Source: a virus. Taken from it: 38,375 nucleotides of DNA. How positions within the stretch are numbered: the first letter of the stretch is position 1; every line of letters begins with the position of its first letter. Location of the stretch: positions 1 to 38,375 of the IMG/VR virus record IMGVR_UViG_3300044608_001003. The stretch is one strand, 5' to 3'. The translations under genes and the position numbers were made by a program. Shown piece after piece: positions 1-38,375 of the stretch. The notes beneath the pieces are model-generated. The model did not search any database and had not been told where the DNA came from. It worked only from the letters and a program-made list of their open reading frames with translations.

Positions 1-763
1 GATACTCAGCAAGAGGGGACATGATATTAGGATCGTTCTCTTCAGTCTGAGAAACAATTTCCGATTCTGTACCCTTATCAAGAATGTTTCCGAGTCCATC
101 CATTACAAAGTTAAATGATTTAGACCAGACGTAGAATCGCTCTTTGGCAAGTTCCTGGTCATCGTAATCAGAAATTGCTTGGTTGATTGAGTCTCTGTAC
201 TTATCACCTTGTGAGAATCCAGTTCTACGATCTTCTCGTCTAATGTAATCTCGTTGAGTGTTATCGAAATTCGATACGATATAAACTTCAGGAATCTCGG
301 GATTCATCTCGTTAGGAATGACATCAAAATGATGGGGTAAAAGAACCCTTAAGTTAAGCTTTCCGTCCTGTGGATAGCATTGAATAGCGCATTGCCCATC
401 ATACTTATAAGACTCGTTTGCCATTCTTAAAACGGTATTAACGTCAAGGTCAGAGAAGATCGTATCAAGCTCTTCAATTTTATCTGCCCCTACAAATACG
501 CTTCTAGTCGGTGGTTTTTTATACAGGCTAGCCTCTGCCTTAGATATGCGCCTCTGAAGGTTAATTGATGCAAAAATAGACATCTCTGAAACGGTATTAG
601 CGTCTAGCTTTGATTCAAGATATTCTTTCACATACTGGTAAAAGTTATCTTCCTGCATATTCTGTTTCTTGTAGGAAACAATCTTTCGCTGAATGTTTTC
701 ATCCGACTTGATTTCTCGAATGATTTGTTTTCTGTAAGAAATATCTAATAGTTTTTCTTCCAT
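1..763 (-). CDS. Portal protein, N-terminal part (cut by window edge; version A)
   Basis: This is the first 254 codons of a portal gene cut by the window edge. It is almost the same as the start of the complete portal at 34535-36130. In the places I translated, the differences are synonymous except one Asp/Glu change in the stretch reading YKYDGQC here and YKYEGQC there. The ATG at 763 lies 2 bp after the stop of the large-terminase gene. Portals form the dodecameric ring at the capsid vertex through which the terminase pumps DNA. On a circular map this fragment and the complete portal are the same gene, in two strain versions. Confidence 0.9.
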   Translation of the reverse strand, partial: MEEKLLDISYRKQIIREIKSDENIQRKIVSYKKQNMQEDNFYQYVKEYLESKLDANTVSEMSIFASINLQRRISKAEASLYKKPPTRSVFVGADKIEELDTIFSDLDVNTVLRMANESYKYDGQCAIQCYPQDGKLNLRVLLPHHFDVIPNEMNPEIPEVYIVSNFDNTQRDYIRREDRRTGFSQGDKYRDSINQAISDYDDQELAKERFYVWSKSFNFVMDGLGNILDKGTESEIVSQTEENDPNIMSPLAEY

Positions 764-765
764 GA

Positions 766-2121
766 TTATCTTCTTCCCGTGAAAGGTTTTAAAGTTCCAA
801 TCTTTTCAGTATGAGTTTTGTACTCATGTATGTAATAACCAAGCCCAGAAACTATGTGTTGATAATCATTGTTATCATCTTCCTGGTATGACGAGCCTTT
901 TTTGATTTTTGTAAGCCTTAGCCCTTCATCAACCTTGGCAGCGTCCTGATATACATAAAGTCTAACCTCACCAGCTTCATTAAGACAATGAGCATTTACT
1001 ATGTTCTGCCTAGCCCTTATTGGTGGATTTTCATTGGGAACGTGCATAGTAACCTTGAGCGTCGATTGATTTTTTTGCACATAATTCTGGAGAGTTTTCT
1101 GGATTATTTCGTAATCTGTTCGATTGCTTCTTGAGTCTCTATTTTTACCGTTTCTGTCTCCAAATACCCTTATTTCTCTAACAGTTTCAAGACATCCATC
1201 AAAAATCATCTCATCAATTATTTGTTGCGTATTAAATCCCTCAACTATAAAGCATTTCCCTATATGAAAGACCCCATTAATTACTTGCGCATAGCCAGAT
1301 GACATTGGCTTACCTGACCCGATGTTAAAGTCATGGAAAAAATCTAGTGGCAGATTCGGGTTTATTTTGTACTTAGTGTTTTTAAGGAATTGCTTTTCTG
1401 GGTTGTATGCATAGTAAGGAGTTTGCCCCTGTATGCTTACCCATTGCCCTTGAAGCATCCTTTTCGCCATCATTGGATCAAGATCTTTTTTAAGATTTTC
1501 AATGTACCAAGGTGGCAGGAATGGGTTTTGCTCAGTTAATGAATAAAATACTTTTTTTGATTTATCATTTTTTTCTATAAATTCTTTATAAAGATAATGA
1601 GATGGTTCATCTGGATTTGTTAAACACAAAAGATAGTTTTCTTTTACCGAATTTAATCTTCCAATTCTCATTTTAACTGCATCATATAGTTGTTTATTTG
1701 ATTCAGATGCTTCTTCTATAATTACGCCACTTAATTCAAGTGATCTAAATTTTTCAAGCTCCCCACTATCATATGAATCACCAATAATTTCTGATCCATT
1801 TATTAAAGTAATTCTCATTTCTGATTTATTATATTCCTTAATCGCATGAGGAATATCAGCAATGTGGGTCAAAATAGTTTGCCACAATGTTCTTTTTAGA
1901 TCTTTAAGTGCTCTGCGCAATATTAGCTGCCTTGATTTTTTATTTTTTATTGCATGAAGGGCAATTATATGTGCTGCACAAATACTTTTGGCTGATCCTA
2001 TAGAGCCACTCATTAGCATCTCAAGTATTCCTGAGTCGTAATTAAAATTATTATAATACGATATTGCTTCAATTTGCCACGGAACTAGTCTTGGATCAAA
2101 CTCCTGGAATAGTGGAGTCAT
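766..2121 (-). CDS. terL: Terminase large subunit, version A
   Basis: This is the packaging motor: an ATPase that drives DNA into the procapsid and a nuclease that cuts concatemers. Of 451 residues, the Walker A loop is GSIGSAKS (39-46) and Walker B is VIIEEAS (133-139). The C-terminal RNase H-like nuclease shows HDFN (Asp264) and GDRNGK (Asp322), with a late acidic patch and YQHIVSGLGYY near the end. It occupies the same slot as the large subunit at 36133-37392 but shares only superfamily motifs with it, so it is a non-orthologous replacement. It overlaps the upstream HNH gene by 26 bp and ends 2 bp before the portal start. Confidence 0.93.
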   Translation of the reverse strand: MTPLFQEFDPRLVPWQIEAISYYNNFNYDSGILEMLMSGSIGSAKSICAAHIIALHAIKNKKSRQLILRRALKDLKRTLWQTILTHIADIPHAIKEYNKSEMRITLINGSEIIGDSYDSGELEKFRSLELSGVIIEEASESNKQLYDAVKMRIGRLNSVKENYLLCLTNPDEPSHYLYKEFIEKNDKSKKVFYSLTEQNPFLPPWYIENLKKDLDPMMAKRMLQGQWVSIQGQTPYYAYNPEKQFLKNTKYKINPNLPLDFFHDFNIGSGKPMSSGYAQVINGVFHIGKCFIVEGFNTQQIIDEMIFDGCLETVREIRVFGDRNGKNRDSRSNRTDYEIIQKTLQNYVQKNQSTLKVTMHVPNENPPIRARQNIVNAHCLNEAGEVRLYVYQDAAKVDEGLRLTKIKKGSSYQEDDNNDYQHIVSGLGYYIHEYKTHTEKIGTLKPFTGRR

Positions 2122-2590
2122 TTAGTAATTTGTGGATATGTTTCCATTCTCTTCCTGCCCTTATTTCTGAGATTCTTGTCGTACTAACTTTAAATATTTT
2201 TCCAAGTTCAATATGACTCCACCCGGGTCTATGACCATTTGGCTTTCTTTTTGGCATTGTTAAAATAGTTAAAACTTTTATATCATCAAGAATTGCCCTT
2301 CCATGATTCTGACCCTTTTTTGGTTTACATAAACCAATTTTCCATGCATGTCTGACATTTTCTTTTTGAGTTAAAAGTTCAAGATTTGTTAAATCCCAAT
2401 TCATTTTATTTCCATCTATATGATTTATAGTTAAACCAACAGGTATATTCCCGTTTGCCCTTTCCCATACATATTTATGAATGGTTGAAATTTTTTTAGT
2501 TTCACTATTCCAAATACAGGGGTAGTTATCAGAATTAAAATGAACCGGCTTACCTTCAAAAAATATTCCTGATTTGCAACTTTTTCTCAT
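2096..2590 (-). CDS. HNH homing-type endonuclease between terS and terL (version A)
   Basis: This 164-residue protein has a compact HNH core at about residues 39-75: HKYVWERANG, then INHIDGNKMNWDLTNLELLT. That layout is usual for free-standing and intron homing endonucleases of the HNH_3 type. The C-terminal part (SHIELGKIFKVSTTRISEIRAGREW) reads as a helix-turn-helix that would give DNA specificity. It begins in an ATGA overlap with the small-terminase stop and runs 26 bp into the large-terminase gene, so it is translated with the packaging genes. The gene at 37376-37921 holds the same place in the other version but is only distantly related. It could instead be a packaging co-factor, as HNH proteins are in some cos phages. 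Confidence 0.88.
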   Translation of the reverse strand: MRKSCKSGIFFEGKPVHFNSDNYPCIWNSETKKISTIHKYVWERANGNIPVGLTINHIDGNKMNWDLTNLELLTQKENVRHAWKIGLCKPKKGQNHGRAILDDIKVLTILTMPKRKPNGHRPGWSHIELGKIFKVSTTRISEIRAGREWKHIHKLLNDSTIPGV

Positions 2591-2982
2591 TTTTGACCTT
2601 CATAATTTAATGAGATCTTGATCTCACCATTAGTCTGAACATCTTGCTTATCACCATAGGTCTTATGAAATCTTGTCTTAAGAGCAAAGATAAGGGCCGT
2701 TGTGTCTATTTTTTTAGAATCAACCCCAGGTGTTGGTTTGCCTGATATTTTAGCGTTTAACCTAACTTCATGCCAGTCTTGTGCAAGTTGGCAACCAATA
2801 TCAAATGCTTCCTTAAATTCAGAGATAGAACCAATCCATTCATAAATTGTGGATCTAACAACTCCAACAGTTGCACCAAAAGTGTCGATTGTCCTTCCTT
2901 CTTTAAGGTGATCAATTAACATCTGGCAAAACTCGTCCTTGTATTTGTAACCCTTTGTTTTAATATTGTCCGAATTATTCAC
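2587..2982 (-). CDS. terS: Terminase small subunit, version A
   Basis: This 131-residue protein recognises phage DNA for packaging. The N-terminal half has a helix-turn-helix (TFGATVGVVRSTIYEWIGS, about 39-57) and the C-terminal half ends its conserved part with FALKTRFHKTYGDK, a pattern I associate with the Sf6-type small terminase family. The start codon is GTG, overlapping the upstream stop as GTGA. It is nearly identical to the copy at 37918-38316 up to YGDK. After that the last 17-20 residues differ completely, so the tail travels with its own HNH and large subunit, as expected for the region that contacts the motor. Confidence 0.88.
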   Translation of the reverse strand: MNNSDNIKTKGYKYKDEFCQMLIDHLKEGRTIDTFGATVGVVRSTIYEWIGSISEFKEAFDIGCQLAQDWHEVRLNAKISGKPTPGVDSKKIDTTALIFALKTRFHKTYGDKQDVQTNGEIKISLNYEGQK

Positions 2983-3158
2983 TCGTCAACTCCTATAAAA
3001 GCAACGGTGAACAATCTCTTATCAAGTAAGTAGGATTGCATTAGCTTATTTATGACTTCAATTTCGGATGGGTTTGCTTCTATTGTGATTGAGACTGAAC
3101 CGTCTACACGAGTTTTGATTGCCGACAAAACGGCATTAATAGCACCAATTTCTTGCAT
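2979..3158 (-). CDS. Small conserved-looking phage protein upstream of terS
   Basis: I do not recognise this protein of about 59 residues. It has an alternating beta/alpha look (SVSITIEANPSEIEVINKLMQSYLL), with no membrane segment and no signal peptide. I chose the ATG at 3158, preceded by GGTGGGAAG. A TTG at 3191 would add 11 residues but has no clear ribosome binding site. It is coupled to the small terminase by a GTGA overlap, and its last 20 codons recur at the right edge of the window. Its position as the first gene of the packaging and head block suggests a late role, but the sequence does not show which. Confidence 0.7.
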   Translation of the reverse strand: MQEIGAINAVLSAIKTRVDGSVSITIEANPSEIEVINKLMQSYLLDKRLFTVAFIGVDE

Positions 3159-3207
3159 CTTCCCACCGGGTAAAATGTTTCGAGTCACCAACTCTTACCA
3201 TCAGGCT

Positions 3208-3222
3208 ATGTAATATTTACAT
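3208..3222. promoter_or_regulatory. Dyad ATGTAA-TAT-TTACAT, possible operator
   Basis: Perfect 6-bp arms surround TAT in the gap between the packaging block (leftward) and the lone rightward gene at 3252. On the minus strand a TTGACG hexamer (3230-3235) lies just upstream and the dyad falls where a promoter spacer would be, but no good -10 follows. The core TAATATTTA also occurs in the stronger dyad at 7858-7876. A binding site for a phage regulator controlling late leftward transcription or the 3252 gene is an inference. Confidence 0.4.
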
Positions 3223-3251
3223 GGTTCGTCAATAGGGTTTATTCTATTAAA

Positions 3252-3494
3252 ATGAAGAATCTTATCGGATTTATTCTAACTGTACCACTTATCTTCTCAA
3301 ATGATTATCTCTTGCGAGCAATTTATACAGACTATAGCGCTGAAGAAGAGACCGAATTTAAGGACAGTGATTCGGAAATTCCTAACAACTCAGAGCCAGA
3401 ACATTATTCTTGGAGACTTGGAACTCCTGATAATGAAATAGAAACCGAGATAATTTACGACGAGCCTAGTCCTTGTGGATTAGCTTCTGATTAA
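3252..3494 (+). CDS. Isolated rightward gene: small acidic protein with N-terminal signal or membrane segment
   Basis: I do not recognise this 80-residue protein. Residues 1-22 begin MKNLIGFILTVPLIF and look like a signal peptide or single membrane anchor. The rest is very acidic (many Glu/Asp, such as EEETEFKDSDSE) and would be periplasmic if exported. It is the only rightward gene inside a long leftward unit and overlaps the end of the HNH gene at 3466 by 29 bp in opposite orientation. No clear Shine-Dalgarno is seen. TTTACA (3217-3222) and TATTCT (3241-3246) could be a weak promoter placing the transcript start almost at the ATG. A lysogenic-conversion or exclusion type moron is one possibility. 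Confidence 0.5.
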   Translation: MKNLIGFILTVPLIFSNDYLLRAIYTDYSAEEETEFKDSDSEIPNNSEPEHYSWRLGTPDNEIETEIIYDEPSPCGLASD

Positions 3495-3732
3495 ATACTC
3501 CCCAACCGTTTAATTCCATCCATCTTCTGACAGATATAAATTTCTTCATCATCGTTTGATTCCCAAGACTGTGAAATAAATTATGGCATGGCTGGCATAC
3601 TGGAATCATGTTCCACGGTGCGTTAGAATACTCAGGAAAAGCCTTTCGACTGTATATGTGGTGGTATGCCACAAAATTATCCCTGCTTTCATTGCATACA
3701 ATACATGGCTGATCTGATTTGTAGTTCTTCAT
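3466..3732 (-). CDS. HNH endonuclease with zinc-binding cysteines
   Basis: This 88-residue protein has the zinc-supported HNH fold: CIVC near residue 10, AYHHIYSRKAFPEYSN in the middle, then NMIPVCQPCHNLFH. Two CxxC pairs hold the fold and the HH/N/H residues form the nick site. This class differs from the NUMOD-linked HNH enzymes next to the terminase genes. In many cos phages a small HNH protein near the terminase is needed for specific end cutting, so a packaging role is possible. The start ATG touches the stop of the 28-codon gene upstream (TAA and ATG adjacent). Confidence 0.85.
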   Translation of the reverse strand: MKNYKSDQPCIVCNESRDNFVAYHHIYSRKAFPEYSNAPWNMIPVCQPCHNLFHSLGNQTMMKKFISVRRWMELNGWGVFNQKLIHKD

Positions 3733-3819
3733 TTAGTACAAAATCTTGTTTTTAATCCAAGTTAAAATATCCCACAAAATTGTAAACACCAGTATGATCG
3801 GAGCAAATAGGTACTTCAT
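3733..3819 (-). CDS. 28-residue membrane peptide
   Basis: ATG to TAA encodes a 28-residue peptide, MKYLFAPIILVF and onward, that is one hydrophobic helix followed by WIKNKILY. The start overlaps the stop of the preceding gene (ATGA) and a GGTGAAG ribosome site lies inside that gene's last codons, so it is translationally coupled. The stop is directly against the next start. The function is unknown. Placement and design match the 20-residue peptide at 4097-4159, which argues that both are real. Confidence 0.55.
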   Translation of the reverse strand: MKYLFAPIILVFTILWDILTWIKNKILY

Positions 3820-4085
3820 TCTTCACCTACTTCTTTTAGTGCTTCTCTGGCTATTTTGTCAGTCACTGGATAGTGGCAATTATCTCTAGCATGGGTAGCA
3901 TAAAACTCTAAAGCTTCACGGAGCTTTTTGTTTTCAGCTTGAAGTTTTTCAATTCCAGAGATTTGATCATGGTTTATAATTATACATGAACAATAATGGA
4001 GATAACCTTTAGATGTTGGTCTGATTACGTGCGGATCGGCTTCAGTTAAAAAATCTCGCTTACATAACTCACAAGACATTATCAT
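3816..4085 (-). CDS. Small zinc-finger and coiled-coil phage protein
   Basis: This 89-residue protein is of unknown function. The N-terminus carries CELC (residues 5-8) and a later CSC, a possible metal site. Residues about 46-60 (IEKLQAENKKLREALEFY) form a coiled coil. The end, KEVGEE, also carries the ribosome binding site of the next small gene. The coiled coil and the KEVGE ending are shared with the protein at 4159-4560, suggesting part-duplication. Accessory proteins of this style are common in the leftward early regions of lambdoid-like phages, usually without known function. Confidence 0.7.
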   Translation of the reverse strand: MIMSCELCKRDFLTEADPHVIRPTSKGYLHYCSCIIINHDQISGIEKLQAENKKLREALEFYATHARDNCHYPVTDKIAREALKEVGEE

Positions 4086-4096
4086 TTTTTACCTTT

Positions 4097-4159
4097 TTAT
4101 TTTAGTTCGTAATAAATACTTGCAACGAGAACAAACACTAAATAAGCCCATAAACTCAT
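4097..4159 (-). CDS. 20-residue membrane peptide
   Basis: A short coding region gives MSLWAYLVFVLVASIYYELK, a single hydrophobic helix. The ATG shares a base with the stop of the upstream gene (TAATG) and the GTAGGTG ribosome site lies in that gene's final codons. It repeats the arrangement at 3733-3819. Being so short it could be chance, but the paired context and spacing support it. Confidence 0.4.
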   Translation of the reverse strand: MSLWAYLVFVLVASIYYELK

Positions 4160-4560
4160 TATTCACCTACTTCTTTCAAAGTACATCGAGCAATAAACTC
4201 ATACATTTCACCGAATGATTCAAATTCTTCATTGGCAATTTTCCCCAAAACATCACATAGCTTTTCGTTTTTAGCTTTTAATTGCTCTATTCGATCATTC
4301 ATCTGCTTCATTTTAGTTCCGTTGATGTTTTCTTTTAGAAAAGCATTTTCAGCTTTAAGTTTTTTTAATTTTCCATATCCAATGCTATTCATGTGATTTC
4401 TAAGACGATCTTCATCTTCTTCAATCTCTTTCTGCTTATAATCGACAGCGGCTTGCCATGCTTTTAACTGTATTGTATGCCTAAAGTCATAGGCATCAAA
4501 ATCTATGTCCCAAGCATCTTTAAACCAGTTATCAAAAGCTTCTTTGTCATTATTGTTCAT
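4159..4560 (-). CDS. Coiled-coil phage accessory protein
   Basis: This 133-residue protein is of unknown function. The first 30 residues are acidic and aromatic (FDNWFKDAWDIDFDAYDF). A long helical region follows with heptad-like segments (KLKKLKAENAFLKEN and IEQLKAKNEKLCDVL). It ends KEVGE, as the gene at 3816-4085 ends KEVGEE. The start is in an ATGA overlap with the upstream alanine-repeat gene. No membrane segment or catalytic motif is visible. Confidence 0.75.
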   Translation of the reverse strand: MNNNDKEAFDNWFKDAWDIDFDAYDFRHTIQLKAWQAAVDYKQKEIEEDEDRLRNHMNSIGYGKLKKLKAENAFLKENINGTKMKQMNDRIEQLKAKNEKLCDVLGKIANEEFESFGEMYEFIARCTLKEVGE

Positions 4561-4922
4561 AGATGCTCATAATTTTGAATTAAATAAATGATTGACTCAA
4601 TTTGATTTTGTCTTTCAGTAGCATAAGCAGCATAAGCAGCAGCAGCAGCAGCATTAGCAGCATCAGCAGCAGCAGCAGCATAAGCAGCAGCAGCAGCATA
4701 AGCAGCAGCTCTTACTGCACAATCAATTGCGAAGACTTCGACTAGAAATCTAGGCATAAGTCTAACTGCTAACCAGATTTTATCCTGATAAGTAATGTTT
4801 TCTAAGTCTAAAAATTCCTCAAGCTGTCCATTAAAGTCACTGTAATACTTTAGGTAATTTTCATACCTATCAGCACATGGTTTTAGTAATTTAATTATTT
4901 CTTTGTTTACTCTGATATCCAT
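4557..4922 (-). CDS. Alanine-repeat phage protein (putative immunity-protein-like)
   Basis: This 121-residue protein has an N-terminal domain containing YQDKIWLAVRLMPR, then a run of about 35 residues built almost only of Ala with spaced Tyr, Asp or Asn (AAAYAAAAAYAAAA style), and a short tail, ERQNQIESIIYLIQ. Many phages carry such proteins, often filed as putative immunity or alanine-rich proteins; I cannot confirm the function. The Ala/Tyr periodicity suggests a long helix with one aromatic stripe. It has a strong ribosome site (AGGAGGT, 6 bases before ATG). The coding DNA is an AGC/GCT trinucleotide tract that can slip. Confidence 0.75.
   Translation of the reverse strand: MDIRVNKEIIKLLKPCADRYENYLKYYSDFNGQLEEFLDLENITYQDKIWLAVRLMPRFLVEVFAIDCAVRAAAYAAAAAYAAAAADAANAAAAAAYAAYATERQNQIESIIYLIQNYEHL
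4620..4709. repeat. Imperfect AGC trinucleotide tract
   Basis: About 90 bp consist of AGC units broken by single variants (ATAAGC, ATTAGC, ATCAGC), encoding the Ala-rich helix on the minus strand. Changes in multiples of 3 bp would alter helix length without shifting frame. Confidence 0.9.
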
Positions 4923-4932
4923 TTAATACCTC

Positions 4933-5304
4933 CTAACAATAGAGCTCTTCATGGCCGTTCATCCATGTAGAATAGGTTTCGTCAGATTCTTTTCTCTTTG
5001 GCTTCCTGCCTCTATTGGATTTTTGAACCTTAAATATCTCAATATTATCTACCGTGATGTTTGTCTCGTTTCCATCCTTAAAAGAAATATATTCATCTCT
5101 ATCAAGCTCTTTTATGAATGTTTCACATACCAGCTTAGCTACACTTAAGGTCTTATGCCTTCCGTTGTTCTTATAGGCAATAACTGAACCTCTAGCATAA
5201 CAGTGATTCTGAGAGATATTTATTCTCTGACCTGTTTCTGCTCTGTAAATATTTCCAGTATTAGAAACTAGAAGTTCCGGATGTTGTTTTGATTTCCTGA
5301 TCAT
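4933..5304 (-). CDS. NUMOD4/HNH-like protein with the nuclease centre lost
   Basis: This 123-residue protein follows the plan of NUMOD4-HNH endonucleases: HPELLVSNTGNIYRAETGQ (NUMOD4-like, about 8-26), then KTLSVAKLVCETFI (helix before HNH), then YISFKDGNETNITVDNIEIF. Active relatives have NHIDGN at the last position; here it is SFKDGN, so the catalytic histidine and asparagine are gone. A basic C-terminal stretch, RGRKPKRK, resembles an AT-hook. Together this suggests a DNA-binding protein, perhaps a regulator, derived from a homing endonuclease. It is preceded by AAAGGTAG and overlaps the upstream stop (ATGA). Confidence 0.7.
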   Translation of the reverse strand: MIRKSKQHPELLVSNTGNIYRAETGQRINISQNHCYARGSVIAYKNNGRHKTLSVAKLVCETFIKELDRDEYISFKDGNETNITVDNIEIFKVQKSNRGRKPKRKESDETYSTWMNGHEELYC

Positions 5305-5429
5305 TTGCTACCTTTTAAAAAATTTAATAATTCTTTGTATGAATATATCAGGATTGTTTTTTTATTATTCGTTACCTCGTAAATCGACTGCCCTGATTTC
5401 CTGAACCTTTTTTTCACATACCAACTCAT
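5301..5429 (-). CDS. Small basic protein of unknown function
   Basis: About 42 residues from ATG 5429 (MSWYVKKRFRKSGQ to NFLKGSK), preceded by GAGGTTAGAG as a ribosome site. The frame is open further upstream to a TTG at 5483, but that start has no site. It overlaps the 3' end of the gene at 5365 by 65 bp in another frame, and its stop overlaps the next start. Basic, with no recognised domain. Confidence 0.5.
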   Translation of the reverse strand: MSWYVKKRFRKSGQSIYEVTNNKKTILIYSYKELLNFLKGSK

Positions 5430-5562
5430 CTCTAACCTCTTCTGTGGCGTTAAACAATTCATCGCTAGAACAATTAATTCCAATTTCTGTAAGCAGGTTT
5501 AATTTTAATTCTAACGATGGCTCAAAAGATACTATGTGATGTATCGCTATTTTTAGATTCAT
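5365..5562 (-). CDS. Small acidic protein of unknown function
   Basis: This 65-residue protein (MNLKIAIHHIVSFEP start) has a helical, acidic C-terminus and no recognised domain. ATG 5562 is preceded by AAAGGGGTATTAA and lies 41 bp inside the end of the Xre-type regulator gene. The overlap chain of regulator, this gene and the 5301 gene implies coupled translation. Confidence 0.5.
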   Translation of the reverse strand: MNLKIAIHHIVSFEPSLELKLNLLTEIGINCSSDELFNATEEVRDELVCEKKVQEIRAVDLRGNE

Positions 5563-5818
5563 TTAATACCCCTTTAATCGAGTTTACATAATCCTGCGCC
5601 ATGAGACTAATGATGTGGTCTTCTGTTGTGCCGGTGGCATTGGCAATCTTAGGAATTGTCTTAGGTGGAACTTGGCAAAGTCCTCGTTCAATATTTGAAA
5701 TAAATTGGTTTGAGGTATGTTCTGGGAATATTAGCTTGGTAAGTGCTGATTGGCTTAGTTTCTTTTCTCTTCTTTTTGTTCTGATAAAATCTGCAACTGC
5801 TCTAGCTGATGCTTTCAT
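5522..5818 (-). CDS. Xre/Cro-CI family helix-turn-helix regulator
   Basis: This 98-residue protein has an HTH_3 type domain at about residues 8-70: ADFIRTKRREKKLSQSALTK, then NQFISNIERGLCQVPPKTIPKIANATG. The recognition helix lies around TSNQFISNIERG. There is no C-terminal cleavage or dimerisation domain, so it is Cro- or Xre-like rather than a full CI repressor. It has an excellent ribosome site (AGGAGGT, 5 bases before ATG 5818). It is the only classical HTH regulator in the window and the natural candidate to bind the dyads in the control region at 7799 and 7858, which is inference. It lies downstream of a metallopeptidase, a neighbourhood seen in ImmR/ImmA switches. Confidence 0.85.
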   Translation of the reverse strand: MKASARAVADFIRTKRREKKLSQSALTKLIFPEHTSNQFISNIERGLCQVPPKTIPKIANATGTTEDHIISLMAQDYVNSIKGVLNESKNSDTSHSIF

Positions 5819-5846
5819 TAGTACCTCCTGTTTGTGTAATGTTGTT

Positions 5847-6101
5847 TTAGGCCGGACTCTCGGGATTGTAAACAGGAAAATTTATATTTTGTTTAAATCC
5901 ATAATAAATTAACCACCTATACCTAAAACCATTATGATACCGTTGAAAAGCTAGATACCTCTCACCTGGCGAGTAATTTCTACAGGCAAATGATAGTTCA
6001 ATCCTAGATCCTGTTAATTTGTCTTGAAGTTTTTGAAGTCTTGAGAGCTCCTCAGGTGGTGGAAAATAATTAGTGTTAAGGAACATGACTTGAGCAGTCA
6101 T
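5847..6101 (-). CDS. Unknown 84-residue protein coupled to a metallopeptidase gene
   Basis: I do not recognise this protein (MTAQVMFLNTNYFPPPEELS start). It has an alpha-helical first half and an aromatic, basic second half (YLAFQRYHNGFRYRWLIYYGF). No signal peptide or metal motif is seen. The start is in an ATGA overlap with the upstream metallopeptidase gene, so the two are made together. Confidence 0.6.
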   Translation of the reverse strand: MTAQVMFLNTNYFPPPEELSRLQKLQDKLTGSRIELSFACRNYSPGERYLAFQRYHNGFRYRWLIYYGFKQNINFPVYNPESPA

Positions 6102-6412
6102 TTCATACCATTTAGGCTTTTAATTAAATCAAAAAAAGCCTGTGCTGTAGATTCGCAAATAATCTCTTGAACCTCGGGTGAGGTGACCTGGGAAAGACCA
6201 GACACAAGATGGCTGATGTGTTGAGTTTCATGAAAAATAGTTAGCATCTGATCAGCGGGTGATAAATCTTTCCATACATGAATCGTGTTGGTGTTGAAGT
6301 CAACGCATCCTTCGCATTGAGCTCCAGCGACTTTGATAATATTTTCTTGGGAATCTAATTTTAGCTTGAATTTTCGGCCTAAGATTGAAACAGATTTTGG
6401 AAGTTTCTTCAT
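6098..6412 (-). CDS. Small HExxH metallopeptidase (ImmA/IrrE-like)
   Basis: This 104-residue protein has zinc motif FHETQHISH (about 64-72) and a downstream CESTAQAFFD that could supply the third ligand (Glu). It begins MKKLPKSVSILGRKFKL, a beta-rich start common in small phage zincins. In ICEBs1 and several prophages, ImmA proteases cleave an Xre-type repressor; the HTH gene at 5522 two genes downstream fits that idea, though no direct link is shown. It could instead be a domesticated peptidase of unknown target. Confidence 0.75.
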   Translation of the reverse strand: MKKLPKSVSILGRKFKLKLDSQENIIKVAGAQCEGCVDFNTNTIHVWKDLSPADQMLTIFHETQHISHLVSGLSQVTSPEVQEIICESTAQAFFDLIKSLNGMK

Positions 6413-6463
6413 GCCTTTTATTTTTGCATTATCGTGAGAAATCGAAACTAAAAATAAACCCGA

Positions 6464-7435
6464 CTATTTGAAAAATGATTTCCGAACATCTTTGTCAACT
6501 ACATTGGTCTTATCAATAAAGCACTTTTGACATTCTGAGCACCTATACATCTGAAACGCTCCAGACCTATTAAATTTAAACCCATTTTTATAAAATGATT
6601 TAGACCCACAGGAACAGACAGCTTCCCAGTAATTTGATTGAAATTTGATGCTAGGCTCCCAAGGAAGAAGCTTTTCAAAGACCATCTCGGTAACTTTAAC
6701 ATCGGTAATGTTATATTCTTTCATTGCGTTAAAAGCTTTTATGTTCCCTTTCATGGTTTCAGTCCAAAGTTCCATGCCGGAAAACTCGGAATGACTAGAC
6801 TTCTCAAGCTCACATTTAAGATACCTCGCCAGATGCTCCAGTTTGTTCGAGGTAAAGGCAAAGTGCTTCTTTGCTATCCTGAGTGTGTCCAATACTTCAA
6901 ACGGCTTTACGGGCGGTAATCCGTGTAATATGAACCTGGCATTAAGTTTCTTAAGATCGAACTTACCTATATTGTGACCGCAGACATAATCAGCTTCATC
7001 TAAAAGCTTGTGTACTTCAATTAGGATATTTTTATCATTGTTTTTAGGCTTAGCTTTACGCTGATCCCAATAGAATATTTCATCAGACTTGTACCACTTA
7101 GCAGCAAATGAAAGAACATACCAATCCTGTTCTATCTGATTTAACCCAACATTTTGATCATAGAGTCCCCAAACATGGGCCATAATGGAGCTTGTTTCAA
7201 TATCGAAGATAAGTATTTTTGGAGGTCTAATAATAACCTGAACTGGGTCGCTGGTATGAGGAGAAGGGTTTTGTTCTAATCCTGCTGCATCTACAATCTT
7301 GGAGTATTTATATTTATCTATTTGTCTTTTAGAAATGCCAGTATGAACAAATTCTCTTAGAGTAGGTGTTTTACCAAGCTCCCGAGCAAGTTCTCTTAGT
7401 TTAACAACTAGATCGTGGAACGTAACCTTTTCCAT
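6464..7435 (-). CDS. DEDD-family 3'-5' exonuclease (RNase H-like) with C-terminal zinc ribbon
   Basis: This 323-residue protein is the first gene of the leftward unit. The N-terminal 60 residues look like a homeodomain-type helical domain (GKTPTLREFVHTGISKRQID). The exonuclease core has FDIETS (about 76-81), GHNIGKFDLKKLNARF (middle) and YNITDVKVTEMVF (ExoIII), which give the four acidic metal ligands of DEDDy-type enzymes. The C-terminus carries CSCG and CSECQKCF, a zinc ribbon for nucleic acid binding. It probably trims single-stranded ends in replication or recombination. No good ribosome site precedes ATG 7435, which is notable given the long leader upstream. Confidence 0.85.
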   Translation of the reverse strand: MEKVTFHDLVVKLRELARELGKTPTLREFVHTGISKRQIDKYKYSKIVDAAGLEQNPSPHTSDPVQVIIRPPKILIFDIETSSIMAHVWGLYDQNVGLNQIEQDWYVLSFAAKWYKSDEIFYWDQRKAKPKNNDKNILIEVHKLLDEADYVCGHNIGKFDLKKLNARFILHGLPPVKPFEVLDTLRIAKKHFAFTSNKLEHLARYLKCELEKSSHSEFSGMELWTETMKGNIKAFNAMKEYNITDVKVTEMVFEKLLPWEPSIKFQSNYWEAVCSCGSKSFYKNGFKFNRSGAFQMYRCSECQKCFIDKTNVVDKDVRKSFFK

Positions 7436-7551
7436 ATAAGAATGGTTGCAGGTTTGAATAAGGAAGTCAAAAATTCATGATTTTCTTTCTTAATACAGTT
7501 CTTTTATATAAACCTAATAAATGCTTCTAGGAAAAAGGAATGAGAAGAGAA

Positions 7552-7576
7552 CTAAGATGAAAACAGTTCCTAAGAT
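7552..7576 (+). repeat. Paired direct repeats CTAAGATRAAAAC
   Basis: CTAAGATGAAAAC starts at 7552 and CTAAGATAAAAAC at 7570, 18 bp apart start to start. The 7-mer CTAAGAT occurs a third time at 7783. The spacing and location suggest iterons or regulator sites, but two close copies are little evidence. Confidence 0.4.
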
Positions 7577-7798
7577 AAAAACCTTATAACTTATTCATCC
7601 TGTCCTCACTCGCTTCTATAACCTAAAGCTGTTATGCTTCCCGGAGCCAAAGTTTATGAGCCTGTTTACTGACTAGAGCACGCAACCAAGTACGACCTTT
7701 CCAATGGGCAACGTGAAGGGCGAAACAGGAATCCCCCAGGGCCGTATAGATTTTATCCTCAAATTAATGGCAAATGTAAACTCTAAGATGCTGAAATA

Positions 7799-7819
7799 AC
7801 TGTACTAATATGGTACAGT
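7799..7819. promoter_or_regulatory. Operator-like dyad ACTGTAC-N7-GTACAGT
   Basis: Perfect 7-bp inverted arms with a 7-bp spacer, 21 bp in total, a size typical of phage Cro/CI-type or LexA-like sites. It overlaps the expected transcript start of the weak leftward promoter at 7823-7851. Confidence 0.55.
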
Positions 7820-7822
7820 CTC

Positions 7823-7851
7823 ATTATCGTACTATTTAAACCATTAATAAC
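7823..7851 (-). promoter_or_regulatory. Possible leftward promoter
   Basis: Minus-strand GATAAT (7828-7823) is a good -10. The -35 at 17 bp spacing is GTTATT, which is weak. Transcription would start near 7816, inside the dyad at 7799-7819, and give a leader of about 380 nt before the exonuclease gene at 7435. No better leftward promoter was found in the region. Confidence 0.25.
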
Positions 7852-7857
7852 ATAAAA

Positions 7858-7876
7858 TTATCTAATATTTAGATAA
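7858..7876. promoter_or_regulatory. Operator-like dyad TTATCTAA-TAT-TTAGATAA
   Basis: Perfect 8-bp arms about a 3-bp centre, between the two divergent promoters and about 30 bp upstream of the rightward -35. The core TAATATTTA is shared with the dyad at 3208-3222. Confidence 0.6.
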
Positions 7877-7907
7877 CAACAATCTAATTATTAATTAATT
7901 AAAAAGC

Positions 7908-7936
7908 TTGATTCGTAATACGTTTAAGAGTATAAT
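7908..7936 (+). promoter_or_regulatory. Rightward early promoter (sigma70 type)
   Basis: TTGATT (7908-7913), a 17-bp spacer, and TATAAT (7931-7936) form a near-consensus promoter, with a start expected near 7943 and a short leader carrying GGAGG before ATG 7966. The spacer contains CGTAATACG (7914-7922), a 9-bp dyad. TTCGTA (7912-7917) and TACGAA (7944-7949) form inverted arms around the -10, so repression at this promoter is plausible. Confidence 0.85.
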
Positions 7937-7965
7937 GGGTTTATACGAAACAACGGAGGTATAAA

Positions 7966-8232
7966 ATGAATGTATTTTTTAACAATGTAGGAATCGCAAA
8001 AGAAACTGAAAAAGCTTATTTACTTGTTTTTGGTACAGAAAAAACTGCATGGGTTCCAAAATCTGTAATTTACATAACTGATGTACAAGATACAAATTCT
8101 TATTACCTTGTTTGGAATGTTACTAAATACAACCCAGTTACTGGCGGAATGGTTGCAAAAAAATTTAATTATTCAAAAAAATGTAATGTTGAGATGCTTG
8201 GAAACTTTTACCTCAAAAATAAAGTAGCCTAA
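7966..8232 (+). CDS. First early protein, unknown function
   Basis: This 88-residue beta-rich protein (MNVFFNNVGIAKETEKAYLL start) has a small domain that includes TAWVPKSVI, reminiscent of SH3- or OB-like small folds, but I cannot place it in a family. It has an ideal ribosome site (GGAGG, 6 bases before ATG) and is the first gene after the strong promoter, so it is probably made early and in quantity. Host take-over functions are typical at this place, which is inference only. Confidence 0.8.
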   Translation: MNVFFNNVGIAKETEKAYLLVFGTEKTAWVPKSVIYITDVQDTNSYYLVWNVTKYNPVTGGMVAKKFNYSKKCNVEMLGNFYLKNKVA

Positions 8233-8233
8233 T

Positions 8234-8383
8234 ATGCCCGCTAAACTAAAAGGCAAAGAGGTCAGGGAAGTGACCTCGATTCGCCTAGAACCAGAAAAGA
8301 AAAAACAAATTATAAAACTTTATGGATCAGTTCAGAAATGGATTGATCATTGTTTGGTAGGTATTAAATGCAAGAAATCTTAA
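8234..8383 (+). CDS. Small ribbon-helix-helix-like protein
   Basis: ATG 8234 follows the previous stop by one base and encodes 49 residues. The stretch EVTSIRLEPEKKKQIIKLYG, followed by SVQKWIDHCL, matches the beta strand, helix, turn, helix plan of short ribbon-helix-helix DNA-binding proteins. The gene contains a perfect inverted repeat, GAGGTCA-N6-TGACCTC (8258-8277). It overlaps the next gene by 16 bp. A transcription regulator role is inferred from the fold pattern. Confidence 0.65.
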   Translation: MPAKLKGKEVREVTSIRLEPEKKKQIIKLYGSVQKWIDHCLVGIKCKKS

Positions 8384-8595
8384 TGTGTCCTAAATGTCGC
8401 TCAGAATTTGATTTACTTTACCAATCTGATGAAGTAGTTTCTCAGACGAAATGCAGATGCAGGTCAAATACTAAACTAATCAACGGTAAAAAACCGTTGG
8501 ACTATGCCTTGGAGGTACTAAATGAAGAATTTATTTCAAAAAATCAACGACATTCAAAAACAAGTAAAAACCGTTCACAAAGGTGGAACGGTTAA
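8368..8595 (+). CDS. Small zinc ribbon protein
   Basis: This 75-residue protein has CPKC at residues 7-10 and CRC around 29-31, a metal-binding knuckle. The C-terminus is basic (SKTSKNRSQRW). ATG 8368 is preceded by GGTAGGTATTAA. The last 74 bp overlap the start of the ERF gene in another frame, so this is real dual coding or the true protein ends sooner. Two hairpins lie in its 3' part. Confidence 0.65.
   Translation: MQEILMCPKCRSEFDLLYQSDEVVSQTKCRCRSNTKLINGKKPLDYALEVLNEEFISKNQRHSKTSKNRSQRWNG
8481..8593 (+). promoter_or_regulatory. Two hairpins with AACGGT/ACCGTT half-sites flanking the ERF start
   Basis: The first hairpin is CAACGGT (8481-8487), AAAAA, ACCGTTG (8493-8499). The second is AACCGTTC (8569-8576), a 9-nt loop, GAACGGTT (8586-8593). 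The same hexamer appears four times, as inverted pairs on each side of the ribosome site (GGAGG 8512-8516) and ATG 8522. They could act as protein sites or as RNA hairpins that tune translation. Confidence 0.5.
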
Positions 8596-9223
8596 GATTA
8601 ATGAAAAATCATCTTATTCTGCCGTTCTTCACGATGACGTAACAGCTTTACTTCACGACCCTGTCGCTAATGCTGGTATTGTTGCTATGTCACGAATGGA
8701 AAGCTGCGAGCTTGAGTCGTTTGAAGTTCAAAGGTCATACAACGGACAAACCACCAGTTCCCGTTCATATATGGTCAAAGTGTGGGCCTCTGTTACGTTT
8801 ATGAACAGCGATAACCCTACGGAACAGTTCCAAACCCAGTGTTTCGCCTATGCTATCGATTCCGGAGACAAGGCGACAGGGAAAGCTTATTCAATGGCTA
8901 TTAAATATTGCTACCTGAAGACGTTTATGCTTGAGTCTTGCGACGATGAGGAATCTAGGGATTATGAAAACTCTTGGAAGAATGAACCACTTATAAAACA
9001 ATATGAGCAAGTAAGCACAAATCCAGTTTATAACAGACAAGCTAGAGGAGATCAACCTAAGCCTACATTTCAGGTTGATGGCATTGGCCAGCAGCGACCA
9101 ATGGTAGGACTTGCTTCAGATGCTCAGAAAAATGCTTTAAAGAAGATGGGTATAAAATTCAATGACGACATTTCTAAGCAGGAAGCATCTGAACTAATAG
9201 CCCAAAACAATAAGAGGGGATAA
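8522..9223 (+). CDS. erf: ERF-family single-strand annealing recombinase
   Basis: This 233-residue protein has the ERF signature: a beta-rich core followed by YAIDSGDKATGKAYSMAIKY and then CYLKTFMLES (about 115-145). ERF proteins anneal complementary single strands and circularise or recombine phage DNA. A flexible linker (about 160-195) leads to a C-terminal helical domain, SDAQKNALKKMG to KQEASELIAQ. Next come SSB and an exonuclease, the usual partners. Strong ribosome site (GGAGG, 5 bases before ATG). With no polymerase or helicase gene seen, this recombination set is probably central to concatemer formation. Confidence 0.92.
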   Translation: MKNLFQKINDIQKQVKTVHKGGTVKINEKSSYSAVLHDDVTALLHDPVANAGIVAMSRMESCELESFEVQRSYNGQTTSSRSYMVKVWASVTFMNSDNPTEQFQTQCFAYAIDSGDKATGKAYSMAIKYCYLKTFMLESCDDEESRDYENSWKNEPLIKQYEQVSTNPVYNRQARGDQPKPTFQVDGIGQQRPMVGLASDAQKNALKKMGIKFNDDISKQEASELIAQNNKRG

Positions 9224-9355
9224 ATGAAGAAGCTTATCTATGCCGTGTTATCGGAGATGTACTGGCTATCAGAATGTGATGAACTCACTCAGGAAGAAAC
9301 GGATAAAATAAATGAAATGATTCTTTTTTTAGAGGGTCTAAAGGATAAAAAATGA
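9224..9355 (+). CDS. 43-residue helical protein
   Basis: ATG 9224 follows directly after the ERF stop, with GAGGGGATAA as ribosome site. The peptide (MKKLIYAVLSEMYWLSE start) is amphipathic and acidic, with helices around ELTQEETDKINEMILFLEGL. Function unknown. The ERF/SSB setting suggests a recombination accessory. Confidence 0.6.
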   Translation: MKKLIYAVLSEMYWLSECDELTQEETDKINEMILFLEGLKDKK

Positions 9356-9414
9356 CTCATTATCACCAAGATAATGCGTTTTTGAGCACAATATATCTCG
9401 TTACCAAACGATAA
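9352..9414 (+). CDS. Possible 20-residue peptide
   Basis: An ATGA overlap with the preceding stop opens a 20-codon frame (MTHYHQDNAFLS start) that ends 10 bp before the ssb start. No domain is visible. It may only be the leader of ssb. Confidence 0.2.
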   Translation: MTHYHQDNAFLSTIYLVTKR

Positions 9415-9424
9415 AAGGAAACAA

Positions 9425-9739
9425 ATGATCGCCGTAAGCAAGGCAACACTCCTAGGAGCTGCCTACAACCTAGAAATGAAAACTACTAAGACAGGCAAAT
9501 CCATGCTCAAATTCTCTCTACGCGTATGGCGACCACAGAAGGATGCTAAGGACAAGGTATCCTTCCTTCCGGTTGTAGCCTATGCCTCTGCTGCTGAAAT
9601 CCTAGGTAAATATATGGAGGACGGAAAACTTGTATACTTAGATTGCCAGATTGATACTTACAAGGATCATAATGGGGTTGAGAGGTTTCAGTTTATTGTC
9701 GAGCAGTTTAGCTTTCTTGGATCTAAGGAAGTCGCTTGA
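9425..9739 (+). CDS. ssb: Single-stranded DNA-binding protein
   Basis: This 104-residue protein has an OB fold: LGAAYNLEMKTTKTGKSMLKF, SLRVWRPQKD, FLPVVAYASAAEILGKYMEDG, KLVYLDCQIDTYKDHNGVERF, QFIVEQFSFL. This is the SSB core without the long acidic tail of bacterial SSB; it ends soon after the OB fold (GSKEVA). It coats ssDNA and works with the ERF protein upstream and exonucleases. AAAAGGAAACAA precedes ATG. Its final bases overlap the TTG start of the exonuclease. Confidence 0.93.
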   Translation: MIAVSKATLLGAAYNLEMKTTKTGKSMLKFSLRVWRPQKDAKDKVSFLPVVAYASAAEILGKYMEDGKLVYLDCQIDTYKDHNGVERFQFIVEQFSFLGSKEVA

Positions 9740-10404
9740 TCATTGTAACTGACCTTGAATCTACGAGTCTGAATGTCTTTGAAGCTGAGATAATCACTGG
9801 ATATTTTTGCCTTTTAGATGAGAATCTTAAAATTGTTGATACCAGGTTTATACAGTGCAATCCTTTTAAGTGGTCAGATGAGGCCGAGAAGATACACCGC
9901 ATAACAAGATCTCAGGCAGCGAAATATAAAAAGTTTAGCGAGGTTTATCAGGGTCTAATAGATTGGATTAACCTTTCTGGTGCGACTGAGATTTGGTGTC
10001 ATTCCAATTCTAAGATGTATGGAAAGATTGTTCCTTATGACTATGCTGTTCTCAGAATGAATATGCTTAATATGAGCGACTCTGCTTATTGGACAATCAA
10101 CAAACTTAAACCGTATTCAAGTCATTCACTGGCCAAGACGCAAAATCGCTTTACATTTGAAAGCAACTCACTTGATAATATTTGTAAACAACTTGGCATA
10201 AGACTTACTCATCACGACGCTGAATCAGATTGTCGAGCCACGGTTGAGATTATTAAACGGCTTTTACCGATGACTAGTCGGGAAGAGATATACAACTACG
10301 AGAGAGGTATTAATGAAGACTTTGAAAGACCTATCAAGAGAAATTCAAGAAAATCCAAACCAAGTTTCGGAGCTATTGACCAGCTTTCGGACAACATCAA
10401 CTGA
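9736..10404 (+). CDS. DnaQ-like (DEDDh) 3'-5' exonuclease
   Basis: This 222-residue protein has ExoI TDLEST (5-10), an ExoII region around YDYAVLRM, and ExoIII HHDAESDCRATVEI near residue 156, giving the DEDDh set with His. The start is TTG 9736, overlapping the ssb stop, with AAGGAAG at good spacing. It probably provides proofreading-like or recombination end-processing, acting on ssDNA near SSB. The last 30 codons overlap the next gene and are basic (KRNSRKSKPS). Confidence 0.88.
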   Translation: MIIVTDLESTSLNVFEAEIITGYFCLLDENLKIVDTRFIQCNPFKWSDEAEKIHRITRSQAAKYKKFSEVYQGLIDWINLSGATEIWCHSNSKMYGKIVPYDYAVLRMNMLNMSDSAYWTINKLKPYSSHSLAKTQNRFTFESNSLDNICKQLGIRLTHHDAESDCRATVEIIKRLLPMTSREEIYNYERGINEDFERPIKRNSRKSKPSFGAIDQLSDNIN

Positions 10405-10684
10405 GATAAGGGATTTTTTGTTTTCGATGCGCCAAGTTCCTGCTTATATTGTTCCGGCGTTAATAGAAACATTTGCAATCAATCATCGTGAAAACGATCC
10501 AAAAACTATTAGGGATTTAATGACCAGCGAGATATATATTGGGTCGATGTTTGTTCTTAAAGATGATTTGTCAGATTGGTCATACCAGGGAGTATCGACA
10601 TCTGGTAAGCCGATGTGTAGACCAATTAATTCTGCTCTAATAATGGAACTAGACCCAGAGAAGGAAATAACCCATGTTTTTTAA
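10313..10684 (+). CDS. Unknown 123-residue early protein
   Basis: I do not recognise this protein (MKTLKDLSREIQENPNQVSE start), which is mainly helical with a C-terminal segment SDWSYQGVSTSGKPMCRPIN. GAGAGGTATTA precedes ATG. It overlaps the exonuclease gene by 92 bp in a different frame and its own end overlaps the next gene by 11 bp. Confidence 0.65.
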   Translation: MKTLKDLSREIQENPNQVSELLTSFRTTSTEIRDFLFSMRQVPAYIVPALIETFAINHRENDPKTIRDLMTSEIYIGSMFVLKDDLSDWSYQGVSTSGKPMCRPINSALIMELDPEKEITHVF

Positions 10685-10832
10685 TATATCCATTTATGCT
10701 GCGTTTATGATTTTGGGGTATCATTTAGGAAATGTTACAGGATTTAAGCGTGGTGCTGAGTCGGTAGACTTTGAGCGATATGTGGCCCAACAAAAAATAA
10801 ATCAGTGCATGAGAATAGTGAGAGCAGAATGA
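10674..10832 (+). CDS. Small membrane protein
   Basis: A 52-residue peptide starts MFFNISIYAAFMILGYHLGN, one membrane helix, then a soluble tail (VTGFKRGAESVDFERYVAQQ) that could be a short coiled coil. It overlaps the gene before by 11 bp and the gene after by 4 bp (ATGA). Function unknown. Confidence 0.5.
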   Translation: MFFNISIYAAFMILGYHLGNVTGFKRGAESVDFERYVAQQKINQCMRIVRAE

Positions 10833-10909
10833 AGTTTATGATTGCATACCTCATAGCCTGTATAATCTTTGCAATCATTGTTGCGTGGCATACGCCAATC
10901 GGAATGTAA
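10829..10909 (+). CDS. 26-residue membrane peptide
   Basis: ATG 10829 overlaps the upstream stop and encodes MKFMIAYLIACIIFAIIVAW followed by HTPIGM, a single hydrophobic helix. The stop TAA shares its last base with the methyltransferase ATG. Function unknown. Together with the gene before it, this forms a tandem of tiny membrane proteins. Confidence 0.45.
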   Translation: MKFMIAYLIACIIFAIIVAWHTPIGM

Positions 10910-11727
10910 TGCGAGCTCTTTCATTGTTTACTGGTTACGGCGGAATAGACTTGGCATTGGAGGACTATGTTAGACCAATCATGTATTGTGAGATTGAAAA
11001 ATATTGCCAAGGAATCATCCTCTCAAGAATGGATGACGGAACTCTCCCATTCGCTCCAATCTGGAATGACGTTACAACACTGGACGGAAACAAACTTAGA
11101 GACCTGGTTGACATTATTTACGGTGGATTCCCCTGTCAGGATCTCTCTGTTGCAGGAAAGGGTGCAGGATTGGCAGGAAAGCGAAGCGGCCTTTTTACAG
11201 AGATCATTCGACTCGCAGAAGAAGCATCCCCTACTTTCATCTTCCTTGAAAATGTGCCAGCAATTAGAACAAGAGGATCACTCCAAGTTCAAGAAGCACT
11301 GGCCAGCATCGGGTATGATACTCGATGGTGTACTTTATCCGCTTCCGAAGTTGGTGCAAACCATAAAAGAGAAAGATGGTTCTGCCTCGCTAAGAAAAGA
11401 GATGTATCCAACACCAACGGCGAAGACCTATGGAAGCAATCAAACAGATTCTCCAAATGCGAAGGTGCGGCAATCTCTGGATACAATGGCAAGAAAGAAT
11501 ACTTGGCCAACACCAGCGGCGAGAGATTGGAAAGACAACGGCAAGTCACCAGCAGAATTAAAGATAAACTCAACAACATTAGCGACTCACGCTGGTGGTC
11601 AACTGAACCCGATGTGGGTAGAGTGGCTAATGGGGTTGCCTTTAGGGTGGACAGAATTAAAGCCTTGGGTAACGGAGTTGTTCCGATTCAAGTCAAAACA
11701 GCGTTTGAAATCTTAATTGGAATTTAA
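10909..11727 (+). CDS. dcm: DNA (cytosine-5) methyltransferase
   Basis: This 272-residue protein has the standard C5 motif order: I, FTGYGGIDLAL (7-17, AdoMet); IV, GGFPCQDLS (72-80, catalytic Cys76); VI, ENVP (114-117); VIII, NHKRERWFCLA (151-161); and IX-X, RIKALGNGVVPIQ near the end. Residues about 162-245 form the target recognition region, with WWSTEPDVGRVANGVAFRVD just before motif X. No endonuclease partner is seen, so it most likely masks phage DNA from host restriction. I start at ATG 10909, which fits the MRALSLF beginning of the family; an in-frame GTG at 10885 would add 8 residues. A second long frame lies inside this gene. Confidence 0.93.
   Translation: MRALSLFTGYGGIDLALEDYVRPIMYCEIEKYCQGIILSRMDDGTLPFAPIWNDVTTLDGNKLRDLVDIIYGGFPCQDLSVAGKGAGLAGKRSGLFTEIIRLAEEASPTFIFLENVPAIRTRGSLQVQEALASIGYDTRWCTLSASEVGANHKRERWFCLAKKRDVSNTNGEDLWKQSNRFSKCEGAAISGYNGKKEYLANTSGERLERQRQVTSRIKDKLNNISDSRWWSTEPDVGRVANGVAFRVDRIKALGNGVVPIQVKTAFEILIGI
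10967..11716 (+). CDS. Overlapping second frame in the methyltransferase gene
   Basis: A 249-codon open frame, shifted +1 relative to the methyltransferase, covers 750 of its 819 bp. Its product has order I would not expect by chance: a GMILDGVLYPLP motif, two WPTP/YPTP repeats (EMYPTPTAKTYG and TWPTPAARDWKDNG), and GGQLNPMWVEWLMGLPLGWTE. I remember these motifs from predicted proteins next to or inside phage C5 methyltransferases. The bases encoding LNPMWVEWLMGLP also encode the methyltransferase's TEPDVGRVANGV. ATG 10967 is only the first ATG; no ribosome site is clear, so frameshift expression or an internal start is possible. Product function unknown. Confidence 0.45.
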   Translation: MLDQSCIVRLKNIAKESSSQEWMTELSHSLQSGMTLQHWTETNLETWLTLFTVDSPVRISLLQERVQDWQESEAAFLQRSFDSQKKHPLLSSSLKMCQQLEQEDHSKFKKHWPASGMILDGVLYPLPKLVQTIKEKDGSASLRKEMYPTPTAKTYGSNQTDSPNAKVRQSLDTMARKNTWPTPAARDWKDNGKSPAELKINSTTLATHAGGQLNPMWVEWLMGLPLGWTELKPWVTELFRFKSKQRLKS

Positions 11728-11729
11728 AA

Positions 11730-12164
11730 ATGAAAATATATGTAGAAATAAACGACGAGAACATTAGGAAAGCTGCTTCTATAGTGATGAAGCATTACAA
11801 GGATAAAGAGTTTCTTGATCGCATCAGAAATGTGTCATCTTTTTATTTTACTGACAATTCACCTGAGATTGTGGCGCAAAGACTTCCTGCAATAATGGAT
11901 CATTTAGAAATTTATGTTCGTCCTTACAAAACTTTAAACCCATTTTCTAAAGCAATTGCTCATGCCAAGGGAAATGAAATTTTTATTAACACCAGAAAAC
12001 TTTATTTTCCTTTTATTGATCGGGTTGAAAATATCTACCACGAGGCGACTCATTTATGTGGGTACTCCCACAACGGGAACAGAGCGACATCGGAAAACCT
12101 TAAATCAGTTCCTTATCTTTCGGCATCTATTTTCGCTTCACACATTAAATCGATCTATGGTTAA
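11730..12164 (+). CDS. Metzincin-like zinc protease
   Basis: This 144-residue protein has NIYHEATHLCGYSHNGNR near residues 102-119, a full HExxHxxGxxH metzincin-type zinc site with three histidines and the catalytic Glu. The first 70 residues are helical; FSKAIAHAKGNEIFINTRKL just before the site would form the beta edge strand that binds substrate. No signal peptide, so it acts inside the cell. Targets are unknown; removal of a host factor during infection is one idea. It follows the methyltransferase by 2 bp. Confidence 0.75.
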   Translation: MKIYVEINDENIRKAASIVMKHYKDKEFLDRIRNVSSFYFTDNSPEIVAQRLPAIMDHLEIYVRPYKTLNPFSKAIAHAKGNEIFINTRKLYFPFIDRVENIYHEATHLCGYSHNGNRATSENLKSVPYLSASIFASHIKSIYG

Positions 12165-12260
12165 TTTAAGAGGGCCAAAGAGCGTCCATGCTCAATGACC
12201 CCCTCGGATGGATTTGAAGAAGGGACACCACAAGTTAATAATCTCAATCAAGGAAGGATT

Positions 12261-12650
12261 GTGTCAATAACAGAGAAAGTCATTGAAAATCAGATACTTA
12301 CCTATCTAGCAAATAAGAAAATCTTTGCATGGAAGAATCAATCGCAAGGAACATTCGACCCCAGGAAGGGAATCTTTCGGAAATCCCGAAATGTTCATCA
12401 TATTAATGGCGTTAGTGACATACTAGGAATAATTGATGGGAAGTTTCTGGCAATTGAAGTGAAGAAGCCATACATTTCTAAAAAGACCATGCAGTTTAAA
12501 TATCGAACCCAGGAAGAGTTAGAGAAGCTTGCGTCCGATGATCAGATCAAGTTTATTAATCGTGTGAAGTCTTTGGGTGGGATTGCTTTCTATGCCGACT
12601 CGATTGATACGGTTGAGGATCAGCTTATTCTTCACGGTGCTATAGCTTAG
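12261..12650 (+). CDS. VRR-NUC domain nuclease (PD-(D/E)XK superfamily)
   Basis: About 129 residues from GTG 12261. The motifs are HINGVSDILGI, then FLAIEVKKP, then QIKFINRVKSLGGIAFYADS, which give the D, ExK and QxxF/L pattern of VRR-NUC enzymes. Family members cut branched DNA (Holliday junction resolvase-like), which suits a recombination-dependent replication scheme with ERF. I chose GTG 12261 because AAGGA lies 6 bases upstream and it matches the domain start; an in-frame ATG at 12195 would add 22 residues with low-complexity look. It is the last rightward gene and overlaps the end of the leftward gene at 12640 by 11 bp. Confidence 0.85.
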   Translation: MSITEKVIENQILTYLANKKIFAWKNQSQGTFDPRKGIFRKSRNVHHINGVSDILGIIDGKFLAIEVKKPYISKKTMQFKYRTQEELEKLASDDQIKFINRVKSLGGIAFYADSIDTVEDQLILHGAIA

Positions 12651-12789
12651 GAATAGTGCCACCAAGCTTAATGATAATCGCCTCATAAAGCTTCATTTTC
12701 TTAGTGTCACCGCTGGTCTTTGCTTGTAGGTAAAGCTGGAGCCAATATTCGAGCTGCTGCTTTTTCGTTAGACATTTTTTGGGATCCAT
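12640..12789 (-). CDS. 49-residue protein at the end of the leftward unit
   Basis: ATG 12789 with AGGATAATCA upstream opens 49 codons (MDPKKCLTKKQQLEYWLQLY start, ending GGTIPKL). It is helical and basic with no membrane segment. It overlaps the outer-spanin candidate on one side and the convergent nuclease gene by 11 bp on the other, leaving no room for a terminator between the two units. Function unknown. Confidence 0.6.
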   Translation of the reverse strand: MDPKKCLTKKQQLEYWLQLYLQAKTSGDTKKMKLYEAIIIKLGGTIPKL

Positions 12790-13099
12790 TGATTATCCTG
12801 GTCAGATCATCTTTATGCATTGAATAGAATTGATTAACTTTAGATTCACAGAATGAAATGAACTCAAACTTACCATTTTCAAGACGCCTATAAAGTCCGT
12901 AGTCTTTTAGAAGCGGCTCTCTATCGCAGATTTCTTGAGGTATCGGAGTATTATTCAACCAAAGATAAGCGTTAATCCTTTCCCTGGTCACGCAACCACA
13001 CGCCAGGAATAGAATCACGAACAGTTCCCATCCCAGATGGTTTACCCGATATTTGATCACTCTCAATAGGTCTCTGATCTTGGTTTTTAATTCCCTCAT
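12707..13099 (-). CDS. Putative outer-membrane spanin-like lipoprotein (Rz1-like)
   Basis: About 130 residues from ATG 13099, with AAAAGGCAATCG as ribosome site. The basic N-terminus (MRELKTKIRDLLRVIKYRV) leads to a hydrophobic stretch, LFVILFLACGC, that resembles a lipobox, and then a soluble region. The frame is open upstream to a TTG at 13159. It overlaps the coiled-coil membrane gene at 12972-13235 out of frame, the nested layout typical of Rz/Rz1 pairs. It would be an outer-membrane lipoprotein helping to fuse membranes in lysis. It is larger than typical Rz1, so confidence is limited. Confidence 0.55.
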   Translation of the reverse strand: MRELKTKIRDLLRVIKYRVNHLGWELFVILFLACGCVTRERINAYLWLNNTPIPQEICDREPLLKDYGLYRRLENGKFEFISFCESKVNQFYSMHKDDLTRIINGSQKMSNEKAAARILAPALPTSKDQR

Positions 13100-13235
13100 C
13101 GATTGCCTTTTTATTTGCTTCTTGAATCTCTTTTTTCTTTTGCTCTTGATAGGCAACAAAAAGAAGCCCCAACCATTTATCGATGATTGGAGCCGCCTTA
13201 GCTAATGCGAGGATAACGGAGATAACCTGCATCAT
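12972..13235 (-). CDS. Putative inner-membrane spanin-like protein (Rz-like)
   Basis: This 87-residue protein has an N-terminal membrane helix (MMQVISVILALAKAAPIIDK and onward to about residue 29), followed by a charged helical segment, QEQKKKEIQEANKKAIDEGI, able to form a coiled coil, then a Pro/Gly-rich tail. That layout fits an inner-membrane spanin subunit. Its 3' half overlaps the lipoprotein candidate, and the holin-like peptide gene ends just before its start. It sits at the end of the lysis group. Confidence 0.55.
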   Translation of the reverse strand: MMQVISVILALAKAAPIIDKWLGLLFVAYQEQKKKEIQEANKKAIDEGIKNQDQRPIESDQISGKPSGMGTVRDSIPGVWLRDQGKD

Positions 13236-13376
13236 TTATTTTTTTAGCTTTTTAACAAGTCCGACTACGAGTTGAAATACTGAATTAGCTTTTACCTGCG
13301 GAATAAGAGCAAGTGCCTCAGATAGAGCAAGTAAAAGACCAAGTACGATTTCTTTGTTAGCAATAATGACTTCCAT
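13236..13376 (-). CDS. Small holin-like protein
   Basis: ATG 13376 to TAA gives 46 residues: MEVIIANKEIVLGLLLALSE, a hydrophobic first half, then IPQVKANSVFQLVVGLVKKL. Proteins of this pattern are frequent next to phage spanin and endolysin genes and I recall them only as hypothetical or holin-like. It has GGAGTACAC before the ATG and lies between endolysin and spanin genes. Holin function is inferred from size, hydrophobicity and position. Confidence 0.65.
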   Translation of the reverse strand: MEVIIANKEIVLGLLLALSEALALIPQVKANSVFQLVVGLVKKLKK

Positions 13377-13385
13377 GTGTACTCC

Positions 13386-13775
13386 TTAAGGGACGAATAC
13401 CCTGTTCTTTCTTTGTTTCATGTCCAAGTGAACCCATCCACCAGGACTATTTTTTGATTTCGTGTAACGTGGATCTTCTAGCCATAATCCACATTGTTCT
13501 AATAAGTCTAAATGATCTAGCATCTTTGCGGCTAGCATTCCATCTGGATCGTGTAGATCAATCCCGGCGCATACAGTGTGAGTGCTCATCTTTGCCCCAC
13601 CAATCTTTTTATTTATAGCTGATGGTCTATATCCAGAACTTACCTTAGGGTGAAGTTCAAGAGTTCCGAATAGCCAATTAACTCTTGAAAGTAGTTCGGC
13701 CATGTTCCTTGCCTGAAGCATATCAAGTGGAAAATCTTTGTCACGATTCATTAAGTATTCTGTAACTGTGATCAT
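13386..13775 (-). CDS. Endolysin, peptidase M15 family
   Basis: This 129-residue protein has SSGYRPSAINKKIGGAKMST, then HTVCAGIDLHDPDG, then GGWVHLDM. The H/D/H zinc ligands come from STHTVCAGIDLHD and WVHLD, as in M15_3 D-Ala-D-Ala peptidases used as phage endolysins. It would cut peptide cross-links in the host wall. There is no signal peptide, so it needs a holin to reach the wall; candidate holins are at 13236 and 17088. It overlaps the upstream gene by 4 bp. Confidence 0.88.
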   Translation of the reverse strand: MITVTEYLMNRDKDFPLDMLQARNMAELLSRVNWLFGTLELHPKVSSGYRPSAINKKIGGAKMSTHTVCAGIDLHDPDGMLAAKMLDHLDLLEQCGLWLEDPRYTKSKNSPGGWVHLDMKQRKNRVFVP

Positions 13776-14089
13776 GGATTTTTATAAACCTTTATTCCTG
13801 CGTAACAATATGCGGCTAGGCCAATGCCTCCAGTTTCTATTGAGATAACACCGCCACTTGAAACCATCCCAAATTGTGTAACAAAATTTCCAACCGATCC
13901 AGTTGGCGTGATAATCTGACCATTAACACTTCCAGTTGAAATACCAGGGAATGAGCCACCAGTATTAACCGTTATGAATGAAACTTCGGCCCAATGTCCT
14001 GCTGGAACAGTGTATGTTGATTGCCCGATAGAGCTTCTTGATAGGCTTGTGACTAAAGCTAATTGGTCTCCACCATAGAAGGTTGACAT
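13772..14089 (-). CDS. Small virion or tail-fibre associated protein
   Basis: This 105-residue protein is rich in Gly/Ser/Thr and beta-strands (STYTVPAGHWAEVSFITVNT; FGMVSSGGVISIETGGIG). It looks like a tail-fibre tip or decoration domain. No signal peptide. It overlaps the endolysin by 4 bp and follows another beta-rich gene. I cannot assign a family. Confidence 0.6.
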   Translation of the reverse strand: MSTFYGGDQLALVTSLSRSSIGQSTYTVPAGHWAEVSFITVNTGGSFPGISTGSVNGQIITPTGSVGNFVTQFGMVSSGGVISIETGGIGLAAYCYAGIKVYKNP

Positions 14090-14098
14090 ATTTATCCT

Positions 14099-14647
14099 TT
14101 AACTAATTGGTCTATAGAATATCGTTAAGCCGCAATTAAGTGCACTAACCATTGCCGATGTAAGAACCAAGTAAACCGATTCGCCTTCAAGAAATTGTGT
14201 TTTGCTAAATGTAGGCAATGTAACTCCGGCAGGAGACACATTTGTTCCACTGACAAGATTTTTAAATCCTATCGTGTTGTTCGAAGCAGCCGAGCTAATC
14301 GATGGCAAAACACTAAAAATGCTCCCCTGATCAACACCAAGAGAATTAATCCAGCGAATATCAAACGAAGTGCTGCCACTTGCGCCCTGTGTTCCATTAT
14401 AAAAGAATATCCCAACAATCTCAGACTTTGTGAAAAATGATGCAACACCATCATAAAATGTAATGCCAGTGGCAACAGAATAAGATCCGTTAAGCTTCCA
14501 TTCCTTAATATCATTTTGGAACGTAGCAATAAAGTTGTTAGTCTGAGCAACTCGATTGAATGTCGCCTCTGATACTGACCTTTTATAGCTGATGTCACCA
14601 ACTCGAAAAATCTCTCTTGCTGGTGTGACGATGTCTGATTTTGCCAT
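14099..14647 (-). CDS. Beta-rich tail protein, probable host-contact domain
   Basis: This 182-residue protein consists mostly of beta-strand and loop sequence (STSFDIRWINSLGVDQGSIF; TQFLEGESVYLVLTSAM). The N-terminal 30 residues (VTPAREIFRVGDISYKRS) may be the attachment part. It lies between the large tail-tip gene and the lysis genes, a usual place for fibre subunits. No family recognised. Confidence 0.6.
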   Translation of the reverse strand: MAKSDIVTPAREIFRVGDISYKRSVSEATFNRVAQTNNFIATFQNDIKEWKLNGSYSVATGITFYDGVASFFTKSEIVGIFFYNGTQGASGSTSFDIRWINSLGVDQGSIFSVLPSISSAASNNTIGFKNLVSGTNVSPAGVTLPTFSKTQFLEGESVYLVLTSAMVSALNCGLTIFYRPIS

Positions 14648-14655
14648 TATTATTC

Positions 14656-17091
14656 CTAAATAAATGCGTAAGGTGATCCGCCATCCTGGTAATCTGAGTT
14701 ATTCACCAAATCACCAACCACCGGAACGAACCCTATGCTTGTGTCTAATGTTACCTGATTCCCGACGATCGAGTCAATTTTAAGCTTCTTCCCTAGGCTG
14801 TCTCTAGTGTAATCCTTGGAATTAACCACAATAAAAGACCCCACAACTAATTTAGATGGACTATCCACTTCAAAAACTGTCTGACTGGTTACGGCAGTTA
14901 TTTTTGCCTCAGCATTAAAATGAGCAAACTCTATCTTGAACCTATCATTTACAGTGGCTTGATCAGCATAATCAGCAGGCTCAATAATATAACCCGCCAG
15001 TGGCGCAGATGGTAAGCTTTCATCTAAAAGGAGGAACCCATTATCTGATGGATCAACACCTTTAAACTCAACTTCATGGTAGTAAGTGTAGTCAGGTGAT
15101 CTTACGGCAACGATCTGGCCAATGTAATCTAGCCACTTATCAGATTCTTGGAAGTATTCCTCAGTGTCTAAAAATCTTTCTATCCTAATTCTGTTTACCG
15201 TAGAACCTTCACCAAGAATGCTAGATAAACCAACCACCGCATATCGTGATGCAATATCGAATGCCGTAGAAACTAAAGATAGCTTAATGTTTCCATTTTT
15301 TACGTTTAAGGATTTGTTGATGATCTCAAAAAGCTCAAACTTAGTTCCTTGAGCACCTGTCTGAAGATCAGATATTTTTAATTCAGTTCCACCAAATGGG
15401 ACAACATCACCGACCTCTAAAGCATAACCAGTCTTATAATTAACTTCGATGTCATCGTAATACACTGGAGCATACTGATACCGATCTAGCTGCCTTTGCC
15501 CAACATTGCTGATCATGTTTGATGTCTCAGGAGTGTTTCTTAATCCGTCCGATTCAATTCTTAACTGCTTTTTACCCACTGGGATTCTATCGAGTGAATC
15601 TGCTGAAATGATAACTTTACCAGTAAGATACTTATCCTCGATTGAATCGACGTTATATCTATAGACGAAAGTATTATAGTGGAACTTGTGTACTGATCTT
15701 CTCTGCTTAATCTTGCTCGCATTTAAAACATTATCTATTCCAATATAAGGAACGATGTCAGAAGAAAATGGTGGAGCAACGAATTTAACAGATGATCTTG
15801 CTTTTCGTGGGATTGAATAAAGACCTTGCGGAAAGAATATTTGTGAATCAATAAAATCTTTAGCATTATCAATCGAATCTTTTATATAGATTTCGTATTC
15901 AACAAAATTATTTCCATATTGAACATCGATGAGTTCAAACTGATCAACGTCAACTTCACTTGTAAGCATTCCTAGACCAGTGCTTAGAGTGTTGTATTTT
16001 GACTTGTATTTGAATGTTCCGGTGTATTCAACTTCAAGATTAAGTGACTCATTTAAAACAATATAAGAACCACCGCTAGGTAGTGATCCAAAGAAGTCAA
16101 TCGTGTAGGTGCCTGTGTTAAGCGCAGAATCAAGTTGAATGCTGTCACCTATATTTAGACCTGTTTTTTCTTTTATGTCAAAATAATCAAAAATTAGAGC
16201 GTTTTGGATCTGCTCTGTGAGAGAAACAAATTCAATGCTTTTTGGGACATCCAGTGATTCAAAATAAGCATTACCTTCGCTTGAAAGCATTACCTTAAGT
16301 GCTAGGTCTAATGGCTTACCTGTTAATGTGTAGAATGTGTCTACGGACGCCTCGGAATCATGCGGATTGGCCAACGTGTTGAGCTGTGCTCTAATAACCG
16401 TCACCTGCGTATCAGAGTCAATGCTCACAACCTGCATGATCTCATCATCAATTCTGATGAATGAGTTTAAGGCGTCCTGAGCAGGGTAAATCCCAGCCGT
16501 GGATGCGACTGGTATAGTTGTTTGAGAGTTTGTTAATGCTGCGGTGATTTCAGTCTGAAATTTCTCAAGAAATAGCTGTCTCTTAAACACCTCAGGAGAT
16601 GCCAGAGAGATCATTATCTTTCCAGCCTCAGAGAAAAAATCAACCACTACGCCACGAAAGATTGGGTTAGAATCCTCAGGATGGGCACCTTGAGCAAACC
16701 CAATACTGAAAGTCGCTTTCCTTCCTAGAATGTCAGATATGTTATCAAATGCAATGACCTTAGAGACCTCATTATTTACATCAATGATTGATATATTTAC
16801 CGTTGAAATCGAGCTAGTAGATCCTTTATCTGGGGCAATCTGTTGGGTGATGTTTGTCGTCGTTTCGTTTAATGAAATCCAATCTCTTGAACGAACGTCC
16901 TCGAATTTTCCGTCCCATGTTGCCCCACCGTCCCAAATCGCCTCGGGAGAGTCGTCATCCCATCTAGCGGTCTTTAAGATTGGAAGTGCACCAAATATTA
17001 AATCAAGCCCTTCTATTTCAAGAATGATTTGAGGGTTAATCCCGATTTCTTTAATTAATGCCTGTGCTGTGACAGACAGTTGCATACTCAT
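14656..17091 (-). CDS. Large tail-tip/baseplate protein
   Basis: This 811-residue protein starts with the look of a phage tail hub: MSMQLSVTAQALIKEIGINP, then repeated WDD/WDGG loops (ARWDDDSPEAIWDGGATWDG) and NISIIDVNNEV. Beta-strand segments separated by Gly/Asp loops run through the rest, and RQLDRYQYAPVYYDDIEVNY is a barrel-like stretch. I take it as the tail-tip or central hub protein that contacts the tail tube end and carries fibres. It overlaps the XhlA-like peptide gene by 4 bp. Confidence 0.65.
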   Translation of the reverse strand: MSMQLSVTAQALIKEIGINPQIILEIEGLDLIFGALPILKTARWDDDSPEAIWDGGATWDGKFEDVRSRDWISLNETTTNITQQIAPDKGSTSSISTVNISIIDVNNEVSKVIAFDNISDILGRKATFSIGFAQGAHPEDSNPIFRGVVVDFFSEAGKIMISLASPEVFKRQLFLEKFQTEITAALTNSQTTIPVASTAGIYPAQDALNSFIRIDDEIMQVVSIDSDTQVTVIRAQLNTLANPHDSEASVDTFYTLTGKPLDLALKVMLSSEGNAYFESLDVPKSIEFVSLTEQIQNALIFDYFDIKEKTGLNIGDSIQLDSALNTGTYTIDFFGSLPSGGSYIVLNESLNLEVEYTGTFKYKSKYNTLSTGLGMLTSEVDVDQFELIDVQYGNNFVEYEIYIKDSIDNAKDFIDSQIFFPQGLYSIPRKARSSVKFVAPPFSSDIVPYIGIDNVLNASKIKQRRSVHKFHYNTFVYRYNVDSIEDKYLTGKVIISADSLDRIPVGKKQLRIESDGLRNTPETSNMISNVGQRQLDRYQYAPVYYDDIEVNYKTGYALEVGDVVPFGGTELKISDLQTGAQGTKFELFEIINKSLNVKNGNIKLSLVSTAFDIASRYAVVGLSSILGEGSTVNRIRIERFLDTEEYFQESDKWLDYIGQIVAVRSPDYTYYHEVEFKGVDPSDNGFLLLDESLPSAPLAGYIIEPADYADQATVNDRFKIEFAHFNAEAKITAVTSQTVFEVDSPSKLVVGSFIVVNSKDYTRDSLGKKLKIDSIVGNQVTLDTSIGFVPVVGDLVNNSDYQDGGSPYAFI

Positions 17092-17255
17092 AAAAGCTTA
17101 TTTCCAAGGTAGGCTATAATTGCCCCTATGAATGAACTAAACCCGGCTACCTTAACTTTGAGTGTAATCATTTCCGATTTAATGTCTGAAACGTCTTTCC
17201 TCAGTTCTTTAATTTCTTCAAAAAGATGCGCTCGCCATTCTTGATCGTTGTTCAT
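17088..17255 (-). CDS. XhlA-like coiled-coil membrane peptide (possible holin)
   Basis: A 55-residue product starts MNNDQEWRAHLFEEIKELRK; charged helix residues 11-33 form a coiled coil, followed by one membrane helix (VAGFSSFIGAIIAYLGNKLL). XhlA-type hemolysin/holin partners have this exact plan: cytosolic helix, then C-terminal membrane helix. It overlaps the tail-tip gene by 4 bp. It lies 3.3 kb from the endolysin, inside the fibre genes, so a lysis role is plausible rather than proved. Confidence 0.65.
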   Translation of the reverse strand: MNNDQEWRAHLFEEIKELRKDVSDIKSEMITLKVKVAGFSSFIGAIIAYLGNKLL

Positions 17256-17257
17256 TT

Positions 17258-17725
17258 TTATCTCACAATTCTTGCTCTCATCTGCTGCCTGGTAAGCTTA
17301 ACCTCAACATGGCAAGGAATACCTGCATCCACCTCTCTAATTATAAGCCAATCTGTGTCAGCTAGGTACTTTAAAGATTCTGCATTAATGCGCTCTTGCT
17401 CTACCTGTGCTGAGATGTCGATCCATTCCACCCAGTACCCTTCAGGATACTTGTTCTTGTCACCCTCTAGCCAGACTTCTAATTCTTCTACTGATCCTTG
17501 AGTCTGAGCAATTATCTCATCCTTAAGAACTTCCTGTACTTCCGGAATTTCATGAATATGTGGATGATGTGTCCATGATTGATCAGCAACCATTACACCA
17601 TCAATCTCGATCATTGGTTGTTCAAATACTTCCTGATCGTCCTTAGTCCATTTTTCAGGAACAGCAGGAACAGCCGGAGAGTAAGGAATGTCAATTACTT
17701 TATGTTTTACGATTAGTTTTTTCAT
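17258..17725 (-). CDS. Tail-fibre associated protein, possible chaperone
   Basis: This 155-residue protein has a C-terminal segment, LADTDWLIIREVDAGIPCHV followed by EVKLTRQQMRARI, which is the pattern at the end of many phage tail-fibre assembly proteins. The N-terminal half has a repeated Pro/Val stretch (SPAVPAVPEKWTK) and acidic helix. It is coupled to the gene at 17722 by an ATGA overlap, and so probably folds or attaches that product. Confidence 0.65.
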   Translation of the reverse strand: MKKLIVKHKVIDIPYSPAVPAVPEKWTKDDQEVFEQPMIEIDGVMVADQSWTHHPHIHEIPEVQEVLKDEIIAQTQGSVEELEVWLEGDKNKYPEGYWVEWIDISAQVEQERINAESLKYLADTDWLIIREVDAGIPCHVEVKLTRQQMRARIVR

Positions 17726-20019
17726 TGTTTATTTCCATGGCAAATAATGTCCACGGGCTGTGTTCCGTTGACCGTACCTGTTTGAGATGTGGCTGATTGT
17801 ATCACAAAAGATGATGTCGATTTCCCGCTAAATATTATGACGGCGTTAGCACTTACTTGTGAACTTGTTCCCGAGCAAACATAAGATGAATTTGCAAAAG
17901 CACCAGAAACAAGATTGCATGTTGCTGTTCCTGTTGCTGTATTAGAACAAGTTGTTAACCAATCACCATTTTCTGAGTTTATTACACCTGTTCCAATGGT
18001 AACAGTTGCACTGTACATCACTGACCTAACAAGACCAGGTGTAGCTACGTTCTGATCACTCGCTACTGCCTTAGCTGTCTTACCTATGTAATCAGCTCCT
18101 TGCTTTTGGCAAATTAAAGAGTGTGCATAGTTTGTATTTGTTCCACTTTGTGAACATCTTACAACTACTTGAGAATTGCTTGTGCTTGTTACAGTACAAT
18201 CTACAGCCAAATTAGGAGGTGAGTTTGATTCTGCACTTGAAACACAATTAGGGGCAACTGTAAAAACACCTGAATTTATAGTATATGTGTAAACTCCAGT
18301 TGATGCACTAGCATTACCATTCAACCAATCTACGTTTTCTCTGACAGTTCCAGCCGATTGCGTATATGTGCTAAATGTGTCGGTACAATCAAGGGTATTT
18401 GCACACGTTTCTAGCCCATTAAATTGGCCTATGATGATGTTTGAGTTTTCCCACCCTGCAATTGGGATGCGAGCCTCTATTGAAGATGATTCTCCAACGC
18501 TGACAATGTTTAGCGTATATGGAACGAGCGGATTGTTGGTTAAAGAAAACTCGGGAAATGACACATTCAAAAACTGTGAAGACGGGGAAACAAGAATATT
18601 AAAATCTTTTGTTCCGTTTGCGGCGGCATTTCCTCTTATTAGTCTTCCGGCAGATTGCGTGCTTGGAATTACAGATGAACCAGCGGACGTTAATTGTGAT
18701 CCATTCCAAAGCGGAAGAGGTATTTGAGGAGTTGTGACAGACGTTGTTCCCGCCACAAACTTACCCTGAATTAACAAGTCGCTTCCTTGTCTTTTACACA
18801 TCAGTGTTTGTGATACAGTGCCAAAGGATTGCCATGAAAGAGTTGAGAAGTTACAAGCAGCCCAATCAGTATCAGCATTAGTTGATGAGTAGGTTGAAGT
18901 TCCGCTATTTGAAGGATACACGGAGACATAAAACTCGATGTTATAATCTGTTCCATTTACGTTTAGTGTATTGGATGCGTTTGTAGTTAATCCTTGAAGT
19001 TGATAAGTTGTCGCTACCGTTAAAGGTGATGTGATTGTAAATTCAAAAGTTTGCCCGAAATATCCGTTTAATATTCCCGAGCCAGTTCCAGCGGTATAGG
19101 CTGCAAAGTTGTCGCCGTAGGCATTTGTTCCATCAAAAAGTCTAAGCCTTCCTGTAGTTGGGCCAATGGTTGATGTCGATGGCGAAGAATAAACAGACGC
19201 TTGAACTAAAACTCTTCCCACCGTTCCAGCAGGAAGAACAAATCCGGCTAACTTTGTTCCAGGAGCAGAAACAATTCCATTAACTGAAGCCGTTGGACAA
19301 TCTGTGTCTGCACCAAAAGAGGCATAAGACGTTGAGGATGTGGCGAAGGCACAGTTAGCAGTTTTGGAATAACTTAATGAACCCTTAAGTACATTTTGAG
19401 AATCTGCCTTTAAGTCAACCGCCCCGACAAAGGCATCATCAACTAATACTGTACCTGTAACAGCACTCGAAGTTGTAACAGCAATACCGTTAGACGTAGC
19501 AGAAAGAAAAAACGGAACCTTATACAATCCCCATTTGTTATTTGCCTGAACATTAAAACAAAGTGAAGTTGACGTAACACCTGCCTGACGAGCGCATACC
19601 CTTAACCCTGCAACTGATGTCTTGATTCTAACTGATGCTAATCCCTGGACTGATCCTGCAAACTCTGAGGCGTATAATGTAGAATCTTGAGTTAGATTAA
19701 GAGTTTGAGATGATAATGCAATCGAAGCAGCTTTATTCCCGTGTATCTCGTTTACAAGGTTCTCAGTCAATGTCCCTGCTGTTAATGTCCATCCTGTTGA
19801 TGCTGTAAGGTGCTCGAAGCTAGGATTCACAAGGATATTATTGTTCCCTGTTTCAACTAAGGCATTAATCCCACCAGTGTTTGTAACTAGGTTGTTAGGG
19901 AATTGGTGTACGTTTGAATAAAGTGTGCCTGATTGTTTCTGGCCTTTAATGCCGTAGGGAGCTACTGCCCACGAATTAATGGCAAAAATAAATGCTAGTA
20001 GAATTGTGATATTTTTCAT
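17722..20019 (-). CDS. Large Cys-rich protein with signal peptide in the tail region
   Basis: This 765-residue protein begins MKNITILLAFIFAINSWA followed by VAPYG, a classical Sec signal peptide with cleavage expected near residue 18. Next comes NPSFEHLTASTGWTLTAGTL (about 65-84), the opening of carbohydrate-binding-like jelly-roll domains. The C-terminal half has two or three repeated units with WLNGNAS/ADTDWAAC and many Cys (about 15 in all, e.g. CANTLDC), consistent with disulfides formed outside the cytoplasm. It sits between two fibre genes and begins 1 bp from the fibre gene stop. Phage virion proteins normally lack Sec signals, so it may be exported, or a fibre that borrowed a host surface protein. 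Confidence 0.75.
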   Translation of the reverse strand: MKNITILLAFIFAINSWAVAPYGIKGQKQSGTLYSNVHQFPNNLVTNTGGINALVETGNNNILVNPSFEHLTASTGWTLTAGTLTENLVNEIHGNKAASIALSSQTLNLTQDSTLYASEFAGSVQGLASVRIKTSVAGLRVCARQAGVTSTSLCFNVQANNKWGLYKVPFFLSATSNGIAVTTSSAVTGTVLVDDAFVGAVDLKADSQNVLKGSLSYSKTANCAFATSSTSYASFGADTDCPTASVNGIVSAPGTKLAGFVLPAGTVGRVLVQASVYSSPSTSTIGPTTGRLRLFDGTNAYGDNFAAYTAGTGSGILNGYFGQTFEFTITSPLTVATTYQLQGLTTNASNTLNVNGTDYNIEFYVSVYPSNSGTSTYSSTNADTDWAACNFSTLSWQSFGTVSQTLMCKRQGSDLLIQGKFVAGTTSVTTPQIPLPLWNGSQLTSAGSSVIPSTQSAGRLIRGNAAANGTKDFNILVSPSSQFLNVSFPEFSLTNNPLVPYTLNIVSVGESSSIEARIPIAGWENSNIIIGQFNGLETCANTLDCTDTFSTYTQSAGTVRENVDWLNGNASASTGVYTYTINSGVFTVAPNCVSSAESNSPPNLAVDCTVTSTSNSQVVVRCSQSGTNTNYAHSLICQKQGADYIGKTAKAVASDQNVATPGLVRSVMYSATVTIGTGVINSENGDWLTTCSNTATGTATCNLVSGAFANSSYVCSGTSSQVSANAVIIFSGKSTSSFVIQSATSQTGTVNGTQPVDIICHGNKQ

Positions 20020-22140
20020 TTAATCGATCTCCAAAATCTCTACCGTCTGTCCCGCTAAATCACTGATCAAGTAATAATCAGAAGCATCAAGCTCAATCTC
20101 CAATCTATCTGGGCCAATGATTTCCATACCGTTAGCTGTTGTAACAGCAGATGATCCAAGGAATATCGATCCAGTATTATTTTTAGAAGGTTTAAGAACA
20201 AGTTTTTTTCTAGTTGCTGATGGTGCAGATCCCGAGACTGTTGCTCTTACAGCAGATGTTCCGACTGTCTTTTGAGTTTGGGTAATTGTTCCGGCCATTG
20301 TTTGAGCTCCTCCAGCTGCATTGATAGTGATGCTTTCCCCATTAGATGAGAATGTCACATTTGTGCCTGGTATTAACTTTTTAAATTGTAAATCTACTCC
20401 GACCTTTCCGGCAAATACTCCCTCACCTGTTGCACCAAGGTTTGAGGCTGTATTAACTTCACCTGTATCGGTGGACGCTATTGTAATAGAGTCAGTACCC
20501 GGAGTAATGGTCACATTTGACCCTGCTACTAAAGATTTAAACTCCAGGTTTACACCTGTTTTTTGTTTAAATACACCATCACCAGTACCTACATTAGAAG
20601 CAGTGTTTACTTCACCTGTATCAGTTGCAGCTATCGTTAAAGTGTCCGTTCCTGGTGTCAGAGTTACATTTGAACCTGCAACAATCGTCTTGAACTGAAG
20701 ATCAGTGCCAGATTTTTGTTTAAATACTGGCTCACCAGCTCCAACGCTCGCACCGTTTCTTACATATCTAGCATCACCTCTTGACTCATTGAAGTATTGA
20801 AGATGGTCATCACTAGATAGGTTTGAAAGCAAGCTGTGAGATGTAGCAACACCGCTAGGCGTGTAAAGCTGCTCTCCTCTAAAGTCGACGTAATTTTCTC
20901 CAACAGAAGCAGAAACTACAGCAGCTTTTGGGGTATTTGTATAAGCTGAATTTGTCTTAAAAATAACTGATCCAACAGCAACAAACTCAGCAAATGGTAG
21001 ACCACTTATTGAAGATATTTCTGAATCAGCCGCTAGTCTTGCTGCTGGTACGTTTGGATGAGATGCAGTTCCAAGGATTGCAATGATTGGAGTCTGGTAA
21101 TCGTTTGTAGCAAATATGTGTATCAATACAAAATTATTATTAATGACTTCAGTTAACTGCCAGGCTCCACCAGTAAATTCATTGTACGCAATGTTTGTAC
21201 CTGCATATCCTGCTGTTCCGTTATAGATAACAGGAAATGCATCAGCAGTTTTCTTTCTCCATAATGAGCCACTTCTATACAAGACTGGAATTGATGCTGT
21301 TAGTGGGGATGTAAGAACAAGATCCTCATCTCTTATTGTTCCCGAGTCTGCTTGAAATTGAGCATGAGCATCCAAAGAGCCGTTTCCATCAACAGAAAAG
21401 TTTTGAAGCCCAAGACCGCTTAAATATCTTGCACCAAATACTGTGTGCAAATAACCATGAGTTGCACCATCCATTACTAAACCGTGTCTTTCATCGGCAA
21501 AGTAAGCAGCTTTTTGATTGGTTGAGTTCCAATAGACGATAGAGACTAAAGCGTTATTTTCAAATAGTGATGGGCTGAATGTTGCTGTTTCTGAAAGAAC
21601 GCCAGCAGAATTATAATAAATGTAGTGATTTCCATCAGTGTCAGCAATCGTGATTGACTCAGCACCTTTATTGTATTTAGTTCCTTTAATGTGGACATCA
21701 AAGTTTGATGCAGTTGGTGAGATTGTGAATAGTCTTGATGCTTCGTTAAATGATAGTGCCGTATCTGTTCTATTAGGAAAACCTGTTGGCTCTTTAACAA
21801 GTTCCTGGGTTGTGTTTATGTCATCTTCAACCGTCAACACTCGATTGTAAGTGTCATACAATCCTGCATCAAGTTTACCAATAGCAACCTTTCTATCATC
21901 GCCATTTTCAATAAAGTTGGTGCTTGAATAGTCTTTGGACTCAATATCACCTTCACCTGCAACACCTAAAACATCGGCTATCTCATTAATGTAAACTTGG
22001 ACGTCCTGTATTGCTCCAACTTCAGATGAAGTAACTTTATATAAACCTAGCTTACCTTTCTTTAGATCGTCGATTGTCTTATCTAGGAATGTTGCATTAG
22101 CAACAGATGAGGATAGTTTTGATTTAAACTGAATTGGCAT
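20020..22140 (-). CDS. Tail fibre protein
   Basis: This 706-residue protein has an N-terminus (MPIQFKSKLSSSVANATFLD) typical of a fibre base. Residues about 130-440 form a beta-rich shaft, including WRKKTADAFPVIYNGTAGYA. Residues about 461-610 are three tandem 50-residue repeats, each with VFKQK/VFAGK, DLQFK and AGSNVTLTPGTDTLTI-like cores ending in a TDTGEVNTAS linker. The C-terminal domain includes SIFLGSSAVTTANGMEI. Trimeric fibres for receptor contact are built this way. It follows the 255-residue distal tail protein and precedes the secreted protein. Confidence 0.75.
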   Translation of the reverse strand: MPIQFKSKLSSSVANATFLDKTIDDLKKGKLGLYKVTSSEVGAIQDVQVYINEIADVLGVAGEGDIESKDYSSTNFIENGDDRKVAIGKLDAGLYDTYNRVLTVEDDINTTQELVKEPTGFPNRTDTALSFNEASRLFTISPTASNFDVHIKGTKYNKGAESITIADTDGNHYIYYNSAGVLSETATFSPSLFENNALVSIVYWNSTNQKAAYFADERHGLVMDGATHGYLHTVFGARYLSGLGLQNFSVDGNGSLDAHAQFQADSGTIRDEDLVLTSPLTASIPVLYRSGSLWRKKTADAFPVIYNGTAGYAGTNIAYNEFTGGAWQLTEVINNNFVLIHIFATNDYQTPIIAILGTASHPNVPAARLAADSEISSISGLPFAEFVAVGSVIFKTNSAYTNTPKAAVVSASVGENYVDFRGEQLYTPSGVATSHSLLSNLSSDDHLQYFNESRGDARYVRNGASVGAGEPVFKQKSGTDLQFKTIVAGSNVTLTPGTDTLTIAATDTGEVNTASNVGTGDGVFKQKTGVNLEFKSLVAGSNVTITPGTDSITIASTDTGEVNTASNLGATGEGVFAGKVGVDLQFKKLIPGTNVTFSSNGESITINAAGGAQTMAGTITQTQKTVGTSAVRATVSGSAPSATRKKLVLKPSKNNTGSIFLGSSAVTTANGMEIIGPDRLEIELDASDYYLISDLAGQTVEILEID
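20311..20760 (-). repeat. Three tandem 150-bp repeats in the tail-fibre gene
   Basis: Units of about 150 bp (20611-20760, 20461-20610, 20311-20460 in reading order) encode 50-residue modules with the shared core NVT(L/I/F), TGEVNTASN and DLQFK/NLEFK. They are diverged at the DNA level, so they are old, but the number of units could vary between relatives. Confidence 0.8.
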
Positions 22141-22142
22141 GA

Positions 22143-22910
22143 TTAAACCTTTCTAAAAGTTAGTGTGCCTGTCTCAAAGTAGTTTGCCAATCCTTTAGAA
22201 TAAAGCTCATAAAGCTGGAAACCGACACCTTTAGAGTTCTTCTGTGTCTTCTCAAGTATGCATGGCACATAAACACCAGGGGTCAACAAATCAGGAATAA
22301 ACTCCATCGGCTTTTTTTGGATTGCGTAATTCATAAACGCTCTCAAGTCTGATACGCCTGATGGGTTATTCTTTATAACTCCCTGGCCAACAATGTTGGT
22401 CACATAAGTTATGTTACACTCCATGAACTGATTTTGACCAAAGGAAACTACTTCAACAATACCACTAGCAGATGTGTTTACGCTTGAGTCTACTGATTCG
22501 ACAATATCGTCAAAGTCAACATACTTTTGGAGCTTGTATTGTGGCTCGTAAAAGAACCCACTAGGCTGATTTCCTGTATAGGTGTTTGAGCCTGATCTAT
22601 TAGTTGTAAACCCCATAAGAGCAAATGCTGAAATCTCAAAATGTGATCCAGATAGGACTGTAAGATTAAACGGGGCGCTTCCTGTGATTGTTATTAACCT
22701 AGTTGCTCTGTCAACGGTTACTGTATAAGTATTTTCTCCTGCCTCATTCATTGCGTTAGATACTGCGTCAATAAATGTTTGGAGAGTATAAGAACCAATC
22801 TTAATCTGTGCCCCTATCTCTGTTGATCCGTCCTCGTTAAAGTCAATAAACTGATTATCTTCTGAGATGTCGTGACCGTATGTAAATCCGCTAAATGTAG
22901 TTAAGCTCAT
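22143..22910 (-). CDS. Distal tail-type protein
   Basis: This 255-residue beta-rich protein starts MSLTTFSGFTYGHDISEDNQ. Position right after the tape measure gene and before the fibre points to a tail-end component that links tube and tip. It overlaps the tape measure stop by 4 bp (ATGA). I cannot name the family; the N-terminal half (YTLQTFIDAVSNAMNEAGEN) resembles small insertion domains in tail proteins. Confidence 0.6.
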   Translation of the reverse strand: MSLTTFSGFTYGHDISEDNQFIDFNEDGSTEIGAQIKIGSYTLQTFIDAVSNAMNEAGENTYTVTVDRATRLITITGSAPFNLTVLSGSHFEISAFALMGFTTNRSGSNTYTGNQPSGFFYEPQYKLQKYVDFDDIVESVDSSVNTSASGIVEVVSFGQNQFMECNITYVTNIVGQGVIKNNPSGVSDLRAFMNYAIQKKPMEFIPDLLTPGVYVPCILEKTQKNSKGVGFQLYELYSKGLANYFETGTLTFRKV

Positions 22911-24802
22911 GCAAATCTCGCGTCGGTAAGAGTTACGCCTTGCTTGGCAAAACTTTCGTTAAGTGTCTCGGTAATGAACTGGCCGAGCTCCTCTTGCCTT
23001 ACGAGTGATCCCTGGACTGTGACAGAAACATTTGTAGATGGTGCCATTCTTTGCTGAGACTCCTCAGGGTTTGCCACTGGATTAGATATTGGCACGTTAC
23101 CTTCACCCATGCCAGTGTTTCCTGCCGTAGCAGTTCCACCACCACCACCGGATAACCCACCAAGAAAACCACCAAATGCAGCAAGGGCAGCACCAGCCTT
23201 AATTAAAAATGGCCCTTGAGCTTTATCTTTTGGGTTTGGTGAGAAAATCATAGCGGCACCAGTTAGCATAAAATTGGTACCTAATGCGATAGCCTGATCA
23301 GCAATTGATTTGAATAATGCCTTAGCAAAAGCATCAAGAGCATTCTCTCCAGTTGCAATCGCTTTACCAAATGCCGCAAACGCTTGGCCCGCTCCACGAG
23401 CAAGACCATCTCTTAATGCTTTAGCTGATTCAGCTGCAAATGTTTTCATTCTTTCATTTGTAGCAGTAATCTGATCTTGAAGCTTCATTGACGTATCAGA
23501 TGCCATACTAAAAGCACTTGAAAATGCCTGGCCCCATGTCATTAAAGAGTTCCCTGCTGCCTGGTTTGACGTAGCAAGAATGGCGTTGTTTGTTGCAGCA
23601 GCTTCGGCTGCTATCCTGTTTTGTTCCTCAAAGAAGAGTTTTAATTCTTCATTTTTCTTGAATAATGAATCTGAAATAGAGAAATCAGAAATATTTTGAA
23701 TAGCTTTATTAAAGTCTGCTTCAACTTCCTTAGTAACCATTTCAGAAGTTTGTTCAAAATCTAAAAGCTGTTGAGATAACTCTTCACCTATTCCTAAACC
23801 CTGAAGCAATTTACCTACAGCAAAACCAACATTACCAACACCAGATACGATTTGAGCAAAAACAAAATTTAGATTTTTTTGAACCAGGTTAGCAATATTA
23901 TAAAGTTGCTCGAATGGTGCAATTACATAAGTAATAAACGCTTCATTGAAATCGACAAATACAGTAGATGCTTCTTTAAAAAAATCAAAATTCTTAGCAA
24001 ATCCTTCTATTTTCTTAGTTAGCTCAACAAAGAATCCTGTCGTAGCTTTAATGACTTGGGTCAATTGTGGGCTTTTTATAATAATGTTAGCTATTGCTTC
24101 TAATGTGTCACCAAATGCATTTTTTAGCTGATCAACTGCTCCTGAGTATGTGTTAACATCTCTAGCTGCTGCCCCACCAAATTTTGACTCTATAGCTGTT
24201 AATGCGTTTGCAAATGTAGTTGCGTTATCTTTTGCTTTCTCTATTGAAATTCCATATCGAGAGAATGATCCAACCTCTCCAGATGCTGCCTTACCGACCA
24301 ATGTAGCAGCAGAATTAAGGTCAATTCTTAGTGCAGTAGACAGGTCTAAAGCTGCCTTGGTTGCTCTTTTTAAACCCTCTTGATCAAGATCACCTAAAGA
24401 CTGAATTAGTGCAGCATTTTGAATGATGACATCATCTCCAAACCTAGTGGCATTTTGAAGCTCTGATGCAAATACCTGGATTCCTTCTGATGCTTGAAGA
24501 GATGCATTTTTAGACAGCGATAGTGCTGAATTTAAAGCATTGACAGCATCTTCCTGTGCTTGGGCACCACGAAGACCCTCTAGGGCAAGAAATCCAGTGG
24601 CTAGACCAGTAACAAGACCAGCCGCTTTAGCTGCAAATGATCCTATGCTTCTAAGTGACTTTGTTGCACTTGATTCAAACTCGGCACTAAAAAGACTTCC
24701 TGCTTTCTCACCAGATTTTTCCGCTGCTTTCTCTAGTGATGCTGTAGCACTTTTTACATCACCTTTCTCTAAGTCTAACTGGACAATAATTTTTTCAGAC
24801 AT
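22907..24802 (-). CDS. Tail length tape measure protein
   Basis: This 631-residue protein is rich in Ala with long helices; hydrophobic membrane-like stretches occur at about 52-72 (FAAKAAGLVTGLATGFLAL) and in the C-terminal third, and a Gly-rich linker (LGGLSGGGGG) lies near residue 553. FSRYGISIEKAKDNATTF is a signature of prophage tape measure proteins. With roughly 0.15 nm per residue, the tail should be close to 95 nm. It lies directly after the chaperone genes, as in lambda-like phages. Confidence 0.88.
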   Translation of the reverse strand: MSEKIIVQLDLEKGDVKSATASLEKAAEKSGEKAGSLFSAEFESSATKSLRSIGSFAAKAAGLVTGLATGFLALEGLRGAQAQEDAVNALNSALSLSKNASLQASEGIQVFASELQNATRFGDDVIIQNAALIQSLGDLDQEGLKRATKAALDLSTALRIDLNSAATLVGKAASGEVGSFSRYGISIEKAKDNATTFANALTAIESKFGGAAARDVNTYSGAVDQLKNAFGDTLEAIANIIIKSPQLTQVIKATTGFFVELTKKIEGFAKNFDFFKEASTVFVDFNEAFITYVIAPFEQLYNIANLVQKNLNFVFAQIVSGVGNVGFAVGKLLQGLGIGEELSQQLLDFEQTSEMVTKEVEADFNKAIQNISDFSISDSLFKKNEELKLFFEEQNRIAAEAAATNNAILATSNQAAGNSLMTWGQAFSSAFSMASDTSMKLQDQITATNERMKTFAAESAKALRDGLARGAGQAFAAFGKAIATGENALDAFAKALFKSIADQAIALGTNFMLTGAAMIFSPNPKDKAQGPFLIKAGAALAAFGGFLGGLSGGGGGTATAGNTGMGEGNVPISNPVANPEESQQRMAPSTNVSVTVQGSLVRQEELGQFITETLNESFAKQGVTLTDARFA

Positions 24803-25080
24803 TAGAAAAGCTCCAGATCAGTAGTTTTTACAGTCCTGTTCTCAAAATTTTCAGGGTAGGCAATCTTGTAAAGATCCTTGTGCCTTTTGCGCATTTCTTT
24901 TTGATTGAGTGTTGGATATTGATTAGCATCCATGTCAAAAAGCCGCTCCCTAGCTCTTATCCTCTCCATAGCCTGGAGATATAACTTTGTCTTTTGTGGT
25001 GTCATAGCGGCAATGTCTGATTCTTTTAACTGAGGAAAAAATCTCAGTAATTCAAAAACCCAAACATCACCGCTTGTTAG
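24802..25080 (-). CDS. Tail assembly chaperone GT extension (after -1 frameshift)
   Basis: This frame has no start of its own at its beginning. After the slip at 25080-25086 it reads LTSGDVWVFELLRFFPQLKE and continues without a stop into MTPQKTKLYLQAMERIRARE to the end at 24802, where it meets the tape measure start by 1 bp. ATG 25005 could also start a shorter 67-residue form. In lambda the T domain binds the tail tube protein while the G domain binds the tape measure. The open -1 frame from the slip site is strong support for a GT fusion. Confidence 0.85.
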   Translation of the reverse strand, partial: LTSGDVWVFELLRFFPQLKESDIAAMTPQKTKLYLQAMERIRARERLFDMDANQYPTLNQKEMRKRHKDLYKIAYPENFENRTVKTTDLELF

Positions 25081-25328
25081 TTTTTTTCTGAGTAATACAA
25101 TGCGCTCAAAAGTTTCTTGGCCTGAGATGGATTTAGTTTATTAAAAACTTCCTCATTTAAGCCAAGCTTGGAAAGAAGCGACAAGAGAGCCGCTTCCTTT
25201 TCCGCTTCTGATTCGCACTTATTTAGGTCTTTGGTGTATTCCTTAATCTGGCCATTGTTTGGCTTTTTAACAGAAAACGATTCTCCACCAATCTTAAACT
25301 CAACTACTTCTTCAGAAAAATCCAACAT
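25077..25328 (-). CDS. Tail assembly chaperone G
   Basis: This 83-residue protein starts MLDFSEEVVEFKIGGESFSV; helical C-terminal half (LLSLLSKLGLNEEVFNKLNP). Position between the tail tube and tape measure genes and the slippery A AAA AAC at its last codons identify it as the upstream partner of a G/GT chaperone pair. It ends SEKN before TAA. The shorter product should be the major form, and a small share would be extended. Confidence 0.85.
   Translation of the reverse strand: MLDFSEEVVEFKIGGESFSVKKPNNGQIKEYTKDLNKCESEAEKEAALLSLLSKLGLNEEVFNKLNPSQAKKLLSALYYSEKN
25080..25086 (-). promoter_or_regulatory. Programmed -1 frameshift slippery site A AAA AAC
   Basis: Zero-frame codons are GAA AAA AAC followed at once by the TAA stop, giving the X XXY YYZ heptamer in exact register. 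Slipping one base back opens CTA ACA AGC and a continuous frame to 24802. A hairpin with ACTGAG/CTCAGT arms lies about 30 nt further on, a rather long distance for a stimulator. Confidence 0.88.
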
Positions 25329-25339
25329 TCAAATCTCCC

Positions 25340-26245
25340 TTAAAACTTAGAATGATCACCACGAGCAAGAAGGTTAATTTCTTCTGCTGCGTTAGCATCC
25401 TTGTATGATGTAAACAAGAAAGAAGCTTCTTGGATAGATGATCCAGAAAAGTTGATGCTTTCAAGTTTTGGAGCTGTGTTAAGCATAACAATATCCTCAG
25501 AAATATTTGTCTCAAGATTTCTGATAGGATGACCTACAAGGCGACCAGAATAGTTGAACATTGACTGATAAAGCTTCTTAGTTCCAAGACCTGTGATCTC
25601 TTGACCGCTGATTGTAATGTTGTTACCAGTAACTTCACCGACAAGATCCTGCCAACGCTGAGTAGACATTTCTCTTAGTGGGATTGTGATCTCTGCACTG
25701 TATCCAGTGATGATTTCATCCTGAACAACAGTACCTTGAGCATCATCAAGAAGCTGAACAACCTCGATATTTGTAGTTAGTTCAGACTCTCCGGTTTGGC
25801 CGATATATCCACCGAAACCAGCGGCACCGATGGCGAAAGTCAATCCGGCTGCGTTTGTAGTTACTTCGGTTGTGATCTTTCCTACAAAGTGATTCTGCAC
25901 TTCAACAGCAGCACCGACCTGCTCACAACGAACTGCAATAGCGGCTAACGCTGTGACAAATAGGGCCGCAATAGCAGATGCACTTGCGCCAGAAGTATAA
26001 CTAACAGTGATGAGTGTTTGATCAGGAGCAACAGGTGCTGGGGTTGTAGTACCGTCAGAAAGCTGAATAACATATTTCTTTTCCTTATAATCTGAACCGA
26101 TCACGTTAAGATCGAAATATTTACCATCCTGTGAACCTGCAACATCAGCAGCGAAGGTGATTGTTCGGCAATGTCTCTTACCGAAAAACCATTTCATTGC
26201 CTCTAGGCGTTGTTCCGTTGATTTTGTTGACGAGCAAAGTGCCAT
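25340..26245 (-). CDS. Major tail tube protein
   Basis: This 301-residue protein is of the expected size and place (between tail terminator and chaperones). Beta-rich, with an inserted domain of about residues 45-145 holding SYTSGASASAIAALFVTALA and FAIGAAGFGGYIGQTGESEL, and a C-terminal tube core (YSAEITIPLREMSTQRWQDL; EASFLFTSYKDANAAEEINL). Hexamer rings of it should form the tail tube. Assigned from order rather than recognised identity. Confidence 0.72.
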   Translation of the reverse strand: MALCSSTKSTEQRLEAMKWFFGKRHCRTITFAADVAGSQDGKYFDLNVIGSDYKEKKYVIQLSDGTTTPAPVAPDQTLITVSYTSGASASAIAALFVTALAAIAVRCEQVGAAVEVQNHFVGKITTEVTTNAAGLTFAIGAAGFGGYIGQTGESELTTNIEVVQLLDDAQGTVVQDEIITGYSAEITIPLREMSTQRWQDLVGEVTGNNITISGQEITGLGTKKLYQSMFNYSGRLVGHPIRNLETNISEDIVMLNTAPKLESINFSGSSIQEASFLFTSYKDANAAEEINLLARGDHSKF

Positions 26246-26248
26246 AAG

Positions 26249-26671
26249 TTACTCCCGTGTGTATGCTTGTGTTAGCGTTAAATTTATATCAATCTTAAAA
26301 CCGTCATCGTTAGAAGGCAACTTACTGGCCTCGATGCCGTTGCTGATTATGTTACTGATTGTCTCAATATTATGGAAATTTTGTAAATCTAAGATTTTGT
26401 CCTCAATACAAATGGCTTTATCTAGCAATAAATCGTAATTTTCTATCTCTGACCTATAGCCAAGACCAAAAATAGAAACAACCACTGACATTGTTCTTTC
26501 AGTATAATCAGTCCTGAATATCTTATTTAAGGTGTTTATACTTATCTGATAGGATGAATCAAGGATAGGCTCACCAATATCACCATCATAAAAAGCTGAT
26601 GGATTCTCCTTAAGATCAGGATCAGCATTAAGAATAATTCCTCTAATGTAGTTTCTGATCTCACCAATCAT
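26249..26671 (-). CDS. Tail terminator-like protein
   Basis: This 140-residue protein starts MIGEIRNYIRGIILNADPDL. The fold pattern of a helix then beta strands (RTMSVVVSIFGLGYRSEIEN; FKIDINLTLTQAYTRE) and its place before the tube gene suit a gpU-like terminator that caps the tube and joins the head. Overlaps its upstream neighbour by 4 bp. Confidence 0.6.
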   Translation of the reverse strand: MIGEIRNYIRGIILNADPDLKENPSAFYDGDIGEPILDSSYQISINTLNKIFRTDYTERTMSVVVSIFGLGYRSEIENYDLLLDKAICIEDKILDLQNFHNIETISNIISNGIEASKLPSNDDGFKIDINLTLTQAYTRE

Positions 26672-27366
26672 CGTCTAATCATCCTGAATGACTTAAGATC
26701 CTGAATCTCTTCACTTCCATCAAATGTCCCAGAATTGTCTTTGTCAATCCTGATCGAAGCACGATCTCTTTCAGAGTTTCTAAGGTCTTTATATTGGTTG
26801 ATTTTCTCAGCGAACTTATCACCCACAGAGACAAATAAATCGCTGTAAATGATGAACATAGCCTCATAAAGAGACCATTTAGAGAGCTCACCGTTAAGAT
26901 TTACCTGGTCTTTGGTGTATGGCTCCCCGTTAGAAGCCCATATTCTTTTACGATCAAGATAGTTTAGAATCCTTGATTGAGCTTCCCTGTGGATGTTTTT
27001 AAAGCTGTTTTTGCCTTCTGGAATATATCTTTTTAATTCTGACTCAATGGCAAATATCTGCTCATCAGATGAATAAAGATTATCATCCTCTTCTGAAATA
27101 ACTTCTAATTCAAAGTTTTGACTTACTGTGCTAACACCATCAGTGGCTTGAACTGTAATAACTTTAGTTCCGCTTGTTGCGTATGCCCAGTCCAAAAACC
27201 ATTTTGACTGATTAGTATTGTAAACAGAAACAGCAGTTGCAGAATCTTCCGGCTTAATAGAGATCCCTGTAATGCCAGATCCGCTTACAAATGACTTTGA
27301 TACGTCGATCCTGGTCTTATCACCGACCTGGACTAATGACTCACGGATGCAGCTTAGGAAGATCAT
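26668..27366 (-). CDS. Head-tail connector-type protein with Ig-like and EF-hand-like parts
   Basis: This 232-residue protein has an N-terminal Ig-like domain, about 8-90 (VTVQATDGVSTVSQNFELEV style), then a helical region (SELKRYIPEGKNSFKNIHRE; LSKWSLYEAMFIIYSDLFVS) like phage gp6 adaptors. Residues 208-219 read DKDNSGTFDGSE, a canonical EF-hand loop with D, D, S, T, D, E at the six calcium positions. The site between head and tail genes supports a connector role, with calcium possibly stabilising it. Confidence 0.62.
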   Translation of the reverse strand: MIFLSCIRESLVQVGDKTRIDVSKSFVSGSGITGISIKPEDSATAVSVYNTNQSKWFLDWAYATSGTKVITVQATDGVSTVSQNFELEVISEEDDNLYSSDEQIFAIESELKRYIPEGKNSFKNIHREAQSRILNYLDRKRIWASNGEPYTKDQVNLNGELSKWSLYEAMFIIYSDLFVSVGDKFAEKINQYKDLRNSERDRASIRIDKDNSGTFDGSEEIQDLKSFRMIRR

Positions 27367-27375
27367 TTTCGCCCC

Positions 27376-27516
27376 TTACTTCTTTTTTTTCTTCTTGGCA
27401 CCTCTCGCAACAGATAGCGCAATAGCTACGGCCTGTTTTTGAGACTTACCAGCTTTCTTTTCTTTCTTAATATTAAAAGCAATTGTCTTTTTAGAATAAC
27501 CCTTTTTCAGCGGCAC
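27376..27516 (-). CDS. Small basic phage protein (DUF6496-like)
   Basis: GTG 27516 to TAA gives 46 residues: MPLKKGYSKKTIAFNIKKEK, then KSQKQAVAIALSVARGAK and a Lys tail. I recognise the LKKGYSxKTI...KSQKQAVAIALSxAR pattern as a small conserved protein found in phages and prophages near head or tail genes, with unknown function. The Lys-rich composition suggests binding to DNA or RNA. Confidence 0.72.
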   Translation of the reverse strand: MPLKKGYSKKTIAFNIKKEKKAGKSQKQAVAIALSVARGAKKKKKK

Positions 27517-27525
27517 TCTGTACTC

Positions 27526-28053
27526 CTATTCGTCAGCTTTAGTTAGTTCAAGAAACTTAATCTTGTTCTTAGCTCTAACCATTTCATCAAATATTCCAAG
27601 ATGATTAATGTAAAAATAATCCTTATAAACATTATTTAAGATTGTTATCTTAACATCAATCTTCAAGCTAACATCGCCTGAAAGAATCACTGGATCTAGT
27701 GCTGATTGTGGAACTGATGCGATAAACTTCTTACCAGCTTGTGTCCCTATAAAGACACCTATGCCAGTTTCTGTCCACATATCATCAATGGAGATTGAGT
27801 TTACAGTAAACTCTGCTGATGAGATGGACTTATCCCTGCCATTAAGCGATAGTGCTGAAATAAGCTGAATACCATCAAAATTTTCAGCATCAAACTTTGC
27901 CCATGCTCTGATTTTATAATCCTTCTTTGTGGGCTTACTAAAACCGAGTTTGGGTAAAACCTGAGTAAAGCTGCTTAGTGCCACCGGATTATTAAATTTC
28001 AGCTTTAATGGCTGAACAAAATCAAGTGATGTAAGCATCTGCACTCTTCTCAT
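27526..28053 (-). CDS. Virion-associated protein of unknown function
   Basis: This 175-residue protein has a beta-sandwich look (IQLISALSLNGRDKSISSAE; WTETGIGVFIGTQAGKKFIA). No recognised family. It stands between the small DUF6496-like gene and the fibronectin-type decoration gene, which it meets by a 1-bp gap, so it is probably a virion decoration or connector protein. Confidence 0.6.
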   Translation of the reverse strand: MRRVQMLTSLDFVQPLKLKFNNPVALSSFTQVLPKLGFSKPTKKDYKIRAWAKFDAENFDGIQLISALSLNGRDKSISSAEFTVNSISIDDMWTETGIGVFIGTQAGKKFIASVPQSALDPVILSGDVSLKIDVKITILNNVYKDYFYINHLGIFDEMVRAKNKIKFLELTKADE

Positions 28054-28054
28054 A

Positions 28055-29143
28055 TTATTCAGCTATGGTTAGACCAATCGCTCCTCTTCTAGTTTGAGAG
28101 TCGGCAACAATTGAGAAAATTGCCGTATAATGAGTGAGGTCTGTGAGATTGTTTGCACTCACTGGAGTTGACTTAAATAAACCGTTGCCATCAGCAACTA
28201 TTCCAGATTGAGAAATACCTACGGCAACTCCATCCTTGTCATAAATAGTAAATGATGCCACTCCTAAATCAGAGTTCATCTGCTCACCATTCTTAACAAC
28301 CCACATTGATACTTGAAGTTGGTTTGCTGCATTGATTGAGAATACTGCTCTTGGCTCGTATTCTGGCCCTGCTTCAGGGTATGTAATTGGTAGGTTGTAA
28401 ATAATCTGAACACCATCAACAGGAATAGAAACCTTAACCGTATAGTATGTATTATCAAGATTAAGTATTGATGGGATCGGAGTTATTTCAAAATAACCCT
28501 CAGAGTCAAAAGATATTCCAGACTCAGACATTCCAGGAACCAAGTTCCCATTATTGTCATAAATTACATAAGAAGCAGTACCAAGACGAGCAGGATTATT
28601 AATAACCCCATCATTGTCATTGACCCAGAATGAAGCAATTAGATTATTGCTAGTATTAACGGCAAACACACCATTGATTTGAGCGTTTGTTGCTCCACTA
28701 ATTCCTGGGCTTGTCTGGCTAAGAGAAGCGATGTTTACGTCTCTATTTCCAACAGCGTCGATTGCTCGAACCCCAACAAAGTAATTTACACCAGTCTCAA
28801 GTAGAGAACCGTTTCCAAGGGAAAAAATATCTGCATTTAACTGAGTTGTTACTAGGGCAATATTTGAAACATTAAAAAGATTAATGTTATCTAATGCCTT
28901 TACATAAACCTCATATCTAATTGGTGCAGATGGATCTGATGCCGCTAGCCAAGTAACTTTTAACTGGCCAAGAGAACCTCTGGTAAGTGAATCAATTCCC
29001 AAAAATGTGGGCGGAGTAAGATCAACAATACAGGCCTGAGATGTTGGCTGAAATGATCCACCAGTGATTAGTTGATTGGCAAATTCACCACCCAGAGTTG
29101 TACCCTGGGTGATTGTTCCACCAGATATAAACTGATTAGACAT
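28055..29143 (-). CDS. Decoration-like protein with fibronectin III domain
   Basis: This 362-residue protein starts with short GG-repeats (ISGGTITQGTTLGGEFANQL). Residues about 43-140 are a fibronectin III domain: DLTPPTFLGIDSLTRGSLGQ, VTWLAASD, FVGVRAIDAVGNRD. Two similar beta domains follow (about 157-257 and 265-360), each with SFWVNDND or SMWVVKNG, then YVIYDNNGN or FTIYDKDGV. Such domains decorate capsids or tails and aid surface adhesion. No membrane or signal segment. Confidence 0.72.
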   Translation of the reverse strand: MSNQFISGGTITQGTTLGGEFANQLITGGSFQPTSQACIVDLTPPTFLGIDSLTRGSLGQLKVTWLAASDPSAPIRYEVYVKALDNINLFNVSNIALVTTQLNADIFSLGNGSLLETGVNYFVGVRAIDAVGNRDVNIASLSQTSPGISGATNAQINGVFAVNTSNNLIASFWVNDNDGVINNPARLGTASYVIYDNNGNLVPGMSESGISFDSEGYFEITPIPSILNLDNTYYTVKVSIPVDGVQIIYNLPITYPEAGPEYEPRAVFSINAANQLQVSMWVVKNGEQMNSDLGVASFTIYDKDGVAVGISQSGIVADGNGLFKSTPVSANNLTDLTHYTAIFSIVADSQTRRGAIGLTIAE

Positions 29144-31485
29144 TAACTATCCTTAAGTGATGGTCTTACATCCGTTCCTGGAGGCGAAGTAAATGTATAT
29201 CGAACAAGAGTTCCTACAACATTTGGAATTGTTCCAAGAGCAAGCCAAGTCAATCCATTATCTGTTGAATACTGGAATCTAGTAGGCTGAGACGAAATAG
29301 AATCAGCAACGATCTGAGTTCCACTAAGGTCAAATGCTCTGAAAGTCAAAGTTGATGGAATTGCAGAAACATAAGCTGACTTGAGCCTGAATCCCGACCT
29401 TGTAGGTGATCCGCTAGAAGAATCATCGAAGCTATATTCCCAGTTGTCGGATAATTCCTCTTGAGCTTCATAGCCCACAAGCAAGTCAGAAACTTGAACG
29501 TGACTCGTTTTGTCGGCTGAGTGACTTCTAAAATCTAGTCTTAGTTGAATCTGACTTCCTGCTGCTAGAGACAGTTCCTGGTCAGCATCAAGCAATGTCC
29601 ACCCACCGGAAATAGAACCAAACCCGCTTAGTCGATACTTAACGTCTATTTCTCCACCAGTTTTAATTAGTTCTCTTTTAACGTCCACCGACTTAATAAC
29701 AGCGTTTTGTGGAATGGTCAGAACTTTTGAAACAATATAAGAGAAATCGAAAATAGTATCTGATCTAACATCTGAAGCAAAAACACCTCTTTGACCAGTT
29801 GCACTTGAAAGAGCAAACAACCATCCAGAGTTATTTGTGAAGTTAAGATAAGGAAGTGATGGTCTAAGCTCGTAAGCTTCTTTAGAGGAAGCTTCGTACC
29901 ACTCCATGCAGTAATCGCCAAATAGAGCAGTTAGTTTATTATTCTCAACTTTTTTAAGCATGAATCTAAATGCGTTTGTTGCAGCCTGGCCAATTAACAC
30001 GATGGCATGATCAAGAGCATCTGACCATGAAGCTGAAACAACCACAGGTGCAACGATCTGAGATGGGGCACCCAAAAGGTTAGAGGTTGTTAATGATGGC
30101 CATGTTGTAGCACCAGGAGTCAACTCATCAAGTCTACCAAGGTAAAGGTTAGATGATGTTGCAAAGAAAGCACACTTCTGACCATTGAGAAGTGATCCGT
30201 TAAGAGGTGCATTCACCGGAGTTGCAATTGCGTCAACATCAGTTGTTGTCAAGAGTGTACCTGCGATAGCTGGTAGAATGCTTGTCTGGTGAAGCCATTG
30301 TGAATCGGTATATCCAAAAGCTTTACCTAGGGTCACTCCAGTTGCTGCTGTTGTGGTGTTAATTGATGCACCACCTTGAGTTGTTGATAGCTCGAAATCA
30401 TTTGCCGAGACGTTACGAACAAAATAAGTCGTGTTAAGAGAAAACGCTGCTGGTAGTGTTCCTGCTAGGAATTGAACGGGCTCGTTTTCTGTTAATCCGT
30501 GTGAGTTGATTTGAATTTTACCAGGTGTTCCTATTGTAATATTTGCCGTAAGTGTTGAGTAAGTTGGAGCTACCGATGTATCACGAACAAAGTATTGAGG
30601 GTTAGCGGCTGTCCCTATGTGAGTGTAAAGTCTATTGGCTGCGACGTCGATAATTGCCCCGAAGGCGTCTAACTCTTGGTTAACAGGCTGCAATACTACT
30701 GAGGTAGGGCCTGCAGCAGCACCAATGGAAGTTCCATTAAAACTGGCTGACAACTCGAATGAGTTTAGATCAGCGTTACGAACAAAATACTTTGTGTTGA
30801 CCGCAAAAGTTGAGGTTGTCCAAGCCGAACCGACCTGAGAAGTAAAATAAACTTGATCGTTGTTACTGAAACCATGTCCTACAAAATTAAATTTTACTGG
30901 AGTTCCCAGAGTAATAGTCATTGATCTTGAATTCAATGATGCAAGTCTCCCAAGTTGATAAACTGCTTTTTGGTTATTGCCTGTTGCAAATGGGATGTTT
31001 GGAGGTGAAACCTGAGAAAAATCTGCTCTTGCTAGGTTGTTGGCAAGCAATACGCCAGATCCACCGAGTAGAACTGTACCAGTTGCGATAACGTAAATCT
31101 TCCATCCTGTAGTTCCATTATCAATCACTTTAATAGATCGAATTGTGTGAACAATCGCTGGTGATGCTGGAACTGAAATATTTATACGTCCCACATAGGA
31201 ATGAGCACCTGTGACTTGATTTATCTCGTAACAAACAACAGGCAAGGCACCGCCCGCAATAGCACCGATCATGAATACTCGACCGTTATCTGTAGCGAAC
31301 ATAGTTGTGATGGGTGTGAATGCGCCTGCTGTGTCTGAGAAGACATCCAAAAATCTAGTCGGTGAAGGGCCAAGAACAGGCTTAGAGTCAATTGTTCTCT
31401 GACTGACTCGACCTTGAATTGTAGTTCTATTCTGGTCGTATGTTCCGCCAACGCTATCAAGTAGCTTTAAGTCTACTAATTTCAT
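29143..31485 (-). CDS. Large virion structural protein with E1_FCCH-like repeats
   Basis: This 780-residue protein begins MKLVDLKLLDSVGGTYDQNR. Two repeats of about 80 residues (about 187-267 and 306-385) share TxGTPxKxxxxxHGxxxxxxVxF, NTxYFVRN and FELS elements, a phage repeat often hit by the E1_FCCH profile. Many Ser/Thr/Gly loops surround them. The C-terminal region (LSDNWEYSFDDSSSGSPTRS) is beta-rich. The place, between capsid and connector genes, suggests a large head- or neck-fibre. Confidence 0.65.
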   Translation of the reverse strand: MKLVDLKLLDSVGGTYDQNRTTIQGRVSQRTIDSKPVLGPSPTRFLDVFSDTAGAFTPITTMFATDNGRVFMIGAIAGGALPVVCYEINQVTGAHSYVGRINISVPASPAIVHTIRSIKVIDNGTTGWKIYVIATGTVLLGGSGVLLANNLARADFSQVSPPNIPFATGNNQKAVYQLGRLASLNSRSMTITLGTPVKFNFVGHGFSNNDQVYFTSQVGSAWTTSTFAVNTKYFVRNADLNSFELSASFNGTSIGAAAGPTSVVLQPVNQELDAFGAIIDVAANRLYTHIGTAANPQYFVRDTSVAPTYSTLTANITIGTPGKIQINSHGLTENEPVQFLAGTLPAAFSLNTTYFVRNVSANDFELSTTQGGASINTTTAATGVTLGKAFGYTDSQWLHQTSILPAIAGTLLTTTDVDAIATPVNAPLNGSLLNGQKCAFFATSSNLYLGRLDELTPGATTWPSLTTSNLLGAPSQIVAPVVVSASWSDALDHAIVLIGQAATNAFRFMLKKVENNKLTALFGDYCMEWYEASSKEAYELRPSLPYLNFTNNSGWLFALSSATGQRGVFASDVRSDTIFDFSYIVSKVLTIPQNAVIKSVDVKRELIKTGGEIDVKYRLSGFGSISGGWTLLDADQELSLAAGSQIQLRLDFRSHSADKTSHVQVSDLLVGYEAQEELSDNWEYSFDDSSSGSPTRSGFRLKSAYVSAIPSTLTFRAFDLSGTQIVADSISSQPTRFQYSTDNGLTWLALGTIPNVVGTLVRYTFTSPPGTDVRPSLKDS

Positions 31486-31497
31486 TTCAAACTCCGA

Positions 31498-31836
31498 TTA
31501 TGTTAAAACTAATATTTCACTATCTAGCCTATAGGCATTACCTGAAAGTGAATAGGAAAATGTTTTTGTTAGTATATAAGACCCCACCGATGGAGCGGTG
31601 TATACAATAGAACTGACCCTTTCGTTTCTTGTTCCAAAGTCTAGCCATGTAAATTGTTTATTTCTGTCTGATGCTTTTAATATCTGCTGCGCTATAGTCT
31701 CTTCAAATGAGATGGTTATATCATCAGCATTCCCAATGAATACTTCTTGGGCGGTGCCATCTGATCCCCTAGTCGGAGATTCAACATAACTTTTAAAGCT
31801 TCTGTCTCTCTCTGTTCCGCTAGCTGGTAGGGGCAT
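31498..31836 (-). CDS. Small structural protein
   Basis: This 112-residue protein starts MPLPASGTERDRSFKSYVES with a beta-rich second half (VGSYILTKTFSYSLSGNAYR). It overlaps the end of the 71-residue gene upstream by 17 bp. No family recognised. Probably a head completion or neck component by position. Confidence 0.6.
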   Translation of the reverse strand: MPLPASGTERDRSFKSYVESPTRGSDGTAQEVFIGNADDITISFEETIAQQILKASDRNKQFTWLDFGTRNERVSSIVYTAPSVGSYILTKTFSYSLSGNAYRLDSEILVLT

Positions 31837-32035
31837 TTAGTTTCTCCTCAATATTTAGAAGAGTAATATCATCCTGATCAATGTACCAAGCAATCCATTG
31901 CTTTTTGTCGTGCTGAATGTCAAACCACTCAACACCATAACCTAGTTTGGATTGTACTTGTAACATCTTCCTCTGGAGCCCTTTCGGACTCTCAGAGGAG
32001 ATGAATTTAGGTATTCTTCCAACAGGTTTACGCAT
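31820..32035 (-). CDS. Small protein after the capsid gene
   Basis: This 71-residue protein (MRKPVGRIPKFISSESPKGL start) begins 6 bp after the major capsid stop. Its 5' part carries a strong hairpin (31970-31998) that forms in the message. The function is unknown; the basic start and the WFDIQHDKKQWIAWYIDQDD centre have no clear family. Confidence 0.6.
   Translation of the reverse strand: MRKPVGRIPKFISSESPKGLQRKMLQVQSKLGYGVEWFDIQHDKKQWIAWYIDQDDITLLNIEEKLNAPTS
31970..31998 (-). other. Strong RNA hairpin with GAAA tetraloop just after the capsid gene
   Basis: On the minus strand the RNA would pair CCTCTG with CAGAGG, then (after an A bulge) GAG with CTC, a T-G pair and CC with GG, closed by GAAA. 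There is no U-run downstream, so it is not a classical terminator. It lies within the next gene and 44 bp below the capsid stop. Confidence 0.5.
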
Positions 32036-32041
32036 TAACTA

Positions 32042-32923
32042 TTAAGGAATGTTCCAAGCACGAACGATGAGAGCTCCGCCCTGCATTGCCTTAAGGCCGT
32101 ACTTAACGTCCCAAGTGTGCGCCATAGAACCAGCACCGTACTCGATAGCTTTTTCCATGTCGTGAGCTGGTTGACGGTGAAAAGCAAAACCAAGAGACTC
32201 ACGGTGAACAAGCATCATTTTGCCATCACCGAAAGATCCGCCAAGAGTTGCGTTAGTAGCACCGTTGAGGTTAACCATGACAACACGAACGCCGTAAAGG
32301 GAGCCAAGCTCGCCAGATACGATAGGTGTACGATCGCCGTAACGGTCAGCCTGTACGAAGTTAGCTACACCAAGAAGCTGCTTACGCTGCTCTGGCTTAA
32401 CGATGAGGAAACGGTTTCCATCATCAAGCATATTGATCTCGTCAGCTTTCTCAATCATAGAAAGAAGAGTTTCTTCAATGCTAGAAGTGCCTGAAGCGAA
32501 ATCGATATCGTTTGCAGATTGAGCACCAGTCCAAAGAGCGTCGATTCGAGCAATGTCCATGTTACGGGCGTGAGCAGAAGCAGCACGGCCAGCAGCAGTA
32601 AGCTCGTAAGATGGCTTAGCATCGAGCTCAACATCACCAGGGATTACATAGTAAACATACTTTGACTGGTTAAGAAGGATTTCATCAAAACCGAAAGTAA
32701 GGTTATCAGCTGTTGCAGCTGTTGGAGTAGCATTATCACGAGAACGAACAGAGAATGAATCTGCACGAGGGATCTTGAGTGATGCTGTACCTTTTCCAAC
32801 AAGCTCAGAAAAGTCTACGAAAAGTGGGGAAAGCTTAGCTGATGCCTGGAGTTCTCTCTGAACAACCTCGGCAACGAGTGCTTCTTGTACGTTTACTACG
32901 TCTGCATTCTTAGCTACTGACAT
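32042..32923 (-). CDS. Major capsid protein (HK97-fold type)
   Basis: This 293-residue protein shows hallmarks of HK97-fold coat proteins: an N-terminal helix (NVQEALVAEVVQRELQASAK), an E-loop region (FSVRSRDNATPTAATADNLT), the P-domain spine helix (AAGRAASAHARNMDIARIDA), and C-terminal A-domain strands with LGSLYGVRVVMVN. There is no long N-terminal delta domain; the scaffold is a separate gene upstream. Higher GC and codon bias than neighbours suggest high expression. Position after the scaffold and before the neck genes is typical. Confidence 0.9.
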   Translation of the reverse strand: MSVAKNADVVNVQEALVAEVVQRELQASAKLSPLFVDFSELVGKGTASLKIPRADSFSVRSRDNATPTAATADNLTFGFDEILLNQSKYVYYVIPGDVELDAKPSYELTAAGRAASAHARNMDIARIDALWTGAQSANDIDFASGTSSIEETLLSMIEKADEINMLDDGNRFLIVKPEQRKQLLGVANFVQADRYGDRTPIVSGELGSLYGVRVVMVNLNGATNATLGGSFGDGKMMLVHRESLGFAFHRQPAHDMEKAIEYGAGSMAHTWDVKYGLKAMQGGALIVRAWNIP

Positions 32924-32937
32924 TTATTTCTCCTGTG

Positions 32938-33534
32938 TTATTTGTATGTCTGTTTATACAATGACCTTAGTTCCTCTAAAGTCATATCCTTAATATTTTT
33001 TTCAGGCTCAACAGGTGCTTTCTTTCCTGGTACTCCAACGGCAGCAGTTTTTGGAGATGATTCAAATAAGAAGTGATTTTCTTTCTTATTCTTCTCAATA
33101 ATCTCTTTTAAACCACCCGGACTAATAGAAAAATCTTCACCAATTTCTAAAGATCGAAGATCATCATCCGACATTAGGCGCAATAACTTATCAGGATCCT
33201 TGCAACCATGCTTCATTGCTTCACGCTTAATCTCGCCCGTTAGGGTAGACCATGTGTAGGTTTGCTTGGTTTTCTCGTATTCTGATTTTATTTGCTGATT
33301 CTGTTTTTTAAGTTCCTCGATAACCTTGTCCTTATTGCCTTCTGCCATGTCTTTCTCTTGTCTCAGCTGGGCAACTTGGGCTTCTAACTCAGAATACTTT
33401 GAGAGAACTGACTTCTTCTCTTTTAGTAATTTCTGATAGGAATCATAAGAAACGGAATCTTTCTTCTCGGCAGACTCGCCACTGGCTGAATCTTCTCGCA
33501 CCACGGGTGCTTGATCTTGTTCTTTCATTGTCAA
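32938..33534 (-). CDS. Capsid scaffolding protein
   Basis: This 198-residue protein is highly charged, with a long coiled coil of about residues 30-92 (YDSYQKLLKEKKSVLSKYSE; EELKKQNQQIKSEYEKTKQT) and a C-terminal short helix (DMTLEELRSLYKQTYK) that would bind the coat. It is located directly before the major capsid gene, with 14 bp between. It should be removed or released during head maturation. Confidence 0.85.
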   Translation of the reverse strand: MTMKEQDQAPVVREDSASGESAEKKDSVSYDSYQKLLKEKKSVLSKYSELEAQVAQLRQEKDMAEGNKDKVIEELKKQNQQIKSEYEKTKQTYTWSTLTGEIKREAMKHGCKDPDKLLRLMSDDDLRSLEIGEDFSISPGGLKEIIEKNKKENHFLFESSPKTAAVGVPGKKAPVEPEKNIKDMTLEELRSLYKQTYK

Positions 33535-33560
33535 CCCTTTTTTTGTGTTATGTCAACCCA

Positions 33561-34076
33561 CTAAATATTAGTGAGCAGTTTAAATAGTTCTTCCTTGATA
33601 AGTTCGGTAATCTTGTCTTTTGCCTTATTTGTTAATTTAAAATAATTGTAACCAAGATCTTTAACTAACCCCTTTGATATTTCGGAGTATTTTGATCTAG
33701 ATCCAATCATTTTAGTTACACCTTGATACTTTTTGTGTCTTTTATCACTATGGGCAATCTCAAATGTTAATTCTGTAGGAAATGCTCTCACATTGTTTTT
33801 AAGATCTTCAAGTAGTTCACCAGTAAAAACTGCATTTAATTTATTTCTACTGTAGGCCGGATCGGTAGCATTTATTTGATCGTAAGTTTCACGCCATTTT
33901 AGCGTTTTTGGTGCAGGGGAGCCGAAATCTACATTTGCCTTGATGTCATCGACGACAATCTGGCCAACTTTTTGTCTTAACGCCGGATCTCGGAGGATCT
34001 TATTAAGCTCTATTCTTATGTTTCTGTTTAGTTTATCAGAAACTTCCTTAACACCTTTAATCTTGATCTTCGCCAT
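33561..34076 (-). CDS. gpG-like virion morphogenesis protein
   Basis: About 171 residues from ATG 34076, preceded by GGAAGGGTTCA; an upstream start at 34115 in the same frame would fall well inside the prior gene. It includes RDPALRQKVGQIVVDDIKAN, FTGELLEDLKNN and EIAHSDKRHKKYQG. The order helix, tyrosine-rich loop, strand resembles Mu gpG/HK97 gp10-type head-tail proteins. It overlaps the related gene upstream by 20 bp; the two look like paralogues in tandem. Confidence 0.6.
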   Translation of the reverse strand: MAKIKIKGVKEVSDKLNRNIRIELNKILRDPALRQKVGQIVVDDIKANVDFGSPAPKTLKWRETYDQINATDPAYSRNKLNAVFTGELLEDLKNNVRAFPTELTFEIAHSDKRHKKYQGVTKMIGSRSKYSEISKGLVKDLGYNYFKLTNKAKDKITELIKEELFKLLTNI

Positions 34077-34596
34077 TGAACCCTTCCGTCTCGATGCGAA
34101 TATCATTAAGTGCACTTCTAATTGCTGCTAGGTCTATTTTCTGTTTTCTTTCTTGTTTTGTGTCTTCTTTAAGTGAATCAACTCTTTTAATTATGCCGCC
34201 AACATCCTTTAAGCCAAAGAATTGCCTTTTAGGGAGCGTATCTCCGACATTATGGTTGTAAGCTTTAAGAGTGTTATCACCTTCCTGGATCTTTACTTTC
34301 ACAATATTCTTTTGGGTTTGTGATTCTTCAAACGAGGAAAGCATTTCACCAGTCAAAACCATGTCAACTGAGTTTACAGACACACCCTTAGATTTGGCAT
34401 ACTCAGGAGAGTAAGGCTTAAATGATCGTCCATCTATATCAGATCCATTCAATGTTCTTTGGGCCATAGCATCAACAGCAAGCTCATAGAACAGCTTTTT
34501 TTGATCCTCTGACGGCTCGTATCCAAGAAGTTCTTTAAGATTGAACCTCTGAGACACTTCCTTCTTCGAGTATTTCGGTGGATTGATCGCTGCCAT
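34057..34596 (-). CDS. Phage virion morphogenesis protein (gpG-like)
   Basis: This 179-residue protein contains AVDAMAQRTLNGSDIDGRSF, KPYSPEYAKSKG, VDMVLTGEMLSSF, HNVGDTLPKRQFFGL: the sequence order seen in Mu gpG-like and related morphogenesis proteins (an amphipathic helix, the LTGxM turn and the QFFG end). It acts in head or tail completion. It overlaps the portal 3' end by 62 bp in another frame. Confidence 0.75.
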   Translation of the reverse strand: MAAINPPKYSKKEVSQRFNLKELLGYEPSEDQKKLFYELAVDAMAQRTLNGSDIDGRSFKPYSPEYAKSKGVSVNSVDMVLTGEMLSSFEESQTQKNIVKVKIQEGDNTLKAYNHNVGDTLPKRQFFGLKDVGGIIKRVDSLKEDTKQERKQKIDLAAIRSALNDIRIETEGFNGEDQD

Positions 34597-36130
34597 TTAT
34601 TCCCTCAAACTCATCAACTTCTTTTATGTGTTGAATTGCCTGTTCCTTGGTCATTTTCTTGAGATTCATAAGAACGTGAACCCGTGACATTAAACCCATA
34701 TCGATTTCTTTCTGGGCAATCTCCAAAAGCTCCATTTCTGTCTTGATCATCTCAGGCTTTGCAAACTCAACCTGTAGATTCATTGCTGCATCATCTTCGG
34801 GAAGCTGAATCTGGTAAATGTCGGACAGGATTAACTCTCCATCTACACGTTCGCCTCTGAATGCTTTGATGTAGCAAGAAATCACGTTAAATAGTTTAGC
34901 TTCAACCTTTTCGAACAATGAAACGTCCTCTTGAGATGCTTCAAATTTTTCAACCATCTGAAGTAGCTTTTCAACTCCACTAGATGCGGTCGATGCCTGT
35001 GGGCTTCCAGATACCACTGATGTATCTAGTCCACGGCTTGAAAGGAAAGCTCTTAGGAATGATTCTCTGAACTCTCTAATACCAGTCAAATCTGATCCAG
35101 GATTAGCAAAACCAAACTCTCCTTGAGTTGGATTTTGTGGATCAACAGGAATGATAATTACTTTATCAGGCCCTATCCTCATATTCTCAGGAAGATGATT
35201 AGCATCTCCACGATAATAAGCTTGGGCATGACCCTGCATTTCTACAGTTTGAAACTCTGAGGTTAGAATGACGTTATAAAGGATAGTCGCATCAAATAGC
35301 GAATCCCAGCCTCTCACCCAGAACTCAAAGTTTTTACCTGAGCTCACGTCAATAAAAGGAAGGCACTGATACTCAGCAAGAGGGGACATGATATTAGGAT
35401 CGTTCTCTTCAGTCTGAGAAACAATTTCCGATTCTGTACCCTTATCAAGAATGTTTCCGAGTCCATCCATTACAAAGTTAAATGATTTAGACCACACGTA
35501 GAATCGCTCTTTGGCAAGTTCCTGGTCATCATAATCAGAAATTGCTTGGTTGATTGAGTCTCTGTACTTATCACCTTGAGAGAATCCAGTCCTGCGGTCT
35601 TCTCGTCTAATGTAATCTCGTTGAGTGTTATCGAAATTCGATACGATATAAACTTCAGGAATCTCGGGATTCATCTCGTTAGGGATAACATCAAAATGAT
35701 GGGGTAAAAGAACCCTTAAGTTAAGCTTTCCGTCCTGTGGGTAACATTGAATAGCGCATTGGCCCTCATACTTGTAAGACTCGTTTGCCATTCTTAAAAC
35801 GGTATTAACATCAAGATCGGAGAAGATCGTATCAAGCTCTTCAATTTTATCTGCCCCTACAAATACACTTCTGGTCGGTGGCTTTTTATATAGACTAGCT
35901 TCTGCCTTAGATATGCGCCTCTGAAGGTTAATTGATGCGAAAATAGACATCTCAGAAACGGTATTAGCGTCTAGCTTTGACTCAAGATATTCTTTTACAT
36001 ACTGGTAAAAGTTATCTTCCTGCATATTCTGTTTCTTGTAGGAAACAATCTTTCGCTGAATGTTTTCATCCGACTTGATCTCTCGAATGATTTGTTTTCT
36101 GTAAGAAATATCTAATAGTTTTTCTTCCAT
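34535..36130 (-). CDS. Portal protein (complete)
   Basis: This 531-residue protein forms the vertex ring for DNA entry and tail docking. The N-terminal region includes FYQYVKEYLESKLDANTVSE; the wing and stem contain LPHHFDVIPNEMNPEIPEVY and FWVRGWDSLFDATILYNVIL. SGVEKLLQMVEKFEASQEDV corresponds to the stem/crown helix, and the acidic C-terminus (TEILEEGSVSEVQS) tapers off. It starts 2 bp after the large-terminase stop, and its first 254 codons recur at 1-763. The family-level class is not certain (SPP1-like size). Confidence 0.85.
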   Translation of the reverse strand: MEEKLLDISYRKQIIREIKSDENIQRKIVSYKKQNMQEDNFYQYVKEYLESKLDANTVSEMSIFASINLQRRISKAEASLYKKPPTRSVFVGADKIEELDTIFSDLDVNTVLRMANESYKYEGQCAIQCYPQDGKLNLRVLLPHHFDVIPNEMNPEIPEVYIVSNFDNTQRDYIRREDRRTGFSQGDKYRDSINQAISDYDDQELAKERFYVWSKSFNFVMDGLGNILDKGTESEIVSQTEENDPNIMSPLAEYQCLPFIDVSSGKNFEFWVRGWDSLFDATILYNVILTSEFQTVEMQGHAQAYYRGDANHLPENMRIGPDKVIIIPVDPQNPTQGEFGFANPGSDLTGIREFRESFLRAFLSSRGLDTSVVSGSPQASTASSGVEKLLQMVEKFEASQEDVSLFEKVEAKLFNVISCYIKAFRGERVDGELILSDIYQIQLPEDDAAMNLQVEFAKPEMIKTEMELLEIAQKEIDMGLMSRVHVLMNLKKMTKEQAIQHIKEVDEFEGINGSDQSTEILEEGSVSEVQS

Positions 36131-36132
36131 GA

Positions 36133-37392
36133 TTATCTCACCTTGGTGCTTGGAGTTAGATTTAGTGTAGTTTGAGGCAATAGCTTATGGCAACCATAAC
36201 CTAGCGCATCAGATATATGGGTTAGCATTGGATCTGTCTTTTGATCGAGCTCGTTGTTTCTCCACTGAACCTTCTCAAGGTCGTTAATAAGCTTTTTGCA
36301 TCTAGGATGAATCAGAATCTTGCCTTCTTTTAGCCTGAGATTCATTAAGTTTACCCGATCTTTTACGAATGGATTATAAGTAGACTCGATTATAAACCCG
36401 GCTGCTTTAATGATGTCAAAATCAGATTGACCTGATGTTTTCCTGTTTCGTCCGGTTGAGTCTGGGATAACCCGAGCACCTTTGTATTTCTTTGACCACT
36501 CAAATACAGCTTTTGGAGTATCTGAGTTTTCAAGAAACCACTCATCTATGACTTGGATTTGTCCATTAATAACTTGAGCAACGACGGAACAATGGGGCAT
36601 CACGTTAAAATCGGCAAAAATAAATTTTGTCCCTGGATATTCTTGGAAGTCTTTTACGTGATCTTCTCTTCTAAACTCATAGTAAACCTGGCCATCTGAC
36701 TCGTCCTGAAACTCTCCATCAAGAAATCTCATACGCTCTCTTTCTGGCATGGATTTAAGCATGTTTAAATAATCTTGATCAATGTTTTCTATATTATCTT
36801 TTGGATTCATTCTTAACCATGCATAGTTATCGGGGTCTAAAAGCGGCTCATTGTCAGCAGGATTAAGCTTTTTGATAAACTGATAATATCCCCAATGCGT
36901 CTTCTCACTTGGGTTAAGATCATAATAGGCTTTCTTTTTTAAATCGTTCTTTTCGGCTAACCTTGTCAACGCCATTTGCACTGATCGGTAGTCCATTTGT
37001 GTAATTTCATTGAAAAATATGCTTGAGTATTCTTTTCCTAGAATTTTCTCAACTCTTTTGTCATCATCAAGTCCAGCAAACCACAACTCTGATCCATTAG
37101 GAAAAGTGATAAAGTAATCTGTCTTATTCCATTGAAGAGGAAGATTAGGAAAGCAAACTTTAGAAACTTTTATAGCGGTGTCCATCCATAATGAAGTTTT
37201 AATAGAGTTAAATGTTTTCCTGAGTGCCACTTGCCTAGATTTAACTTTGCAAGCTCGCACAAACAAAGCGTATAAGATGATAAACGACTTGCCGCTTCTA
37301 CTTCCCCCCAAAAGAGAAATATGTTTACAATCAGAACTTAATAGTTCTAATGCTTTTTTTTGAATGGTAGTTTTTTTAAACTCTTGCGACAT
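36133..37392 (-). CDS. terL: Terminase large subunit, version B
   Basis: This 419-residue motor has Walker A GGSRSGKS (29-36) and Walker B SSIFFNEIT (123-131). The nuclease has FADFNVMPH (Asp261), PDSTGRNRKTSG (Asp311) and DPMLTHISDALGYG near the end. It is shorter than version A and clearly a different lineage, although both have the same architecture and the same 2-bp spacing to the portal. It overlaps the HNH gene by 17 bp. Confidence 0.94.
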   Translation of the reverse strand: MSQEFKKTTIQKKALELLSSDCKHISLLGGSRSGKSFIILYALFVRACKVKSRQVALRKTFNSIKTSLWMDTAIKVSKVCFPNLPLQWNKTDYFITFPNGSELWFAGLDDDKRVEKILGKEYSSIFFNEITQMDYRSVQMALTRLAEKNDLKKKAYYDLNPSEKTHWGYYQFIKKLNPADNEPLLDPDNYAWLRMNPKDNIENIDQDYLNMLKSMPERERMRFLDGEFQDESDGQVYYEFRREDHVKDFQEYPGTKFIFADFNVMPHCSVVAQVINGQIQVIDEWFLENSDTPKAVFEWSKKYKGARVIPDSTGRNRKTSGQSDFDIIKAAGFIIESTYNPFVKDRVNLMNLRLKEGKILIHPRCKKLINDLEKVQWRNNELDQKTDPMLTHISDALGYGCHKLLPQTTLNLTPSTKVR

Positions 37393-37921
37393 GTTTCCAT
37401 GCTTTTCCCGATGCTATTAAATGGATATTTGCCCTTCCGATATGAATATTGTGATTTTCCTTAAGATATTTAGCAGCTTTAACAAGAGACTTTGTTTTCT
37501 TGTAGACATCTATTATTAAGTTAATGTCCTTTTCTTTTATTTTCGATCTATGATTTTTTTCACCATTTTGACATCGCAAGTTGTTATCCCATGCATGTTT
37601 TAAATTATCTGATCTTGTGACAAGTTCAAGATTATCCAATCTATTATTACTTTTATTTGCATCTTTATGGTTTATCTCAAATCCACTAGGTATTTCTCCA
37701 TGAAATGCCATGTACACAAGTCTATGGACTAACATATTTTTTCTGATCTTATCTTTTTGCAATAATACATGTTTGTACCCATCTCTAGATTTTGCCTGAG
37801 ATAGCACTCTTTCTTTTCTTTTGGCAGTATTATTAAAATAAGTAACATATCTCTCTTTGGATATAATTAACCCATCGTTGGTTGCATCATAATCTTCCCA
37901 ACCAGGAATGCTTCTTCTCAT
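37376..37921 (-). CDS. NUMOD4-HNH homing-type endonuclease (version B)
   Basis: This 181-residue protein has NUMOD4 IPGWEDYDATNDGLIIS (5-21), followed by HNH_3 core HRLVYMAFHGEIPSGFEINH, KDANKSNNRLDNLELVT (about 66-102), and a C-terminal DNA-binding helix (LVKAAKYLKENHNIHIGRAN). All catalytic residues (H, N and the second H) appear present. It lies between small and large terminase with an ATGA start overlap. The location equals that of the other HNH gene at 2096, but the proteins differ outside the core. Confidence 0.9.
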   Translation of the reverse strand: MRRSIPGWEDYDATNDGLIISKERYVTYFNNTAKRKERVLSQAKSRDGYKHVLLQKDKIRKNMLVHRLVYMAFHGEIPSGFEINHKDANKSNNRLDNLELVTRSDNLKHAWDNNLRCQNGEKNHRSKIKEKDINLIIDVYKKTKSLVKAAKYLKENHNIHIGRANIHLIASGKAWKHVARV

Positions 37922-38316
37922 AAATTGATGTCCTGATTATCAATTACAATCTTGATTTCACCAGAACTTTGAACCTCAGCTTTATCACCGTATGTTTTGT
38001 GGAATCTTGTCTTGAGAGCAAAAATAAGAGCAGTTGTGTCTATTTTTTTAGAATCAACCCCAGGTGTTGGTTTGCCTGATATTTTAGCGTTTAACCTAAC
38101 TTCATGCCAGTCTTGAGCAAGTTGACAGCCAATATCAAATGCTTCCTTAAATTCTGGAATGGAGCCAATCCACTCGTAAATTGTAGACCTAACAACTCCA
38201 ACAGTTGCACCAAAAGTGTCGATTGTCCTTCCTTCTTTAAGGTGATCAATTAACATCTGGCAAAACTCGTCTTTGTATTTGTAACCCTTTGTTTTAATAT
38301 TGTCCGAATTATTCAC
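37918..38316 (-). CDS. terS: Terminase small subunit, version B
   Basis: This 132-residue protein matches the other small subunit through YGDK with one visible substitution (GSISEF to GSIPEF), then ends AEVQSSGEIKIVIDNQDINL, unlike version A. It has a GTG start in the same GTGA overlap. Recognition domain shared, motor-facing tail exchanged. Confidence 0.88.
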   Translation of the reverse strand: MNNSDNIKTKGYKYKDEFCQMLIDHLKEGRTIDTFGATVGVVRSTIYEWIGSIPEFKEAFDIGCQLAQDWHEVRLNAKISGKPTPGVDSKKIDTTALIFALKTRFHKTYGDKAEVQSSGEIKIVIDNQDINL

Positions 38317-38375
38317 TCGTCAACTCCTATAAAAGCAACGGTGAACAATCTCTTATCAAGTAAGTAGGATTGCAT
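38313..38375 (-). CDS. Small protein upstream of terS, partial (cut by window edge)
   Basis: The last 20 codons (MQSYLLDKRLFTVAFIGVDE) of the gene found complete at 2979-3158, identical at the protein level. The window edge removes the rest. Its presence in both copies shows the repeat extends past the packaging cassette. Confidence 0.85.
   Translation of the reverse strand: MQSYLLDKRLFTVAFIGVDE

What the first reader, a model, noticed from the sequence alone, without database searches (positions are those of the whole stretch)
2096..2590. Each packaging cassette carries its own homing-type HNH enzyme in the same slot
The HNH genes at 2096 and 37376 are different proteins at the same position, each fused by overlaps to terS and terL. 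Free-standing homing endonucleases often cut the allele that lacks them and spread flanking DNA by repair. Two alternative motors, each guarded by an endonuclease, could be rival selfish cassettes that compete in mixed infection. A packaging co-factor role is the rival explanation.
Basis: inference. Interest (0 to 1): 0.72.

Follow-up and report, generated by a model that had tools for sequence, protein, structure and literature searches.

The report
Two phage packaging alleles, one slot
The two "packaging cassettes" are not two motors in one virus: they are two alternative versions of one locus from co-existing strains, in which the motor gene, the matching tail of its partner protein and a homing-type DNA-cutting gene between them are replaced together as one block.

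Summary
The two HNH genes are real. Both are intact I-HmuI-type enzymes, each overlapping terS (4 nt) and terL. But the "two cassettes" are one locus seen twice. The contig ends overlap (portal 96.5%, terS 92.5% identity), and in relatives a single cassette sits between the early genes of the window's left end and the structural genes of its right end. Cassettes A and B are therefore alleles of one slot in co-resident strains.

HNH does not define the motor: it sits in this slot in 2 of 14 readable TerL-A contigs and 6 of 76 TerL-B contigs. TerL type switches at least 4 times on the portal tree, also in lineages without HNH.

What tracks TerL type is the C-terminal tail of TerS: 62 of 62 distinct tails with TerL-B end in [DE]xx[LIVF]; 11 of 11 with TerL-A hold xLxY, on three TerS body families. 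The exchanged unit is TerS tail + HNH + TerL. In allele A this block is about 99% identical to a phage whose portal differs at 26/78 fourfold sites, so it moved recently. Homing may help; that is not shown.

"Rival selfish cassettes" is partly supported: alternative mobile alleles yes, HNH as guard or driver unproven.

The parts
2096..2590 (-). HNH-A: I-HmuI-type free-standing HNH endonuclease (164 aa) between terS and terL of allele A
   Evidence: HNH_3 E=1.6e-13; phrog_59; 1u3e E=0.0036; 99.4% aa identity to the same gene in L004/L010
37376..37921 (-). HNH-B: NUMOD4 + HNH_3 + C-terminal helical region (181 aa) in the same slot of allele B
   Evidence: 1u3e E=2e-7; AlphaFold model pLDDT 77.8 matches I-HmuI, Foldseek E=2.7e-5
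766..2121 (-). TerL-A (451 aa), large terminase type A
   Evidence: Terminase_3 E=4e-18
36133..37392 (-). TerL-B (419 aa), large terminase type B, about 25% identical to type A
   Evidence: Terminase_3 E=1e-17
2587..2982 (-). TerS-A (131 aa); body shared with TerS-B, tail different
   Evidence: phrog_309 terminase small subunit; alignment
37918..38316 (-). TerS-B (132 aa)
   Evidence: phrog_309
2590..2646 (-). TerS-A C-terminal tail QDVQTNGEIKISLNYEGQK (TerL-A-type tail, xLxY)
37921..37980 (-). TerS-B C-terminal tail AEVQSSGEIKIVIDNQDINL (TerL-B-type tail, [DE]xx[LIVF]-COOH)
753..2682 (-). Recently transferred block of allele A: TerS 3' end + HNH-A + TerL-A, about 99.3% identical to G003 between flanks of about 87-94%
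1..771 (-). Portal 5' part of allele A; redundant contig end, 96.5% to 35368-36138, first 127 bp identical
34535..36130 (-). Complete portal gene, directly downstream of terL
37949..38375 (-). Redundant contig end (terS + end of upstream gene), 92.5% to 2615-3041, last 103 bp identical
2979..3191 (-). Small gene upstream of terS (up70), part of the same gene string
3466..3732 (-). Separate small HNH protein (88 aa, CxxC...CxxC), kept in all close relatives; better packaging-HNH candidate
   Evidence: Pfam HNH E=7e-4, just below cut-off; conserved in 6 of 6 aligned relatives

Best explanation
The window is one circularly mapping phage genome of about 35.3 kb assembled slightly more than once round. 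It ends in allele A of the terS-terL slot on one side and allele B on the other, from two co-resident strains (contig overlap and relatives' maps shown; co-residence inferred). In this phage group the large terminase comes in two interchangeable types, A and B. A TerL swap replaces one block that runs from the last codons of terS to the end of terL: TerS tail, any gene in the seam, and TerL (shown). The TerS body stays and so can keep recognising its own genome's packaging site; the new tail matches the new TerL, most likely because the tail is the peptide that docks on TerL (inferred from strict covariation and from lambda and P22). I-HmuI-type homing endonuclease genes have repeatedly entered the seam between tail and terL (shown as a distribution) and travel with the block. 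They may raise its transfer rate by cutting alleles that lack them, but the exchange also occurs without them.
For: One slot: end overlaps. Only the window has two portals. In G003/G009 window 3242..1 continues straight into 36138..; G001 runs from TerL-B into window 3156..; G002 closes on itself. Exchange: TerL type needs 6 changes on the portal tree, at least 4 forced by well-supported branches, no more clustered than shuffled labels. Tail follows TerL: B motif 62/62 versus 0/11, A motif 11/11 versus 0/62, background C-termini 102/1649. Holds for the 24 B tails that do not overlap terL. Each of three TerS body families has both types; 6 of 6 independent supported contrasts agree. Block borders: A versus G003 differs at 3/212 fourfold sites in TerS 3' end + HNH + TerL, 10/37 in TerS 5' and 26/78 in portal; A and B stop aligning at 2615 in terS and 771 at the portal start. 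HNH is homing-type. Sporadic. Literature: TerS C-terminus binds TerL in lambda and P22 (PMC9611059).
Against: No reads were available, so strain coverage and physical linkage are inferred from contig structure and relatives. The tail patterns were tuned after seeing the tails: a first, stricter version missed 6 B and 2 A tails. The A set is small (11 distinct tails). No TerS-TerL docking was modelled or measured. HNH-B is known only from this window.
Confidence: 0.8

Rival explanations
1. Rival selfish cassettes: each HNH cuts alleles lacking it, and repair copies HNH plus flanking TerS tail and TerL into the cut genome, so the two motors compete as homing units in mixed infection.
For: Intact I-HmuI-type enzymes. 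Recent transfer of exactly the HNH-A/TerL-A block between backbones. The HNH part of that block is the most identical: 0/52 fourfold sites differ. Precedents: free-standing Seg enzymes of T4 and marker exclusion, cited in PMC12724721; intron endonuclease in phage interference competition, PMC11620839.
Against: TerL swaps with similar borders occur without HNH (L012/L003; L133/L052, L137/L098). Most cassettes of both types lack HNH. Several HNHs sit on one TerL type. The genome encodes an Erf-like annealing protein that could make such mosaics unaided. No cleavage site is known.
Confidence: 0.35
2. The slot HNHs are packaging co-factors like HK97 gp74.
For: Position inside the terminase operon and overlap with both genes; HK97 GP74 stimulates cos cleavage (PMC9410871).
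Against: Absent from 12 of 14 TerL-A and 70 of 76 TerL-B contigs. I-HmuI-type rather than the GVE2 type, which is universal in skunaviruses and proposed for packaging (PMC12724721). One copy has a premature stop (L067). A different HNH gene, 3466-3732, is kept in all close relatives.
Confidence: 0.08
3. One genome truly carries two different terminase cassettes.
For: Both are on one contig.
Against: Overlapping contig ends, the second portal cut by the contig end, and one cassette per genome in every relative.
Confidence: 0.03
4. The tail pattern is only a by-product of terS overlapping terL (a DNA constraint) rather than protein docking.
For: Many B-type terS genes overlap terL by 17 nt, with the terL start codon lying inside the last terS codons.
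Against: 24 B tails that do not overlap terL, including those separated by an HNH gene, keep the motif; the conserved IxI part lies upstream of the overlap.
Confidence: 0.1

Closest known systems
I-HmuI and I-HmuI-like free-standing HNH homing endonucleases (SPO1; skunaviruses, PMC12724721)
   Same: NUMOD4/HNH_3 plus C-terminal helical region, single best match by sequence and fold, sporadic presence, intact catalytic motif
   Different: Sits in the seam between terS and terL; no intron; target and homing untested. HNH-A lacks a detectable NUMOD4
lambda/21/N15 hybrid terminases (PMC4669245)
   Same: Chimeric TerS joins one phage's DNA-recognition part to a C-terminus that fits the other phage's TerL
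   Different: Here the join is natural, recurrent, near the extreme C-terminus, and the TerL partners are about 25% identical types with recognisable tail motifs
HK97 gp74-type packaging HNH proteins
   Same: HNH gene next to terminase genes
   Different: Slot HNHs are I-HmuI-type and mostly absent; the conserved 88-aa HNH at 3466-3732 fits this role better
Phage homing endonucleases in inter-phage competition (T4 Seg enzymes; PhiPA3 gp210, PMC11620839)
   Same: Homing-type enzyme on one of two competing related phages
   Different: No cleavage or exclusion shown here; both alleles carry an enzyme

Membership tests
I-HmuI-like HNH homing endonuclease | HNH_3 catalytic domain with intact H...N...N/H residues | tested here: met
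   H66, H85, N89, N92, N97, N106 (HNH-B numbering) invariant in all six aligned proteins
I-HmuI-like HNH homing endonuclease | NUMOD4 N-terminal and helical C-terminal DNA-binding parts | tested here: inconclusive
   HNH-B has NUMOD4 (E=2.2e-5) and C-terminal helices in the model; HNH-A shows no NUMOD4 match
I-HmuI-like HNH homing endonuclease | Sporadic presence, with alleles lacking the gene at the same site | tested here: met
   HNH-less alleles with the same TerS body family: L137 (TerL-A), L098 (TerL-B), L091
I-HmuI-like HNH homing endonuclease | Cuts the allele lacking it and is copied in | not testable with these tools
   needs protein and mixed infection
HK97 gp74-type packaging HNH | Constant presence beside the terminase genes | tested here: not met
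   2 of 14 and 6 of 76 contigs
HK97 gp74-type packaging HNH | Stimulates cos cleavage by TerL | not testable with these tools
   biochemistry needed
Two-domain TerS with C-terminal TerL-binding part (lambda, P22) | C-terminus specific for the partner TerL | tested here: inconclusive
   strict covariation, 6 of 6 independent contrasts; binding not measured

The most novel reading that the evidence does not exclude
A short C-terminal tail of TerS works as an exchangeable plug that specifies the TerL class across different TerS bodies, and homing endonucleases have settled in the seam of this co-adapted unit, so that motor types spread through phage populations as competing homing units.
Probability: 0.3. 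Interest if true: 0.75.

Novelty: new variant of a known kind. Interest (0 to 1): 0.5.

Why it matters
TerL is often used as a phylogenetic marker for tailed phages. In this group its type is uncoupled from the rest of the genome even over short distances, and a contig can show two TerLs without the virus having two. The tail code gives a simple, testable rule for which TerS can work with which TerL. The seam position offers a case where homing endonucleases could drive replacement of an essential motor gene.

Tried and rejected
Two cassettes in one genome: rejected. HNH type predicts TerL type: rejected. The upstream gene up70 type I as an HNH partner: rejected, because L077, L091 and L106 have it without HNH. 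Cellular genomes: a portal-profile scan of genome contigs found no relative. Isolated phages: the closest TerLs are only 25-29% identical, and the TerS proteins looked at (MiCath, R9Y1) show neither tail, so the code is shown only for these two TerL types. PDB match for the 88-aa HNH: none. The 127-bp exact repeat at the left end looks like an assembly-graph branch, but the right end has 103 bp and the assembler is unknown, so it is only suggestive.

Full report
What is in the sequence. The two HNH genes exist as described. HNH-A (2096-2590, minus strand, 164 aa) and HNH-B (37376-37921, minus strand, 181 aa) each start inside the terS stop codon (ATGA, 4-nt overlap) and run into terL (26 and 17 nt). 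Both hold the HNH_3 domain, and HNH-B also holds NUMOD4. I-HmuI (1u3e) is the only significant PDB match for both by sequence and the only one at E<0.001 for the predicted fold of HNH-B.

One slot, not two cassettes. The contig is an IMG/VR virus record. Its ends overlap: 1-771 matches 35368-36138 at 96.5% and 2615-3041 matches 37949-38375 at 92.5%, with HNH and terL replaced in between. The portal overlap has 27 differences, all at third codon positions, with one amino-acid change, as between two strains. The left portal is cut by the contig end. Eleven other contigs with a portal relative have one portal each. In G003 and G009 the window's left part (3242..1, allele A, 95%) runs directly into window 36138.., the structural genes that sit next to allele B here. 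In G001 a TerL-B runs directly into the window's left early genes. G002 (37.1 kb) has a 251-bp end overlap and the same circular order with one terS-terL. The window is therefore a genome of about 35.3 kb (38375 minus 3041) assembled past its start, with allele A at one end and allele B at the other. No reads were available, so co-residence of two strains is inferred.

How TerL type behaves. Scans of viral contigs gave 80 TerL-B (the cap) and 15 TerL-A loci. On a tree of the portal N-terminal part, TerL type needs 6 changes (at least 4 on supported branches), no fewer than with shuffled labels. The two types are freely exchanged next to a conserved portal.

HNH does not track TerL. Where the terS-terL interval can be read, an HNH gene lies in it in 2 of 14 TerL-A contigs (both nearly identical to allele A) and 6 of 76 TerL-B contigs (L065/L067/L068, L072/L073, L114), counted. 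TerL-B thus occurs with HNH-B, two related forms 62% identical, and a further one. HNH-less alleles with a TerS body like the window's exist for both types: L137 with TerL-A, L098 with TerL-B. One copy, L067, has a premature stop seven codons before the end (TCA to TAA). This patchy distribution fits the I-HmuI-like class in skunaviruses, read there as homing enzymes, and not the GVE2-like class, which is universal there and proposed to serve packaging (PMC12724721). In the window a separate 88-aa HNH protein (3466-3732) is present in all close relatives where the region is held and is the better candidate for a packaging role.

What does track TerL. TerS-A and TerS-B share their first 112 residues almost completely and then differ. 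Across 73 distinct TerS tails, all 62 next to TerL-B end in [DE]xx[LIVF] at the very C-terminus, usually after IxIxID. All 11 next to TerL-A hold xLxY and none has the B ending; only 102 of 1649 ORFs of at least 80 aa in these loci end that way. The patterns were simplified after a stricter first version missed eight tails, so the perfect score is partly after the fact. The stronger evidence is in matched bodies. Three TerS body families each include both types, and close pairs (97, 77, 76, 75 and 67% body identity) always carry the tail of their TerL. On body trees with the tail left out, 6 of 6 independent supported contrasts agree (3+2+1; combined sign test p about 0.03, my arithmetic). The motif is kept in the 24 B-type genes that do not overlap terL, including those with an HNH gene in between, so a DNA-overlap constraint cannot explain it.

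The moving block. Allele A compared with G003 shows 0/9 fourfold differences in the terS 3' end, 0/52 in HNH-A and 3/151 in TerL-A, but 10/37 in the terS 5' part and 26/78 in portal. The high-identity stretch covers window 753-2682. These borders nearly coincide with those at which A and B stop aligning (2615 and 771). The same unit, TerS tail + HNH + TerL, therefore differs between A and B and has moved recently between backbones. A swap with similar borders but no HNH is seen between L012 and L003, where the TerS body and portal align in DNA and the tail and TerL do not.

Mechanism. Most likely the TerS tail docks on TerL, as the C-terminus of TerS does in lambda and P22 (PMC9611059). A motor swap then succeeds only if tail and TerL come together, while the TerS body stays with its genome's packaging site. 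Laboratory hybrids of lambda, 21 and N15 work on the same principle (PMC4669245). Homing genes in the seam are carried along. Whether they also push the block by cutting rival alleles is open: the recent spread of block A fits it, but HNH-less swaps and the phage's own Erf-like annealing protein (8522-9223) show that it is not needed. I give HNH-driven spread about 0.35.

Verdict. It was wrong that both belong to one genome, and its linkage test (HNH type predicts TerL type) fails across relatives. The tail code was not in the original finding and is the part most worth following.

Noticed in passing
L011:631-2727: TerL-B-type large terminase with an intein-like insert inside the Walker A motif (between GGSR and SGKT).
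   Followed up: no
L067:2508-2987: Slot HNH gene shortened by a nonsense change (TCA to TAA) seven codons before the end; otherwise 98.7% identical to L065.
   Followed up: partly
window 3466-3732: 88-aa HNH protein with two CxxC pairs, conserved in all close relatives; candidate packaging HNH, no PDB match.
   Followed up: partly
window 4933-5304: Third HNH-like ORF (phrog_959) among early genes, conserved at 36-78% in some relatives, with no Pfam match.
   Followed up: no
window 4557-4922: ORF with a long alanine-rich stretch.
   Followed up: no
L003:3836-6166: ParB-like and PAPS-reductase-like genes (by eye) just upstream of the packaging slot, absent in the window.
   Followed up: no
L007:193-1353, L065:831-1586, L114:1272-2048: DNA-methylase-like genes (by eye) near the start of the terS slot in several relatives.
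   Followed up: no
L041 and L042: Contigs of one metagenome (3300009149) with portals about 70% identical in DNA but opposite TerL types.
   Followed up: partly

Follow-up and report, generated by a model that had tools for sequence, protein, structure and literature searches.

The locus analysed here raises the question of whether a long second reading frame inside a phage C5-cytosine DNA methyltransferase gene is a gene in its own right and, if it is, what its product does. The DNA is the IMG/VR virus record IMGVR_UViG_3300044608_001003, taken at its full length of 38,375 bases (the window), in which terminase, DNA polymerase exonuclease and Erf-like annealing genes are present. The methyltransferase gene, whose product is called alpha here, occupies positions 10909-11727 of the + strand. 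Its likely start is the ATG at 10909, which shares a base with the TAA stop of a small ORF just before it (TAATG) and was judged likelier than an alternative GTG at 10885; the ORF from this GTG has 280 aa, and alpha residue numbers are counted from it. A first-pass annotation had placed a second ORF inside this gene, and it is there exactly as claimed: on the + strand at 10967-11716, in the +1 frame of the alpha gene, with an ATG start and a product of 249 aa (beta). The motifs that had been read in it were also found, namely YPTPTA (11405-11422), WPTPAARDWKDNG (11504-11542) and LNPMWVEWLMGLPLGWTEL (11603-11659), as was the methyltransferase-frame reading TEPDVGRVANGV at 11602-11637. At the ends of the same record lie two different terminase-large-subunit-like genes, both on the - strand (769-2121, matching phrog_2 with E 1.9e-29, and 36136-37392, matching phrog_979 with E 8e-37); they share 26% identity, and two TerL-like genes in one phage record are unusual.

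The +1 frame stays open in homologues

The length of the second frame was compared with that expected from the encoded methyltransferase. In the window gene the +1 frame runs for 255 codons without a stop, versus a mean of 113 in synonymous-codon shuffles, none of 300 of which reached that length. Over 102 unique homologues, +1 runs had an average maximum length of 260 codons versus 104 after shuffling, and the +2 control gave 58 versus 57. Because this set included loci found with a beta query, the test was rerun on 127 unique genes chosen by their alpha frame, nearly all of them from alpha queries only: the +1 run was then 271 codons versus 114 in the shuffles, the +2 frame gave 53, and 91% of the genes reached P ≤ 0.02. 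Stops in the second frame of relatives had been named beforehand as the finding that would speak against dual coding, and in these genes the frame stays open. As a family control, all PF00145 genes were sought in twelve bacterial genomes that carry the alpha/beta locus. The +1 runs of the canonical, complete-profile C5 methyltransferases of these genomes were no longer than those of their own shuffles, whereas the alpha-type genes had +1 runs of 205-340 codons. The +1 frame of the catalytic core of ordinary C5 methyltransferases also yields beta-like peptides, as a by-product; similarity to beta in the core is no evidence by itself, since the enzyme fixes those nucleotides in ordinary methyltransferases too, and the open-frame, family-control and substitution tests are independent of it.

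One or other frame was broken by stops or frameshifts in some loci (L043, L149, L199, L246 and L361), which could reflect decay or sequencing error. The L361 copy (E. coli PCP07014, 801-1562) is a degraded prophage alpha/beta pair with nearby stops in both frames, and it is annotated as a pseudogene with an internal stop. In L043 and L044 the long open frame is the +2 instead of the +1 (166 and 172 codons, respectively), and in L043 the alpha frame is joined to the beta C-terminus, by an assembly error or a natural fusion.

Both frames of the overlap are under purifying selection

Substitutions were analyzed in 14 independent close pairs, with the flanking genes of the same pairs, read in a mock +1 frame, as the control. 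Changes synonymous in alpha were also synonymous in beta in 10.8% of cases versus 4.0% expected (p 4e-9), while in the flanking genes the changes synonymous in both frames were 8.3 versus 7.5% expected (p 0.23). Likewise, 46% of the alpha-changing substitutions were silent in beta versus 33% expected (p 4e-8), while in the flanking genes 31 versus 32% of the changing substitutions were silent in the mock frame (p 0.75). The SN/SS rate was 0.34 in the overlap and 0.90 in the flanking genes. Purifying selection acts on both frames of the overlap and was not seen on the +1 frame of the flanking genes; an unreduced rate of synonymous change had been the other finding named as speaking against dual coding, and at sites where synonymous change would affect the second frame, its rate is lowered. 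Since the frame is open in relatives and synonymous change is reduced, the computations bear out the large-scale dual coding that had been proposed. Beta is selected as a protein, so that it is almost certainly translated, and we regard it, with a confidence close to certainty, as a real conserved protein-coding gene.

The strength of selection on each frame was then read region by region. Ahead of the point where beta begins in the window, alpha residues 1-28 evolve like a single-coding gene, with 20/4/77% of the changes at codon positions 1/2/3. In the target recognition (TRD) region (alpha 171-235; 11410-11598 in both frames), where alpha reads NTNG...DSRWW, predicted to be disordered, and beta reads PTPTA...WPTPAARDWKDNG..., the changes fell 57/18/24% at alpha codon positions 1/2/3, and the rate per site in the close pairs was 0.205 for changes altering alpha only versus 0.071 for those altering beta only. 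Beta is the more constrained frame here. This excess is seen in the close pairs; across the distant relatives the TRD entropies are similar in both frames (3.40 bits in alpha and 3.29 in beta, 127 genes). In the same 127 genes the alpha/beta entropies were 1.23/2.14 bits in motifs I-IV, 1.54/2.10 in motifs V-VIII, 1.34/0.91 at the motif IX site and 1.39/2.25 in motif X. As computed from these values, constraint is handed from alpha to beta and back to alpha, with alpha leading in motifs I-VIII and X and beta at motif IX. The M of the WLMG of beta, for example, is 98% conserved, versus 45% for the alpha residue at the same bases.

In three other loci (L116, L120 and L127) the TRD-to-motif-IX cassette is 73-81% identical in beta to that of the window (11500-11660), with the shared pattern PTPTARDxKDNGKSPxEL..NSKTLATHAGG.LNPMWVEWLMG, although their alphas are only 27-33% identical overall to that of the window. 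A similar beta cassette beside diverged alphas suggests cassette exchange.

The methyltransferase chain is predicted to lack its small domain

Alpha has the features of a C5-cytosine methyltransferase. It matches phrog_363 (E 8.5e-64) and PF00145 (E 4.5e-37), the latter over positions 1-232 of the 324 of the profile only, and carries motif I (LSLFTGYGG, 10918-10944, by alignment to canonical C5 methyltransferases), motif IV with the catalytic PCQ (GGFPCQDLS, 11122-11148; G81, P83, C84, Q85 and S88 are invariant in 80 alphas), motif VI (ENV), motif VIII (GANHKRERW, 11353-11379) and motif X (RIKALGNGVVP, 11653-11685), in which G262 and N263 are 98-100% conserved in alpha and beta is variable. 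An AF2 model built with 80 sequences reached a pTM of 0.73, with pLDDT mostly >90 at residues 9-175 and 255-278; residues 190-250 had a pLDDT of ~42 and almost no secondary structure. The model matched M.HhaI with a Z of 23.1 over 193 of 327 residues, and the profile alignment to canonical enzymes ends after motif VIII. In C5 methyltransferases the small domain carries the TRD and motif IX, according to PMC3404938. This domain was sought in the alpha chain itself and was absent by Pfam, AF2 and profile alignment. The computed fold of alpha is incomplete: because the Pfam match stops, the TRD part is disordered and the HhaI match is partial, alpha is modelled as an M.HhaI-like large domain (motifs I-VIII and X) that lacks the small one.

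The second protein may carry motif IX

Beta matches phrog_1008 (E 1.9e-23), as do all 83 aligned beta proteins, and tblastn in IMG/VR gave 571 pattern-selected relatives; the beta motifs, which the first-pass annotation had connected with phage methyltransferase loci, are real. PHROG 1008 is labelled 'DNA methyltransferase' and is grouped with PHROG families 26627, 31772, 27243 and 35493, but beta itself has no methyltransferase core, and the label was probably borrowed from the overlapping true methyltransferase gene. No convincing relatives of beta were found in Pfam, NCBIfam or the PDB. The protein is nearly invariant in PTP...PTP...GGxLNPxWVEWLMGxPxGWT; T155 and P156 of the YPTPTA motif and T188 and P189 of WPTPAARDWKDNG are conserved in at least 90% of cases. 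The AF2 model of beta alone was poor (pLDDT 61, pTM 0.24), which would not be surprising in a subunit that needs its partner to fold. Its most confident part is the block around SGMILDGVLYPLPKL (11309-11353; pLDDT 81-91), a predicted beta-hairpin in which G122 and G127 are nearly invariant. The model was too poor for use, and its single Foldseek match was discarded as noise.

When the whole beta profile was aligned to canonical C5 methyltransferases (hhalign), the best alignment placed beta LNPMWVEWLMGLPLGWTELK on motif IX RLTPRECARLMGFPD. The match covers ~20 residues with an E of ~0.06. Its score of 20.9 exceeded that of all 300 column permutations (mean 12.1, maximum 20.3) but was reached by 7% of those that kept 7-column blocks together (P 0.07). 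The likeness of beta to motif IX is good, but falls short of conclusive because of the 7% of block-keeping permutations that reach its score. This motif IX-like segment, LNPMWVEWLMGLPLGWTEL, where the alpha frame reads TEPDVGRVANGVAFRVDRI, adjoins motif X, and its position fits the M.EcoHK31I type.

Distribution and annotation of the pair

The occurrence of beta was examined in viral and cellular genomes. A beta match was present in all 47 viral loci found by an alpha query, in L044 out of register. Among bacterial and archaeal genomes, one 8-residue beta pattern led to 318 confirmed loci, and beta overlaps alpha with the same offset in 80 of 80 retrieved bacterial loci of many phyla (with a frameshift in L149 and L199). 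No stand-alone beta gene was found in these 80 loci or in the viral loci examined. In the gammaproteobacteria roughly 16 of 369 genomes had the pair, and the weaker matches were ordinary methyltransferases. Integrases and phage replication genes are among the neighbours of the bacterial copies (144 in the 80 loci), and the 25 commonest neighbour families contain no restriction enzyme; because of the integrases and phage replication genes, most bacterial copies look like orphan prophage methyltransferases. A possible relative is the methyltransferase BA_3814 of a B. anthracis prophage, which has been predicted to be EaeI-like (PMC4722110).

Nine of ten cultured phages examined had an open beta frame, with hosts in Mycobacterium, Paenibacillus, Lacticaseibacillus, Bacteroides, Synechococcus, Salmonella, Vibrio and Acinetobacter. 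The annotation of Gordonia phage Jumbo has two short genes in this region, and gp35, the only one tested, gave no significance. Both frames are annotated in only one of the ten, Paenibacillus phage Shelly, where SHELLY_56 is called 'g55 internal gene', and in E. coli PT62 PGAP calls alpha alone. The pair is widespread in phages and prophages and almost unannotated, and no paper describing the phage-wide overlap was found in the literature collection that was searched. The first-pass annotation had offered common misannotation of one frame as an alternative to dual coding. This stood in part: annotators usually call one of the two frames and rarely beta, but the second frame is itself a real gene.

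A proposed two-subunit enzyme and its alternatives

The evidence points to the second protein being the missing small domain of the same enzyme, with motif IX and probably target recognition. It is highly probable, on sequence and model, that the locus encodes one C5-cytosine DNA methyltransferase whose two subunits are read from the same DNA in two frames, and nearly as probable that beta is the subunit missing from the enzyme of alpha. In the proposed mechanism, alpha would be the large catalytic domain, with the AdoMet-binding motif I, the catalytic PCQ of motif IV and motifs VI, VIII and X, and its stretch at the usual place of the small domain would probably be an unstructured linker. Beta most likely supplies the small, DNA-recognising domain in trans, bringing the target-recognition region with its PTP repeats and the motif IX helix (LNPxWVEWLMGxPxGWT). 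Both chains would be translated from one mRNA and combine into a working, site-specific methylating enzyme, with which the phage probably modifies its own DNA against host restriction; the complex, its activity and specificity, and this purpose are what we infer from the analysis.

Beta could instead be a real protein with a separate job, for instance as an anti-restriction factor, a regulator or a DNA-binding protein, the overlap being incidental. The absence of a recognisable fold in beta alone and the shortness of its motif IX resemblance would fit this, but beta was never met without alpha in the 80 bacterial loci and all the viral loci examined, the domain missing from alpha is exactly what beta could supply, and the constraint on beta peaks where the small domain should be encoded. 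We consider a separate job improbable.

The starts of the two frames bear on a further alternative, namely programmed ribosomal frameshifting that would fuse the beta C-terminus to the alpha N-terminus, with no separate beta protein. A strong SD-like match precedes the first beta ATG in 52% of the loci, versus 12% for other in-frame ATGs. In the window, beta begins 58 nt inside alpha, behind a GGAGG of its own (10959-10963), a possible ribosome binding site with a short, 3-nt spacing to the ATG. In 128 of 281 unique pairs an NTGAATG is present (ATGAATG in 60, GTGAATG in 42 and TTGAATG in 21), which allows an alpha start only 4 nt before that of beta, so that one ribosome binding site can serve both frames, as it would in many relatives. 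The natural single-frame junction of alpha to the beta C-terminus in L043 would suit a frameshift product. However, SD-like sequences are enriched at a start codon of beta's own, the TGA within NTGAATG closes the beta frame directly before the beta ATG, motif X would be lost in the fusion unless a second shift occurred, and M.EcoHK31I consists of two polypeptides; frameshifting is very unlikely. That the second frame is a by-product, open and conserved-looking only since the methyltransferase is conserved and avoids +1 stops, might be argued from the beta-like +1 peptides of ordinary catalytic cores and from PTPTA being a mere +1 reading of NTNG-type codons, but a chance frame of this kind, to which we give next to no credence, is refuted by the synonymous shuffles (104-114 codons, not 260-271), by the short +1 frames of ordinary methyltransferases in the same genomes, by substitutions that avoid beta-changing sites in the overlap and not in the flanking genes, and by motif IX residues that are better conserved in beta than in alpha.

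Comparison with known enzymes and implications

The proposal of a small domain provided by a second, dual-coded chain has a parallel in M.EcoHK31I, the small subunit of which, 176 aa long, likewise comes from a different frame within its alpha gene. M.EcoHK31I (YGGCCR; Lee, Kam and Shaw 1995) has a large subunit with motifs I-VIII and X, like alpha here; PMC3404938 describes it as a two-polypeptide C5 methyltransferase with motif IX on the second polypeptide, and the title of Lee et al. 1995, cited there, states that both polypeptides are needed for methylation. Beta may likewise carry motif IX. There are two differences: M.EcoHK31I is part of an E. coli restriction-modification system, whereas alpha/beta here is a phage gene, and its TRD is predicted on alpha in the same paper, whereas the TRD constraint and the alpha model point to beta in our locus. 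M.AquI (CYCGRG) is a natural two-chain split of a C5 methyltransferase, as is proposed here, but it is cut in the variable region with motifs IX and X both on the small subunit, whereas these would be interleaved between the chains in our locus. M.HhaI and M.HaeIII are monomeric, with the TRD and motif IX in one chain, and alpha shares the large-domain fold of HhaI. The record of Paenibacillus phage Shelly gives the same overlap as two genes, with no function proposed there. The best reading of the locus would be a two-subunit C5 methyltransferase of the M.EcoHK31I kind, with beta as its dual-coded small domain.

We lean, with moderate confidence, towards a fuller version of the two-subunit reading, in which the catalytic domain belongs to alpha and the small domain (TRD and motif IX) lies entirely on beta, selection on the DNA of the TRD and motif IX acts chiefly through beta, the pairs form a large, old, nearly unannotated family with staggered starts in phages and prophages of many phyla, and one cassette swap changes the specificity region of both subunits. 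It is rare for a same-strand overlap of ~250 codons to be conserved in phages from many bacterial phyla, and such cases are valuable for the study of how one stretch of DNA serves two proteins. If, as is probable, the two proteins are halves of one enzyme, each useless alone, this would explain why the overlap has been kept. PGAP and most of the phage records looked at systematically hide a gene here, and the many records with a single phage 'DNA methyltransferase' would miss a probably essential subunit, so that alpha cloned alone may give false-negative methylation; the beta cassette, in turn, may offer a basis for the prediction of specificity.
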